In this document: in pieces, positions 1-64,000 of the stretch
How the letters are laid out: each line of letters opens with the position of its first letter
How positions within the stretch are numbered: position 1 is the first letter of the stretch
Assembly (NCBI GenBank): GCA_956465555.1
Contig: OY101115.1
Span: 248,001-312,000, forward strand
DNA length: 64,000 nt
Source of the DNA: Nitzschia sp. pyKryTriq1
Lineage: Eukaryota; Bacillariophyta; Bacillariophyceae; Bacillariales; Bacillariaceae
Direction: 5' to 3'
The notes under the pieces: generated by a model
The model's database searches: none
Seen by the model: only the letters and a program-made list of their open reading frames with translations
Told to the model about the DNA's origin: nothing
Translations under genes and position numbers: made by a program

Positions 1-2406
1 GAATGCATGACCCTGCTGGATTACCATCCTAGCGACGACGACGACGAGGGGATAAAGATGAAACTAAAGGCATGCCTTCAAATCATGCAAGTCAGTCTAA
101 CGGGAGAAAGCATTGACTTGAAGGACACCGGAATCAACGACGCCATCGAAGTGAGAAACAAAACCTCTGCTGGATATTTTTCGCGCAAACACGAATCTAG
201 CCAACCTCCGGAACTCTTTATGATACACAACCGTGGATTTGAGAAACCAAGAAAGAAATCGGGCGCAGCTGCTAGGCCTCCTAATGTCCGAAAGAGAGGC
301 GGGCAGAAAGACCCCGTTGCTGTGGAGCAGCTTGATTTGTGTACCGGAAAGGTTCTGGCATCTTACGCGAGTATGGCAGCTGCCAATGCCAGCTTGGGCC
401 GATATAGTCATGGCGGCATCAGCGACGTAGTCAGGGGGAGAACCAAGTCCACAGCGGGATATTTCTGGCGGCGAGCTGGCTCACAAGTCTTGCCAGATGG
501 GTTGGAGCGTGATGATGCGGACGATGGTGATGCTTCTTTATCGGCCACCGAAGAAAATAATGCCGACGACCACCTTGAAGAAGTCGAGACTTCTGCTGCA
601 GACGATGAAACAGCTGCTAGGCCTCCTAATGTCCGAAAGAGAGGCGGGCAGAAAGCCTCCGTTGCTGTGGAGCAGCTTGATTTGTCTACCGGAAAGGTTA
701 TGGCATCCTACGCGAGTATGGCAGCTGCCAACGCCAGCTTGGGCCGATATAGTCATGGCGGCATCAGCGACGTAGTCAGGGGGAGAACCAAGTCCACAGC
801 GGGATATTTCTGGCGGCGAGCTGGCTCACAAGTCTTGCCAGATGGGTTGGAGCGTGATGATGCGGACGGTGATGATGCTTCTTTATCGGCCACCGAAGAA
901 AATAATGCCGACGACCACCTTGAAGAAGTCGAGACTTCTGCTGCAGACGATGAAACAGCTGCTAGGCCTCCTATTGTCCGAAAGAGAGGCGGGCAGAAAG
1001 CCTCCGTTGCTGTGGAGCAGCTTGATTTGTGTACCGGAAAGGTTCTGGCATCTTACGCGAGTATGGCAGCTGCCAATGCCAGCTTGGGCCGATATAGTCA
1101 TGGCGGCATCAGCGACGTAGTCAGGGGGAGAACCAAGTCCACAGCGGGATATTTCTGGCGGCGAGCTGGCTCACAAGTCTTGCCAGATGGCTTGGAGCGT
1201 GATGATGCGGACGATGATGATGCTTCTTTATCGGCCACCGAAGAAAATAATGCCGACGACCACCTTGAAGAAGTCGAGACTTCTGCGGCAGACGATGAAA
1301 CAGCTGCTAGGCCTCCTAATGTCCGAAAGAGAGGCGGGCAGAAAGCCTCCGTTGCTGTGGAGCAGCTTGATTTGTGTACCGGAAAGGTTCTGGCATCTTA
1401 CGCGAGTATGGCAGCTGCCAACGCCAGCTTAGGCCGAAATAGTCATGGCAGCATCAGCGACGTAGTCAGGGGGAAAACCAAGTCCACAGCGGGATATTTC
1501 TGGCGGCGAGCTGGCTCACAAGTCTTGCCAGATGGCTTGGAGCGTGATGATGCGGACGGTGATGATGCGTCTCTAGCGGCCGCCAAAGAAAATAATGCCG
1601 ACGACCGGCAAGTAAACCCAAGAGTGCAACTTCCCCTCCAGCTATCGCAATCCTCCGCAGAGAAGTTGCCACAAGAGGTGAACGAGTTGCGGTACGTCTC
1701 TCCCAAGAGTAGCTCATCACGAAAGAGTGCAAGTGGACCTCCCGATCGATCTACCACGTCGGGAGAGTCAGCCGGAAAGGCAGTGGCATCTTGCACGAGC
1801 GTCTTGCCCGACAATGCTGCCGAGTTCCCATACGGCTTGCTTGAGGGCGACGATGATCATGATAATAAGAATACTGATAACAATGAAGCAGAAGTCAAAC
1901 CAGCGGCTGCAGCGGGACAAGTGCCAGTACTACACGCTGAGTCGCCATCCGATGATGAAGAATCATTGGAATCCGCCCCTGCTGCAAAAAAGTTGCCACA
2001 TACTACTAAGAGGGTGACACATCATGGTATGGTGGGCAATGATACGCCACCGTGGAAGACGCAAAAGAGGAAGGAAGCTACTACCACTCCAACGCCAAAA
2101 CCAAAGCCAAGGATGGCCGTGGCGGCCGCGGTCGGACAACATCCAAGAACCAGCCTGACGACGACTAACAACAACAACAACAACAACAACAACAAGAACG
2201 ACAAGAATACCGGTACGTCGTCGTCAGCAGGACGAACACGAAAACGAAAGCGAGACAAAAAGCTAAATGCTGAAGAGCTGGTGGATTTAATGGAGAGGCA
2301 ATATAAGCAATCATGGCGACTGTTCAAGAAGTTTCGACGCGCCGTCCGAAGGACTAGAGGAGTTGTTGTCGACGAGGGTCGACAGGCGGGTGAAGTAGTA
2401 CTGTAA
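1..2406 (+). CDS. NUMOD1/IENR1-like HTH repeat protein A (5' end outside window)
   Basis: The frame is open to the first base of the window; the first ATG is at 7, and from there 799 residues run to the stop. The N-terminal stretch (acidic run, then a KACLQIM-type segment) aligns with about residue 320 of the downstream paralog, so the true start probably lies upstream. Four nearly identical 115-residue units begin at about residues 104, 219, 334 and 449. Each holds a 55-60 residue module of the pattern VEQLDL-TGKV-ASYASM-AAN-SLG-GISDVV-GR-KSTAGYFWRR, followed by an acidic Ser/Asp linker. The module resembles NUMOD1/IENR1, the helix-turn-helix DNA-binding units of intron-encoded endonucleases. 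No GIY-YIG or HNH nuclease is visible. A degenerate half-module lies near residues 35-60. The tail has a poly-Asn run and a basic C-terminal segment (NAEELVDLMERQ, FRRAVRRTR) shared with the paralog. DNA or chromatin binding is inferred. Confidence 0.75.
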   Translation, partial: ECMTLLDYHPSDDDDEGIKMKLKACLQIMQVSLTGESIDLKDTGINDAIEVRNKTSAGYFSRKHESSQPPELFMIHNRGFEKPRKKSGAAARPPNVRKRGGQKDPVAVEQLDLCTGKVLASYASMAAANASLGRYSHGGISDVVRGRTKSTAGYFWRRAGSQVLPDGLERDDADDGDASLSATEENNADDHLEEVETSAADDETAARPPNVRKRGGQKASVAVEQLDLSTGKVMASYASMAAANASLGRYSHGGISDVVRGRTKSTAGYFWRRAGSQVLPDGLERDDADGDDASLSATEENNADDHLEEVETSAADDETAARPPIVRKRGGQKASVAVEQLDLCTGKVLASYASMAAANASLGRYSHGGISDVVRGRTKSTAGYFWRRAGSQVLPDGLERDDADDDDASLSATEENNADDHLEEVETSAADDETAARPPNVRKRGGQKASVAVEQLDLCTGKVLASYASMAAANASLGRNSHGSISDVVRGKTKSTAGYFWRRAGSQVLPDGLERDDADGDDASLAAAKENNADDRQVNPRVQLPLQLSQSSAEKLPQEVNELRYVSPKSSSSRKSASGPPDRSTTSGESAGKAVASCTSVLPDNAAEFPYGLLEGDDDHDNKNTDNNEAEVKPAAAAGQVPVLHAESPSDDEESLESAPAAKKLPHTTKRVTHHGMVGNDTPPWKTQKRKEATTTPTPKPKPRMAVAAAVGQHPRTSLTTTNNNNNNNNNKNDKNTGTSSSAGRTRKRKRDKKLNAEELVDLMERQYKQSWRLFKKFRRAVRRTRGVVVDEGRQAGEVVL
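271..1606 (+). repeat. Four near-identical 345-bp tandem coding repeats
   Basis: The start of the unit (CTGCTAGGCCTCCTA region) recurs at exactly 345-bp spacing: 271, 616, 961 and 1306. Copies 1-3 are full; copy 4 departs from the unit near 1606. Differences between copies are scattered single bases, so the array is young or kept uniform by gene conversion. 345 is divisible by three, so each unit adds 115 residues without changing frame. Confidence 0.93.
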
Positions 2407-2908
2407 TTTCTTCACCATGAACGCAGTACCCATAAGAGCAATACCTTTTAGCTAGTAATTGAGCCGTATTACGTATGAACCTGCAATAGTACTGTACCAG
2501 TAGTTGCTGCTTTCCAAAAGAGATCTTTTGGTTGTCTACTCTAGCTACTACTAGTAGCAGAAAGAGAGTGAGTGATGAGATATTGGACGACGACTCCTCG
2601 TTGCAAGTTTGAAGTTTGTTGTGGTCACATTGTTCGAATGTTGTTGACTTCATCGATCCCATCAGATTTTTGTCATGCTTTCGCGTCCAAAGTGCGTGAT
2701 TAGTACCATACCGCTGCATATGCGGTACTGAAAATACACCAGGTACGACGCACACGCACGCAAGCATCAGGCAATAACGCATAAGCATCACAAAAACCGC
2801 AATAAACGAAGAGCGAAGAGCATACCCTACTAGAATACAAAACGCTAACCCAGCAGCATAATAGCAGTGTTTCTTTTGTCTTTGACGCTGACAGTATAGC
2901 CAGCAGCC
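2407..2908. other. Intergenic spacer between the two tandem NUMOD-type genes
   Basis: 502 bp with no convincing gene. An open frame on the minus strand covers part of it but has no family resemblance. It must contain the end of the upstream transcript and the promoter of the downstream gene; no clear TATA-type element is visible. ACTAGTAG-type motifs occur near 2540-2556. Confidence 0.6.
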
Positions 2909-5900
2909 ATGGTGGAAACGGATGACAACAACTCGTCTTGTGCACTTAGCGTTACGCGATGTCATGATGATGCGAACGACGAGGCATCGTTCTTTTCGGC
3001 TCAACAGTCCGAAGAAGAATTCGCGCAAGAAGACGACGAGGACGAAGAAGAAGAAGAAGAAGAAGATTTCGACCTGAAACCAAGAGCAAGGCGAAGCATC
3101 AGCAGCAATAGTCGACTAAAGGACACACGCAACCACTTGGAAGAGGATGATGAGGCTGCTGCTGCTGATGATGATGATGATAATGACCAGTCGAGATCCG
3201 ACTCCGATGACTCGGATGACCACTCTGATGATCCTGATGACGACAGCAGCGACGATCATGGCCTCATCGAAGGCTCGCCGTACCAAGATGCTGAGAGCAG
3301 TGCCGAGGTGGGAGAACCTTTGTTTGAAGAGCTCCAAGCCTTGCTGACGCCTGCCCCACCCGACGAGTCAGCAGCTTCCTCCTCTCGTAGTCGAAGACGA
3401 AATAATGGCATGGAAAAGCCGACCCAGCAAGCAATCGAAAAGCTAGGATACGAGACGGCCCACGCCATGGTCAACGCCAGAGCCCAAATCGCTTGGTCGG
3501 GAATTGTGTACAGTCCCGAGTGGCTTGCCACTGGACACATTCGAGGAGGTGTGAAAATTGAGGGACTGACACCCTCCATCCTACTGCTTAGCTTGCTGGG
3601 CGATCGTTTCTTTTGTGCGGAGACACGTCTTCTCAATCAAATAGTCAAGGAACTGGGTGTCAAAGATATCGTCCGTGACTTCTTGGACGAGTGGGAATGG
3701 AACGAAGAATATCCAAAACTATCATCAGCAGCAGCATTATCGACGCAATCATGTCGTGCTGCTTCTAGTTTTTCCTACCCCGAATCGGTAAGGCTCGACT
3801 GCCGAAAATGCGAAATCTTTGTGGCTCGAACATTCGAGTGCATGGCACTTCTGGACAAACAACTTATGGATGATGGAGACGACGATGATATACTCGTCTC
3901 CAAGGTTCAGGCATATCTCCGAATCATGGAAGGCAATGTTATTATTCTGGACCGTGCAACAAGAAAAGTGGGTGGTGACACCCCATCCGTGCCTTATTGT
4001 AAATCAAGCCGCAGTGGAAGATCATCATCGGTCGTCAACGGGGATAACGATTATGATAGAAGAGATAGCCCAGCTTCGTTCTCTTCGGAGAATTCTTCTG
4101 TTGAGGAATTCGATGCCGAGACGGGGGAATCACCAGATGCAAAGGCTACAAGCATGGGTATTAGAGAGAGAAAAAGTCCTAGAACTCGGCGAACATCAGT
4201 TGAGCCCAGGAAAATGACTACCTACTCCTACGAAGAGCCTGTTGAGAAGTTGAATCCATACACAGGGGAGGTACTTGAACGATATCCCTCAATAACGGAG
4301 GCAAACTTGAGCTTGGGATTCAGCCCAAGTTATGACGGAATCCTCAAAGTTGTGAATGGCCATGGCCGGAGCTCTGGGCACTTCTTTTGGCGACCCATTG
4401 GTTCCAAAGCACTGCCGTTTAAAAGATTGCGCCCTCAATACCTCCCACCAGAAGAACTTATCAGGGCAAAAAAGAGAAGACGAACAAGACAGGATATCCC
4501 CATGGAACAAATAGATCTAGGAACCGGAAAAGTGATAGCCTCCTTTCCTTCCATCGATGAGGCAGCCTCAAGTGTTGGGATACGCCACAGGGCCATTCTC
4601 GACGTTCTGCGTGGAATCCATAAAGCTTCTGAGGGTTACTTTTGGCGGCGAGCTGGATCTAGCGCGCAACCCCGGCCTTCAGTGCGGAGTTTGACGCAAA
4701 CAATAGAAAAGCTTGATCCTGTTACGGGAAAAGTGCTCGCTTCGTTTCCGTCCGTCCCCGAAGCCGCTGCCAACGTGGGTGTACATAGACGTTGCATCGA
4801 CAAGGCTATATATGGTCAGCGAAAATCCGGCGGGGGCTATTCTTGGCGCAGAGTCAGTGCAACAACTCGACAACCACAGCCGCATAGACGACAGCTCCCA
4901 TCTCCCAAGGAAAATGCAAACGTGGCGGTGGAAATGATGGATTCTTCTTCTGCCAAAGTTTTGGCGACTTTTGCGTCCGTTGGCGAAGCCGCAGCCCACA
5001 TCGGGGCAAAAAACTCAAGTGCCATTTCCAACGTCTTACACGGTCGTCAAAAAACTTGCCGGGGCTACTTTTTTCGCAGAGTGGGATCAACCCAATTGCC
5101 GTATGGTGTAGAAGAAGCTACTTGGGACGAATCATCATCTTTATCGGCCACAGAAAGTGCGATGAAATCACCGGCAACACGGCGAATGAACCAAGCAGGA
5201 TGGCGTACTAAACCGGTTGAAAAGATTGACTTATCTTCTGGCAAAATTTTGGCGACTTTTGGTTCTGTCAGTGAAGCCGCTGCCCACGCCGGGGTAAAGA
5301 GCGCAGGTGGCATTTCCAACGTCTTGCACGGTCGTGAAAAATCGTGCGGGGGATACTTTTGGCGCATAGCCAATTCAACCCGATTGCCGCATGGTTTAAA
5401 AGCTCCTTCGGACGAATCATCTTCATCAGGCATGGAAAGTGCGATGGAACCACTGGCGACACGGCGGATAGAAAAGGTCGACAGAATGTCTGGTAAAGTG
5501 CTGGCGACTTTTGGTTCCGTGAATGAAGCCGCTGCCCACACCGGGGTAAAGAGCGCAGGTTGCATTTCCAAAGTTTTACGTGGTCGTCAGAAATCTAGCG
5601 GTGGCTTTCATTGGCGAAGGGTCGGATCAAAGCGATCAGCGCATGGACGACTGCGTATCCCTTCCTCGTTGAAAGTGCCGGTTGAAATGATTGATAAATC
5701 TTCTGGGAAAGTCTTGACGACTTTTTATTCCGTGGACGAGGGCGCTATCCATGTGGGGAAACCCCCATCTGCCATTTCGAACGTCTTACAAGGTCGTACA
5801 AAAACTTGCGGGGGCTACTTTTGGCGCAAAGTCGGATCAAGCCGATTGCCTCATGGTTTCGAAGCTTCTTTGGATGAATCTTCTTCATCAGAAGCCGAAA

Positions 5901-6358
5901 AGGAGATCGGACCGTCAAGAAAGCAAAAGAAGATGAAGCATGGAGATGGTTTCAGCAAGCCAGTAGAAATGATTGATCTATCATCTGGAAAAGTGTTGGC
6001 AACATTTGCTTCCATGACCCAAGCCGCTGCAAGTATCGACAGATCTGTTGGCATTTCCTACGTTTTACATGGCAAGCAAAAAAGTTGCGGGGGCTACTTT
6101 TGGCGTGAAGTTGGATCAAAGGCTTTACCACATCACTTACAAGGCGACTTGACCGATGACTCTCGATCAGAGGAATCAGTGGTTGGTCATGGATCGTCAA
6201 AACCAACAAAACGAAGACCGCTTGTCAATAAGGAAAATGCAGAAGAGTTGGCGCGTTTGCTAGAGAAGGAATGTAAGCAAACTTGGCGAACTTTCAAGAA
6301 ACTGCGACGCGCCGTCAGGCGATCTCGCGTAAAAAGTGTAGAGGGGCTACCCGCCTGA
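2909..6358 (+). CDS. NUMOD1/IENR1-like HTH repeat protein B
   Basis: 1149 residues in one exon; ATG at 2909 in a good context (CAGCCATGG). Residues 1-170 are acidic and low complexity (Glu and Asp runs). Residues about 170-350 form a globular region I do not recognise (HAMVNARAQIAW, LLSLLGDRFF, DCRKCEIF). From about residue 445 to 1080 there are eight diverged modules of about 58 residues, each with the core (V/I)E-(K/M)-D-SGKV-A(S/T)F-S(V/I)-EAA, G-ISNVL-GR-KS-GGYFWR, separated by short linkers. This is the NUMOD1/IENR1-like helix-turn-helix pattern; no nuclease domain is present. The basic C-terminal segment (NAEELARLLEKE, LRRAVRRSR) matches that of the upstream paralog, so the two are tandem duplicates. 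Unlike the paralog, the modules here are old and well diverged. A multi-site DNA-binding protein is likely but unproven. Confidence 0.82.
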   Translation: MVETDDNNSSCALSVTRCHDDANDEASFFSAQQSEEEFAQEDDEDEEEEEEEDFDLKPRARRSISSNSRLKDTRNHLEEDDEAAAADDDDDNDQSRSDSDDSDDHSDDPDDDSSDDHGLIEGSPYQDAESSAEVGEPLFEELQALLTPAPPDESAASSSRSRRRNNGMEKPTQQAIEKLGYETAHAMVNARAQIAWSGIVYSPEWLATGHIRGGVKIEGLTPSILLLSLLGDRFFCAETRLLNQIVKELGVKDIVRDFLDEWEWNEEYPKLSSAAALSTQSCRAASSFSYPESVRLDCRKCEIFVARTFECMALLDKQLMDDGDDDDILVSKVQAYLRIMEGNVIILDRATRKVGGDTPSVPYCKSSRSGRSSSVVNGDNDYDRRDSPASFSSENSSVEEFDAETGESPDAKATSMGIRERKSPRTRRTSVEPRKMTTYSYEEPVEKLNPYTGEVLERYPSITEANLSLGFSPSYDGILKVVNGHGRSSGHFFWRPIGSKALPFKRLRPQYLPPEELIRAKKRRRTRQDIPMEQIDLGTGKVIASFPSIDEAASSVGIRHRAILDVLRGIHKASEGYFWRRAGSSAQPRPSVRSLTQTIEKLDPVTGKVLASFPSVPEAAANVGVHRRCIDKAIYGQRKSGGGYSWRRVSATTRQPQPHRRQLPSPKENANVAVEMMDSSSAKVLATFASVGEAAAHIGAKNSSAISNVLHGRQKTCRGYFFRRVGSTQLPYGVEEATWDESSSLSATESAMKSPATRRMNQAGWRTKPVEKIDLSSGKILATFGSVSEAAAHAGVKSAGGISNVLHGREKSCGGYFWRIANSTRLPHGLKAPSDESSSSGMESAMEPLATRRIEKVDRMSGKVLATFGSVNEAAAHTGVKSAGCISKVLRGRQKSSGGFHWRRVGSKRSAHGRLRIPSSLKVPVEMIDKSSGKVLTTFYSVDEGAIHVGKPPSAISNVLQGRTKTCGGYFWRKVGSSRLPHGFEASLDESSSSEAEKEIGPSRKQKKMKHGDGFSKPVEMIDLSSGKVLATFASMTQAAASIDRSVGISYVLHGKQKSCGGYFWREVGSKALPHHLQGDLTDDSRSEESVVGHGSSKPTKRRPLVNKENAEELARLLEKECKQTWRTFKKLRRAVRRSRVKSVEGLPA

Positions 6359-6822
6359 TGGAGGAAACAGTGCACGGGAAAGCTTGAATGAGGTATTCAC
6401 GATGGACGGGCTTTCCGTTCCGATTACCAAACTGCTGTGATCGATGAAGCACATGATGATCTACTGTAAGATGAGCAGCGATTGCTTTTACATCTTCGTC
6501 TACTTCCTTTGATATCTTCACTCGTCCAGTTTGGTTCCTATTTCTTCACGTAGCCACCTTTATTGGTTGGTGCAATTCACGAGTGAGTAACGAGTCAGTC
6601 CTTTCAGTCTGTCCGTATCGCGGTCGATGCACTCGACATTTTGACAACAAGGACTAAAAGCTGCAATCAGTCATCAGTCATCCCACTTCACCCTACTCTA
6701 GTAGAGTAATAGACGAATAGAAAAAGATGAAGAGGAGGCAACGAATGTGACATGTTACAAAACTTCTGGTTAGACAATTAATTTACGTACACACCCGTCG
6801 TCGTCGTCGTCGTCGTCGTCTT
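6359..6822. other. Convergent intergenic spacer
   Basis: 464 bp between the 3' ends of NUMOD protein B (+) and the RCHY1-type ligase (-). No gene seen. A (GTC)8 microsatellite lies at its right end. Confidence 0.6.
6797..6820. repeat. (GTC)8 microsatellite
   Basis: Eight uninterrupted GTC units, two bases beyond the stop codon of the RCHY1-type gene, so in its 3' UTR (as GAC repeats in the transcript). Confidence 0.95.
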
Positions 6823-8624
6823 TTAACTGGCATCCATGGGTCTGACTCCGTGTTCGGGTCCTGTTCCAACATTTCCCTCTCGGCGTTGTAGGGCATCCAG
6901 TTCATCGAGAAAGGCCGCCGCATCTCTGCCCGTCAACTGGGTTCGTTCTACGGTCGTATTGAAGCTTGTGCAATGTAGACACCGGACTCCTAGGAAATGC
7001 CACCGTCGATCAACGTCCCGTTCTTCGCAGTCGTTGCAAATGATCGTCACCACTCGGGCCAGTTCGGGTGGGACGGGTTGCAAGGCGATTCCCATGGCCA
7101 TGGCTTGCCAAGTAGGAGCCATGTGTTCCGGAGTTTCAGCCGTCTTTTTACAGACTGGACATCGTGTATCATAACTGGTCAATTCTTTGAAACAATGCCA
7201 ATGGATGGCATGCCCACACGGCATTTCATGAGAGGCATCCCGACTGGAAAATAAATCTTCTTGGCAGACCGGGCAATTGCTCATGTATTTTCCGGCCTTG
7301 CAGTTGTGGTCGTCAAATAGAAGTGTATCGATGCACATACCACAATCATCACAATGCCGAAAGTTCTCTTTCCCGCCGACTCGACAGAACCCACACTCGT
7401 TGCAATGGTAAGGCGATTCATCGTCGGACATCCACAAATTACAAATATTACAATGATAGGCCGCAAATTGAGATTGACAAGTGTTGCAAAAGTTTCTGTA
7501 TAAGCAAGCAGCAAAGCAAGGGGAATGGCAAGGGTAAGGTTGAATATATGGACTTTGCAGGGATGGACGCGACCATACTACTACTAGCTAGTAGCCACAT
7601 ACGTTTTACTCGACTGTCGCATGTAGCATAATCGACAAATGATTTCTCGAATCGCAAATCGATCGATTTGATGATGCGTTTCTTCTTCATCAAAGCCTAG
7701 TGGCAACGACGGCCGCTTCTCTTGTTTGCGTTTGGAGCCATCGGCATCGCCCCAGTGAATCCTGGCGGGGGTGGGTGGTGCGGGAGTGGTATTGTCACTA
7801 TCGTCGGTGCTGGGAGGTTTCGGTCGCTTGGCAAAGGGCATCGGCAAGACCGGGCATTCGTCATGACAAATTCGACATCCAAAAGCGAGTCCACAACACG
7901 GACTCACTATCGTACAATTCCGTTCGTAGTGAGTACAAGCAGGGCGTGACTTTTCCATCCGGCGACTAATATTGAGAGGATCGTCCCAGATCGAATTTGG
8001 GTTGTTCTTGTCCGTCTCGGCCGACATGGGGGCCACGGCTTGCACACCCACATCGGACCAACCCGGCAGGGAAGTCGAACGCTCCTTCCGCCGGTGGAAT
8101 CCACCATCCCCAGATGTTGCAGCATCCGTGCCCCCACCACCACCACCATCATCATCATCATCTCCGTATCCGTAGGAGGCAGCGGTACTATCATTCGCCG
8201 AAGAACAAGGATCGACCATCATTGGTTCATCCGCATCGTTATCAGAGGTATAGTTGGCGGCGTCTTCGGCCGCGGCTCCCACCATATTGATACTACTGCC
8301 TCCTCCACTGCCGTCCGAGCTATGTGTGGCGTTGGAGGATCGACGACGTTGTCGCCCATCCATCAACGACTGGATCGTTCGACGCTTTTCAAAGGGTGTC
8401 AACGTATCATCCCCTAAAATATCGCGGATGCTATTGCGCCGTTCCTGCTGCGCGGCATCCGTCAAGACAGCTCCCACGCTGTAGTACTGTTGTTGCTGCT
8501 GTTGCTGTTGCTGCTCATCTTCTTCTTCTCCCTCTTGTCCTTCTTGTTCTTGAGATCCACCATCACCACCATTATTATTATTATTGGTCGGAGAAACATC
8601 ATTGTCGGGTTCGTCAGTCTCCAT
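6823..8624 (-). CDS. RCHY1: CHY zinc finger / RING E3 ubiquitin ligase (RCHY1/Pirh2 type)
   Basis: Two exons: 8624-7603 and 7495-6823. The 107-bp intron has donor GTATGT and acceptor TACAG, and joining restores CRLCYMRQSSKTNFCNTCQ. The product is 564 residues. Residues 1-230 are a disordered extension with Gln, Asp and Gly runs. Then follow a CHY-type zinc finger (ACTHYERNC, SPCCG, CRICHDE, CRLC), the CTCHY finger (CNTCQ, YHCNIC, YHCNECGFC, CDDCGMC, HNC), a RING-H2 finger (CPVCQEDL, MPCGHAIHWHCF, CPVCKK) and a C-terminal zinc-ribbon-like part (CNDCEER, LGVRCLHC). Known family members ubiquitinate nuclear and cytosolic targets; the plant and animal proteins are about 260-300 residues, so the N-terminal extension is unusual. 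Confident family call; target unknown. Confidence 0.92.
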
Positions 8625-9581
8625 GGTGTATTATGTATGGCTGGCGTAGTATGTTGTCTCAAAAGATCCGGTGATGGTGACCTGATATCCTGCGGATGTT
8701 TTCTTGTTTGAACCACGGCTCCACCAAACGTAATAGTAATATATTATACGCTACGAATGAGAAACCTCTGGATCAAACGACGCGAGGACAACGTCTCTCG
8801 TCTTTTTTTAAATAAACAAGAACTCTTGAATAGTAAGGCAATGATGATGTCCGATGCCAATCTATCTACTCAAACAACAGACAGACACGCACAAAAGCAC
8901 ATCTGTGTCAAATTGTAGGATAGGTGCGGATGGCAGCAGTATTATTATTTGTGTGAAGGTTGTAAACGTACTGACTGAAGTAGTCTACTAACTAGTAGTA
9001 GTTGCGCTTGCGAGAGATGAAAGATTTGATGCGAGGAGACGCAGCGCGCTTTCTTTTGACGCCTCTCCGCGTTGTTGATGACGTTCGGAAAACGGGCGAC
9101 GGCAAGTCGACGATGACTCTTTTTTGGCGGGAAATGACCTCTTTACTCCCTTTTATTTATTCGGAGAAATGACACGTCACCGCCATGTTTTCTACCCACA
9201 GTAGAGGTAGCGTAGTACCAGTACCAGGTACACTACAGTACAGTGTGGTACCAGGTACGTACAGTCCCTAAATACCCGAAGGTCGTCGGAGGCAACAAAA
9301 AATGAGGGTCTATGCCGCCACACACTATTACAAGTACCAGTGGTACCGATAGCGTGCCCACGTGGTGGTGCGGCACGTAAAGATGCAGTATTCATATATA
9401 TTCGTATAGAGAAAAGAGGCGCGGGTGCGGGAAACGGAAACGGCCCACGCATCACGGTGCGAAAGAAGATGATTAGTCGACTCCTCTCTCTTTTCTCTTT
9501 CTCCCTCTCTCCCTCCCTCCCTTCCGACGAACTCACCTTCCACATCAGTCTGCCAATATTGTACAATTCTTCAATAATAGC
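8625..9581. other. Divergent promoter region, RCHY1-type gene / receptor-like gene 1
   Basis: 957 bp between divergent start codons. No gene supported. It holds an E2F-like box at 9123-9134, a cluster of GTACC/GGTAC palindromes at about 9210-9260 and a CT-rich tract (9478-9530) just ahead of the receptor-like gene. Confidence 0.6.
9123..9134. promoter_or_regulatory. E2F/DP-like binding site
   Basis: TTTGGCGGGAAA matches the eukaryotic E2F/DP consensus in full. It lies about 450 bp upstream of the receptor-like gene and 500 bp upstream of the RCHY1-type gene. Function inferred from the motif only. Confidence 0.4.
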
Positions 9582-11255
9582 ATGGCAACAACCACAATAA
9601 CATCAAATACTACTAATACTACTACTACTATGGAGGCGGAGGAATATGATGATGGTTTTGATACGCTTCGAGATGGGCAAGAAATCGCCCTTTACGTTCT
9701 GGCCATGATAGCCGCTACGATTTCCATCGTTGGAAGTTCCACCATTGTGGCCAAGGTGGTTCGAAATTGGAAACGGGCCGCGCCGTACGATCGATTTTTG
9801 CTCGGACTCAGTTCGTGTGATATTGTGGCATCGCTGACGTTTTTCTTGAATCCATTTCTACAGCCACAAGCCACCTCGCAACGAGCCTGGGCCGTCGGCA
9901 CGGAAAAGAGCTGTACGGCCTTGGGATTCTTTACGCAATTTTCGTATTCAGCATTTGTCTACAATGGCATGCTGAGCTTTTACTATCTCTTGACGGTGCG
10001 GTATGGTGTCAAACGACAGACGTTGGCAAGACGATACGAACCATGGATGCATTTTTCGGTGATTGGCTATTTTTTGTTGACCGCGTCCATGGGAGCCGCG
10101 ATTGGACTGTACAATGAACTCGATTTAGGCCCAGGGTGTTGGATCCGGGACTATCCCAGAGGATGCTATGAAACGGGAGGGTGTACCGGGCACTACTTTG
10201 GTTGGGTCTTTACAGGGCTACCAACCATTGGTACTTTGCTTGCCGTCATTATCAACAATTTGGTCATTTATTTTCACGTCAAACGCATCTTCTCTGTGAA
10301 GACCGATCACCAAAACCATCCGACGACCATGACATCGTCCGGTACTAGCATCAGCGCGCAAATACAAGTACCAGTAGTACCACAAGTATCGGCCACTCAA
10401 CGACCACGCATGACGCAACGGTACCAGCAGCACCTCCAAGAAGTGGCGAGTCAAGGCTTTTTGTATGTGGGTTCCTTCTTTTTGTGTTATTCTTGCCAAT
10501 TTGCGTTGCGAGTCCTCGAGTCGAGTAGTTTTCCTGCCGATGAAAAAGAATATCAAGTCTACTGGTTGCTGCTCATCGATGCCTTTTTACGACCCCTCCA
10601 AGGCTTTGTCAACATGTTGATTTACACGAGACCCAACTATGTTCGACTACGAATGGCGTATCCGGAACTGGGAAGGCCATGGGCTCTTCGACAGGCCGCT
10701 ACCAGTCCGGATATTCCCAAGCTGATATTGTCTTCTGGGTCGTATCGTATATCCAGCAACAACAATAAAAACAATATCATCAAGAAGCTGTCTTCCAAGC
10801 AACAAGACAAACCTGGTTCCTCTTTTGTATCAGATCTTCCTGTTGTCAGTGAAGCATCGAGGGAAAGTGACGAAGAAAGCTCAGACTTTCTTGGTGGTGC
10901 GGTGGTAGAACCGGAACCGAAGATGGATGGAGCGCAGCAAGAGAAGAAGAAACCGGTACCACACATCGACAACGACGACGATGACTCCTCACCGGAGGTG
11001 GACCCCGAAGCCACTGATCCCACATATAAAGAAGCTGGGTACTCTATGGAAGATGTCGATGAGGAGCCGTCGTCATCATCGTTCATTGATGTTGTTACTC
11101 ACAGCGCCGTATCATCTTCCCAACGCGTTTCAATGGATGGCTCCATCCAAAGAACGAGTACTACCATCACAGCGTCGTGCAATATCATGTCGAAAGAAGA
11201 AAAAGATGATGGCGACGATGATGATGATGATGATGATGATGATATATTATTATGA
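9582..11255 (+). CDS. Seven-transmembrane receptor-like protein 1
   Basis: 557 residues, one exon. Predicted helices by eye: about residues 34-59, 72-93, 112-140, 158-178, 205-234, 291-312 and 326-348, with an N-glycosylation-rich outer N terminus (Asn-Thr repeats) and a long cytosolic tail (350-557) ending in an Asp run. Cys111 and Cys186 could form the usual bond between the outer ends of helix 3 and loop 2. The end of helix 3 reads LSFYYLLTVRYG, placed like the DRY region of animal GPCRs. Helix 7 has LQGFVNMLIYTR, which recurs as LQGLFNVLVYRYG in the gene at 61.8 kb. This is the family of GPCR-like proteins common in diatoms; ligand and G-protein partner are unknown. Confidence 0.8.
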   Translation: MATTTITSNTTNTTTTMEAEEYDDGFDTLRDGQEIALYVLAMIAATISIVGSSTIVAKVVRNWKRAAPYDRFLLGLSSCDIVASLTFFLNPFLQPQATSQRAWAVGTEKSCTALGFFTQFSYSAFVYNGMLSFYYLLTVRYGVKRQTLARRYEPWMHFSVIGYFLLTASMGAAIGLYNELDLGPGCWIRDYPRGCYETGGCTGHYFGWVFTGLPTIGTLLAVIINNLVIYFHVKRIFSVKTDHQNHPTTMTSSGTSISAQIQVPVVPQVSATQRPRMTQRYQQHLQEVASQGFLYVGSFFLCYSCQFALRVLESSSFPADEKEYQVYWLLLIDAFLRPLQGFVNMLIYTRPNYVRLRMAYPELGRPWALRQAATSPDIPKLILSSGSYRISSNNNKNNIIKKLSSKQQDKPGSSFVSDLPVVSEASRESDEESSDFLGGAVVEPEPKMDGAQQEKKKPVPHIDNDDDDSSPEVDPEATDPTYKEAGYSMEDVDEEPSSSSFIDVVTHSAVSSSQRVSMDGSIQRTSTTITASCNIMSKEEKDDGDDDDDDDDDDILL

Positions 11256-11435
11256 AGGAGGTCACAGCATGATGATATCACTTCGTAGTCTACTTATTTA
11301 CAATGTCTTTTTTGTCCATCTCGTGTTTCCTCGTTCTTCATATACTAGTAAAGTAGTCATCTCTATACTAGCTACCGCTGTAGATGTAGTGTCAAGTACG
11401 AATGTGTAATACATACGAAAGGATTCGCACTATTA

Positions 11436-11464
11436 TTTCTTTCTTTCTTTCTTTCTTTCTTTCT
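11436..11464. repeat. (TTTC)7 microsatellite
   Basis: Seven TTTC units just beyond the stop of the methyltransferase gene, in the 222-bp space between two convergent genes. Confidence 0.9.
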
Positions 11465-11477
11465 ATATATTTTTTAG

Positions 11478-12386
11478 TTATTTGTTTTTGACGCTGATCA
11501 ACATGGCCACTGGCCAAATACATTGGGTCGTGGCCGTCTCGTCCAACTCCTTGGTCAAGAGGCGTGCCGCTGGATCCTCATCCGAACCCGACTCGATCTG
11601 GTGGGTTTGACAATATTTGGTGTAACCCGACCATGATCGAACATATCCTTGCAACTGGGCACCTGAAACTTCTTGTTGAATATTCAATTCCGGTCGCCCT
11701 TGAATCCGTTGGCTACTGATACTGCTACTGCTGCTGCTGCTGCTGCTGCGAAAGGACTCTGGATAGAATTCGTCAATCAAAGGAATATCACGGTACAGAT
11801 TTTCGACGAGTTTGCGTCGGGGATCCCAATACGCGTCTCCCAAAATATCCTCATATATGTGCCATATTGTTTCTTCTAGCTTTGGATGATTGGGAAAGGT
11901 GGGGAGACCATAGGTCCACAGTGCCAAAACGCCACCGGGCTGCAAGATTCGTTGGACGTGCTGATAAAATATTGGTATATCGAACCAATGGACTGCTTGG
12001 GCGGAAGTAATACATTGTACCGAATAAGAAGAATCATCATGATCATGACCATCATCATGATCATGATCATGAGCGGGCATTAGCTTGGACAGTTGCTCTT
12101 CCACCGATCCAAGACGATATTCAATGCGATCATGTCGAATGGCTTGCTCCAATTGTGTGGGGCTAGGATCAATGCCAATCACCAAATCGAAATAGTCGAC
12201 CAAGGCAGCCGTGGCTTGTCCAGTGCCACATCCCACGTCGATACAACAGGAGCGTGTTGGTCCTGCTGATGCTGCTGATGGTGTCTGGATGGAAGAGGCA
12301 ATCAAATCGTAAACCGCCTTGGGGTAGGTGGGGCGGCAAGTGGCATAGTGTTGGGCCTGATGGGCACCTTTGAACAGCGATGTCAT
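11478..12386 (-). CDS. SAM-dependent class I methyltransferase
   Basis: 302 residues from the ATG at 12386; the frame upstream has only a non-ATG codon before a stop, so this start is preferred. Motif I is DVGCGTG (residues 50-56), followed by GIDPS after the next strand. Later parts (QAVHWFD, LQPGGVLALWTYGLP) fit the Methyltransf_11/25 group that includes yeast trans-aconitate and small-molecule methyltransferases. A His-Asp repeat insertion (HDHDHDDGHDHDDSS) interrupts the domain in a loop between motif I and QAVHWF, and a poly-Ser run lies near the C terminus. No targeting signal is visible. Substrate unknown. Its 3' end faces receptor-like gene 1; its 5' end is divergent from the glycosyltransferase-like gene. 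Confidence 0.85.
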   Translation of the reverse strand: MTSLFKGAHQAQHYATCRPTYPKAVYDLIASSIQTPSAASAGPTRSCCIDVGCGTGQATAALVDYFDLVIGIDPSPTQLEQAIRHDRIEYRLGSVEEQLSKLMPAHDHDHDDGHDHDDSSYSVQCITSAQAVHWFDIPIFYQHVQRILQPGGVLALWTYGLPTFPNHPKLEETIWHIYEDILGDAYWDPRRKLVENLYRDIPLIDEFYPESFRSSSSSSSSSISSQRIQGRPELNIQQEVSGAQLQGYVRSWSGYTKYCQTHQIESGSDEDPAARLLTKELDETATTQCIWPVAMLISVKNK

Positions 12387-13115
12387 GGTCGTTGTGCTAT
12401 GCTGCTGGGATGATGGAGGAGTCGTCTGATGGTAGGGACACCACCACAGGCCGGATAATACTGCTATGATCGATTCCACCAATCGTTGTTCTTATGGTGG
12501 ATCGAGGCCAGGCATGATCATTCGAGACGACCGTGATAGAGATTGGTGAAAACAAAAGTGCTTCGTAATACTATGCTGGCCTATCACAGCAATACGAACG
12601 TCAAACGTGCGTGATGTGCCAAGGAACAATGAAGATCAATGTCAACATGTTCTATTGTTTCCGAAGATCCATATAGATGTTACTCTACCGGCAGTAGTAC
12701 TGTACCGGTAATACCGGTACTGTACCGTAATGTCCGCTTTTGTGCACGCTTCCAGCGTGCTATGGCGCCCGCGGGATTGCGGGGGGGGTTCCCGTACGTT
12801 CATTTTGTCGTGCATCGAACCAACACGATATCTGCCATATCCCATTGCTCCTCATAGTATATATGGAGGGGGCATTGCATTGCATTTCATTGCCTTCCTT
12901 GCATCTATCTGCCACACTCCGCATTACTCAACTCACAGCCAGTCCTCTTTAATATATGAATGCCGAGGAGTTCCAATGAGGAATGAAAGATTCGAGAAAG
13001 CGAAGGAGGAGGAGTGCTGCTGCTGATGCGTTCCGATCCGCATTACCATCATCACCATCGTCATCCTCCGCGTTCCAACTTATTAGTCGCATTATTATAT
13101 AAGGGGCAATAAGGA
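12387..13115. other. Divergent intergenic region, methyltransferase / glycosyltransferase-like
   Basis: 729 bp with no supported gene. Repeated TACCGGTA palindromes at about 12693-12728, a run of nine G at about 12781 and a G/C-rich stretch beside it. Confidence 0.55.
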
Positions 13116-14297
13116 ATGCCGCCGATGGATGGTCGACGACCACGGCGACGATGGAGCCTCTTTCACTCTTTCTCTCGATTTTGTTGGATGCTAGGTCTTA
13201 TTTTGGTGGGCGTGATGTTTCCCTTTCGATTCTTGTTCTTCACATTTGACGAGTATGATGATTCTACGATTGACTCTTCAAGAACATTCGTCGCACAAGA
13301 TCAGCAGGAGGAGGATGCTTCTTCTTATTTCACCCGCCCTACCGACACTGCCATCAGTGACTCTACTACTACTAGTAGTAGTACTGGTACTCGTACCACG
13401 AAGATTGTTCTCTACATTACCACACACTTTTCGGACATTCATATTCGCTACTTTCACTGTTGTTGGCCCAAGCTTGTCGCCGAGTCACCCTTGATTCGAC
13501 AATCGCATGTGATTGTGGCCGCTACCAACGCGACACCTGTGCCCTTGGAAGAATTACAGTACCTCCAGAATACGCTCTTTGCCTCCAATCCAAGCTATCA
13601 ATTTTGGACGCCCACCAAGAATGCCAGTCATATATCCCATTGTGAACCTTTCAAGACTCCGAACAATCCCAAGAAGAATAAGGTATCCGTCAGCTACAAA
13701 CAATGCTTGGCGAATTATGGAGTGGCTTTTGGATGGTCGCGACTCATGGATCAACAATATGATTGGATGATTCGATTGAATCCCGATGTCTTGATACGAC
13801 AATCGCAATGGTTTCTACAAGTCATGCAATACAACAACAATACATCGTCGTTGGATGCTATATTGGTGAATTGTGGACCCAACACGCGGCAAATCCATAC
13901 CGACTTTTGGGCGATTCGACCAAATGTACTTCTACTACACAACAACAACAAGAACAAGAACAACAACAACAACAACAGCAGCAACGATAATAAAAGTTCT
14001 TCCTCCTACAAGCCATTCGAAAGAATGGGACGGATTGGAATTCATCTCAATCATGAACGTACGGCCTTTCAACAATTTCGACCCATTTTAGCGTCCAAAC
14101 GATATGCATGGGTCCCACATGTGGAACCGAGTCAGGGTATTTGTCGTGTACGAGGCCCTCATGCTTGGGTCTACCACGAACACGATAGTTGTACTCCTAC
14201 TACTACTACTACTACTGGTAGTACTTCCGGTGCCGGGGATGAGTATAACAATAATATGGTCTGCCATGGACTAGAGGGGTGGGACTTGAGCAAATAA
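13116..14297 (+). CDS. Type II membrane protein, glycosyltransferase-like
   Basis: 393 residues. A basic N terminus (GRRPRRRW) precedes one membrane segment at about residues 20-45, the layout of a Golgi type II enzyme. The lumenal part has IVLYITTHFSDIH, a YDWMIRLNPDVLI segment (an NPDV motif in the place where many glycosyltransferases carry DxD) and ILVNCGPN, DFWAIRP. A poly-Asn insertion and Thr-rich stretches break the domain. Similar proteins are frequent in diatoms, usually unnamed. The glycosyltransferase label rests on the fold-like pattern, not on a firm family match; a non-catalytic lumenal protein is possible. Confidence 0.65.
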   Translation: MPPMDGRRPRRRWSLFHSFSRFCWMLGLILVGVMFPFRFLFFTFDEYDDSTIDSSRTFVAQDQQEEDASSYFTRPTDTAISDSTTTSSSTGTRTTKIVLYITTHFSDIHIRYFHCCWPKLVAESPLIRQSHVIVAATNATPVPLEELQYLQNTLFASNPSYQFWTPTKNASHISHCEPFKTPNNPKKNKVSVSYKQCLANYGVAFGWSRLMDQQYDWMIRLNPDVLIRQSQWFLQVMQYNNNTSSLDAILVNCGPNTRQIHTDFWAIRPNVLLLHNNNKNKNNNNNNSSNDNKSSSSYKPFERMGRIGIHLNHERTAFQQFRPILASKRYAWVPHVEPSQGICRVRGPHAWVYHEHDSCTPTTTTTTGSTSGAGDEYNNNMVCHGLEGWDLSK

Positions 14298-14406
14298 TAC
14301 AAATATGACTAGTAGTCTAACTACGAATAACGAAGTAGTAGAGCAGTAGTCCGGGGAATCAACATCATCATTCTTTCCCACACGCTATCTCTCTCTCTCT
14401 CAAGTA

Positions 14407-14444
14407 CTCTCTACTAGTAGTAGGGACCCTCTACTAGTAGAGAG
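14407..14444. repeat. Perfect 14-bp inverted repeat
   Basis: CTCTCTACTAGTAG at 14407-14420 and its exact complement at 14431-14444, with a 10-nt loop. About 110 bp downstream of the glycosyltransferase-like gene's stop, so it could fold in the 3' UTR. Confidence 0.85.
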
Positions 14445-14677
14445 AGCCTCTTCGTCGGTTTCCTGTGAAGGTTTGACGAGAAAGCTTCAACAATCATCGT
14501 GCTCCAGTGCCTCTTTCAATCAAACCTAACGAACCTACTGTACTAGAGGATGGCTATCGAGTCGTGTAGGTTGAGTACGGGTTCCCACGAGGTTGACTAC
14601 TCCGAATGAAAAGTTCGAGCTCCACGCACGAATTTTTAGTAAAAAGGGACCGAAAAGAGTTTGCGCAATGGTGGTTT

Positions 14678-14704
14678 GGGTTCGCAGGGTTCGCAGGGTT
14701 CGCA
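14678..14704. repeat. Triplicated GGGTTCGCA
   Basis: Three head-to-tail copies of a 9-mer in non-coding sequence; no function seen. Confidence 0.85.
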
Positions 14705-14971
14705 AATACTGTCCTACTTACTATAAATAAAAAGGTTCACCACCACACCACGCACACGACGGAACCCTTTTGCCAAGCTGACCGTAAAATAGCATAGGGG
14801 TCCATAGCGCGCGAAGAGCGAAATATGGGAAGGAAAAGAAGTAGGAAATAGACACAGTTGGATATCTCATAGCCGTATTACCGCAGTACAGCACGACTGA
14901 TATTATCCCATATATCCTACAGTATTATCTTTTACTGAATCATCATCAATCTTGTACCGTTGTCGATCATC

Positions 14972-16606
14972 ATGACGCTAGACGTAGTGTCTTCATCCAC
15001 CAGCCCCAATCATAGTAAGCCCAAAGCCGTATTGGGAATTGACAATGGAACCCAAGGGTTATCGGTACTCTTGGTGTCTATCGAGGATCCCTCCTTGCCG
15101 GTGGTTGCCAAAGGCGAAGCCACGTATGGATTTGTGCCCGATTTGCCGGAAGGATGCTACGAGCAACGAGCCAGTGATTGGGAAGACGCCCTGCAGTCAT
15201 CACTGGATCAAATTCGAACAGAGATGCAAGGATATGAAATTGTGGCAGTGGGAGTGGCAGGTCAAATGCACGGACAAGTGTTGGTAGACTCCTCGGGGAA
15301 AGCCTTGGGAACTGTCCGTTTGTGGTGTGATGCTCGGAATCAAAAACAAGCCGATGAATTGTCCGAATGGTTGGGCATAACAGGACCCTCGCCCTCCTTG
15401 CCGAAACGAATGACTGTTGCCCGATGGTTGTGGACGGTCCAAAATCAACCCGAATTGGCACGACAAACGGACTTTATGACGACCCCGGCAGGATGGTTGA
15501 GTTTTCGATTGACTCAAAACAATTCTTTGGGGATCGGCAATGCGTCGGGAATGTTTCCCATGGATGCCACGACACTGGACTACCGGATGGATTATCTAGA
15601 AATTGTCGATTCCAAAATGAAACAAGCCTATCCGGACATCCCGAGTGTCTCCAAAATATTGCCCAAAGTGGTTCCGTGTGGACACGATGCGGGGTTTGTC
15701 TCGGCCGAAGCGGCCGAACGATGGGGATTGCCAGTGGGAATCCCCGTGGCGGCAGCTGAAGGCGATCAACCCGCTGCTCTAGTGGGGAGCTTGATTGGCA
15801 ATGCGGGGATGGTCTCGTGTAGTTTTGGAACCTCGGTATGTGCCAATTTAGTGGGAACAGCGCAAGATGGCAAGATTCAATCTCCCATGGTCAATCATTT
15901 CAGTGCCGTCAATGGCCAACCGATTTACATGGTCTTTCTACGGAACGGGACGACATTTTTCAATAGTATGGTCCAATCTTACGGTGGAAACTATGAAGAA
16001 ATCATGCCCCACGTCTTGGAAGCTCCCTACGATTGCGGCGGCTTATTGTCCCTCCCATTTATGGACGACGAACCTGGTTTGGAAGTCCATCAAGGAGGAA
16101 CCGCTTTGACCATTGGGTGGAATCCTGCCAATACTGCGCATAACAATGGTGCCGGAAATGCCTGCAAAGCGGCATTACTGTGCACCATTTTCAATCTATT
16201 GAAAGGAACGAAATTCCTTCAATCGGAACAAATCCCCATGACGGAAATTCTCTTGTCGGGAGGACTCACCAAGACTCCCGAGTGTGGTCAGATCATCGCG
16301 GATGTAGTTGGATTGCCCGTACGTTTGTTGGAAGGTGCCGAAGAAGGATGCTCGTGGGGAGCTGCCGTCTTGGCCAAATACCGATACATCCAACAACAAC
16401 AACATCAGCAGCCTAGCAGTACTCGTACTACACATTCATCTTTACCGGATCCTTCTGACTGGCCGCTCTTTCTAGAATCCATTCCGGCGCGTCCATCCCG
16501 CATCTTTCAACCATGCGCGGACGCTGTTCCTGTCTATGAAAGTGTGTATCGACGCTATCAAAAGTTGCTTGCCTTGCAATCCTCTTTGCAAGAAGCCGTC
16601 CTGTAG
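14972..16606 (+). CDS. Xylulokinase-like FGGY-family carbohydrate kinase
   Basis: 544 residues from the ATG at 14972. N-terminal phosphate-binding motif GIDNGTQG (about 22-29), then GVAGQMHGQVLVD and LWCDARN, which match the xylulokinase branch of the FGGY family more than glycerol or ribulokinases. The C-terminal half has the second ATPase-fold part (GMVSCSFGTSVCANL, EILLSGGLTKTP, GCSWGAAVLA). Length is normal for the family (about 480-560). It would phosphorylate D-xylulose to xylulose 5-phosphate with ATP, feeding the pentose phosphate pathway. No targeting peptide is visible, so a cytosolic location is likely. Sugar specificity is inferred; a closely related ketopentose is possible. Confidence 0.85.
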   Translation: MTLDVVSSSTSPNHSKPKAVLGIDNGTQGLSVLLVSIEDPSLPVVAKGEATYGFVPDLPEGCYEQRASDWEDALQSSLDQIRTEMQGYEIVAVGVAGQMHGQVLVDSSGKALGTVRLWCDARNQKQADELSEWLGITGPSPSLPKRMTVARWLWTVQNQPELARQTDFMTTPAGWLSFRLTQNNSLGIGNASGMFPMDATTLDYRMDYLEIVDSKMKQAYPDIPSVSKILPKVVPCGHDAGFVSAEAAERWGLPVGIPVAAAEGDQPAALVGSLIGNAGMVSCSFGTSVCANLVGTAQDGKIQSPMVNHFSAVNGQPIYMVFLRNGTTFFNSMVQSYGGNYEEIMPHVLEAPYDCGGLLSLPFMDDEPGLEVHQGGTALTIGWNPANTAHNNGAGNACKAALLCTIFNLLKGTKFLQSEQIPMTEILLSGGLTKTPECGQIIADVVGLPVRLLEGAEEGCSWGAAVLAKYRYIQQQQHQQPSSTRTTHSSLPDPSDWPLFLESIPARPSRIFQPCADAVPVYESVYRRYQKLLALQSSLQEAVL

Positions 16607-17564
16607 TCGCCTCGACAAAGTACAAAGTGCACTAGGACAATTATTTTAAAATGAACTAATTAATAGTACGTGTAAGAGTGATACGCTCTCCAAATCAATT
16701 ACTCGCTAGTTCTACTAGCTAGTAGACTAGTACTGAAGTACATGATCGTCGACTTTTTACGCCACAGCAGTAACTTATAAAATACGCACACAGCAATAAA
16801 ATTCGTCACGAAGAGGAACAAATCTCGATACTAGAAAAACGTATTTGCAAATGCTACCTGGATGCACAAGGCAACCACAGCAAAAAAAAAGAAGAACAGC
16901 AGGGATGAGCTCATTTCTTCTTGCCGCACCGACAACACTGCTTGCTCTACAGAAAAGTTCGAGGAGAATGTGGTAGTACCGGTAGCTACAGTAGGTGAGC
17001 CTCCTGTTGCCTGCCTGGTGCCTGCCTGCCTGCTGGTGATGATCGAACAAGGATCCTCAACGACCATCACCATAGCATACAGTACTCTACTAGAGTAGTT
17101 ACCTCTACTAGTAGTATGTACCGAGCTGCTGCTGTAGTAGGGCGGTAGTAGTGTAGCATGGCTCTCTTTGAAATTGCACGCTTCGTGGACAACCATATAG
17201 TTAGTCCGAGTTCGTTAATCGTCTCTGTCGAGGCGAATGGTTCGGATCATGATGTTCCTGCTACAGTGAATGACACTTGGGGAAGTTTGCCAGAACGGCG
17301 AATAGTTGCTCCGAATACTCTCTGTGGGACCCACTCCGACGATGAAAGAATACTAAGATGTGAAAGTGCATCATCTTGTCTCTCTTCTACTAGCATCATA
17401 CTACTCTGCTAGAATAGAGTATAATAATATGTAAATCAACTTTCCGTCCATAAAACTAAACCAAACAACATTTCACAAACAATTAAACATTGTGTAAAAC
17501 GTCAAGTACACCAGTATCCTAACGATCAATCAATACAGTACCAATCAAGCTATCATTTTCCGAA
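16607..17564. other. Intergenic region, mostly featureless
   Basis: 958 bp. Open frames here have no family likeness and their composition is non-coding. Repeated CTAGTAG/ACTAGCTAG motifs at about 16703-16730 and 17090-17115. Confidence 0.5.
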
Positions 17565-18155
17565 ATGGCTCGCACTTTCTTGAATATCCGCTTTTCCTCG
17601 CAACAAGAAAATTCCGAAGAGGTGGTGGTTGAACAGCAACAAGAGGATGACTCCTCGTCCTTTGCAACCACGAAAAGCCGAAGAAATAATGTTAAGAGGG
17701 AGAGCCTTCGTCGTCGTAAATGGCGTGTCGTGATGCCCGAAGACTATGATCGACGAGAGTTCATATCATCCGCGAAGAAAATGGCTTCTTGTAAAATGAC
17801 TTTGGATCAAGTAGTTTGCTCATCGTGTTGCTGCGAGTACCATCATCATCACGCCTCGTCTCACTCCAACAAGGGACTGGGGCGGCAAAATGCTAATAGC
17901 AAGGGCGCTTGGTTCCTCCTGTTCTCTTCAAAGCCACAAACGCCGCCACCAGCAGCAGCGAACCACCAAGAAATGGAAGAGTCGTCCTCAACCTGCTGCA
18001 GTTTGCATGATAATGCTAGTGCCTCTGATCATGATGATTTGGTGGCCAGCACCAAAGAACAACTTTTGCCAGTCTTATCCCAGCAACAAGCAGCTCCGAG
18101 ATTGCCCATCGCGCCGCGACATCGCCGGGTAGCGTCTGGGGCTGCGGCTGCCTAA
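17565..18155 (+). CDS. Hypothetical protein, 196 aa
   Basis: An ATG-started frame of 196 residues. The N half is basic (SRRNNVKRESLRRRKWR). A Cys cluster with a poly-His run follows (VCSSCCCEYHHHH). The C half is Ser, Gln and Ala rich and looks disordered. No domain recognised and no membrane segment. The ATG context (GAAATGGC) is acceptable and the frame spans the whole space between two spacers, but coding status rests on length alone. Confidence 0.4.
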   Translation: MARTFLNIRFSSQQENSEEVVVEQQQEDDSSSFATTKSRRNNVKRESLRRRKWRVVMPEDYDRREFISSAKKMASCKMTLDQVVCSSCCCEYHHHHASSHSNKGLGRQNANSKGAWFLLFSSKPQTPPPAAANHQEMEESSSTCCSLHDNASASDHDDLVASTKEQLLPVLSQQQAAPRLPIAPRHRRVASGAAAA

Positions 18156-18549
18156 TAGTATACGTACAGTAAGTAATGATCTACATAAATAGAGAGCGAA
18201 ATAATAATAACGCGTTTGCGCTACTCGAAAGAAAAAGTACTACTATACGCAGAGGAGTGTGACAATTATTTAGTATCACTACTACTATGAAAACCAACCA
18301 GGAGCATGCCTATTCAAGATCTTGCCGAGTTCAAATTTTGCAGCAAATGGGCCGAAGCCATTAAAGTGGCAGCCAAATTTGAGGAACGACCATAAGTAGT
18401 AGTACTTAATTCCTAAGAAGGTGCTGTCGTTCGTTTCTTCGCTCATCATCCGCTCAGATGAAGAAGAAGAAGATTCATGGAAATGAGCTTTTTCTCAATC
18501 AACAAATAAGCACTCAGCGATGATACACACATCGATTCATACGAAAACT
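18156..18549. other. Convergent intergenic spacer
   Basis: 394 bp between a hypothetical gene (+) and the SGNH-type gene (-). Nothing recognisable. Confidence 0.5.
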
Positions 18550-21117
18550 TTATATTAGTACGATGCTATTGATTTGAAAGAGCTTGACCGAATTGTCTTT
18601 TTCTTTTCCTGGCTTGATTCGTACTTGTAGATCCCATGTTCCGTCCTTTCGAGGGGGAAAGACAAAGGCCGATGACGAGGATGCTGAGGATGCTGAGGAT
18701 GCTGAGGATGCTGATGATTCTTCCCCGTCGTGCTGATAGTTTTCGTGATGACGACGATGGCTTAGAATCAAGCAGTCTTTGCTTACAAATTCTGTTTCCG
18801 CTTGAGCTTCCAGTCCATTGACCCGGAATTCTAGACGCGACGACCAATCCTTTCGTTCCAGCTCATTACCAGAACATACCCTGGACTGTGATTCACAGGA
18901 CAATGGACAAATGAATAAAAGGCCATGATAATTTGTCGTGAAGCTGCTGCTGGTGGTGGTGGTGCTGATGCCTTGATTCTGCTGCTGATCGTCAGTAGCA
19001 GTCGCATCATCATTCTTCTTGAATGATGTGTGTCGTTGTTGTCGTCCATATTCTTTCAATTCTGCGGCCGATGGGAGGATCGCCCGTCTCCATTCACGGT
19101 CCGTGACATAAAAATAGTCCGAAAAGTCTCGATTGGTTCTCGTCACGTTGCACGAACGCTGCGAAGCCCGTGTATTTCGATCATATCCAAGGGCCATGTC
19201 CAGTACTACATCGTCACCAGCACGAGGATGAGCAGCATTAGCCTTGCTCGATGCGGACTTCTTTACTACCTTCGTTTCGTTGGCGAGGCGAATGATCCGT
19301 GCGTGTTCTAGTCCTTCGATTGGTATCCACTCGTCTTCATCCTGGTAGGACACGCCTCGACCACCGGTCCGTATCCCCTTGTACCGTTGTTGAGAGGGCA
19401 GCCGTGCGGTTCGACAAATGCTTGGAGAATGGAAGTACCAGCTTGGAGGTACTCCTGGAATGAGCTTCGGCCAATCGATCCCACCCATTGCTGGAGTTTC
19501 CGCCCTGGCAGCGTCTTGATTGTCTTTGGCTTGGCGTTCTTGCTCTTGTAGCATCGTTTGAAGTTGTTGGATTTGTCCCAAACTGACTTTAGTACTGGGT
19601 GATACTGTACTGCCGTCAGAATCTTTGGCTTTATTCATCGACTGAGTCATTAGCATTAACTCTCGGATCGCCTCGTCAATAGCATCTGCGTGCATCAAGG
19701 CCAACAGGTTGCCGTACAAGGCTAATCGCCGGTAACCAGGGTGCCAATTCACCATCCAACGCCGACCAGGACAGACTGACCTGTCAAACTTTTCTGATTT
19801 GCAGGGTTCGTTGGCTTCCAAAACATCATCATCGCCACCCCCACCATCACCGTTGCCACATTTCAGATATTTCAAGAGAGGCGGCAAGTCTTGAGTGCGA
19901 AGAGTATCGGGAACGGCAGCTTCCATCTCCTGCACCACAGTCTCATTCATAATCATCAAAGGTAAGTTGTAGGACCCATGTTGATCCCAAACTCGTTCGA
20001 ATGTCTTGTCTCGCATATGACGACGCCCACCATGTGCCGCCAGAAGCACCGGACGATTCTGGATACTCCAAGCGGCTCGTTGCGTCCAATATTCAAAAAA
20101 CCACGGCCGATCCGTAATGGCGGAATCCCAGGTCAAGACATCCACGTCGGTTCCAAAAATGGATTCTTGACATAAGGCTATTTCAGGCGCCGAAGGTTTT
20201 CCAGACATGCCGTAATTTCTTGTCTCGACAGTGACTCCTAAGGATCGCATTAGGGGAGATAACGCACGTTCCATCACGCTAGCGTAGGATTGAGAGTCAA
20301 AATTGCCGTGCCCGGCGGAGGACGAATGCCCCGAGACGGCAAGTACCCAGCGAACTTCCTCCTCTAGACAAAATAACGATGGTGCCGGTGGTATTGTCTG
20401 CTCATCGCCGTTCCTCTCGTGGTGTCCCCAAAGGGTCGACATAATGTTGGTTCGTTGCTTTTGCTGCTCAAGTGCTTCTTGGTGGAGTCGTCGGTCCTGC
20501 TCTTCTCTGAGTACTTGTTCCTGAACGTTCAAAATCTTGCGTTGCAGACGCCGTATCATTGACTCCCACCCATGCCGATGGGAGGGATCATATGCGGCCC
20601 ATTTACCTCTCGATACATTGTGGTGGGATGATCCATAAAACAAGTCTCCGTAGTAGGATCCGTAGTCCTTCGCAAGGACTGTATCCATATTTTGTCGTTC
20701 GGCAAGAACCATCGACAATAACTGAGAGTAATCAGAGGCAATTGTTGGATTAAAGATAGAAGTATCACTCCTTATAGTAGCGGATAGGGTCGTAATGTCT
20801 TTTGTTGCTAACGTATGGTTGCACTTGCTCTTGCTCTTGCTATTGTTGGAGGCTGTTGAAGCCACTGCATTATCATTTGAACTTGGCGACTTTTTTTCAG
20901 CAGCTGCTGGTGTTCTCGAAACGCCAAAGTCCCGAAACATTGAAATATATTCGTCAATCGCAACCAATCCAAAAACACCACAAAGCACTATGACAAGGAG
21001 CAGTGCTCTTATAACGGGTCGTCGCTGCTGTTGCAACCAGTTCTCAGATGGTGATGGTGATGCCGATGCCGTCTCGGGGGTCTTTCGTGGATTTACTCGA
21101 CTAGAAGAAAACGTCAT
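18550..21117 (-). CDS. Type II membrane protein with SGNH-hydrolase-like domain
   Basis: 855 residues in one exon. A membrane anchor lies at about residues 35-56 (VIRALLLVIVLCGVFGLVAI), then a coiled-coil-prone segment at about 205-245. The SGNH-like domain starts at about residue 255: block I is VSGHSSSAGHG with Ser265 as likely nucleophile, block II is RNYGMSG, then DVLTWDSAITD, and His459 in NWHPGYRRLALYG sits where the catalytic His of the family is found. Two Cys-containing late regions (about 580-620 and 740-760) form a C-terminal extension of unknown type. Such proteins are common in diatoms; the group includes esterases and polysaccharide acetyl-transferases or esterases. Activity is inferred; the lumen of the Golgi or the cell surface is the likely site. 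Confidence 0.72.
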   Translation of the reverse strand: MTFSSSRVNPRKTPETASASPSPSENWLQQQRRPVIRALLLVIVLCGVFGLVAIDEYISMFRDFGVSRTPAAAEKKSPSSNDNAVASTASNNSKSKSKCNHTLATKDITTLSATIRSDTSIFNPTIASDYSQLLSMVLAERQNMDTVLAKDYGSYYGDLFYGSSHHNVSRGKWAAYDPSHRHGWESMIRRLQRKILNVQEQVLREEQDRRLHQEALEQQKQRTNIMSTLWGHHERNGDEQTIPPAPSLFCLEEEVRWVLAVSGHSSSAGHGNFDSQSYASVMERALSPLMRSLGVTVETRNYGMSGKPSAPEIALCQESIFGTDVDVLTWDSAITDRPWFFEYWTQRAAWSIQNRPVLLAAHGGRRHMRDKTFERVWDQHGSYNLPLMIMNETVVQEMEAAVPDTLRTQDLPPLLKYLKCGNGDGGGGDDDVLEANEPCKSEKFDRSVCPGRRWMVNWHPGYRRLALYGNLLALMHADAIDEAIRELMLMTQSMNKAKDSDGSTVSPSTKVSLGQIQQLQTMLQEQERQAKDNQDAARAETPAMGGIDWPKLIPGVPPSWYFHSPSICRTARLPSQQRYKGIRTGGRGVSYQDEDEWIPIEGLEHARIIRLANETKVVKKSASSKANAAHPRAGDDVVLDMALGYDRNTRASQRSCNVTRTNRDFSDYFYVTDREWRRAILPSAAELKEYGRQQRHTSFKKNDDATATDDQQQNQGISTTTTSSSFTTNYHGLLFICPLSCESQSRVCSGNELERKDWSSRLEFRVNGLEAQAETEFVSKDCLILSHRRHHENYQHDGEESSASSASSASSASSSSAFVFPPRKDGTWDLQVRIKPGKEKDNSVKLFQINSIVLI

Positions 21118-21582
21118 TGTCTAAGAGAAATAGGAGCGCCTCCTTGCACCAACACGCACTATCCACTATTGTATTGTTGTTCTTGAAGAATGATTTGTCA
21201 TCATCATCATCATTCCCATGGGCACACAAGATGCTCGCATCTTTCTTCGAAATTTTCCATGCCGCATCTTCCAACGGAAGCTGATCGGCCGGCGCGGAGT
21301 AACCGCCGAGACTCGAGACGTGCATACGAAATCTAGCAATTATACGACTAGCTCGAATGCAAGCTTCACCATGTGTTCGCCTTTTTTTCTATTTCCGCGC
21401 GCGTGATGATGCGGGCAAAGCGAAAAAGGCGGGGTGACGTCGTCTGATTTTTGGGATGGCCACGCACGCCATCACTACTAGAGAAAATAAAAGGGATAGG
21501 AATAATGGTTCGAAGTTTGGAAAGGAAAATGACGCACACTCACCACATAAAAAAACATAGAAGAATCATCATCATCATCATT
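21118..21582. other. Divergent promoter region, SGNH-type gene / APH kinase
   Basis: 465 bp with no separate gene. An in-frame extension of the kinase reaches upstream to a non-ATG codon at 21451, but the signal peptide starts at 21583. A TGACGTCG CRE-like sequence lies at about 21434. Confidence 0.5.
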
Positions 21583-22770
21583 ATGCGTTGTAGCGTTGTT
21601 GGACTGCTACTTCTTGCTGCAAGCCAAACGGCTGCCTTTTCTTCTCCTTCCATTCCCAAATCGAATAGCATGGTCTTGAAAAGCACAACCACCGAAACCG
21701 AAGCAACTGCGACAATTGGCGCCGTTGGTTCGAAACTTACCAATGTGGAACTTGCGAAGGAAGCTTTGAGCAAGTTTTTTGATCCGGAAGTTGTCGACAA
21801 AATTGAACTTACTCCAACGACTGGCGGGGTGAACAACATTGTTCAATACGTAACATTGCCATCGGGTGAAAAGGAGTTGCTACGAATTTACAATAATGGA
21901 TGTGACGAAAAGCGTGTTCACTTTGAACATGGTATTCTCAAGCAATTGAATGCCATGGAAAAGCCCATGTCCTTCCAAGTTCCCAACTTCATTCCCTCCA
22001 AAGACGATGCCACCAAGACCATGGTCCGCCTTAGCAATGGTGCAGATGCATGCATGTGCAAGATCATTCCAGGGCATCTTCCAAAGTTGACTTGTGCCGG
22101 AGATTTGGGACGTGCGGCTGGAGAACTGAACGTCGCCCTCAAAAAGAATGTTGTAATGGATCCTTCGCTTTGTAGCGTTGCTCCCTACTGGAAAATGTGG
22201 GAGGTCCACCATGCAGTCACTCGCGAAAATTTCATTGAAACTATGAAGGGACCACTTTTTGACAGCGTCCGAAAAGTTGCTGATCACATGATGGAAGAGA
22301 CCATTGCAATTGCCGATCGCTGCGAGAATGCTTACAGAGAATCTCTTCCTGTTCAGCTCATTCATGGTGACTTGCACTATGACAATGTCCTTGTGCTAGA
22401 TGGCAAGGTTACAGCCTTGCTTGATTTTGAGTTTGCGTCATTTGATTGGAGGGCTTTGGAGATTGCTATTGGCTTGAGTAAATATGCCGGTGAACAACCT
22501 GAAGCTATGCCATACTTTGATGAATACATTGATGGGTATGCAACCACTGGAGAGCTCACACTCGCAGAAGCAAAGGCGGTTCCAGATTTGATCAATCTAC
22601 GAATCTTGTCCAATATTGTTTACTTTGTCGGCCGTCACCTTGCTGGAGAAGATGATATTTCTAGCATCACCACTCGCATCGAAAATTATGCCCGTCGAGT
22701 CGACTGGATCAAGACGAACGGCGATGCCATTGCTCAGCGCATTGTCGAAAAGATGAACTTGAAGGAGTAA
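21583..22770 (+). CDS. Plastid-targeted APH-fold phosphotransferase (homoserine kinase II / choline kinase-like)
   Basis: 395 residues from the ATG at 21583, chosen because a clean signal peptide begins there (MRCSVVGLLLLAASQTAAFSS). Cleavage before Phe in TAAFSS fits the diatom plastid bipartite signal. The mature part has the aminoglycoside phosphotransferase fold: a glycine loop (TPTTGGVNNI), the catalytic loop HGDLHYDN (residues 261-268, Asp263 the likely base, Asn268 metal-binding) and LLDFEFASFDWR with the metal-binding Asp. The family includes type II homoserine kinase, choline and ethanolamine kinases and fructosamine kinases. Plastid location would suit homoserine kinase in threonine synthesis, but I cannot separate these by eye. 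Confidence 0.75.
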   Translation: MRCSVVGLLLLAASQTAAFSSPSIPKSNSMVLKSTTTETEATATIGAVGSKLTNVELAKEALSKFFDPEVVDKIELTPTTGGVNNIVQYVTLPSGEKELLRIYNNGCDEKRVHFEHGILKQLNAMEKPMSFQVPNFIPSKDDATKTMVRLSNGADACMCKIIPGHLPKLTCAGDLGRAAGELNVALKKNVVMDPSLCSVAPYWKMWEVHHAVTRENFIETMKGPLFDSVRKVADHMMEETIAIADRCENAYRESLPVQLIHGDLHYDNVLVLDGKVTALLDFEFASFDWRALEIAIGLSKYAGEQPEAMPYFDEYIDGYATTGELTLAEAKAVPDLINLRILSNIVYFVGRHLAGEDDISSITTRIENYARRVDWIKTNGDAIAQRIVEKMNLKE

Positions 22771-23060
22771 AATATGAAAACAGTGGAAGGCTCAATTTGC
22801 TGTATATCTGCCATAACTTCAAAATCCCTGTATATAATGTTGGTATGTTTCAAAAAAATGCATTTGTTGAATAGTTTTCCGCCCCTTGGAGGCGTGTACC
22901 AGTGCCACCACGGAAGGTTGTGGCTTTGATGAAGTTGACTGTTTTCGTTTACGAACAATAGGCGAGTCATGCGCTTGTGCTTCCGGAGTTTGGGGGTCTC
23001 TAGTCCTCGTAGAGGACATCGAGTCGTATGTCGCTACTCGTACTGACGGTACAGTACTGT

Positions 23061-24484
23061 CTACAATTCCTCAAGTCGCTTTGTCACCTCTCGTAGTCCC
23101 AAGAGATTCTGTTCTTTCATCAGTTCCTGTTTGGCAGTTTTCCACTGGTCTTGCCAGTGGGGGTCTCCGATCTCCAGATAACGAACATATTCTTCCAGCA
23201 CGTCGAGAACGTCCTCGGCCAGTCGGGGCCAAACCATGTGGTCGCGGCAGTATTGGTGGGCCTCTTCTTGAATCCTGCGAACAGACTCGGAATTGTTGGG
23301 ATCGACCAACCAGCGGGCCTTTGGGATTAGATCCGACAGATCCTTCTGGATGGAAATGTAGTGCTTTCCAGGGACCAGATCGCGCATAAACAAGTCCACA
23401 TAGTCGGGTTCCACCTTGAGTACCACAGAAGAATCGTAACAGAGTATGGAACCAAAACGAGACGACCAACTATTCCCATCGATGTCTATAATCCCCATGT
23501 ATCGCTGGAATTCAGTCATTGGTTGGATGGGTTTCTTCAAGCCTCCAATCAGTGTTCGATTGTAGCCGCGGCCTCGGTGTTTGCTAGGAATCGAAACCAA
23601 TCCAACATCCAAAACACTTTCGGCGGCAGCAGCAGCAGTAGCACCACCACCACTGTCGTTTACTACTAATGATTCTTGATCATGATCGTGACCCAATTGT
23701 GCCAGTCTCCATCGAGGCATCTGTCGATAATCTCCATCAGGCCCCAGGTCATTGGATAGCGAGCCCCGCCAGACGGACTTTGGAATCTTACTTTCCTTCT
23801 TCTTGTTCTTCTTCTTACTCTTGCGGCTGCTGCCGAATGTTGTTTTATTATCATTATTTTGAAACGACGATGATTCCTCCTCGAAGAATCCCCGCCGAGC
23901 ATCCCAAGCACTCGAAGATGGTAAGGAATCGCGGATGGTCTGATAGGTGGGAAGCGGAAATGCGTAATGACAGTCCACAGGAGCACACATGGTAAAGACG
24001 GGAACCGAAATCGGCTTGGTTCGACTGAAATCCGGTGCATGTCGGACGTTGTGTTTACCACATTGCTTATAGTCCCCGTACCATAGTACCATCGGAAATC
24101 CTTCCCCTTCCATAATTGCCTTGTACAGTCGTGGCCACTTGTTGTTGTTGTTGTTGTTGTTGTTTTGTTGAGTTTCTTCATCTAGTATTATTCTTTCTCT
24201 TGCCAACTGCAGGAGCCCTTCGGTAGGTTCCACCGTTCTCGTAACATTTGCTTCCAGGTACGGGATCGAATCTTTTCACTGACAAAGACCCCTTGGCGGT
24301 CCATAATATAAGGTGTTTCGGGATACACATAGCGTCGCTCGGCGGCAGCATTGGGTTTGATCGATGCGGTTCCATTTTGGACGCCAGATATAAATTCCAA
24401 AAGATCCGGCAAAGAAATTCCAGTGGTTTCGTTCCAGCGAGGAAACACGTAAATGTCTGGTGGTGATGATGATGTAGGTCGATC

Positions 24485-24516
<32 letters not shown>

Positions 24517-24814
24517 TTTTAACATTAGCATCCTCCTTCTTATTGATGTTTTCCTTGACCATGAAAGGAAAGACGTCACGTTCAAGTGGTTTTTGTGGTC
24601 GGTTCGACGTTTCTGCTGGCTGCTGCTGTGTCGTGGGTGATACGAGTGCGGCCGCGTCTGGAGTAAGCCACGAGGTCCTCTCGTCGCCATCTAGAGAAAT
24701 GGCAATGATTTGAAGACCACGAAACACCAGCACGATGACTCCTCCCACTACCGCCAGTCGCCTCATCATGATCGAGCGGGAGAACCAGCAACAAGAACGC
24801 TTGATGCCGCCCAT
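23061..24814 (-). CDS. GT90/CAP10-family glycosyltransferase, with a frame change near the N-terminal third
   Basis: The start ATG is at 24814. The first frame runs to 24188 and the second, which carries the catalytic domain, ends at 23061; they overlap. A 77-bp phase-0 intron, donor GTCAGT (24283) to acceptor CTGCAG (24207), would join them into 558 residues; a one-base indel is the alternative. N-terminal part: membrane anchor at about residues 17-40 (type II, Golgi), an Asp run, then a lumenal segment. Catalytic part: MVLWYGDYKQCG, SIPSKHRGRGYNRT, MGIIDIDGNSWSSRFG, LVPGKHYISIQKDLSDL and GPxD-like LVDPNNSES; these are the hallmarks of CAP10/Rumi enzymes that transfer xylose or glucose to proteins or glycans. 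Donor and acceptor unknown. Its 5' end is divergent from the gene at 25188. Confidence 0.75.
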
Positions 24815-25187
24815 TATTAGTATAGTCTCCTACTAGTAGTAGAGAGTGGTACATCGACATCGGAGAGATGGCGGGTTTCCATACATACACTGAATATTAG
24901 TAGATGATGCAGCTGGACTGCTGCTTCCCATGGAAGATGTGTCTTGTGTCTTTGCTTTTGAGCTGCTGATGCCATCGTCGCACCCTGTAGTATGCTTTCT
25001 CATTTCTCATCGCCGCGAGCAGGCGGTCACGAGGAGTCGTCACGAACGTGGAAGGGGCTATCGAAGTACCCAAATCCAGTGCAAAAAGCACACGATCTTT
25101 TATTTGCGATCTTTTTTCTTTGACCTTTTTTCTTATTGCACGGATCACACGCGGCGATCGCAGTAGCGCGAGCATACAGTAGCGAGG
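24815..25187. other. Divergent promoter region, GT90 gene / Cys-cluster protein
   Basis: 373 bp between divergent starts. TACTAGTAGTAG at about 24830; nothing else recognisable. Confidence 0.5.
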
Positions 25188-26567
25188 ATGAGGGCGGAGC
25201 TATCTACGGTAGCCTACTTTACTCTCCTCCAGACAGACAACAATAATGCAACAAGAATGACGGGCACCTGGAGAGATACATTGTTTGTGTGGCAAGGCAG
25301 GCTCGTCGTCGTCGATGGTGCGAAGGAGGAGGAGGAGGAGGATCCCAGCAGCAGCAGCACGTCGTCGTCGTCGTTGACTTGGACCGGAAGCTGGGTGGGT
25401 TGTGAGAACTGCCCCGATGCTGCCTCGGCACCAACGCCCAATTCAAAAGCCTTTGCCGAAAGTAAAATGAAATTCCAAGTTTCGGGAAGTGGTATTCGAT
25501 CGTCGTCATCGTCTGCTGCTGGCGGCGATCAGCATGATGATGATGAGGAGGAGGAGGAGGAGAACAAGAACAACCAACGCTTTTGGAAGTTGGAGCTCAA
25601 CCAAGGCCCTGGTTGGGATCTGGGCGACGGAGAGGAAAAACAGCGGCACACGGATAGCAAGCATACGCTCTACATGAAACATCTTCCCACCGAGAGGAGA
25701 CGAGATATGGCGGATGATAGGAAAGAATACCAAAGTGTCGTGGTGGCTGTCGGTGAAAACGAGTTTGGTTCCTTTGTTTCCGCTGGATACATTTTGCCAG
25801 ACCACGATTGCTCTGACAACATCGTCAACTACCCGACGAGTATGATTTTAGGTCGAAGATACCTAGATGATGGCGACATACGAGCCTCTTGGTCGGTAGA
25901 AGAATTATACAAACGAGTTGTAGAGACAGATCCAGGGGGTGGATATCTTTCAACTCGTGCTGATAATCAGAACAAGTACAGGATTCCGCCTTGGAGGTCT
26001 CCTCATTTACATGCGGCAAAGCTCACTACTAGTAGTCGGGGTAGAAAAAGTGCAGCCAAGCGAAAGAGAGGCGAAACCAAGAACGAAAGATCATCCTCGA
26101 ATGAAGAGCAACAACGACTGCCGCTCCTACCGCCTTTGAACATTCCCGGAGGAGAACAATTCTCGCCGGACTTTACCTTTAGAGGACGACGACGAGATAG
26201 TACGGCGATGCCCGAGGATGTCAAGTGGGTCGAACAGTGCCATGGATGTGGCAACGATATGGCGGTGGACCCATCCGGGACTTGTATCAAAGAAGTCGAC
26301 GAGTGGACACGTGCAGAACCAAACTGCCACATTGGGCGCTCGTACTATTGTTCCGAAGACTGCGCTTGTAAGAATGGTGCCCCAGCATGGGCCAAAGCCT
26401 CCAAGACATACTACTCTACGCCCGGATACTTTTTACAATCCGACTCAAGTACTGGTTTCTGGGGTGCTGTGAAGAGAGACAAGTGGGCAGCGAAACTCTT
26501 GGAGGAAGCTGGGTGGACAGAAGTTGCCGAATCGTACTACATTTTGGAGTCACCCCAGCACTACTAG
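25188..26567 (+). CDS. Unknown protein with C-terminal Cys/His cluster
   Basis: 459 residues. The N-terminal part (TGTWRDTLFVWQGRL, TWTGSWVGCENCPDA, FQVSGSGI, YQSVVVAVGENEFGSFVSAGY) looks like a beta-rich module; an Asp/Glu-rich and Ser-rich insertion splits it. Residues about 290-320 are basic (RGRKSAAKRKRG), a likely nuclear signal. A C-terminal cluster, CHGCG at residues 351-355, later single Cys and His residues and YYCSEDCAC with Cys388, 392 and 394, could bind zinc in a MYND- or FYVE-like way but does not match either pattern fully. The closing part (GFWGAVKRDKWAAKLLEEAGW) is helical. No known family recognised. Confidence 0.65.
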   Translation: MRAELSTVAYFTLLQTDNNNATRMTGTWRDTLFVWQGRLVVVDGAKEEEEEDPSSSSTSSSSLTWTGSWVGCENCPDAASAPTPNSKAFAESKMKFQVSGSGIRSSSSSAAGGDQHDDDEEEEEENKNNQRFWKLELNQGPGWDLGDGEEKQRHTDSKHTLYMKHLPTERRRDMADDRKEYQSVVVAVGENEFGSFVSAGYILPDHDCSDNIVNYPTSMILGRRYLDDGDIRASWSVEELYKRVVETDPGGGYLSTRADNQNKYRIPPWRSPHLHAAKLTTSSRGRKSAAKRKRGETKNERSSSNEEQQRLPLLPPLNIPGGEQFSPDFTFRGRRRDSTAMPEDVKWVEQCHGCGNDMAVDPSGTCIKEVDEWTRAEPNCHIGRSYYCSEDCACKNGAPAWAKASKTYYSTPGYFLQSDSSTGFWGAVKRDKWAAKLLEEAGWTEVAESYYILESPQHY

Positions 26568-27495
26568 TAGTATGATTGAGGATTCGTCGTTGTCACATCC
26601 GAGCCTCCTCCTCTTGCTTCTTCTTGTTGTTGTCAAAAGATAAGCTATGGGTACAGTACTCGTACCAGTACGATGTAAGCAGGAGGGTGAGATTGCTCGT
26701 CCATGGAAGAGCTTGATCCTCCTTGGTGGCGACCTCTCGGAGGCAAAATTGGAAACTGAATCGATTAAGAAGGAATCTCTTCTCCTTCAACAACTGGTCT
26801 AGTAAATGATGATGATGATTCAATGCCAGCCTTCGACCTTTCTTCTTTGCTCGTCTTCGTCGTCACCGGCGAGAATCCTGCTGGAACAATCTTGGGGAAT
26901 TCCTCCTCGTTTCTCCTCCAGCAGCAGGATACTGCGGCGGTCTAGTACTTTCCGGTTCTTCTCCCTGGCCATCCTTCTTGTATCCTTCGAGACATTCTTA
27001 ATCTTCAACAAACATGATGGATGATTCTGGCTGTCGGCTCTACCGGTACGAGAAGTCTCTATTACACTTTCTTCCTTTTATCCCCCCGACACCTTATTCT
27101 CAATTTTTTCTTGTTGGGTTCGAGCTTTGAGTGCTGTGCGCGTCTGTTCTTCTGTACCGGTACCGGTAGTACGCGAGTACCCGTACGTTACATTTTACCG
27201 GGGGGGTAGGTCTACTGTACCGTAGATCTTCGTACGTACTGACCGTACTGGTACCAGGTACTGCTGTACCACTGTATTACCAATCAACACCGCGCACCGT
27301 CACGCGTTAACGTTACAGATCCGTTAACAAGCACGGAGCGATCGGCGGAGAGAACCATTTTGTGTGTGGTTTCTCTACCTGTACCGGTATCCGGTACAAG
27401 TAGCCTGTAGTTGCAGCTTGTAACGGTATCGGCGAAGAGCCAATGCGCAACGATGGCGAGTCCGGTCGGTGAGGTCTCATTATTTTTTATTCTCG

Positions 27496-27508
27496 ATTTT
27501 GGCGCCAA
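27496..27508. promoter_or_regulatory. Palindromic E2F-like site upstream of SIT copy A
   Basis: TTTTGGCGCCAAA contains both half-sites of an E2F/DP element. It lies 330 bp upstream of the SIT start codon. SIT transcripts in diatoms are known to vary through the cell cycle; use of this site is inferred. Confidence 0.4.
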
Positions 27509-27747
27509 ACTGAAGTTCGTTCGTCTAAAATAAATCGCATAGCGAGCCCGGCGCACGGAACTACTTAACCAATAGTATTTTTGGAATCCCGGGAATCTCT
27601 TTCATATATACATCTTTGTATTTACATATACCACATAGTACCATCCGTTTCCCGCGGCCGGTAGTCCGTGGAATCGCCAAGCACGATGCTACCAACAAGC
27701 AAGTCTGATCTTTCGGGTGTTTGGTGCACACCAACATGGTGATTGTG

Positions 27748-27835
27748 TCTCATAATTTTCATTTGACGACAACAGTCAAACGAACAGAACCAAGTTGCTT
27801 TTCTATTTTCATCAAAAAGACAAAGCACTTTCACC
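27748..27835 (+). promoter_or_regulatory. Conserved 5' flank of SIT copy A
   Basis: The 88 bp before the ATG match 60930-61017 upstream of SIT copy B with only a handful of differences, including the last 50 bp identical. Further upstream the match fades. Most likely the 5' UTR and core promoter. Confidence 0.75.
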
Positions 27836-29494
27836 ATGATGCACACTACCTTCGATTACATCAAGATGGCCTACTCCATGTTCTTGGTCATCTTTTCGAT
27901 CGTCATCGTCACCGCGTTGATGTTCGATAAAAACACCAAGATGTCCGCCGACGTCAGCCCCGCCGTCGCCCTCATCGTCATGTGGGTCGGTATTACCTGG
28001 ATGTCCATGGTTGAGGGAGGACAGTGCTCCATGGTTGGTCTTCCCCCCGTCAACCGCGAGCTCTACAAGGAATCTCACCCCATCACGTACAAGATCTGCT
28101 CTCTCGGACACAAGGGAGACAACTTGGACCGATACCTCATGGGACGTCAGTTCATGGTCATCTTCATCAACTTCACCATCAGTTTGTGCGGAGCTCCTCT
28201 TGCGGGTGCCGAGGCTCTCGGTCTTCCCGACTGGATCCAAAGCATCTTCCTCGGATCTGGTATCGCCATGGTCTTGACGGTTGTCACTGTTGGACAGCTC
28301 ACCGCCCAAGTCAACGCCTCGCACTGCATGCTTGACTACATCAACACCCACTTCATGACCTTTACACTCTATGTGACCTTGGTCATCGAGGTGACCGGTG
28401 TCATGCACACGTGCTACCTGATCCAATACTTCTTCTACTGGCTCGCCGGAAAGCCCGTCGTCACCCACGAAGCACCCCGCACCGAAGCCCAAGCCATCTT
28501 CTTCTACGGACGTTGCGTGTGGTCGCTCGCCATCCTTGGCTTTTCTTTGGCCGTCACTCTTGACGCTCTCTTCAAAGGAGAGACCACCATGTGGGCTGGT
28601 GTCCCCAACGGTGTCGCCGTCGTCCTCTTCTTCTTGCTTATGTCCGTCGTCGGTTTGTTGGAGGGTATGCAAATTGCCTTCTTCGCAGTCTCCAAGCTTC
28701 AAATGAAGGACCGTGGAAGTCACCCCATGGCCATGAAGACCTGTGAGCTTTTGTTCCGTGGTGAGGGACGCAACCTTCCCGGATTCATGGTCGGTCGTCA
28801 AATGTGCGTCACCCTCTGCTTCTTCGTCATTGCCCGTGTCACCACTTTGAATGTCGAGATCGGAGTCGACGAAAACATCTTTGGTGTCTCGGACAGCATC
28901 CAAAAGTTCTTCAACATGGGATTCCTCGGAGCCATCATCACCACCATCCTCGGATCCATCTCGTGGCAATTGGTCGCCTCGGCCTTCCCCCTGGAGTTCT
29001 TGTCGAACCCCTTGGTCTATGTCTTCCTCCGTCTCTGTCTTCTTTTGGAGGCCACCGGTATCTGCGCCGGAGCCTGGTTCTTGGGTATCATCCACAAGAA
29101 GGTTGCTGGATTCCAACTCGATGAAGTTTACATTGGAACTCCTGAAGAACGTGCCGCCATGAACAAGGCTGACATGTCGTCTGCCGCTGGAGACGATGTT
29201 GCCGAACCCCATTTGGGAACCAACATCCTCAACTACGCTCCTGGAGCCAAGCACATCCCCGCCGAATGGCAGAGCCAGAAGTTCCATTTTGTCAAGTCCT
29301 TCACTGAACGTCGTTCGGACATTCTTGCCAACATTAAGGATATTCGCGATCAAATCGAGCAGAGCGCTACCAAGGAAGAGAAGGAGGCCTTTGAATCCTC
29401 TCTTGCCTTGGAGACCAAGGCATTGAAGGAATTGAACGAGGAGCAACAAGTTACCGAAAGCAATGACGACCTCGTCATGGTCGAAGAGCCTTAA
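27836..29494 (+). CDS. SIT: Silicon transporter SIT, copy A
   Basis: 552 residues, one exon. About ten membrane helices. The two family signature pairs are intact: EGGQ (60-63) with GRQ (103-105), and EGMQ (276-279) with GRQ (320-322), arranged as two five-helix repeats. The C-terminal cytosolic part (about 455-552) holds a charged coiled coil. Length is typical of diatom SITs (about 545-550). The protein takes up silicic acid, with sodium in marine species, at the plasma membrane. Third codon positions are strongly C-biased, unlike neighbouring genes, which suits very high expression. Copy B lies inverted 30 kb away; the two agree almost fully up to about residue 245 and diverge in the loop after EGMQ, in helix 9-10 and in the coiled coil. 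Confidence 0.97.
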   Translation: MMHTTFDYIKMAYSMFLVIFSIVIVTALMFDKNTKMSADVSPAVALIVMWVGITWMSMVEGGQCSMVGLPPVNRELYKESHPITYKICSLGHKGDNLDRYLMGRQFMVIFINFTISLCGAPLAGAEALGLPDWIQSIFLGSGIAMVLTVVTVGQLTAQVNASHCMLDYINTHFMTFTLYVTLVIEVTGVMHTCYLIQYFFYWLAGKPVVTHEAPRTEAQAIFFYGRCVWSLAILGFSLAVTLDALFKGETTMWAGVPNGVAVVLFFLLMSVVGLLEGMQIAFFAVSKLQMKDRGSHPMAMKTCELLFRGEGRNLPGFMVGRQMCVTLCFFVIARVTTLNVEIGVDENIFGVSDSIQKFFNMGFLGAIITTILGSISWQLVASAFPLEFLSNPLVYVFLRLCLLLEATGICAGAWFLGIIHKKVAGFQLDEVYIGTPEERAAMNKADMSSAAGDDVAEPHLGTNILNYAPGAKHIPAEWQSQKFHFVKSFTERRSDILANIKDIRDQIEQSATKEEKEAFESSLALETKALKELNEEQQVTESNDDLVMVEEP

Positions 29495-29999
29495 ATTTTC
29501 TGTCGAGCATATATTTTATTCTTCACCTCCTTTGAGGGACAGAATGCTTGATTTCGCATATTGAATTTTAGTAGATTGCACTTGAAACCACTTTCTTCTT
29601 ACTGCTACTTTTACTTCAACAAAACTGTACTCCATAGTAGATGTTTTGTTGTCTCTATCGCTGAAGGACCTGCCACTCGACGCTAATATGAAGCATGGAT
29701 GTAATTTTCTTCTTTCGCGAAGATGAAGATCGTAGCTGGTGGTTGGTGCACTCCCGCCCGGGCGTACTACCTAGCCATCGGGCCACTAAATACTCGTACT
29801 GTAGGAGACAGGAGGAGTCGTCATCCTTCTCGATCATGGCGAACCACCCCTTGTTTTTTGGCAGGGGGCGATTACGAGTAGGGTACCAGTACTTGTAGTT
29901 GTTGTCTCGTGTTTGGCGAGGCGCATATACTGTACATAGTCTACTTGTTTCGTTCTTTTTGTCCAACTAGCTACTGTAGTGTCTACTAGTCCACACGAA
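29495..29999. other. Convergent spacer between SIT copy A and the rhomboid gene
   Basis: 505 bp, no gene supported. Holds the 3' UTRs of both genes. Confidence 0.5.
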
Positions 30000-32255
30000 C
30001 TAATCCGAAAATACATCTTCGCAATGGTTGCGACAGTACGTCGGCAGGGCCCGTCGAATGGCGTCTCGTTCATACAAGCCATCTTGGGCAATCTCAATCC
30101 GTTCCAGGTCACCATTGGGGCATTCGAGCTCGATCTCTTGATACAATCCACTGCCCCCTCCATCGACAAAGAGTTCGGCAGTGACAAAGTCGCAGTCATC
30201 ACAATACCACCACTTGTCGTCGGCCCGGGGTGGAAAGGGGACGCACGAAATATACCGGCAGCCATGGCACGGACTCGTGACTCCGTCCGATTGGACCAAG
30301 ACCACCGTAGTGACCATGATGGAAATGACACTGACAATCAAACCAAAGAATCGCATAAAGGTATTACACGCTTTGGAATAGTTGTCGGATGCTCTCAATC
30401 CAAAAAAGCCAACGGCGAGTCGATCCATGGTCGATAGACCACAACAGAGTCCGTAAAGAAAGCCTCCCAAGTGAGTAAAGTTATCGACAAAGGGTGTAAA
30501 GCCAATGATACAATTGAGAATGATATCCGAGGCCAGCCAAAACAAGACCATAAAGTGTCGCCATCTGGATTCTTCGTCGGTAGTCGACTTGAGAAACAAC
30601 AAGTTCCAATTGATCGAAATATCCGCCAAACATCCACCAATCAGTCCAAAGATACCTCCCGACGCTCCCACGGATATATACTGTGGTAAGCAAATGGCAG
30701 AAATAATATTTCCACCGACTGCCGGAACGACAAAGAGGACCGCTGCAGTGGCAAAGCCGTGCGATTGCTCGATGGCGCCCCCGATAAAGTACATGGCTGC
30801 CATGTTCATAAAGAAGTGCACCAGACCAGCATGCAGTACCATCGGCGTGAAGAGTCGGAACCATTGTCCTTCATTCACAATCAAGTTGGTTTGACGGGCA
30901 CCGACTTTGATCAACGTTTCACTGGAAGGTCCAATGAGCGGGTTGACATTCAAGGGTTCGAATTTCCATCCATTGACTCCAATAGAGACAACGAGCATGA
31001 TGGAGCACATGGCAATGATTCCATAGGTAAACCAAGGTCGATTGCGCAATCCTTTATCTCGTGACTTTTCAAAGTCTGACCAGCTCAAATAGGGCTCTGT
31101 GCGTTGTCTTCGCCAAGCCGCATCTTCGGCCCACTCGAGATCGGCCCGAATGTCCGACAAGTGAGCATATAGACCAAAGATTCCCCATGGTTTATTGTCC
31201 CCATGACGTTCGCGACGCTTTCCTTGTGCGAACTTAAAGTCCCGGACTCGTCGTTCCAAGGCGTGTGGCAAGTCGATATCCGGCCGGCCGAGACTGTGAA
31301 TGAGTTCCTTGACAGTGTATCGCCGAAAGGCGCCGGAAGTTTGAGAACTGCCACTGTTGTTGTGGTTGTTGTTGCTGTTGTTATCATTGCTGATATTGCT
31401 AGTAGATCCAATAGAGCTTCGTGCGGATCGTGCGGATGATGACCGAGAGGATTCTCGTTGGGTGACATCGGCATCGGTCAAGCTAACCGATCGCGTCCGT
31501 TCTTGATTCTGATGATTCTGGCTAATCGTGCTGCCAGCAACAGCAGTATTAGTAGTTCCAAAAGATGCCATGGCTTTTTTGCCCAATTGGGAGAGACTCT
31601 TGCCGATAGCGAATTTCTGGCGAGAGGATTGGTCTTGTTGTCGTTGTTCTTCATGATGTTGTTTTTCTTTGCTGGCGGGTGTAGTAGCAGAAACCATCAA
31701 CAACTCTGCATCATCTTTTTGGCGTTTGTTGCTCTCCATCGTCGACCGACGTGCTGCTGCTATCTTTTTGTTGCTGATGTTGTTGTTGTTGCTGCTGCTG
31801 CTGCTGCTTTTGGATCGATCGGGAGACGACCGAATCGTAGAGATGGACTTGTGCCATTGTTCCGATAGAGACTTGGAAAGTTTGGCAGTGCTCTTTGAAA
31901 GCTTGGTCGAGAGATCCTGTAATGACTTTCGTGCTGGGCTGCGAGTAGAAGAAGAAGATGAAGAAGAAGTAGGGAGCTCTTCTGTCGCTGTTGCTGCTTT
32001 TGCTTTTTGTGCTGGAAACGGTGGTGGTTCTTCTTCATAATAGTAGTCTGGAATGACATTGGTGTGGGAATATGCGTCATCGGCATCGGCATCGTCACTG
32101 TCATCGTCATCCTCGCCTTCATCATCATCATCATCATCATCATCAATGTACATGGAATTATCGACACTGTACTCTTCATTCTCGTAGGGAGTATTCTTGT
32201 TACTGTGAGTCTCGTCCTCCGGAGCTGGATCCACCCACCATGGAATATTATTCAT
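30000..32255 (-). CDS. Rhomboid-family intramembrane serine protease with long extensions
   Basis: 751 residues from the ATG at 32255; the frame is open further upstream but has no other ATG. Residues 1-370 are disordered, with Asp, Ser and Asn runs. A helix at about 415-440 is followed by the rhomboid core: the EGQWFRLFTPMVLHAGLVH segment (WR motif), the HFFMNM loop, the catalytic GASGGIFG with Ser532 and the second catalytic residue His595 in FTHLGGFLYG. After the last helix (about 645-665) there is a Cys-rich tail (CHGCRYISC, WWYCDDCDF, LECPNGD, YCRNHC) that could bind zinc. The catalytic dyad is complete, so an active protease is expected rather than an iRhom. Compartment not clear. It reads convergently with SIT copy A and divergently from ATG7. 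Confidence 0.88.
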   Translation of the reverse strand: MNNIPWWVDPAPEDETHSNKNTPYENEEYSVDNSMYIDDDDDDDDEGEDDDDSDDADADDAYSHTNVIPDYYYEEEPPPFPAQKAKAATATEELPTSSSSSSSTRSPARKSLQDLSTKLSKSTAKLSKSLSEQWHKSISTIRSSPDRSKSSSSSSNNNNISNKKIAAARRSTMESNKRQKDDAELLMVSATTPASKEKQHHEEQRQQDQSSRQKFAIGKSLSQLGKKAMASFGTTNTAVAGSTISQNHQNQERTRSVSLTDADVTQRESSRSSSARSARSSIGSTSNISNDNNSNNNHNNSGSSQTSGAFRRYTVKELIHSLGRPDIDLPHALERRVRDFKFAQGKRRERHGDNKPWGIFGLYAHLSDIRADLEWAEDAAWRRQRTEPYLSWSDFEKSRDKGLRNRPWFTYGIIAMCSIMLVVSIGVNGWKFEPLNVNPLIGPSSETLIKVGARQTNLIVNEGQWFRLFTPMVLHAGLVHFFMNMAAMYFIGGAIEQSHGFATAAVLFVVPAVGGNIISAICLPQYISVGASGGIFGLIGGCLADISINWNLLFLKSTTDEESRWRHFMVLFWLASDIILNCIIGFTPFVDNFTHLGGFLYGLCCGLSTMDRLAVGFFGLRASDNYSKACNTFMRFFGLIVSVISIMVTTVVLVQSDGVTSPCHGCRYISCVPFPPRADDKWWYCDDCDFVTAELFVDGGGSGLYQEIELECPNGDLERIEIAQDGLYERDAIRRALPTYCRNHCEDVFSD

Positions 32256-33118
32256 TCTGATATAGCCAGTATATGTGTATTTTTCAGATATGATAGGTAG
32301 GGTTCTTTTTCTCTGATGGAACCACGCCCAAGGGTTCCGGGAGTTTTGTGGGGATGATGTACTCTTCCCTTTGGAAGACTCCTCGGTTCCACAAACTCGC
32401 TGGACTACACCAACCAAGTTTGGATCGATCGAACAAATGGATAGTCCCTCCTTCAATGAAACAAGTCAACCCAAAGAAGATAGAGAGGAGGAAGACGAAG
32501 GAGGGTATCTTCTGTTACCGGTATGTACCTGGTACACAAGAAGTATGATGATCGATTGATCGATTCTGCGAGATGTTGTGATTTGTGCGTACTCGTACTA
32601 TACCTGTACTTTACGTTTGGTGCGCGTTGTTGCTGTGGTTTGTGGTTCTTTGGGAGAGATTTTGGGACTTGAAATTTTGGTGGGAACCGTGCCGACTCGG
32701 CAGTTCCACGTAGGACTTGGTAGGAAACGAACTCGCGCGCCCGGTGGCCACCACATCATGGTCAACCGTTGAATGAACATGGCTGTCCCACATCATGATG
32801 TATGTGTATCGTGCGTCCTCCCAGTCTACTTTAAGTCGAATCAATCGAATTCTCCAAGTTCAACGGGTCCCACCACCAAAACTTACATACTTTACATCAT
32901 GATGACACCCCGATCTCGCATCGCATCGCCTTCTCCTGCGCGCGCATCATCGATCGCATATCGCAAGCAGAAGAATCTTCTTGCGTCCTTGTTCTTCTTG
33001 CGATCAGCATCAGCGCATCTCGTCATATCCATCATCAATTCTTCTTCTTTTCCGCATCCAAACCTGCAACCACAACATTCATAACAGCAATACAATATCA
33101 CTACCCAGAAGCAGCAAC
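32256..33118. other. Divergent promoter region, rhomboid / ATG7
   Basis: 863 bp between divergent start codons. Open frames on both strands are without starts or family likeness. No distinct site identified. Confidence 0.5.
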
Positions 33119-35500
33119 ATGAGTACTTCAAATCCATCATCTTCTCCACCATCGACGTCGTCGTCTTCGTATCAAGTAAAGTTCCTCCCCTTCTCGTCGA
33201 CCGTCGAGTCCCCCTTTTGGGTGCAGTACTGTCACATGAAGCTCGAGACGATCAAACTCAGTGAAGCACCGATTCCGCTCGTGGCCACATACGGTGTGGG
33301 TGGGGATGCGGCTCGGTTGCAACTCGTAGAATCTTCCTTGACACCGGCACTATTCGACGACGCAGGTGCTGATGCTGATGCTGCAGTTCCCAATGATCGA
33401 GTCGTTTGCCATGGAAGTCTTTTGGGTTTGAATACACTCGAATCCTTCTCTCAAAAAGACAAGAATCAGCTATTGAAGGAACATTTCGTCTCTTCCTTTT
33501 TGACGAGGACGACGGCGGATAATACTTCTATTTCTATCAATCACTTTCAGATTCTCACCTTTGCCGATCTCAAACAGCACAAAGTCTTGTATTGGTTTGG
33601 ATTTCCGGCCCTCATGTGTCAAACACCAATCATGGCAACGCTCAAGAGTGCCGATGAAGCCAAGTTGTTGCATCCCGTGCTGTGGCCGAATTTGCCCCAA
33701 CAATTCCATGCCTTTCGATGGAAATGTCTTTTGGAGGGGGGGAAATCATGTGTGGGATTGCCCTCTTGTTTTGTCGCGACTCGAACCAAAATGTTGCTCT
33801 TGACCGATCTCGTGGCCGTCCAGGAACTCTTGCAAGAACAACAAGACGACATGGAAGAGATTCTCTTTGGTTTTATCGATCCAACTCCCTCTAATACAAC
33901 CAATGCTGCTACTACTACTACGAATACTAATACTGAGGACGATCAGCAGCAGCAGCAGCAACAGCCACCCATGGGTTGGCCCTTGCGAAACTTGATTGCC
34001 TACTTGTCCATGCATTGTCAATTGGGGGGACGCAAGGTTTCCATTGTCAGTTGGAGGGCTCCCCTGCGACGACTGGAACCCACGAACGATGACGCTGAGC
34101 AGTCGATGCCGGCTTCAGAACTATTGTTGTCGCCCGAAGCATGTGCGTCTACCTTGGAACGTCTCTTACTCTTGCAAGTGACCATTCCATCCATGCAAGA
34201 CTATGTGTATCCATCTTCGTCTTCGGCTTCGACTTCTTCCATCGATCCTCCTACGTCGGTGCTGCCACATCCTTCGACTATCAAAGTGGTAGGGTGGGAA
34301 TTGAATGCTCGTCAAAAACCAGGACCCAGATGGGTCAATCTCAAACCCTTGTTGGATTCGACTCATCTAGCCATTCAAGCCGCCGATTTGAATTTGAAAC
34401 TCATGAAATGGCGGATGATTCCCAGTCTTCAAGTCGAAAAGTTACAAAAAGACACCAAAGTCTTGTTGTTGGGAGCCGGGACTTTGGGATGTTCCGTCGC
34501 ACGGACCTTGTTGGGATGGGGGATTCGGCAATTCACACTGGTGGATTATGGAACCGTGAGCTATTCCAATCCCGTCCGACAAAATCTATTTACCCTGGAG
34601 GATTGTCATTTTAACAATGGAAATGGAAAACCCAAGGCACAAGCGGCGGCAGAAGCCTTGCAACAAATTGCGGCCGATGTCCAAGCGACGGGAGTGCATT
34701 TGAGTATTCCCATGCCGGGGCATGCGGAAAGTAAAGAAGCATTGGAAGAATCCGTCGCTTTATTGGATCAACTCATTCAAGATTGTGATGTGGTGTATTT
34801 GTTGACCGATACAAGAGAATCGCGATGGCTTCCGACGCTCATGGCAGCCGCGCACAACAAGATGTTGATCAATGCTGCCTTGGGATTGGATTCATGGTTG
34901 GTCATGCGGCATGGAGGAGGAGGCGCAGCAGCAGGATTGGGTGATGTCGATGATGGAGGGACCCGATTGGGATGCTACTTTTGCAACGATGTGGTAGCAC
35001 CCGAGAATTCCACCAAGAATCGAACTTTGGATCAACAATGTACTGTCACACGACCAGGCCTCGCTCCTATTGCTGCGAGTATGGCCGTCGAATTGATGGT
35101 CGCACTCTTGCATCATCCTTTGCAACACCGTGCTCATGCCCCATCCTCCCAAAGCCGGGCCTCGGGAAACTATAATCCAACGGCGGGCGGAGACGGCGAC
35201 GATGGCTCGTCGTCGTCAGCCGGAGCCTTGGGGGTCATGCCACATCAAATCAGAGGAAGTTTGGTGAGTTATCAAATGATGACTCCCACCGTCCCGGCAT
35301 TTGGATGTTGCACGGGATGCTCGCCATTGCTGATCCAAGCCTACCAGGACGACAGATTGGAAGTGGTCCATCGAGTGTGCCAATCGACAGATAGTTCGTA
35401 TTTGGAAGACTTGACGGGGTTGACTGCATTTCGTGCCGATGCGGCGGACAAGCTGGCGGCTATGGAAGATGACGATGATCTCTGGGATGATGACGATTAG
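33119..35500 (+). CDS. ATG7: ATG7, E1-like activating enzyme for ATG8 and ATG12
   Basis: 793 residues from the ATG at 33119 (the frame upstream lacks another ATG). N-terminal domain: KFLPFSSTVESPFWVQYC and the LNxLESF-type region. C-terminal adenylation domain: nucleotide loop LLGAGTLGC (from residue 450), the VDYGTVSYSNPVRQNLF segment, the Cys pair CYFC and the later CCTGC that bind structural zinc, and catalytic Cys641 in DQQCTVTRPGLA, equivalent to Cys507 of the yeast enzyme. A short acidic tail (DDDDLWDDDD) ends the protein, as in other ATG7s. The enzyme activates ATG8 and ATG12 and passes them to ATG3 and ATG10 in autophagy. Insertions rich in Ser, Gln and Thr enlarge it beyond the usual 630-700 residues. 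Confidence 0.97.
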   Translation: MSTSNPSSSPPSTSSSSYQVKFLPFSSTVESPFWVQYCHMKLETIKLSEAPIPLVATYGVGGDAARLQLVESSLTPALFDDAGADADAAVPNDRVVCHGSLLGLNTLESFSQKDKNQLLKEHFVSSFLTRTTADNTSISINHFQILTFADLKQHKVLYWFGFPALMCQTPIMATLKSADEAKLLHPVLWPNLPQQFHAFRWKCLLEGGKSCVGLPSCFVATRTKMLLLTDLVAVQELLQEQQDDMEEILFGFIDPTPSNTTNAATTTTNTNTEDDQQQQQQQPPMGWPLRNLIAYLSMHCQLGGRKVSIVSWRAPLRRLEPTNDDAEQSMPASELLLSPEACASTLERLLLLQVTIPSMQDYVYPSSSSASTSSIDPPTSVLPHPSTIKVVGWELNARQKPGPRWVNLKPLLDSTHLAIQAADLNLKLMKWRMIPSLQVEKLQKDTKVLLLGAGTLGCSVARTLLGWGIRQFTLVDYGTVSYSNPVRQNLFTLEDCHFNNGNGKPKAQAAAEALQQIAADVQATGVHLSIPMPGHAESKEALEESVALLDQLIQDCDVVYLLTDTRESRWLPTLMAAAHNKMLINAALGLDSWLVMRHGGGGAAAGLGDVDDGGTRLGCYFCNDVVAPENSTKNRTLDQQCTVTRPGLAPIAASMAVELMVALLHHPLQHRAHAPSSQSRASGNYNPTAGGDGDDGSSSSAGALGVMPHQIRGSLVSYQMMTPTVPAFGCCTGCSPLLIQAYQDDRLEVVHRVCQSTDSSYLEDLTGLTAFRADAADKLAAMEDDDDLWDDDD

Positions 35501-35671
35501 ACTTATTATTAGAGCTCAGTAGAATGTTGCTTTTTGTACCAGATAGTACAATATTTCTTACAGACTCAAGCTACTCATCTCCTCGTCCCTTATACTACTT
35601 GAAAACGAGTTACAGTACGTACATCGAAAACGACGAGAATGGACCTAAAATAAAATCAGTATCCATCTCTT

Positions 35672-36584
35672 TTAGTTGGCCGTCACTTCTAGATTGCTCA
35701 GCTGCTCCGTAGGTGGCTCTAGTGCTGCGGCGTCTGAGGACGAGGATGATTCCTCATCTTGTTTCTCCTTTGCCTCTTCTTGTCTAAAGTAGCATCGCAT
35801 GTCATAAGCATCTTCCCCATCGGCATAGTATCCTTTCTCGACATCGTTGATAACATATTTCAAAGTGACATTGTACAAGTGGAAGGCTGCTCGGTTGCTC
35901 TTGCGAACATGCAAACTGACGTATTCGGCATCAAATACATCTGCCATTTCCTTTTGGGATCGTCTCATCAAGGCAGTAGCTAAAATAGAATACAATATAA
36001 TAATATAATGGAAGAAAAGATGGAGGGAACGACAAATAATCAGCAATGAGAACGAGCCTTGTTCTGCGCGAGGATTCTGCAATCACCAAGCATTACAGGA
36101 TGATGATGATTCTTCCGGAAGCATTTTCTTACCGATCCCTCGCTTTCGATGCGTTCGTAGCACGGACAAGGAAGTGATGTGACCTACGTACGAGTACACA
36201 ATATCATCAAGTGAGTGTGATGTTGTATAGACATCGATATCGATATCGACAGCATGTACTACATAGACGTACCGTGCTTGGGTTGTTGCTCATCTTCTTC
36301 CATTTTCGCCAAAACGTAGCCTACAATCCTGCCGTCAAAGTCTTCCGCTACCCAAAGCAACTGCGGCCAACTCAGCAGGTGATAAAAGTAGTATTTCATC
36401 TAAACATCGTACGCGCATTAGATCGGAGCGAATGATGAAGTGAGGTTTTCCCTGAAAGAAGGTAAAACTAAGAGTTCAAAGAAGATAATAGCCGCCTTAC
36501 CTGGTAATTTTCGGGCAGACACCAAAGATTGGTGGTCTGCATCTGCAGCAAATCATGCACTTTCGCTTGTCGAATGCACACCAT
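35672..36584 (-). CDS. NAA10: N-alpha-acetyltransferase 10 (NatA catalytic subunit)
   Basis: Four exons: 36584-36501, 36399-36273, 36183-36133, 35979-35672; introns of 101, 89 and 153 bp with donors GTAAGG, GTACGT and GTAAGA and AG acceptors. The joined product is 189 residues. It starts [16 protein letters not shown] and follows ARD1/Naa10 closely: [49 protein letters not shown] (the acetyl-CoA motif R-x-x-G-x-A) and [25 protein letters not shown]. The C-terminal 35 residues are acidic and Ser-rich. With Naa15 it acetylates nascent N termini (Ser, Ala, Thr, Gly, Cys) at the ribosome. The most intron-rich gene in the window. Divergent from the MYB gene. Confidence 0.96.
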
Positions 36585-37124
36585 GATAATATGGACAAAT
36601 GAATGCGAATAAAGTGAAGAGCGGTTGGTAGTAGGAGTGGCAGAGTAATGGAACCGTCTCGAAAACGTTCACTACAGGACCAGTACTATGGCTCTACCGC
36701 ACGCACCGCGACCGCACACCGCACTATTCACTCTCTCGTCTCCGCATCGCATCCACCACCATCGTCGATCGTCGATTTTTTACGAGCTTTCGTGGTTTTG
36801 CCCTCGCGGGTTGCCCGACCTCTGCGCGACTGACGCCTACTGCGCGAGAGCGCGCGAGGCGGATGTGATGACGTCAAATGGCGTGGTAACCACCCTACGT
36901 ACATTCCCCAGTAGAATGGACAAAACCATTCATCTTGGTCTGAAACAGCTTCACACACACAAATCTCGGTTTCAGGTCACATTTTTGGAAAAACGGCAAC
37001 TCCATTCCATGATCTCCCATCATCGACAGGAACGAGATGTTCATTCTCTCACAATCCATCATCACCTTTTCGCTATTCATTTCTTACATACATTTGTATA
37101 TCGTCTCATTTTCTAACAGGAACC
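36585..37124. other. Divergent promoter region, NAA10 / MYB
   Basis: 540 bp between divergent starts, with a CpG-rich core at about 36825-36865 and a CRE palindrome at 36869-36876. No gene supported. Confidence 0.55.
36869..36876. promoter_or_regulatory. Palindromic CRE (bZIP) site
   Basis: TGACGTCA. In diatoms TGACGT-type elements are known bZIP targets in CO2/cAMP-responsive promoters. It lies about 250 bp upstream of the MYB ATG and 285 bp upstream of the NAA10 ATG. Function inferred. Confidence 0.45.
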
Positions 37125-37898
37125 ATGGCTCCATCTCGTATCCCTTTCGCGAATATATCGAACCGACAGCAGAAGCAAAGCACCGCCGACGGCAAGCTGC
37201 CAAAAGCGGTCGATGATTCTTCTACTGTGCAGGCAACCAAACCGACCAAAGCGGGCGGACCTGCCAAACGGCAAAATCAGCCGGCGAAGAGTGAATTCAT
37301 CCTTGCTGGAAGCTGGTCCAAGTATGAGCATCTTGCCTTTCTCCACGGCCTTCGCCTGTACGGGCCAGGAAAGTGGAAGAAGATCTGCGAGCTCATTCCG
37401 ACTCGGTACGTACATTCGTTCTCGAGACGAACCCACCATGGAAAGAATCGACATCCGCCTCACATATATACTATATCCATCGTTCCGTTTTCGCGTAGGG
37501 ACAATATCCAAATCAAGTCTCATGGGCAATTGTTGATGCGAAAGTACACGAACGGGGTCAACATCTTCAGCGAATTAGACGCCTTTTTCCAAGAGCAACG
37601 ACGCGCCATGATGAAGAAACACGAGCAGTACCGACCCGGCCTACTACCAATTAATCCCTCTCGTACGATGCAGTTCCTTCGTCCAGGGTATGGGCGACCC
37701 GTCGCTGCAGTACGCCAACAAGCAGCACAGGCGCAACTAGAACAGCAACTCCGACCTCCCTCGGACGTGATTGCCGCAGCATGTGGTCTTTTGCAACTCT
37801 CTGAAACTCCCAGACTCTTCAAAGGAGCTACGCTTGGAGGACGCCCTGTGGAACCTTTGCGAACTTCCAATGAGTTGCCATTGCTACCCCGCTACTAA
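37125..37898 (+). CDS. SHAQKYF-like single-repeat MYB protein
   Basis: Two exons: 37125-37405 and 37499-37898, with a 93-bp intron (donor GTACGT, acceptor GCGTAG). Splicing restores the MYB repeat GSWSKYEHLAFLHGLRLYG, GKWKKICELIPTR, then DNIQIKSHGQLLMRKY, the place where plant-type MYBs carry SHAQKYF. Product 226 residues. The intron length is a multiple of three and has no stop in frame, so an unspliced message would add 31 residues inside the DNA-binding repeat. The C-terminal part is Gln/Ala-rich with no further domain. Start context ACCATGGC is strong. Likely a nuclear DNA-binding protein; the SHGQ variant is seen, its effect unknown. Confidence 0.88.
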   Translation: MAPSRIPFANISNRQQKQSTADGKLPKAVDDSSTVQATKPTKAGGPAKRQNQPAKSEFILAGSWSKYEHLAFLHGLRLYGPGKWKKICELIPTRYVHSFSRRTHHGKNRHPPHIYTISIVPFSRRDNIQIKSHGQLLMRKYTNGVNIFSELDAFFQEQRRAMMKKHEQYRPGLLPINPSRTMQFLRPGYGRPVAAVRQQAAQAQLEQQLRPPSDVIAAACGLLQLSETPRLFKGATLGGRPVEPLRTSNELPLLPRY

Positions 37899-38171
37899 TC
37901 GTATTGCAGTAGTACAGTATCAAACCCCGAATCGGGGTGCAATCAAGATCTTTGGGATGCTGCTAGTATTCGTTATCTCGATCTTGACCACTTGGTTCTT
38001 TTTCTCGTCGGAGATGATCAAACAGTCTCGTGCGTGTATCTCGTTTCGAAATTCTTGAAGTGCAGTACATTCGCTCTGTGAAACCAAATACCAAATCAAA
38101 GCAAATAATGATAACATATATATATAGAAAGTTCCAACAGCTCTTTCACTTCATCAGAAACTAATCATCGT

Positions 38172-40557
38172 CTAGGCAAAGGCTGAGGTGTAGGATCCCA
38201 TGTACGCTTCAATCGCATCGGCGCCTGCGCGGTGGCAAAAGTCTCCGAAAGCTTCGAATTCTTGTCGCTGGGCAAGGTACATAGCAAAGATGGGTTCCAG
38301 AGTCTTCTCCAGGTCATCAGCGGGCATCTTGGCCATGAATGGGTAGGCAGTGCGAGTCAAAACGGGGCTTCCTCCGAGCCACACTTGGTAGCTCTTGGGA
38401 CCGTCTCCGACAAAGGCAAGTTCGGCCATGTAGGGACGAGCGCAACCATTGGGGCAACCCGTCATTCGGATGACGATTTCTTCGTCGCTCAGTCCCATCT
38501 TGTCCATGACAGCGCGGATTCGTTCCAGATAACTTGGCATGAGACGTTCTGCTTCTGTCTGGGCCAAGCCGCAAAGAGGCAGAGCTGGACAGGCCATTGC
38601 TAGACGATTCAGAGGATCGACTTGTTCCAAGGGCTTGATTCCATGTTCGGCGAGAACGGCTTCAAAGGCGGCCTTGTCCTTGGGTTCAATATCGCGGAAG
38701 ATGATCGACTGGGTAGGACTCAAGATCATGGGAAGGTTGAACCTATCCGTAATGACACGAATAGCAGTCTTGAGACGGAAGTTTCCTTCATCCTTGACAC
38801 GACCATTGTCAATGTGCAGACCGTAGAAGAGCTTGCCGTCGCCTTGTTCCCACCAGCCCATCCAATCCATGTACTTGAATTCCTGGATAGGTCTCCAGGG
38901 TTCGATTTTCTTTCCAAAGTACGATTCGACCAGAGTTCGGAAGTTGTCAATACCCAAAGTGTGGACCAAGTACTTCATACGAGCGTTGGCGCGAACGTCC
39001 CGGTTTCCGTGATCACGCTGAGCCGCGACAATGGCCTTCATACATTCCATGATATCCTCCTTGGGCACAAATCCCATGTGATCTGCGGCTCGGGCAAAAG
39101 TATTTTCCTTGTTGTGCGTGCGTCCCATACCGCCACCCACCATGACGTTGAAACCTTCCAGTTCTCCAGTAGCCTCATTGGTAATGACGATGCAACCGAT
39201 ATCGTTGGTGTAAATATCCAACGAGTTGTCTCCCGGAACGGTGACACCGATTTTGAACTTGCGTGGCAAATAACGATCTCCATAGATAGGTTCGACAGGA
39301 TGATCGAGAATGATCCCCCGTCCACTGTCGTAGGTCATGACGGCGTCAATGTTGTGGTGTTCCACCTCCTTTCCCCACAATTCTGCAGTGGCGACCTTCT
39401 CTCCGTCCAACCACAACTCGGTAAAGGCAGTGGTCATGGGTCGGAAGAGGTGCGCAAATACCTTGGAATATTCCCGGGCATATTGGTATTCGGGCGAGGT
39501 AAAGGGAGCCGGTGTCATCATGACGTTGCGGTTGACATCTCCACAGGCCCCGACGGTGGAAGATCCAATGTTCATGATACTGCTAATGACGGTTTTGAGA
39601 CCTCCCTTCATGATCCCGTGCATTTGGAAGCATTGACGAGTCGTGGCACGCAAATCGCCTTGGCCGTGAGTGATCGACAAATCGTCCAGCAATCGGTACA
39701 GATCGGGAGGCAGCTCTCCGGCAGGTTGTTTGAGACGCAACATGAACTGATAATCCTTCTCCTTGCTTTGGCTTTCGCGATTGGATTGCTGGTACGATCC
39801 ATGGTATTTCATAATTTGGTAGGCATCCTTGGAAATACCAATTGCTTCCGTTTGAAGTTCCTATAGAATAATATCACGTTTGATGGGTGGAATGGAATGG
39901 AAGGAAGTGATGATGATGGGCGTGAGAAGGTTTTGGAAAGGGTGAGAAGCTTTTCCGGCAACACGTGCAAAATACGCGCAACACCAACAACAACAACAAC
40001 CAACAACATGACCATGAAGGTCGTGCGTACTCGTAGTAGCAACAGCAACAGCAGCATCACCAATCATTTTCATCGATCGATCAGAGTTCACCCCAAATGT
40101 CCACTGGCTTACGGGACGGGGCCTTTCTATTCGTCTGCATGTATCGATCAGACGGGGAAAGAATGACTTCAATCATTTCGAGATGATAGGAAACTAAATG
40201 GTGGAGGAATGTGATGAGCCGCAGCAGCAGCAGGTTCATTCCTTGCTTGCTTGCTCCAATGCTTGGGTGTTGATGTGCTGTGTTACGACATGACCTCCCT
40301 TATATTTAAACAGTATTACTACTCACCTCCTTGAGTGGATGAACCAAATTTTTGGAGTTCACTTTGAGCATTTCAAGCTTGGAAATCTTCTTGGTGGCTG
40401 GCTTTTCCAGAACCATGCTGAGACTACTACTACTACTAGACCTGCTACTTGACCCGGTGACCACCATGGACTTGGGCATGGCCGGAATAAAGGCCGCGGC
40501 TGGAGAATAAGCAGCAGCCATCAAGGAGGCGACAGCAGCGACGGCAGCAAACTTCAT
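38172..40557 (-). CDS. SIR: Plastid ferredoxin-sulfite reductase
   Basis: Two exons: 40557-40327 and 39860-38172; the 466-bp intron has donor GTGAGT and acceptor TATAG. Product 639 residues. Exon 1 encodes a signal peptide (MKFAAVAAVASLMAAAYSPA) with AAAFIP at the cut site, followed by a Ser-rich transit part: a diatom plastid presequence. The enzyme shows TTRQCFQMHGIMKGGLKTVI, GACGDVNRNVM and the siroheme/4Fe-4S Cys set Cys501, Cys507, Cys546 and Cys550 (ACPALPLCG, TGCPNGC). The GACGDxNRNV signature favours sulfite over nitrite reductase. It reduces sulfite to sulfide with ferredoxin in the plastid, for cysteine synthesis. The intron lies soon after the targeting region, as often found in diatom plastid-protein genes. 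Confidence 0.95.
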
Positions 40558-42140
40558 GATAGTTGTAGAGTTGGGATGGATACAAGGAATTAATTAACAG
40601 GGTCCTTGTTGCGGAGTACCAGAAAGTCAGCGATACCTCTTATTTTACTGGAGGATCAAGATAGAAATATATGATATATCGATATATTGTGACGACAGAC
40701 GAGACGTCAAACAAGCAGGTCGTTCAGTCGTTGACCGCAACGAAAACCAAAAATGTAGCGAAGAATCCGGTTGGCTTCTTGCGCTTTTGCGCTCCCTTTC
40801 CTTTTTTTCTTGGCTATCCACTGATTGCGTTGTCAGTTTATCGGACGACGAAGGTGTTCGGTGTCCTTTTGTGTCTCATGGAGAAGAATGGGATCTTCTC
40901 AAGAAAGAACTGAACGTGCGGTGCGGCGCCGGCGATGACGCATCCTTTGGGTGGCTGCGACGCCGCGCGAGAACGAACATCGTGGAACGTGCTCGTACGA
41001 CGTGCGTACGTGTACCACTCTCAGAAAAACTTCTTCAGTTCCTCAATTCACGAACAAAGAATGAGTCATGAATGAGCAATGAAATAAGCAAGTACCGGTA
41101 GCTACCTAATAGAAAAGCTTGATAGCAATAGCAATATCTAATTCTTTTTAATGCGGTCTATCTAGCACCACACCAGAGGCTAGGACACAAGACACCTTCT
41201 GAATATCCAAGTGTGGTTTGGCGGTGCCAGCGCGAGATTGCATAACTACTACGTGTGTTCTGGCTGGCCAGGAGCAGCATGATGGTTGGTTTCTTCATTC
41301 GAAGTCCAAGAAGTCAATCTTCAAAGCCGAAGGGGTGCGAATTGCGAAGGTTTCTAAACATAATATTTCACGCCGATGTGAATGTTATTCCAGGATGAGA
41401 AAAGGAATACATTAGTCGCAATTTTTTAAAGAATGTCCCGGGGGGAAGAGCTGTGCCACGCACGCTGACTGTTGTGTGATGCGCTCACACCACATGTCGC
41501 CTACCAGTGCATATAATATCGCAAGATACACAACAGCTGTCTTGAAGCGCGTGACGCATTGGAGAAATTCTTCACGGACTATGGAAGAACATAACAGAAG
41601 AGGCGAAGCCCGAGAGAGTGTCGCAGTACTATCAATAGACGTTAAATTGAAACGCCTTATTAAATATGATTATGGTTACTAGGGAAACATAATCCGAAAA
41701 GCAGTTAATCTACAGATACAAATAATAATAGTGATGGTACACTCTCGCCTTTTATATTAGCGCTACACATAAGTAAAACCAGGGAGAAGAAGAAGCCCTC
41801 CAGCAGATTTTCAATTCTTCATGCAAATGTAGTTCGAAGCCTTCTTGGCGGGAAATCGTCATCTACTACTATTGGTATCACGCAAAATTCTTACCTAAAA
41901 GAAATTCGCATCTCGCATCTCGCATCTCGCATCTCCCTCCGTTAGCAGACGGGCGGGGTTCGGAACACTCACATCAACAACGAAATTTCTTTGGAACGGA
42001 ATCCAAAGCACACAAAATACACCTCCGAATCTTCCGATATCATAACAAAGCAACACATTTCCTGCTTACAGTCGCACAATATAGAATCACCCACTCTCTA
42101 ACAGAAGGAGGAAAGCCAAAGATTAACAAACGAGGATACC
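40558..42140. other. Large intergenic region
   Basis: 1583 bp. No gene supported; short frames lack likeness to any family. The left end is the sulfite reductase promoter. Four copies of CATCTCG at about 41910-41936 and an E2F-like box at 41845-41855. Confidence 0.5.
41845..41855. promoter_or_regulatory. E2F-like site
   Basis: TTGGCGGGAAA, one base short of the full palindromic form, about 285 bp upstream of the hypothetical gene at 42141. Confidence 0.3.
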
Positions 42141-43070
42141 ATGAATCATCACCTAGCTGTGAGAGGAACAATGAAAGAACAAGAAGTTGTGTGTCCCAAA
42201 ACTCGCAAGGGGCTGCGCGAAGAAAACTTGAATGTTTTATTCCATCATACTGCGCCACAAGTAGTGTATGAGACAATGATCTCGCCCGCAAGACGACGAC
42301 ATGTTGTCGCGGCATTACCAAGCACACCAAATCTGAAGCCTCTTCAGATATCAGACGAAGAACCACACCCAGGACTCGAAAAGTGGCCAAGGTTGCTTAT
42401 CCCTACCCTGGACTCACCGGAGGCCCACCAAGTACCCACAGTCATGGAAATCTCCAACGAATCTTACTCATTCACCCCACACGTTCTCCCATTCATGGTC
42501 CCTGATCCTGCTGACACAATTGCTGCGACCTCACCGGACAAGAGGCAACGCAATAAGTTCGTTCTTCAGCCTCGAAGGAGAGCAAGGGACTTATCTTTTC
42601 TCGATCACGGAGCGGAAACCGTGCCGACTACAAGCAAGCGCCCTCGTCCTTCCTCGTTTATGTCACTTGATTGTGAGGTCAAGCAACGCACCAGTGCCAC
42701 GATGAAGCGAAGGAACACGTTGGGCGAGGAAGACGACGAGTTCAGGAGGAGCTCCTCTACTTGTTCCTCACCCGCACACTTCGCCGAATCGAACGAGAGA
42801 CGATCGGAATCTCCGTTCGATACCAGTAGCAGCAAGGCCAAGGACGATGATACAAGCCATCATCATACAGAATCGAACAATGGGACGGGTATCATTGCCC
42901 TGCCTCTGGTGTTTCGCCCTACCATACGCAGAGAAACGGCATCACAAGCGGCCGCAGGTGCCAAGAGATCTTCAACTGTTCACAGTGCTTTTGAGTCCTC
43001 CAGAAGTTCAGCGTTTTCGTCTGGATGCAGAAGGATACCACCACTACTGCTGGCTAGTACATCCTACTAG
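42141..43070 (+). CDS. Hypothetical protein, 309 aa, probably nuclear
   Basis: An ATG-started frame of 309 residues without membrane segments. Basic patches (SPARRRH, DKRQRNK, PRRRARD, SKRPRPSS) suggest nuclear entry; the rest is Ser/Thr/Pro rich and probably disordered. No domain recognised. An E2F-like box lies upstream. Coding status is supported by length and by a composition similar to neighbours, not by family match. Confidence 0.5.
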   Translation: MNHHLAVRGTMKEQEVVCPKTRKGLREENLNVLFHHTAPQVVYETMISPARRRHVVAALPSTPNLKPLQISDEEPHPGLEKWPRLLIPTLDSPEAHQVPTVMEISNESYSFTPHVLPFMVPDPADTIAATSPDKRQRNKFVLQPRRRARDLSFLDHGAETVPTTSKRPRPSSFMSLDCEVKQRTSATMKRRNTLGEEDDEFRRSSSTCSSPAHFAESNERRSESPFDTSSSKAKDDDTSHHHTESNNGTGIIALPLVFRPTIRRETASQAAAGAKRSSTVHSAFESSRSSAFSSGCRRIPPLLLASTSY

Positions 43071-45191
43071 GGCCACAATCATGAACACCAGTGCAAGACG
43101 ACGGCTTCAGAGCCGCTACCTGCTTCATTACTCATACCTATTTTTCCATACTATCCTCTATCCAATTTTGTCCAAGATTTTGTCCCTCGCAATCCCTGTA
43201 CTACTTCGGTATGTACTACTCACGATTAAGTTAATAAATACAGCTTTTATTCTGTCTAAACTACTCAAATTCACCCTACTAGAGAGGGCTGCTAGTAGTA
43301 GTTAGTAGCAGCATAGTAGTAGTAGTAGTAGTAGTCTAGGCAGCCCATGAACAGTTCTGTAGGGATCTCACCCAAGAACTCACACAGAGGCTCTCTAGAG
43401 CGTCGAGCTACTCTCTCTAGAGAGAGATTAGACAGCCCTTCGCTTCTATTTCTCGGATGGAGATCTTCTCATCGGCTGTAGATAGTTCTCATGAAGTTTC
43501 AAGAAGTATCAACAAGAATGGTTCTCTTCTTTTCGATCCTACAGCAGCTGGTCCTACTCTAGTATCTTCTCGCGAGCGAAGCAACCAATAATGTATGATG
43601 ATTCTTACTGGATAGATAGATCGACGGGCCCAAAGATGAAACAGTCTCCCGTCCAGTAGTCCGCATGAGTTGGAGAAAAGTCATCATCTACCGCTATTCC
43701 TCGAGGAGGAGGAGTCGCTTTCAATAATCTCAAGATCTGTTATTCTTATTTATCGAGTGGTGGCGATACGTAGTACCAGCCGGTAACAGATGCATAGGTA
43801 TACGCGTAGTATGGAACGAACTAGTACGTGGCGCATGCTTCAAGATTAGAAGTCTGGTACTACACTGTACGAGCAGTAGTAGCTCCTCGGTCGCAGTCGG
43901 AACAGGTCGGAACACCGTCATCTGCTGCTTTGACCGTGGGCCCTCTCTGCGCTGGCGGCAACCTCCGTCCCGCCTGTTGTGTGGTGTTTCATGTTCTCCC
44001 GCCGGCCCCGGCACTAATACCTACTATCTCTTTATGGGATATGGATCAGACCGTGATCCATATCTTACTATCTTCAGCATCTAGCTAGCCACCAACCAAA
44101 ACATTTTATCTTTAGACCAATCATTACAACTTTCTCCGGAATATTCGAAAGTGTACGATGACGTCGCTCGAAATTTGCTTCGGATGACTTTTGCCCCCAC
44201 TAAGGTAGTAAGAGTGCGGGCGATATGCGCGCGCGAGGTACCCCTGATCCACATTTCACTCAAACTTTACAAGGCCGGTCATCTCACACCATCGCTACTT
44301 TCAAAGCCACCGATGCTGCAGTATCCTTCCTCGTACAGTATTCCAGCAATCCGAAGATGTGTCAGGTGGCAAAGATCGTTTTGATGTTGAAAAGCAGCCT
44401 CATTCGAAACAGTGATTGACTCATATGACTCAATCTTACCTAGTAAAAATTCATGCAAAATGAAATACTGCTATTGAATAACAAAAGACTTACTTTCAGA
44501 CTCCTTGCGCCTCATCATACTCGACTTTCCACTCCTGGACCCGGTCGAAGTGGAATTTTAGTGGTGGCTTTGACTGTACATGAAATACCCTTCGGGTAGT
44601 TTTGGGTGATTTTAGGTCAAAATGCGCATTGACTGCGTGAGCTGCTCTTTTCAATGGCCCGTATCATGCCTCCGCGATTAAATTTTAATAATGTTGAAGC
44701 AAATATCTATATGTGTAGCAGTCCTGGAATCTTGTAAAGATATCCACTTGGTTGCTACGATAGTCTATTGCGATCTGATATTTCCATGCAAATCGGATTA
44801 TTAAAATTTAATGACAATCCGATACGTTTCATTGTTCGCACTTTTTAATTCATCTCCAAGTAATGGTTGGCTATCAGGCACAAAATATCGTTCCGACATA
44901 TGATGTCTAACACCACCATACTTCATACATACGTATACCAGCTGTCATACCTTCGTATGTTCAGCCTCCTTCATTTTTACTCAACAGCGGGGGGCACAAG
45001 AAGAAGAAGTATTATCCGGTAGCAGATCACTGCAGCACTGCATCAGCAGTCTTGTTGGGAAGGTACGTGCGTATTTCGATCTTCTCGATGGTCGTCGGAC
45101 CATGATGATGACACAATAGCTGCAGGGCAATAAAGAAGAAAAAATACAGCACGGCCATGAGCACGAGACTACCGTAAGAGAAGATAATATT
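43071..45191. other. Large intergenic region with an AT-rich island
   Basis: 2121 bp, the longest gene-free stretch. The left part has (TAG)n at about 43313-43334 and the palindrome CTCTCTCTAGAGAGAG at 43411-43426. Two TGACTCA sites lie 9 bp apart at 44417-44432. The right part, about 44440-44940, is AT-richer and holds a 16-bp inverted repeat. Frames on both strands look random. Confidence 0.5.
44677..44812. repeat. Perfect 16-bp inverted repeat around a 104-bp spacer
   Basis: ATTAAATTTTAATAAT at 44677-44692 and its exact complement at 44797-44812. Flanks do not show a clear target duplication. A small MITE-like remnant or a hairpin is possible. Confidence 0.7.
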
Positions 45192-45983
45192 ATGACAAGA
45201 AGAAAGTTGGACGATTTGCTTTGCTGGCGAATGGAGATCCGCCAGATATCCCTGGCGGCTCTACTATTCGCCCTTATGGTGGCGTCCCTGGAATTGTCAC
45301 ACGCCTCTTCTTCGTTTACTTGGGAGGCGTCCATCGATCGTCCCACTGGTATTGCCACTTCTAGGGAATGTTCGCTTGTCAGAATAATAAAAAGCGATGA
45401 TGATGCTGATTCGATTGAGAAGGATTCGTCGGTGATGATGATTCAGCAAATATCGAAAGATCTTGTGGCATCATGGGCGGATTTTCTATGTCAAGGTCGC
45501 ATCACATTCGGTCTTTTACAGACCCGACATGATTCAAGTGCGGGTACCGCATCGCTCCACCTTCGTGGATTTCCAGGGCTTTCCATTCTTACATTTGGGT
45601 CTGTCCAAGAAAAACGGCAAGGACAACAGTACCAGCAACAATGGGAACTACCCATCATGCTGCCCAGCTGCTTGGCTCGCCCCCCCGATCCGAACCGACC
45701 GGAATATTTCGGATTGTTACGATTCGAGTGTCAACCAGTGAAAACACTAAAAGAAGAATCATCAACATCGTCCGCATCGACAGCAATCGTAGAGCTGAAA
45801 TCTCAAATCGTGGACTTTCGACCGTGGTTGGCTGGCAAGACAGTACCAATCTCTCGGTTTCGGGAATTTTTCTACCTCCATACGCAGTCTCAAATACATG
45901 CCTATGTGACACGACGTTTTCATGGTGCTTGGGGGGAGGCTCTTCAAGTAGGTTTGGAAAGTCCAGCTGAAACGAATGGATGA
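45192..45983 (+). CDS. Secreted hypothetical protein, 263 aa
   Basis: 263 residues with a basic start and a signal peptide or anchor at about residues 16-38 (ISLAALLFALMVASLELSHA), cut after SHA likely. The mature part reads as globular (SWADFLCQGRITFGLL, LLRFECQPVK, VDFRPWLAGKTVPISRFREFFYL, YVTRRFHGAWGEAL). Two or three Cys residues. No family recognised, but the ordered composition and signal support a real secretory-pathway protein. Confidence 0.6.
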   Translation: MTRRKLDDLLCWRMEIRQISLAALLFALMVASLELSHASSSFTWEASIDRPTGIATSRECSLVRIIKSDDDADSIEKDSSVMMIQQISKDLVASWADFLCQGRITFGLLQTRHDSSAGTASLHLRGFPGLSILTFGSVQEKRQGQQYQQQWELPIMLPSCLARPPDPNRPEYFGLLRFECQPVKTLKEESSTSSASTAIVELKSQIVDFRPWLAGKTVPISRFREFFYLHTQSQIHAYVTRRFHGAWGEALQVGLESPAETNG

Positions 45984-46597
45984 TGATTCTTGACAAGCAA
46001 TGGCCGAGAATAAATAATCAATCGCGGGGCGTGCCCGCTGTGGATCAGTAGTTTAGTAGGATACCAGATACCAATCTGCAGAGGCTTCTCCTTCTCGTAT
46101 CAAAATCTTAGGCTTCTACTAGATGGCGGTACTCAACGCCTATACAGCAGTGTGCAGACTTTAAGATAAAAAGGTGCAATTATGCAGTACAAAAGTCGTC
46201 ATGGGTTCACTTAGTCCGAGCTGCGCAGTTGACATATCTTCTTTCTTTCTAATACGACTCCATACAAGTAAAGTTGTCGAGTCGTTGAGCAAAGCGATTA
46301 CCACGGTAAAAATCATGTACTTCGCAAATATAACCTGTAAGAAGTCTACCAGTACTTTGTTCTTCCTTTTGAGCTCGAATTTCTCTGCGACTGGTACCAT
46401 GCCCTCTCATCGATTGCTCAATGCATGGTGGTGCTGGTGGCAGACTTGTGTTATCTTGGATGGCTCTCCGCTGGTGGCTGGTGGGATGGAATGCATGAAT
46501 CATCATCCATCGAGGTATGTGCATGCTGGCTGCAGATGTGTACGTGAAGAAACATCATGTTCACTTTCCTATCGTATTGCCATCTTACCGTCTGTCA
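45984..46597. other. Convergent intergenic spacer
   Basis: 614 bp. One 152-residue frame on the plus strand (from 46174) has no ordered likeness and runs into the next gene's 3' end; not accepted. Confidence 0.5.
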
Positions 46598-47341
46598 TCA
46601 ACACAATTCCATCGGAGCCGAATCATCCATGAGTCCTTCTGGCAACGAGTTGCTTCTTTTTCGCAGCGGAGGATGGTGATTCGGCAAGGGGGGCGGAGCC
46701 GGCATTCTTGAAGCATCAGCAGCAGCAGCCGCTGCTGCTGTAGGAAAGGAATCGAAAAAGCCAGGATCGCTGGGTCGAGTGTACACGGGTTCGATCGTCA
46801 TATCATCCTGCGATTCAGTAATTGGATTGGCTTCGAATACTGCTAACGGATGCTGCCCCCCCTTGACGTTTTCCAAAGAAGTTCGAACGAGCGACTCTAT
46901 TTTGCGATCCACCGGGTCTGAAGGCGGAGGAGCGGGAGGCTTTCCAAAGACCAGCTCCCTCATGGCTACCCTTTGTGCTACTTCCAAGTCACTAGGTGGT
47001 AGTATCTGACTCCCGTCGTCTTCTTCGTCATTCTCGCTGCCGCTACTACTCGTCAGCGTCTGGCTGTTGTCATCCGCTACCGCTTGCTCCAAAATCTGAT
47101 TCGGCACCCCCGCTTCCCCGTTGGAAATGTTGATCAGCTGCAGCTGATCCACAATGTTATTCGTTCGACGGCGTTTGCGGTGGCGACGAGGGAGGGAAGC
47201 TTCCGTTCCATCCACCGTAGAAGCAGCATCCAGTGCCACCATACTGGACTGCGACGCATCCATGTTGGCCAACGAGCCGGAGCATTGAGAATTTGATTGA
47301 AAGGTCGAATCATCGTCTCGCTTTCTCCGGATGGCAGTCAT
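46598..47341 (-). CDS. Hypothetical protein, 247 aa, probably nuclear
   Basis: 247 residues. A strongly basic stretch (PRRHRKRRR) near residue 50 looks like a nuclear signal; a helical patch follows (VAQRVAMRELVFG, DRKIESLVRTSLENV). The tail has an Ala run and a Pro-rich stretch, then LRKRSNSLPEG, which fits a 14-3-3 or basophilic kinase site. No domain recognised. Confidence 0.5.
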   Translation of the reverse strand: MTAIRRKRDDDSTFQSNSQCSGSLANMDASQSSMVALDAASTVDGTEASLPRRHRKRRRTNNIVDQLQLINISNGEAGVPNQILEQAVADDNSQTLTSSSGSENDEEDDGSQILPPSDLEVAQRVAMRELVFGKPPAPPPSDPVDRKIESLVRTSLENVKGGQHPLAVFEANPITESQDDMTIEPVYTRPSDPGFFDSFPTAAAAAAADASRMPAPPPLPNHHPPLRKRSNSLPEGLMDDSAPMELC

Positions 47342-48600
47342 GATGATCTAGATCCAACCAATCAACCAATGAATAAATCAATCGAACAATCCAATTGCAC
47401 AGTGCGGTAGAAAAAATACCCAGAAACAAGGATCCAGCACTCAAAGATAAAAGGCACCTCTGACCCGTGACCCACCAGGGATTGAATAAACAATCTCAAT
47501 CGGATACCGAGAAATGCTGTCTGTAGAAACCAAAGAGGGCTCTCAATCACTCCAATCCACGCCGCTCCATAGAAGTCAGTAAATGGTAATGGCTTATTGT
47601 CAAAAGCAACAAGCAAGATGGGTTGCGATGGCTGAAAGGCGTTTCAACTTAGGTAGAACTGTTTTGTCCCCATATTATCCGCCCATGCATAATAATATCA
47701 TGCTCGATCGCAGATCGCACATCGCATCACATGCTACAGTACGGTGCGTGGTACCGTATTACTACGTACGTACCTGTACCAGCGGTTGTCCTGGTACCAG
47801 GGTCTACCCAGCGCATGCGGATACTGCGTACCGGTGTACTGGTAAAGTACTGTACGAGCAATTGATAGCGCGAGCACAGCTCGCGATTTTTGGCAGATGG
47901 GCTCTTCATCTGCTCCAAATAGATTTTTTGCAAATGTCCAATGTACACTTAATTACTACGTAGAAACGTACAGGTACATGTAGTGTTCTTCTTTTTGCGT
48001 TGCGTTCGTGCAGGGGTCAAAACTGCGTAGAAATACAAGTACAAGTACAAGAGTACCAGGTACCACACAACATACCCTGCGTTCGTCACTACCGGTAGTC
48101 AGTCGAGTCGTCAGTCGAGTCTTGATGGTCGAGTCGAATTTGAACCAGTCCGTCCTGCGTGCGTGCATGCGTCCGCCGACCGCCGCGCGAGAAAAATCAC
48201 GTGGAAAAAGATGATGACGCAGGTGCTATGATACGTCACGTTAGGCGAACTCGCCGGCCGGCCACAAAACAATGTATACGGTAACCTTTTTTGCGGTGGT
48301 CGGTGCGCTGATGTGTTCGACAACGATGATGCATTTTTTGGATGATGATGCGATGGTCGATGATGATTCTTCTTCGGATAATAGTCTAAAGCATTAGTCA
48401 ATGCGACTGAAAACAGCGTTGTGGGTGTTGTTTGTTGTCGCCTAAAACAAGACACCATAACATTACATTCACGTACACATCATTTTTCCACTGGAACCAA
48501 GAGCATAGGTACCACTGACTGACTGTTCTGTGGCTACCTTTGCACAAACGTTGGAACGATCACCGAGTCATCGTCTACTACCAGCAAAAGCATTCTTGGA
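47342..48600. other. Divergent intergenic region upstream of the ABCC transporter
   Basis: 1259 bp. Dense GTAC palindromes at about 47738-47860 and 48030-48065. No gene supported. Confidence 0.5.
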
Positions 48601-51600
48601 ATGTGCCGCGTCAATGACCCGGTAGTTGAGAAAGGTGACTTGAAGGGCTCCGCTTTTGAAGCTCACGATGAGAACGACAACGTCGAGTCTCGCCAACACA
48701 AGAAAGGTCCACGGATGGCTCTGGACAAAATGGACGACCGGACTCCCAACATGATGGAGGACGCTTCCTTCGTTTCGCGGATGCTATTTCGGTGGCCGTA
48801 TCCTTTGCTCCAGCTGGGCCTACAGCGTCCTCTAGAGGAGAAAGACTTGCCGGAAATCATGAAGGTTGACTCCTCCAAGTACAACCTCCATCACTTTGAT
48901 ACAATTTGGAAGGCGGAGCAAGCGCGGAATCCCAAGAATCCAAGTCTACATCGAGCCTTTCTACGGGATTTCTTTGGAAGCCTTTGGTACATTCAACCTT
49001 TCATTTGTTTGGCGTCTGCCGCCAAGATCGCACAAGCAGTCGTCTTGGGATTGTTAATTGAATCTTTCGAGACGGGTCAGTCAGCCCAGGGATACAAATG
49101 GGCCAGTCTGCTGGTGGTCTCGGGTATTATCATTTTGTTTGAGCACCACCATGTCTTCTTTATCACATGGCGCAAGGGAATGCAGCTACGGATCAGCTGT
49201 GTGGGTTCGATTTACTCCAAGTCGCTAAGACTATCATCTACTCACCAGGAAACGAATGCGAGTACAGGGAAAATCATGAACTTGGCTTCGAATGACGTGG
49301 AACGCTTTCTACTGGCAGCCTTGTTTATCAACTACCTTTTCTGGTCGCCCCTACAGTCGATTGCCATCTTGGCAGTTGGATGGCTATCCCTGGGACCCGC
49401 CTTTGCAGCAGGATTTGCCTTGTTGGTTTTTGGTTTTGTTCCATTTCAAATATATCTTAGCCGACGGTTTGCATTCTTTCGAAGCAAAATCGCCGCGATT
49501 ACGGATCGCCGTGTCACATTCGTCTCGCAAGCCGTTCATGGGGCACGTATCATGAAGATGTCGGGCTATGAGTGGCGATTCCTCGATCGAATTCAAAGTA
49601 TTCGTGCGGAAGAGACGAACCAGATTTCCAAAGCCAATAGGCTCAAGGCATGGAACGAAACACTGTTCTTTTCCGCCAACGTCATTATCTCTTTGACGAT
49701 ATTCTTGGTGCATGTCGCCATTGGTGGGACATTAACACCACGGGATGTCTTTACAGTCTTTACTTTGATCAACATTCTCCAGTTGGAAATGACCAAACAT
49801 GTGTCCTTGGGAGTTATGGGTGTGAGCGAAGTCTACGTTTCTATCCAACGAATTCAAGCCTTTTTGGAATTCCCAGAACTTCCCCACAAGTCCAAACAAC
49901 AACAACAACAGCAACAGCAACAGCAACCGCAACACAAGAAACTCCCCAGTGGCCCTGATTCAACACCACCCGAGGATAAACGCGCTCTTTCATTATCCCA
50001 TGCTAATTGTTATTGGAACGACGTTCAAAAAATTTCCCTAAAAGACTATCTATCCCCGTCGGATCTATCACCGACTACTCCTACCACAGGTGACGACGAA
50101 GACAGTGACATTGCCGATCTGATACCTGCGCTTTCCGATATTTCCGTCGAATTTATGAAAGGCGAGCTGACCTGTATTATCGGGACGGTTGGATGTGGCA
50201 AAAGCGCGATGATCCAAGCACTGGTAGGTGAATTGCCGATACATTCTGGAAGCTTGACTGGAGAATACGACACTCTTGCCTACGCTTCCCAAGACCCTTG
50301 GATCATGGATGGAACTGTTCGAGAGAACATCACCATGGGGTTTGAACTAAATGAAGAGTGGTACGATCAAGTGGTAGATGCCTGTGGACTCAGGGTTGAC
50401 TTTGGACAGTTTTTGCATGGCGATGAGACAATTGTTGGCGACCGGGGTGTCCAATGCAGTGGGGGCCAACGAGCCCGAATTGGACTTGCCCGCGCACTCT
50501 ATCGTGACGCTGATGTGCTTGTGGTAGACGACCCGCTATCGGCAGTGGATGCCAAGGTGGGGCGACAACTCTTCAATGAAGCCTTGTTGGGTTTGGGCGT
50601 CCAACGTGGAAAATGCGTCGTGTTGGCAACTCATCAACACCAGTACGTGAGTGAACATCGGTGTATCTTGATGAGTGCGGGCAAAGTAGAAAAGATTGGA
50701 AGCTATGAAGAATGCGTCGCGGCGGCAGGGGGTGTACTGAAAGCTCATGTGGCCGATTCGGCTGTAGAGAATCTCGCCGAGATGGCAGAAGCCGAAATCA
50801 AGCCTCAGCTGTGCGATCCTGTTACCATTGACAACTCTCAACCTGTAGGCATAACTGCCGACATAGCTGAGGACGACGATGATAATAAAGAAGACAAAGT
50901 TGCCGGTGTTGTCCGGCTGGAGACTTACAAGAACTACATAGATGCAATGGGAGGAATCTGGGTGGCACTACTTCTACTCGGCCTCTTCACCGTCACCCAA
51001 GCGACAGCCCTGACTGCAGTGGCGACGATGGGACGTTGGGCCGAGCGACCGCCCGATCAACAGCAGGACAAGGACATCATTTGGACTGTCGTTGGATTGG
51101 GCGCTGCAGTGATTCTTCTTGCTGGCTTCCGAGCGATGTTGTGCTTCGAACTCACGATCGGTGCCTCGCGAATATTACATGATCGAATGACCAAAGCAGT
51201 ACTACGAGCAAAGATTGCATTTTTCGATACCCACCCGCTTGGACGGATTCTCAACAGGTTTAGCGCTGATGTGGGTTCGAATGACGATATGCTACCTCAG
51301 ACCCTTTTCGATTTCTCCATGATTCTATTCATTGTTCTTGGAGCTGTTGCAACAACCATCACGGTTCTTCCAATCGCGTTGCTCGCCTTGCCACCGCTGG
51401 TTTGGTACTTCTTGTCCGTCCGAAGGGTTTTTGTTTCTAGTACGCGGGAACTAAAGCGGCTTGAAGGATTGGCTCGATCTCCAATTTTTGCAATGCTGAG
51501 TGAATCCTTGAGTGGAATAGCTACCATTCGCGCCAACGAATCTGTCGACTACTTTGTGAAGAAGTTCCAAGCCGCACACGACTCTCACACGAGAGCTTTC

Positions 51601-52704
51601 TTTTCATTCATTGCGGCATCACGGTGGGTCGGCTTCCGGATGGACATGATCATGTTCCTGCTAATGGTTCTGGTCAGTTTCCTTTCTGTTCTTTTCCAGC
51701 AGCACGGCTGGTTCTCAATCGATCCCGCGATTCTTGGTCTATCCATTTCCATGCTGTTGCAGCTAGCTGGCATTTTCCAGTGGTGCATTCGGCAAAGCGC
51801 GGAAGTGGTCAATCTAATGGTATCTGTCGAACGTGTCATAAGCTACGGAAATCTCGAACCCGAGGCACCCCTGGAGCTTCCAAGCGATAGCTCGCTGGAT
51901 GTAGCATGGCCCAGCAAGGGTGCTATTGATGTGAAGGATATGGCAGTTCGATACCGTCCCGCCCTCGCACGAGCTTTGGATGGAGTTACATTTTCCATAC
52001 CGAGCGGCGCTCGGGTGGGCGTGGTTGGAAGGACTGGATCTGGGAAGAGTACGGTAGTCCAAACTCTGTTTCGGCTACTCGAAGCGGAGCAAGGTTCCAT
52101 CTCGATCGATGATGTCGACATTTCCAAGGTCGGGCTTCATCGACTTCGGACGAGTATATCTGTGATTCCACAGATACCGACCCTGTTTAGTGGTTGTACT
52201 GTCAAGGAAAACTTGGACTTGTTTGGCATTCATACGGACGATGCAATCAAGAAGGCCCTGGACGACGCTCACCTGAGCGAAGCCATGGCCAAGCTTCCCA
52301 AAGGCATCCACTCAATGGTATCTGAAGGAGGATCCAATTTTTCAGTGGGGCAGAGGCAGTTACTGTGTCTCGCACGTGCGATACTCAGCAAGAGTCGAAT
52401 CTTGGTGCTCGACGAGGCTACAGCCTCTGTGGATCGCCGAACAGATCAACTGTTGCACGAGTCCTTGGAGGAGTCATTTGGAGATGCCACCGTTTTGGCC
52501 GTCGCGCACAGATTAGATACTGTCATTGAGAATGACTACATCCTGGTCCTAGGGAAAGGAAAGGTCTTGGAGTACGGTCCTCCCGCCCAGCTACTTCGAT
52601 CAGGTGGACCCTTTAGCAAGATGGTCGAAGATACAGGGGATTTCATGTCGAAAGATTTGACGAGACGAGCATTGGAGAAGGAGCAAAGGGATGCCTTCTA
52701 CTAG
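48601..52704 (+). CDS. ABCC: Full-length ABCC-type (MRP) ABC transporter
   Basis: 1367 residues, one exon. Order: TMD1 (about 130-420), a Gln-rich linker, NBD1, TMD2 (about 780-1060), NBD2. NBD1: Walker A GTVGCGKS (from 528), signature CSGGQ (619-623), Walker B VLVVDDP. NBD2: Walker A GRTGSGKST (from 1143), signature FSVGQ (1247-1251), Walker B ILVLDEAT. NBD1 has Asp after the Walker B Asp (VDDP), the degenerate catalytic site usual for ABCC, while NBD2 keeps Glu. TMD0 is absent, as in short MRPs such as ABCC4. The family exports conjugated organic anions and xenobiotics; substrate and membrane cannot be told from sequence. Confidence 0.95.
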   Translation: MCRVNDPVVEKGDLKGSAFEAHDENDNVESRQHKKGPRMALDKMDDRTPNMMEDASFVSRMLFRWPYPLLQLGLQRPLEEKDLPEIMKVDSSKYNLHHFDTIWKAEQARNPKNPSLHRAFLRDFFGSLWYIQPFICLASAAKIAQAVVLGLLIESFETGQSAQGYKWASLLVVSGIIILFEHHHVFFITWRKGMQLRISCVGSIYSKSLRLSSTHQETNASTGKIMNLASNDVERFLLAALFINYLFWSPLQSIAILAVGWLSLGPAFAAGFALLVFGFVPFQIYLSRRFAFFRSKIAAITDRRVTFVSQAVHGARIMKMSGYEWRFLDRIQSIRAEETNQISKANRLKAWNETLFFSANVIISLTIFLVHVAIGGTLTPRDVFTVFTLINILQLEMTKHVSLGVMGVSEVYVSIQRIQAFLEFPELPHKSKQQQQQQQQQQPQHKKLPSGPDSTPPEDKRALSLSHANCYWNDVQKISLKDYLSPSDLSPTTPTTGDDEDSDIADLIPALSDISVEFMKGELTCIIGTVGCGKSAMIQALVGELPIHSGSLTGEYDTLAYASQDPWIMDGTVRENITMGFELNEEWYDQVVDACGLRVDFGQFLHGDETIVGDRGVQCSGGQRARIGLARALYRDADVLVVDDPLSAVDAKVGRQLFNEALLGLGVQRGKCVVLATHQHQYVSEHRCILMSAGKVEKIGSYEECVAAAGGVLKAHVADSAVENLAEMAEAEIKPQLCDPVTIDNSQPVGITADIAEDDDDNKEDKVAGVVRLETYKNYIDAMGGIWVALLLLGLFTVTQATALTAVATMGRWAERPPDQQQDKDIIWTVVGLGAAVILLAGFRAMLCFELTIGASRILHDRMTKAVLRAKIAFFDTHPLGRILNRFSADVGSNDDMLPQTLFDFSMILFIVLGAVATTITVLPIALLALPPLVWYFLSVRRVFVSSTRELKRLEGLARSPIFAMLSESLSGIATIRANESVDYFVKKFQAAHDSHTRAFFSFIAASRWVGFRMDMIMFLLMVLVSFLSVLFQQHGWFSIDPAILGLSISMLLQLAGIFQWCIRQSAEVVNLMVSVERVISYGNLEPEAPLELPSDSSLDVAWPSKGAIDVKDMAVRYRPALARALDGVTFSIPSGARVGVVGRTGSGKSTVVQTLFRLLEAEQGSISIDDVDISKVGLHRLRTSISVIPQIPTLFSGCTVKENLDLFGIHTDDAIKKALDDAHLSEAMAKLPKGIHSMVSEGGSNFSVGQRQLLCLARAILSKSRILVLDEATASVDRRTDQLLHESLEESFGDATVLAVAHRLDTVIENDYILVLGKGKVLEYGPPAQLLRSGGPFSKMVEDTGDFMSKDLTRRALEKEQRDAFY

Positions 52705-53139
52705 CAGCTCTACTCGAAAAGTTCTCCTACTAGCCACTTGCTCATTACACCTACATCGTACATGCATTCTCGTATATCATAACCATAGACGAGGCGAATG
52801 ACTGCGAATAAATGAGGCGATGTTCCTTTGGTGGGAATCGAGGAGTCGTGTTTTTGGTACGCCTTCTCGTCGAGCGCTATAAGAGAATACGACTGATTGA
52901 CCTCTATCTGCATCTCGTTTTGCCGAAGTGCCAATGGACAGCAAGTACTACAGTAGATTAGTAGCAGTAGAAGAGCTAACGATGATGATGATGTTGTAAG
53001 ACTAGTTGATATGAAAGAATAGCGTCTAAGGGATATGTTATGGGGTAGGACCTGCTCTAGAGGAATGATCTATGGTGCAAAAGCGCAAGAAGGGTTGGCC
53101 GGCAGTGGCAGGCAGTAGCGCAAGTAAGCAGTTGCTGCT
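52705..53139. other. Convergent intergenic spacer
   Basis: 435 bp; nothing recognisable. A 74-residue minus frame here begins at a non-ATG codon and is not accepted. Confidence 0.45.
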
Positions 53140-53589
53140 TTACACTCCTGATCGGATCGCTGCTGACTTGTGATTCATATGCAGCAAGTGCCCATCAGAT
53201 CTGTGGTAGCTGTCGCCAAGCCTTCGCGGCCTTGGCTCGGGGGTATCAACCTTTGGTGCTTTCATGTACTGCGAGTGGTGGACCGGGTCGATTTCTCCCG
53301 AAAAGTCATTCGTGCGTAGCATCGTCAATAATCCATTGATTTCCTGGTCGTTTTGTAGAAATATGTTCCTTGATCTTAGAGGAAGATGCCTCTGTCGGTC
53401 TTGGCAAGTGGACGACTGCCCCCACGAGGCATTATGGGAACTGAACGAGCTGAACGATGCAGATAACGTGGCTTTGCGGTTCCTCGGCGATAATTCCAGA
53501 ATGTCTCTACTGAACGACTTGGTACTTGAGTTGCTTGGCGTGTATGTTGTCTTGGATCGTTTCATGCCGGAAGTAATAGTCTGTGTCAT
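53140..53589 (-). CDS. Small hypothetical protein, 149 aa
   Basis: 149 residues from an ATG at 53589. Ser/Thr/Arg rich, no membrane segment. A short ordered-looking part (FLQNDQEINGLLTMLRTNDF) sits mid-protein. No domain recognised. A plus-strand frame of 124 residues overlaps it and is less convincing. Confidence 0.4.
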   Translation of the reverse strand: MTQTITSGMKRSKTTYTPSNSSTKSFSRDILELSPRNRKATLSASFSSFSSHNASWGQSSTCQDRQRHLPLRSRNIFLQNDQEINGLLTMLRTNDFSGEIDPVHHSQYMKAPKVDTPEPRPRRLGDSYHRSDGHLLHMNHKSAAIRSGV

Positions 53590-53776
53590 GTTGTTGTTGT
53601 TCTTGTGCTTCGTGCTATGTGGTGATTATTTTTTGTGAATGTTCTGGGAAGAATATAACAACGAAGGTGAGAAAGGTCGGTTCACTATCATAGCAAGAAA
53701 CCTTTGCCCTCGTAGGCTTTCTACGTGAAGGTACTGTAAAGCTTCAACAATTGCTACCTGGTACCCGGTACCACGC

Positions 53777-53814
53777 AGAGAACCATACCTGCTGGGTACC
53801 TGGTATGGTTCTCT
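53777..53814. repeat. Hairpin, 13-bp perfect stem, 12-nt loop
   Basis: AGAGAACCATACC at 53777-53789 pairs with 53802-53814. Outside the stem GTACC and GGTAC also face each other, so the whole palindrome is about 55 bp with small mismatches. Confidence 0.85.
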
Positions 53815-54264
53815 GGTACTACGTACTACGTATCGTAAACGTGCGTGGTATGTGTGGACAGGTCAGATGCAAACTTCAACACCACACCGTCGTAATTCAA
53901 TGTAAGGCATATTTATAATTTGGAGAGGCTTACCTAACCTTGCACTATTCTTTACTGTACGATTCAAGTGAGAAGTCCGAACTTAAGAACTATTTCTGGA
54001 CAAAATTTAGCCATAAATTTTGAAAAGAAATCAATAACGCGAGTCTTATTATATAAATTGCTTGAAGCAAGTGAATTAAGTGAAGGTAGCCACGGCTTCT
54101 ATCTATCTCGGAAGCTCGCTCGATCGGGACACAGTATGGAACAAATAATAAGCGTGGTGGCTTCTGATACGTCACTGTATGTTCAGGGTGCAGTTCGGTG
54201 GTGCTCATACTGTACTGGCGGCTGTTCCAAGCAGATGATGGCGAATGCTTCTTCGCCCTCCCTC

Positions 54265-54299
54265 TCCCCCCGCGGGGCGCGCGGGGGCGCGCGGGGGGA
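54265..54299. repeat. G/C-only island with 10-bp inverted repeat
   Basis: 33 bases of only G and C (54266-54298). TCCCCCCGCG at 54265-54274 pairs with 54290-54299. Confidence 0.8.
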
Positions 54300-54580
54300 A
54301 GGGGGGATCGAATGGGAAAAGAGGGGGGCTCCACCCAATTGGATGCTCGGTCCTACCGGTACCCTACAGTAGTAGAGTTGTGGTGTCTCTCTACCTACAG
54401 GACCGGTAGTCGTTGAGACTACCACTCCTAACTCGAGATCGGTTTGATAATAGAATGACGATCTTCTACTGTTATCGGGCAAACGAAAAGTCATACTACT
54501 TGTTGATCAATCCATGCTTTTTAGACGAAACGTGCACCACGAAAGCAGGAGCTCGTTGTGTTCTCAGTTTTCCTTTCCTA

Positions 54581-56257
54581 TTACCACTTTTTGATGGAGG
54601 TAATACCCGGATACACAATGCATCTGCCTTGGTTATCAAAGGATGCCGTCACATAGGTCTTTCGTCCTTGCCAAGTAGGTTCCGCATTGACAGCTTTTCG
54701 AAGTTCCTCGAATCCAGGAGTTCCTGGATTGACGGAAAACGAACATTCACGAGACTTGTCATAGATCATGAGGGGCATTTGAGGTCCTCCTCCCTGAACT
54801 TTTATGTAAAATTGTTCTCCGACTCGGACATTGGAGGGTTTTCGGTAGCCGTCCCCATCCCTCATAGGTGGACCCTGAATGCCCGAACGAAAGTTTACGG
54901 TGGAGTGAAACATACCGTCCGTCGGCGGCTTTGGAATCAATACTCCCTTTTCCTTGCTCGCAGAAAGTTCGTTGCATGCCTCTTTATGACCACCCTTCTT
55001 CCAGTGCTCTTTTTGACAGTCTTTGCTGCAATACTGAACGGACTGGCATCTCGAACATTTCATAAGATCGCGGTCTTCCACTTTGCCACAATGGGAACAA
55101 GTTCGCGATTCCACACCTCGCTCCTGTCGTCGTTGACCAGCTGCAGCCTTGTTGACCATGTTCGCCACGGACGAAAAGGCCCCTCCCGCAATGGCCATGG
55201 TTCGTGGCGTCATGCCGTCACAGTCTTGAATGTCCAGATTAGCATCGTATTTTTTCAGTAGGATCTTGGCCACATCTTCACGATCCGTCATGAGGATTTC
55301 GTGTAGACAGACTGCGCCAAGGCGATCTGGAATATCACAGAGTTTGGCAGTAGTATTAGTACTACTACTCGTATCTTTGTCGTTCCCTTCGTGGGGTGAT
55401 GATGATTCTAGCACTACCAGCTTGAGATTCTCTGGCTTGACCGCGATAGTCTCCTTCGTTTCGATCAAATACACCATTCGCCGACCTGTGTCTGCGACAT
55501 AACCCTTGCAGTAACCCTGAAGCCCGTTTTTGGCTGCTTGTTTCAATCCACAAAGCTCGACTCGTTTTCCAAACAGATGACTCGACGGATACGCGTCCAT
55601 GCAAAAGGACACAACTTGAAGAGTCATGTCCGTCGCCATTGCCCCCATTCCGTAATGACAAACGGTTTTTCCACAAACATCTCGAGCATCGGGTCGAGCA
55701 CCGTATTGCAGCAAGAGCTTGGCCACTTGGATTTGAAATTTGGCCAAAGCAGGCATGGCAACATTCTTCCCCATACTGACGATGATCATCAGTGGAGACA
55801 ATCGAAGGGCCGTTTCTCGTTTTTCCAGCAACTCGATCAGCGCTGGTGGTGGTACACCTTCCTCTACTGCTGTTGACGCCGATGATGATACTGATGATGA
55901 TGATGACATCATGGCCTCGTCCAGCTTTTCTTGGACGCCCTTGACGCTGCCCATTAGACAGAACCGTGCAAATTCACTCATCTGTTGACACCCCGATTCG
56001 GCAAGATGATTCATATCTCCTCCTGTCGCAAACAAATCTCGGTACACTTGTGGTGCTCTACCATTGTTCAACGTCCCCATGATTCGGCGTTGATCCCCAT
56101 CACCAAAAGGATCATTGTCATTCTTTTGAACGTCGGTACCATTCCGAGACAAATCGTGACGAATCTGGGTGGTAAGTTCCGTCCAAGACTTTTTCAGCAT
56201 TTCGTCTTGGAGCTCCATGCCCTGCTGTCTAAATTCTTCCTGCATACCACGCATCAT
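54581..56257 (-). CDS. Ankyrin-repeat and MYND zinc-finger protein
   Basis: 558 residues. Ankyrin-like units at about 165-215 (VAKLLLQYGARPDARDVCGKT) and 325-370 (DVAKILLKKYDANLDIQDCDGMTPRTMA). The MYND finger begins at Cys387: CSHCG, MKCSRCQSVQYCSKDCQ, HWKKGGHKEAC, with all seven Cys and one His in place. N-terminal 1-60 is a charged helix; the C-terminal 120 residues are a separate region (QFYIKVQGGGPQMPLMIYD, ECSFSV) seen in diatom MYND proteins. Such proteins bind proline-rich partners. Known as a large family in diatoms; role unknown. Confidence 0.88.
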   Translation of the reverse strand: MMRGMQEEFRQQGMELQDEMLKKSWTELTTQIRHDLSRNGTDVQKNDNDPFGDGDQRRIMGTLNNGRAPQVYRDLFATGGDMNHLAESGCQQMSEFARFCLMGSVKGVQEKLDEAMMSSSSSVSSSASTAVEEGVPPPALIELLEKRETALRLSPLMIIVSMGKNVAMPALAKFQIQVAKLLLQYGARPDARDVCGKTVCHYGMGAMATDMTLQVVSFCMDAYPSSHLFGKRVELCGLKQAAKNGLQGYCKGYVADTGRRMVYLIETKETIAVKPENLKLVVLESSSPHEGNDKDTSSSTNTTAKLCDIPDRLGAVCLHEILMTDREDVAKILLKKYDANLDIQDCDGMTPRTMAIAGGAFSSVANMVNKAAAGQRRQERGVESRTCSHCGKVEDRDLMKCSRCQSVQYCSKDCQKEHWKKGGHKEACNELSASKEKGVLIPKPPTDGMFHSTVNFRSGIQGPPMRDGDGYRKPSNVRVGEQFYIKVQGGGPQMPLMIYDKSRECSFSVNPGTPGFEELRKAVNAEPTWQGRKTYVTASFDNQGRCIVYPGITSIKKW

Positions 56258-57138
56258 TGTATTATTCTTACTATATTCTTATGATCGTGTGGTTGGGTTG
56301 AATTGAATTACTATTGTTTCTCCTTCCGCTGTTGTTGATTATAGTCTACTTGCTTGTTTCGCCTTGCAACTCTCATCGTTGCAGGTCAGCCACACAATCA
56401 CAAACAACAATTATTGAAAGACGATGATGCGATGCGATGATTCTCGATGATGATTCTCATTGGATTTTCTTCTCATGAGATCTTTCTCGCGCTCTTTTTG
56501 GACGGGGGAGGGGAACCACCACAAGAGTGAAAAAAGTCGAAAAGGGGGGCTGCACCTCCCCATCTTTCCTGCCCATACAAGAAGCGTCGTGTGTCTACAG
56601 GGTACGAACAGTAGAAGTACCGGTACCGGTATGTCCTGTACATGTACAGTACCTGGTACGGTACCAGGACCTGTAGTGCTCTCCTCCTCGCTGGGCGGTG
56701 CTGGTGTGTGGGCGCGGGCGGGCGCACCATTCCTCAGGTACAGTAGCCAGTGGTGCACTTCATGTGACGGAGTAGTAATTATTGCCACGTGAGATGATGA
56801 TGAAGAGAGCGAAGCATGCAAGCAAGAAGACTACGAAACTACTTCAACTTGCTTCAATTCCATTATTTATGGGGGGCATAAGGTTCTACCATTTGAATTC
56901 GTAAGCGAGTGCAACTTCAAGCGTGATACAGAACCTTCTCTGTGTTCCAAGCAATAATGCGGCTGCATGCGCTCGGTTCTTCGATTGTGGTTGGAAAGAA
57001 ACGAAAGTACCACGCACTCGTAGTTTCCGGTAATGCGGAGTAATTGCTTTCGCACTCCGTCCAGCATCCTGCTGCCTGCCTTGCTTCATCATTGAAGCCA
57101 TTTCACCACCGGAAACCACAACAACACAATATTGTAAT
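56258..57138. other. Divergent intergenic region
   Basis: 881 bp. GGTACC/CCGGTAC palindrome cluster at about 56612-56680. No gene supported. Confidence 0.5.
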
Positions 57139-58221
57139 ATGACGATGACATTCCATCCTTCAATATCACGCCTCCGAGAACAGCAGGATTATCATCATGA
57201 TCAGCACCATGGTGGTGAGCTAGGAGGCTCCTCGTCTACTAGTAGTAGTAGCAGCAACTCGTCCTCAAGAAACCTTTTGCGATCTCCGCAGCCGCAGATT
57301 GGCAGGAACAAGAAACTACTACCACCATCACTCGGTATCAAACACCAACCGCACAAGCAGCAGCAAGGGCCCGGAGGGCGCCACCCATCGCCCACCTCTT
57401 TGAAATGCCCCGCCGTTCTTCGAAAGGCGCATAATCTGAAGCGCAATCATCATCATCTGAACAAATCGATCCACAACGCCTCCTGGGCTGGTGCTGGCGC
57501 ACCAAGACTACCTTCCACCAAAGCAAGAAGAGATCACCTCCTACACCATCAACTATCTTCTTCACGCAGCAGTAGTACTATCGCTTCCGTGACCCTGAAG
57601 AATCTCTTGTGGAGCGATATCCAAACGAAATCTCTATCCAAGAGACTGCAAGGCGGAATTCAACAGTTGAAGGTTGATGGCATGGACAAGGATGCTATAG
57701 AAAAGAAGGACCCTTGGGCCATTGATTCGAATCTTCTTGAAAAGACACAAGGCCCACAACGAGGCCTGGTTCTCCAAATTGGTGGTGGTGCTGGCGCCGA
57801 GGACGAGTCAATGCTTCTACTCGGGCAAATCCGCGATACTATGCAAGAACAACTCCAGCAGCAGCAGCAGCAGCAAGAAGTTTCTACTCGTGAGGGTAGG
57901 ACAGAAGAATCGTACTCGAACCAATTTGACGCCTTCTTGAACAAGGAAAGCGGCAAATTGTGTTCACCACTCTTGCAGCAGATGGAAGAATCCGACATGG
58001 CAAAAGCACCACCAGCACAAGCAGCTTCGTCTCATCCGTTGCGTCGAAGCCGCCACACTCGAAACAACTCCCGGAGTGCGCCTAGCTTGTTAGGCGGAGA
58101 CTTATTGAAAGTGGGAGGAAACTTTGATGGCATGATGACGAACGATCCAAACGATATACTCGCGGAAATGATGGAATCGGACAGTTTTGAATACTGCGCT
58201 CTGAATCACATCGTCTTGTAA
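57139..58221 (+). CDS. Hypothetical low-complexity protein, 360 aa
   Basis: 360 residues. Runs of Ser, Gln and His; a basic mid-part (KARRDHLLHHQ) and a more ordered segment at about 150-215 (IASVTLKNLLWSDIQTKSLSKRLQGG). Near the C terminus PLRRSRHTRNNSRSAPSLLGG resembles a phosphorylation site cluster; the end is acidic then hydrophobic. No domain recognised; probably a regulatory or scaffold protein, if real. Confidence 0.5.
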   Translation: MTMTFHPSISRLREQQDYHHDQHHGGELGGSSSTSSSSSNSSSRNLLRSPQPQIGRNKKLLPPSLGIKHQPHKQQQGPGGRHPSPTSLKCPAVLRKAHNLKRNHHHLNKSIHNASWAGAGAPRLPSTKARRDHLLHHQLSSSRSSSTIASVTLKNLLWSDIQTKSLSKRLQGGIQQLKVDGMDKDAIEKKDPWAIDSNLLEKTQGPQRGLVLQIGGGAGAEDESMLLLGQIRDTMQEQLQQQQQQQEVSTREGRTEESYSNQFDAFLNKESGKLCSPLLQQMEESDMAKAPPAQAASSHPLRRSRHTRNNSRSAPSLLGGDLLKVGGNFDGMMTNDPNDILAEMMESDSFEYCALNHIVL

Positions 58222-58861
58222 CACATTACTATAGTCCTACTAGATCGGCATTTACTGGCAAGAATACCGCCACCAGCAGCAGTCTCCCACTAGCTAGTAG
58301 TAATATGTAATCTATCGAACTATACCATATAGATGGACGACTGGTGAAAAGAACAATACTAAGTTCAGCAGTCTTAGTACTATTCAGCACCCAGCAGAGT
58401 TTACTGGAAGCACTGCTGCAGCTCTTAGAATCGTTTGGTTTTCTCTGTGGGCCAAGACATTCAACCGGGCAACGGGTTGTAGCTGTGGATCAGTCGAGTG
58501 TCCTTGCCTCCATATCCGGTATGGCGCTTCTCTAAGAGATAGACCACGATGAAAAAAGAAATAGTGGGATGCCAGAGAATTATTTACCGTGTTGGTGATG
58601 AGAATCTCGAGAAGTTTGGACAACTAACAACAACTAACAACATGTTTCTCGTCAGTACAGTACTCGTATTAAAATAATATTTGCCACCAAAGAATAGGAA
58701 GGGTGGTGCCAGCCACGTCGTAGTGCCAGTAGCTTCAAACTTCAAGCCTCGTTCTCTACGATCCTCCAGCCTCCAGCGCAGAAATCTCCGTACCGGTAGT
58801 CTGTACGCTGTCAGCTGATGCTTTGACTAGAGGGACCACATCCTGCTTCGTCCCGCGTTGT

Positions 58862-58886
58862 CAGGGGTAAATAAGATTTACCCCTG
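58862..58886. repeat. Perfect 11-bp stem, 3-nt loop hairpin
   Basis: CAGGGGTAAAT at 58862-58872, loop AAG, then the exact complement to 58886. The strongest short hairpin in the window; 11 bp before a candidate small gene. Confidence 0.9.
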
Positions 58887-58896
58887 CCGCGTTGTA

Positions 58897-59199
58897 ATGT
58901 TGCTGCTCGCTGGCGGTCTACTACTACTCGTACCGATATATAGTTCGTCTTGCGCCGCAAACTGCGATGTAACAATGAAAGTGGAAAGTGGCAAAGGCGG
59001 GAGATGCGATAATATCGTTGTCGCATCATCGCAACGCATATCAATCCACACCAAACAGGGCAAAAGCTGCCACCGCCTCAGCTGGTATTCTTTGTCAATG
59101 GATAAGAAGTGGGAGAACAACGGGCACCGTGGAGACGAGCTGCTAAAACAATCAACTGATATCAAAACTGAAACATTCTACTCTTCCATAATGATATAA
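58897..59199 (+). CDS. Possible small secreted protein, 100 aa
   Basis: From the ATG at 58897, 100 residues. A signal-peptide-like start (MLLLAGGLLLLVPIYSSSCAA) with a plausible cut after CAA, then a Cys-containing, Lys/Ser-rich chain (four more residues of Cys in total, including CDV and GKSCHR). No family. A short frame of this type may arise by chance. Confidence 0.3.
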   Translation: MLLLAGGLLLLVPIYSSSCAANCDVTMKVESGKGGRCDNIVVASSQRISIHTKQGKSCHRLSWYSLSMDKKWENNGHRGDELLKQSTDIKTETFYSSIMI

Positions 59200-59258
59200 T
59201 AACCACACATAAATGATCAGGAGTTCTCAATCCCCACCTCGGCGGGGAGATAAATTCT

Positions 59259-60929
59259 TTATGCCATGTCGACATCCGATGACGATTCAGTCTTTTGTCC
59301 ATCCTCTTCGCGAGCTTGTTGTTCGTTCAGGTCTCGGAGGGCACGGACCTCGGATTCGATGCCCTTAGCAAACACCTCACGCTGTTCCTTGTCCGTTGCG
59401 CGCTCGACTTGGGAGCGAAGAAATTTGATGTTCTCTAGAATTCCGGCGCGGAGCTCCGAGAAAGTTTTTCCATTCGCGTTAAAGTTGGTGCTGTTCCATT
59501 CAGCGGGGATGTGGTTGGCTCCAGGAGCGTAGTTGAGGATGTTGGTTCCCAAATGGGGTTCGGCAACTTCGTCACCCTTCTCGGACGACAAGTCGGCCTT
59601 GTCCATGGCGGCACGCTCTTCAGGAGTGCCAATGTAGACTTCATCGAGTTGGAATCCAGCAACCTTCTTGTGGATGATACCCAAGAACCAGGCTCCGGCG
59701 CAGATACCGGTGGCTTCCAACCACAAGCACAACTTGAGGAAGACAAAGACCAAGGGGTTCGACAAGAACTCCAAGGGAAAGGCCGAGGCGACCAGTTGCC
59801 ACGAGATGGATCCGAGGATGGTGGTGATGATGGCTCCGAGGAATCCCATGTTGAAGAACTTTTGGATGCTGTCCGAGACGCCAAAGATGTTTTCGTCGAC
59901 TCCGATCTCGACATTCAAAGTGGTGACACGGGCAATGACGAAGAAGCAGAGGGTGACGCACATTTGACGACCGACCATGAATCCGGGAAGGTTGCGTCCC
60001 TCACCGCGGAACAAGAGCTCGCAGGTCCTCATGGCCATGGGGTGCCCACCACGCTCCTTCTTTTGAAGCTTGGAGACGGCGAAGAAGGCAATTTGCATAC
60101 CCTCCAACAAACCGACGACGGACATGAGCAAGAAGAAGAGGACGACGGCGACACCGTTGGGGACACCAGCCCACATGGTGGTCTGTCCTTTGAAGAGAGC
60201 GTCAAGAGTGACGGCCAAAGAAAAGCCAAGGATGGCGAGAGACCACACGCAACGTCCGTAGAAGAAGATGGCTTGGGCTTCGGTGCGGGGTGCTTCGTGG
60301 GTGACGACGGGCTTTCCGGCGAGCCAGTAGAAGAAGTATTGGATCAAGTAGCACGTGTGCATGACACCGGTCACCTCGATGACCAAGGTCACATAGAGTG
60401 TAAAGGTCATGAAGTGGGTGTTGATGTAGTCAAGCATGCAGTGCGAGGCGTTGACTTGGGCGGTGAGCTGTCCAACAGTGACAACCGTCAAGACCATGGC
60501 GATACCAGATCCGAGGAAGATGCTTTGGATCCAGTCGGGAAGACCGAGAGCCTCGGCACCCGCAAGAGGAGCTCCGCACATACTGATGGTGAAGTTGATG
60601 AAGATGACCATGAACTGACGTCCCATGAGGTATCGGTCCAAGTTGTCTCCCTTGTGTCCGAGAGAGCAGATCTTGTACGTGATGGGGTGAGATTCCTTGT
60701 AAAGCTCGCGGTTGACGGGGGGAAGACCAACCATGGAGCACTGTCCTCCCTCAACCATGGACATCCAGGTAATACCGACCCACATGACGATGAGGGCGAC
60801 GGCGGGGCTGACGTCGGCGGACATCTTGGTGTTTTTATCGAACATCAACGCGGTGACGATGACGATCGAAAAGATGACCAAGAACATGGAGTAGGCCATC
60901 TTAATGTAATCGAAGGTAGTGTGCATCAT
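59259..60929 (-). CDS. SIT: Silicon transporter SIT, copy B
   Basis: 556 residues, one exon. The same ten-helix plan as copy A, with EGGQ/GRQ and EGMQ/GRQ at identical positions. Differences from A cluster: Leu117Met, Glu249Gln, the loop after EGMQ (KKERGGH for MKDRGSH), helix 9-10 (FVFLKLCLWL for YVFLRLCLLL), and the entire C-terminal coiled coil (about 480-556), which ends in DVDMA instead of VMVEEP. N-terminal 240 residues and the 88-bp 5' flank are almost the same, which points to a recent duplication or gene conversion. Codon use is again strongly C-ending. Silicic acid uptake at the plasma membrane or vesicles; the changed C terminus may alter trafficking or regulation (inference). Confidence 0.97.
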   Translation of the reverse strand: MMHTTFDYIKMAYSMFLVIFSIVIVTALMFDKNTKMSADVSPAVALIVMWVGITWMSMVEGGQCSMVGLPPVNRELYKESHPITYKICSLGHKGDNLDRYLMGRQFMVIFINFTISMCGAPLAGAEALGLPDWIQSIFLGSGIAMVLTVVTVGQLTAQVNASHCMLDYINTHFMTFTLYVTLVIEVTGVMHTCYLIQYFFYWLAGKPVVTHEAPRTEAQAIFFYGRCVWSLAILGFSLAVTLDALFKGQTTMWAGVPNGVAVVLFFLLMSVVGLLEGMQIAFFAVSKLQKKERGGHPMAMRTCELLFRGEGRNLPGFMVGRQMCVTLCFFVIARVTTLNVEIGVDENIFGVSDSIQKFFNMGFLGAIITTILGSISWQLVASAFPLEFLSNPLVFVFLKLCLWLEATGICAGAWFLGIIHKKVAGFQLDEVYIGTPEERAAMDKADLSSEKGDEVAEPHLGTNILNYAPGANHIPAEWNSTNFNANGKTFSELRAGILENIKFLRSQVERATDKEQREVFAKGIESEVRALRDLNEQQAREEDGQKTESSSDVDMA

Positions 60930-61017
60930 GGTGAAAGTGCTTTGTCTTTTTGATGAAAATAGAAAAGCAACTTGGTTTTGGTCGTTTGACTTGTGTTGTC
61001 AAATGAAAATTATGAGA
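60930..61017 (-). promoter_or_regulatory. Conserved 5' flank of SIT copy B
   Basis: Counterpart of 27748-27835: the last 50 bp before the ATG are identical, the rest differs at a few bases. Probably 5' UTR and core promoter. Confidence 0.75.
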
Positions 61018-61828
61018 ACGTCGAGTGTTACGAACAACAAAAATGAGGAACGCCGACGATTAATATCTTTTGCCACTCGTTCTCCTTTTCAATTTTTGAC
61101 AGAATATGATATCCAATGTATCTCGAGTCTGCATCGCTTTTTGGATATCTTTTTATTCATGATGTAGTCTTTATATAGGAAGTTTCTGATCTTGGGAAAC
61201 GGCGATGCAGAGCGTTCCACGACCGCGGACTACTGGATAGTTTGGTGCACCTTGCTTTGCTCGCTTTCTTGTTGAACAACGAAGGCGGACAACTCGCTGA
61301 TCAAGATAGGTTACTTATCGGAATCCCGTTTCGTGGGATAAGACACTAATTAATTGTCTCAACGTTATTGCCCCCATCTCATTTTTATCTGCACGTGGGT
61401 ATGAATCCTTACATACAAACGCACCAAGAGTACTATACGTAAGTATAAAGGTACGAACACAACTCACGACCAACCTCAGATGCTCAATCACAGAGACCAG
61501 GCAGGCACAACTCTCCTCTCGTACCGCGGTCGGTATCACATGCGCTTATATTGCTAGCTTGGATGCATGATCCATACTGTGACAATGGCAATGGCGCGAG
61601 AGAGGAACAAGTACCATGCAATCAGAACGTCGCGTTGAGGAGTCATTGTCATACTTCACTAGGTCACCATGGGAATATTCCCTCTCAACTCTACTCGGGG
61701 CTACAGTGGTAGAAGCTTAGAAGGCAGCACAAACATACAGACAGACAGTCAGTGGACAGCCGGTACTCGTAGCAGAGTTCGCGTCTCGAGTCCCAAAATA
61801 AGTCCCAAGTCTCAACAACCACAAAAGA
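61018..61828. other. Divergent promoter region, SIT copy B / receptor-like gene 2
   Basis: 811 bp. No gene supported. The E2F-like palindrome found upstream of SIT copy A is not present here. Confidence 0.5.
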
Positions 61829-63861
61829 ATGTCCTCATCGTTGACTCGTTCGCAGCAAGTGGCCCTGGCGATCGCGCCCAAAGTCACCGGTTTGCTGTCG
61901 GCGCTGGGAAGTTCATGGATCGTGGTGGAGGTGCTGTCGCAGAAAACGAAGCGGCACAATGTCTACAATCGGATCCTCTGCGCGATGAGCTTCGTCGATA
62001 CTCTATCTAGCGTCTGGTTTTTTGCCTCGACTTGGCCCATTCCAGAAGGGACGGAAGGGGTAGCATTTGCCAAAGGGAATGGGAACGTGTGCGTCGCTCA
62101 GGGATTCTTTTTGCAGCTCGGAATGACATCTCCCTATTGTAAGTTCTGATCGAGGTTTGATATGAACTTTTTCTGACCACGCTGCTTTGCGTCCGTCATG
62201 CTGATAATTTCACTCTATTTTGCTCATCGACCAATCACCAGACAACTTTTCCTTGGCGCTCTACTACATGCTAGTTGTCAAATACAACGTGAGTGAGGAA
62301 ACGTTGCGGCGAAAGTTTGAACCATTCGTGCATGTCCTCTGTGTTTTATTTGGATTGGGACCTGCCATTGCCGGTGTTTCGTTGGATCTATACAATGCGG
62401 CAAACTTGTGGTGCTGGATTGCCCCGTTTCCTCCCGATTGCTTGGATAGTTACACGCATGGCGACCAGAATAGCAATTCTTGCATTCGAGGAGACAACGC
62501 TTGGATCTATCGGTACGTATCTGTAAATATGCGTTTTATGACGAACTGCTTGGTTGTCCCCTGGGTCTTTCCTACTGATGTATACCTGTGGCAACAGCAG
62601 ACGTATGACGCTGACCCATGTTGTTCTGTTCATGCGATCATAATACTGCAGATGGGCTTTTTATTTCGTTCCCCTTTGGGCCATCATCATTCTGGTGACT
62701 ATCATCATGGCATCGGTATATTTGTCTGTCCGGAAGAAAGAAAAGGAAGCGTTGGCTGACTTTTTGCCTCATGATGGAGAGAGACGTCAGGCATCTGCCG
62801 TCGACATTACTCCAACGATGGAGAAAACAACAAACGCAACGCTTCAACCTCCAATATCCTCTGTGCGAAAAGGACCAGAAAAAGCCAAGTGCAATGAGCA
62901 TCAGATAGGACCGCCCCCGCCAATGAAACCCACAGTCGATGGGGCCAAGCACAAGAAACGGCCATCAATCATGAAAGTCATGTCCGATCGACTCCTCCTA
63001 ACCGGTAGTGATAATACCATGTTGGTACCAAGAGGCTTAATGCATTTGATTGGCGGTGGCAGCGGCAACAGTGACGTCCACCGGGTTTCAATGAGCAATT
63101 CCATTGATACCAAGGACATTGACTATGTCGTGGAAACAATCGAAGAATATACATCGGCGCGGTGTCAGGTTATGGAACTCAACCAGTTTGGTACCAAAGT
63201 GGTCTTTCAACAATTCATTCTCTACACACTTGGGTTCTATATTTGCTACACTTTTGCTACAGTCAATCGGATCGTCGAGCATGTGACCGGAACGTCATAC
63301 TTTGGATTGCTCTTCATTCATGTCATATTAATTCCATTGCAAGGCCTATTCAACGTCCTCGTCTACAGATATGGCTATTATTTTCGACTCCAACAACGAT
63401 ATCCGGATATGACGAGATGGGAGCTATTCGAGTACATCTGGAGATGGAGTTTCATGGGACCTCCTCGCAATTTCAGCCGGGGGACGAACAATTCGACCGT
63501 TCCTCGGCTCCCCACATCTCCATCTGCAAATAATAAGGCCCACTCACATGGAATCTTGAACAGTGTGGAGATAATAGAGTCAACATCACCCTACCCCGAA
63601 GTGGCAGAATATCAAGGTTCAGAGGCAGGATCAGAGATTTTGGACCAGGCCGACACGGTCAATATATTGGACGACGGATTGGAGGAGATGCCTACACCAG
63701 TCGGAAATATGATGGCAGATATGCTCTACAAGTATTCGGAATACCCTAACATGGCATCCGGTGGCGAGGACATGGTATTAGTGACGACGGCATTTCCAAC
63801 CATGGTGGGGCAACATTCCTCCGACCGAGGGCTCACTCCTCGTCCGTTGACACCAAATTGA
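61829..63861 (+). CDS. Seven-transmembrane receptor-like protein 2
   Basis: Three exons: 61829-62138, 62242-62512, 62652-63861; introns of 103 bp (GTAAGT..CCAG) and 139 bp (GTACGT..GCAG). Product 596 residues. Joins read SPYYNFSLALYYMLVVKYN and DNAWIYRWAFYFVPLWAII, restoring helices 3 and 5. It shares the plan of receptor-like protein 1: helix 3 end ALYYMLVVKYN, then RKFEPFVHV, a Cys-bearing outer loop, a long inner loop between helices 5 and 6, and LQGLFNVLVYRYGYYFRLQQRYP at helix 7. The tail (about 470-596) is Ser/Glu rich. Unlike gene 1 it has introns, so the two are not recent copies. Ligand unknown. Confidence 0.85.
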
Positions 63862-63889
63862 CCCCCCCCCCCCCCCCGCCGCCGCCGCC
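63862..63889. repeat. Poly-C (16) followed by (GCC)4
   Basis: Sixteen C directly after the TGA stop of receptor-like gene 2, then four GCC units. Homopolymer length may be inexact in the assembly. Confidence 0.85.
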
Positions 63890-64000
63890 AGCAGCCTTCC
63901 TTACGTACTTTGAAGACTGAGTATTTTTGTCGGTTGACCTTATTGGATTTGCAGTTAAGCTCAGAGCTCTACTCGGAGTTTGTTCTGTTGCTGCCTGCCT

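What the first reader, a model, noticed from the sequence alone, without database searches (positions are those of the whole stretch)
1..6358. Tandem pair of nuclease-free NUMOD1/IENR1-like repeat proteins
Two adjacent genes encode proteins with four and eight copies of a helix-turn-helix module that resembles the DNA-binding part of intron-encoded endonucleases, joined to a shared basic C-terminal segment. Seen: repeat pattern with TGKV, S-EAA, ISNVL-GR-K and GGYFWR positions. Known: NUMOD1/IENR1 modules usually occur once or twice beside a GIY-YIG or HNH nuclease. Inferred: the module has been taken over by the host as a multi-site DNA-binding scaffold, which I do not know to be described in diatoms.
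Basis: partly seen in the sequence, partly recalled or inferred. Interest (0 to 1): 0.72.

Follow-up and report, generated by a model that had tools for sequence, protein, structure and literature searches.

The report
Diatom arrays of homing-endonuclease DNA-binding modules
A diatom nucleus carries a family of genes that string together many copies of the DNA-gripping piece of phage homing endonucleases, without the DNA-cutting part, which suggests that the piece was taken over by the host to make multi-site DNA-binding proteins.

Summary
Window 1-6358 carries two adjacent genes with four full plus one half, and eight, copies of a 54-residue module that Pfam assigns to the I-HmuI/NUMOD-like DNA-binding domain (E 4.8e-11 and 3.6e-47). 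The predicted module (beta-beta-HTH-beta, pLDDT 87) best matches the DNA-binding domain of homing endonuclease I-HmuI and a nuclease-free DNA-binding protein of Paulinella. Gene 1 starts about 1.5 kb before the window with two more modules. The genome, very probably a diatom's (8 silicon transporters), has at least 11 module genes: 5 by Pfam, 6 more by my own profile. No nuclease was found in them or linked to them. Eight of 11 show a previously unlabelled N-terminal domain; 5 share a basic C-terminal helix. Two carry an apparent intron inside a module. Arrays change by tandem duplication and gene conversion. The HTH changes faster (pN/pS 0.72) than the strands (0.26). Best reading: domesticated multi-site DNA-binding proteins; binding, targets and role are untested. 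AP2 domains and Paulinella proteins are precedents; the long arrays appear new.

The parts
1..2406 (+). Gene 1 (3' part; 5' part lies upstream of the window at G000:C1:246429-248000): N-domain tail, half module, 4 modules, low-complexity linker, C-terminal basic helix
   Evidence: PF22083 E 4.8e-11
1..105 (+). End of the shared N-terminal domain of gene 1
   Evidence: alignment A2
103..201 (+). Half (C-terminal part) of a module, degenerate
   Evidence: 25.9 bits, HMM positions 22-54
271..1650 (+). Four tandem 345-bp units (115 codons each); first three 97.7-98.3% identical in DNA, fourth 85.8-86.4% over the whole unit (95% over its first 306 bp)
322..486 (+). Module G1-3
   Evidence: 85.5 bits
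667..831 (+). Module G1-4
   Evidence: 84.0 bits
1012..1176 (+). Module G1-5
   Evidence: 85.5 bits
1357..1521 (+). Module G1-6
   Evidence: 85.1 bits
2236..2403 (+). Shared basic C-terminal segment, gene 1
   Evidence: 50% identical to gene 2 segment
2909..6358 (+). Gene 2, complete ORF, 1149 aa: acidic tail, N-domain, 8 modules, basic C-terminal helix
   Evidence: PF22083 E 3.6e-47
3260..3952 (+). Shared N-terminal domain (gene 2 aa 118-348), no Pfam match in this member and no PDB sequence match; dN/dS well below 1
3275..3549 (+). 276-column tract 97.5% identical to paralogue C (C1:165.5k) inside otherwise diverged genes: apparent gene conversion
4241..4408 (+). Module G2-1
   Evidence: 63.5 bits
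4505..4663 (+). Module G2-2 (also holds the NUMOD1 PF07453 stretch)
   Evidence: 75.7 bits
4703..4861 (+). Module G2-3
   Evidence: 72.8 bits
4928..5092 (+). Module G2-4
   Evidence: 76.2 bits
5216..5377 (+). Module G2-5 (in the first row of A1, structure predicted)
   Evidence: 80.7 bits; model
5468..5632 (+). Module G2-6
   Evidence: 78.3 bits
5681..5842 (+). Module G2-7
   Evidence: 78.0 bits
5963..6121 (+). Module G2-8
   Evidence: 78.3 bits
6185..6355 (+). Shared basic C-terminal segment, gene 2

Best explanation
These are diatom nuclear genes built from the DNA-binding module of phage-type HNH/GIY-YIG homing endonucleases, taken into the host without the nuclease and multiplied into arrays. 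Each module would be a small beta-beta-HTH-beta domain docking one short stretch of duplex DNA. Linkers join 1 to about 11 modules, so one protein can touch several sites or a long composite site. The shared N-terminal domain and the C-terminal basic helix, which also appear in module-free paralogues, would supply the host function (partner binding or self-association). Shown: module homology, no nuclease found in or beside the genes, shared architecture, tandem duplication, gene-conversion tract, selection pattern. Predicted by eye: introns inside modules of two paralogues. Inferred: DNA binding, nuclear site of action, role as a transcription or chromatin regulator.
Against: No DNA-binding, localisation or expression data. 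Foldseek E-values of the best matches are only 0.079 and 0.16. With the window modules alone (A1), the PDB profile search put a photosystem II protein first (E 0.12), I-HmuI second (E 0.98) and did not list 8b6e; phmmer of whole gene 2 found no relevant chain. Modules are not strongly basic: net charge -2 to +8. Six of the 11 module genes rest on my HMM and tblastn, not on Pfam. The N-domain could not be folded (single sequence, pLDDT 39), so its role is open. pN/pS of the HTH does not exceed 1, so diversifying selection is not shown.
Confidence: 0.7

Rival explanations
1. Organelle nucleoid proteins: the arrays work like the Paulinella sCTPs, imported into plastid or mitochondrion to bind organelle DNA.
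For: The closest solved nuclease-free relative is a chromatophore-imported protein. This genome also has a NUMOD3-repeat protein with a signal-peptide-like N-terminus at C10:772k (targeting judged by eye).
Against: Six family N-termini looked at (G1, G2, B, C, D, H; start codons chosen by me) are hydrophilic, five of them with negative net charge, with no hydrophobic signal stretch.
Confidence: 0.1
2. Protein- or RNA-binding scaffold: the HTH modules lost DNA binding and serve as a repeat scaffold.
For: Modest net charge of modules (-2 to +8) and long acidic linkers in G1 and C; HTH residues tolerate change.
Against: The core positions stay conserved in 32 non-redundant modules; strand pN/pS 0.26.
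Confidence: 0.1
3. Remnants of a mobile element (decayed homing endonuclease or viral insert) without host function.
For: Module origin in mobile elements; half and truncated modules in G1 and C.
Against: Open frames of 1149 and 1325 codons for the window genes, dN/dS well below 1 in the N-domain, apparent introns, ordinary host neighbours such as RRM, CHY and RING zinc finger, FGGY kinase and silicon transporter genes.
Confidence: 0.05
4. The N-terminal domain is an unrecognised nuclease, so the proteins are still site-directed endonucleases.
For: The N-domain has no convincing Pfam match and no PDB sequence match and its fold is unknown; it lies N-terminal of the modules, as the nuclease does in the viral relatives.
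Against: Of its 30 invariant positions in seven sequences only two are acidic (both E) and none is histidine; module-free paralogues keep the domain.
Confidence: 0.05

Closest known systems
I-HmuI-type HNH homing endonucleases (PDB 1u3e; Pfam PF22083) and GIY-YIG enzymes with NUMOD1/PF22083 modules
   Same: Same module fold and motif; nearest sequence relatives found in viral contigs L045-L048. The C-terminal region of lactococcal I-HmuI-like enzymes is variable and presumed to set DNA specificity (PMC12724721 passages)
   Different: No nuclease found; up to about 11 modules in one protein instead of 1-2; host nuclear genes with another N-domain
DNA-binding short chromatophore-targeted proteins of Paulinella (sCTP-23166, PDB 8b6e)
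   Same: Nuclease-free eukaryote-encoded version of the same fold; multigene family; dsDNA binding reported (PMC12176269 passages)
   Different: Under 90 aa and imported into an organelle; here long arrays with N-domain and C-helix, no import signal seen
AP2/ERF transcription factors
   Same: Eukaryotic DNA-binding family suggested to descend from HNH endonucleases (PMC7714060 passages)
   Different: A different domain (three beta strands and one helix); one or two copies per protein in the plant subfamilies named there
Phage 'HTH DNA binding protein' phrog_3855
   Same: Matches the modules (E 8e-32 for gene 2) and is labelled as DNA-binding, not as nuclease
   Different: 115-position phage profile; I saw the label only and did not examine its members
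Plant NUMOD3 gene ClNUM1 (Chrysanthemum)
   Same: A eukaryotic gene with a NUMOD-class domain (PMC11201747 passages)
   Different: NUMOD3, another motif; no array of this module
KRAB zinc-finger and TALE arrays (recalled, no call)
   Same: Strings of like DNA-binding modules that change in number and in face residues
   Different: Unrelated folds; no one-module-one-motif code is shown here

Membership tests
PF22083 / NUMOD1-type DNA-binding module | Profile score over the curated cut-off | tested here: met
   PF22083 42.5 and 158.2 bits (cut-off 27); NUMOD1 32.9 bits in gene 2 (cut-off 22.8)
PF22083 / NUMOD1-type DNA-binding module | Beta-hairpin plus HTH fold as in the I-HmuI C-terminal domain | tested here: met
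PF22083 / NUMOD1-type DNA-binding module | Binds duplex DNA | not testable with these tools
   Needs EMSA/SELEX
HNH or GIY-YIG homing endonuclease | Nuclease domain in the same protein | tested here: not met
   No nuclease family in the two window proteins nor in the scanned ORFs of the other nine module genes; gene E has a run of N inside, untested there; an unknown nuclease in the N-domain is not excluded
HNH or GIY-YIG homing endonuclease | Nuclease gene close by | tested here: not met
   NUMOD4 none; HNH_3 none over cut-off, with one sub-threshold hit (17.7 bits, E 0.136, 16 of 46 positions) 16-18 kb from gene F on C12; 9 GIY-YIG matches, the nearest 64 kb from a family locus (C6:1904461 vs C6:1968786)
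Paulinella DNA-binding sCTP | Same module fold without nuclease | tested here: met
Paulinella DNA-binding sCTP | Short (<90 aa) and organelle-imported | tested here: not met
   1149 and 1325 codons; hydrophilic N-termini; definition from PMC12176269 passages. Import itself was not tested
Programmable DNA-recognition array (ZNF/TALE-like in function) | Positive selection on DNA-facing residues | tested here: inconclusive
   HTH pN/pS 0.72 (0.54-0.94) versus strands 0.26 (0.15-0.36), 11 independent pairs; higher than scaffold but not above 1
Programmable DNA-recognition array (ZNF/TALE-like in function) | Different modules bind different short DNA motifs | not testable with these tools
   Needs binding data

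The most novel reading that the evidence does not exclude
Diatoms evolved their own expandable DNA-recognition array, comparable in logic to zinc-finger or TALE arrays but built from the homing-endonuclease HTH module. Module number changes by tandem duplication, segments are exchanged between paralogues by gene conversion, and each module's HTH face sets a short target. The arrays would thus read long composite sites (for instance of transposons, repeats or clustered promoters), with the N-domain as effector.
Probability: 0.25. Interest if true: 0.88.

Novelty: new variant of a known kind. Interest (0 to 1): 0.64.

Why it matters
It would be a further case, beside AP2 and the Paulinella sCTPs, of a homing-endonuclease DNA-binding domain becoming a eukaryotic DNA-binding family, and the first long-array form that I know of. 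It gives about a dozen testable candidate regulators in a diatom, a conserved N-terminal domain without a name, and a possible new modular DNA-binding scaffold for engineering. The Paulinella parallel suggests that protists can take over this module readily.

Tried and rejected
AF2 of the N-domain alone gave pLDDT 39, so I drew no fold from it and ran no fold search with it. Pfam and PDB profile searches of the N-domain gave nothing usable (SRF-TF in 1 of 7 members at E 0.02, taken as chance; none). The viral scan with the N-domain found no relative. Both genome-contig scans for the module found no confirmed relative; the back-translated patterns were narrow, so this is no evidence of absence in bacteria. 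A viral scan with a stretch of paralogue C found none. tblastn of the gene 2 array against phages found nothing at 1e-5 and E 2e-3 or weaker in the 40 of 219 records listed at limit 10; single-module queries did better. The plasmid search found 1 record. A weak hit at C9:2133900 had no module by the HMM. The first idea that the recognition helix alone evolves fast was weakened: with classes set by the AF2 secondary structure, helix 1, turn, helix 2 and the loops lie at 0.53-0.89 and only the strands are slow (0.27); my earlier position classes were picked after seeing variability and are not used as evidence. The module tree has few columns; one origin of the diatom modules has support 88/87 against only 7 viral modules, so it is suggestive. 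Script errors; frame error of mine: repeated. The PNAS paper on sCTPs is not held; I rely on passages of a review and on PDB titles. Paper searches of little use.
Full report
What is there. Window 1-6358 holds two genes on the + strand. Gene 2 (2909-6358) is a complete ORF of 1149 codons; gene 1 (1-2406) is cut by the window edge. The window is G000:C1:248001-312000 of a 40.65-Mb genome in 20 contigs. The gene 1 frame runs C1:246429-250403, 1325 codons. A 54-position module HMM built from these paralogues finds 8 full modules in gene 2 and 6 full plus one half in gene 1; 4 full plus the half lie in the window. The best domain score in 400 residue-shuffled copies of the two proteins was 5.7 bits, against 63.5-85.5 for the full modules.

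Where the module comes from. Scans of viral contigs with two module alignments gave four distinct contigs. In all four a module ends a frame of 207-344 codons with one or two modules. L047 and L048 have GIY-YIG over cut-off; L045 has NUMOD4 over cut-off, HNH_3 under cut-off, and a PHROGs HNH endonuclease match at E 9.1e-47; L046 has only a sub-threshold NUMOD1 hit and looks GIY-YIG-like by eye. One such module finds 265 phage records; of the 60 listed, 57 carry a feature named endonuclease, 1 a NUMOD4 motif protein, 2 neither; many are near-identical Lactococcus phages. The 37 full modules of six diatom genes form one side of a branch against 7 viral modules with support 88/87, compatible with one takeover, though columns are few.

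The family in this genome. Module-bearing genes: gene 1 (G1), gene 2 (G2), B (C1:150-154k, 8 modules, one split by an apparent intron), C (C1:165-169k, 10 plus one truncated), D (C6:1.97 Mb, 4), E (C12:40k, at least one split module, interior reads N), F (C12:1.42 Mb, 2), and divergent ones at C17:327k (3, one only partly matched), C17:151k (at least 2), C15:602k (1) and C5:396k (2): 11 in all. Pfam sees PF22083 over cut-off in 5 of the 11 (G1, G2, B, C, D); the other six rest on my HMM and on tblastn between paralogues. The genome search scores only its best candidates, so the count is a lower bound. A shared N-terminal domain (SPY...AEVGE.LFE...LL, ending with C.KC.IFVAR...KV.ACL.IME) is in G1, G2, B, C and twice in D. 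Its start is visible in E. By profile comparison its second half is in F and C17:327k (E 2.6e-6 and 2.8e-7; one control protein 0.65). I did not detect it in the other three. Five module-free loci also carry this domain or part of it: a near-identical pair at C3:3.05 Mb and C1:4.19 Mb, another pair about 70 kb from these, and a weaker one at C1:3.23 Mb. The basic C-terminal helix is shared by G1, G2, B, C and E (46-52% identical to G2) and, more weakly, by two module-free genes (25% and 23%). The simplest history is that modules were inserted and multiplied between two older host parts; the direction is inference. The C5 gene joins two modules to DUF6824 (E 1.4e-10).

No nuclease found. HNH_3 has no match over cut-off; its one sub-threshold hit (17.7 bits, 16 of 46 positions) is 16-18 kb from gene F, which I take as chance. 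NUMOD4 has none. GIY-YIG has 9 matches, none at a family locus. The genome is very probably a diatom's: 8 silicon transporter genes, two inside the window.

Host gene, not relic. Neighbours are ordinary host genes (RRM, CHY and RING zinc fingers, methyltransferase, FGGY kinase). In B and E a GT...AG stretch interrupts a module after the first base of the same codon, and reading across it gives a normal module (by eye; no transcript data). N-domain dN/dS is 0.28 (G1-G2), 0.27 (G2-B), 0.35 (G2-C), 0.38 (B-C), 0.23 (G1-B) and 0.27 (G1-C); the pairs with D, its second copy, and H have dS above 2 or saturated and were not used.

How arrays change. In gene 1 four units of 345 bp stand in tandem, the first three 97.7-98.3% identical. 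In C a two-module unit of about 543 bp is repeated. A 276-column tract of 97.5% identity is the only DNA match of 60 bp or more between G2 and C, which points to gene conversion; a 252-column tract of 93% joins B and C, whose next best long match is 84%. Among 11 independent recent module pairs, the HTH part (positions 18-37) has pN/pS 0.72 (bootstrap 0.54-0.94) and the strands 0.26 (0.15-0.36); in none of 500 bootstraps was the HTH as low. This shows looser constraint on the HTH, not positive selection. Module net charge is -2 to +8; linkers in C alternate short basic (13-14 aa, +2 to +4) and long acidic (53-57 aa, -10 to -14), with a last one of 20 aa.

Mechanism. Most likely each module grips a short duplex site by its HTH, and arrays add up to multi-site binding, with the N-domain and C-helix giving the host function. 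That such a module can bind DNA without a nuclease is backed by the Paulinella sCTPs, a family of over 200 reported to bind dsDNA (PMC12176269, passages). PMC7729196 (passages) describes a Paulinella motif shared with bacterial proteins that carry GIY-YIG or intron endonuclease domains; that this is the same family as 8b6e is my inference. DNA binding by the diatom proteins is untested.

Novelty. PMC searches: NUMOD1 with diatom, 0 papers; NUMOD, IENR1, PF22083 and related terms, 35 papers, none on diatoms by title; accession terms, 8, none on diatoms by title; diatom with homing-endonuclease and repeat terms, 2, neither on this; a mixed search, 5, of which one (PMC12220804) names diatoms in passing. 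That paper reports a Symbiodinium polinton-like virus with HNH_3 between NUMOD4 and AP2 (passage), a possible kind of carrier into protists. The library omits most subscription papers, so 'not described' is only as good as that. The kind (a homing-endonuclease DNA-binding domain taken over by a eukaryote) is known from AP2 (PMC7714060 passages) and Paulinella; the array form with this N-domain is new to me.

Noticed in passing
G000 whole genome; example L054:1856-4351: DUF6824 (PF20710) is hugely expanded: 150 of 150 scored candidates (237 in the first look) match at E<=0.001, and 0 held papers mention it. One gene with this domain also has two of the HTH modules.
   Followed up: partly
window 27839-29467 (+) and 59304-60926 (-): Silicon transporter cluster: two genes in the window and two more just beyond it at C1:312395 and C1:315679.
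   Followed up: no
G000:C1:4.12-4.19 Mb and C3:2.98-3.05 Mb (L038, L039, L041, L042): Near-identical segments on two contigs, seen at two markers about 70 kb apart; gene H pair has dS 0.007 and dN 0 in the N-domain. Recent large duplication or assembly effect.
   Followed up: no
L057:1627-3438 (G000:C10:772k): A 603-aa protein with NUMOD3 repeats, no nuclease match, and a signal-peptide-like N-terminus by eye, perhaps plastid-targeted.
   Followed up: partly
L035:3660-7628 (C6:1.97 Mb): One ORF with two N-domains, one on each side of a four-module array, as if a module-bearing and a module-free gene had fused.
   Followed up: no
L036:4001-6500: A 2500-base run of N inside module gene E, at round coordinates; gap or withheld stretch.
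   Followed up: no
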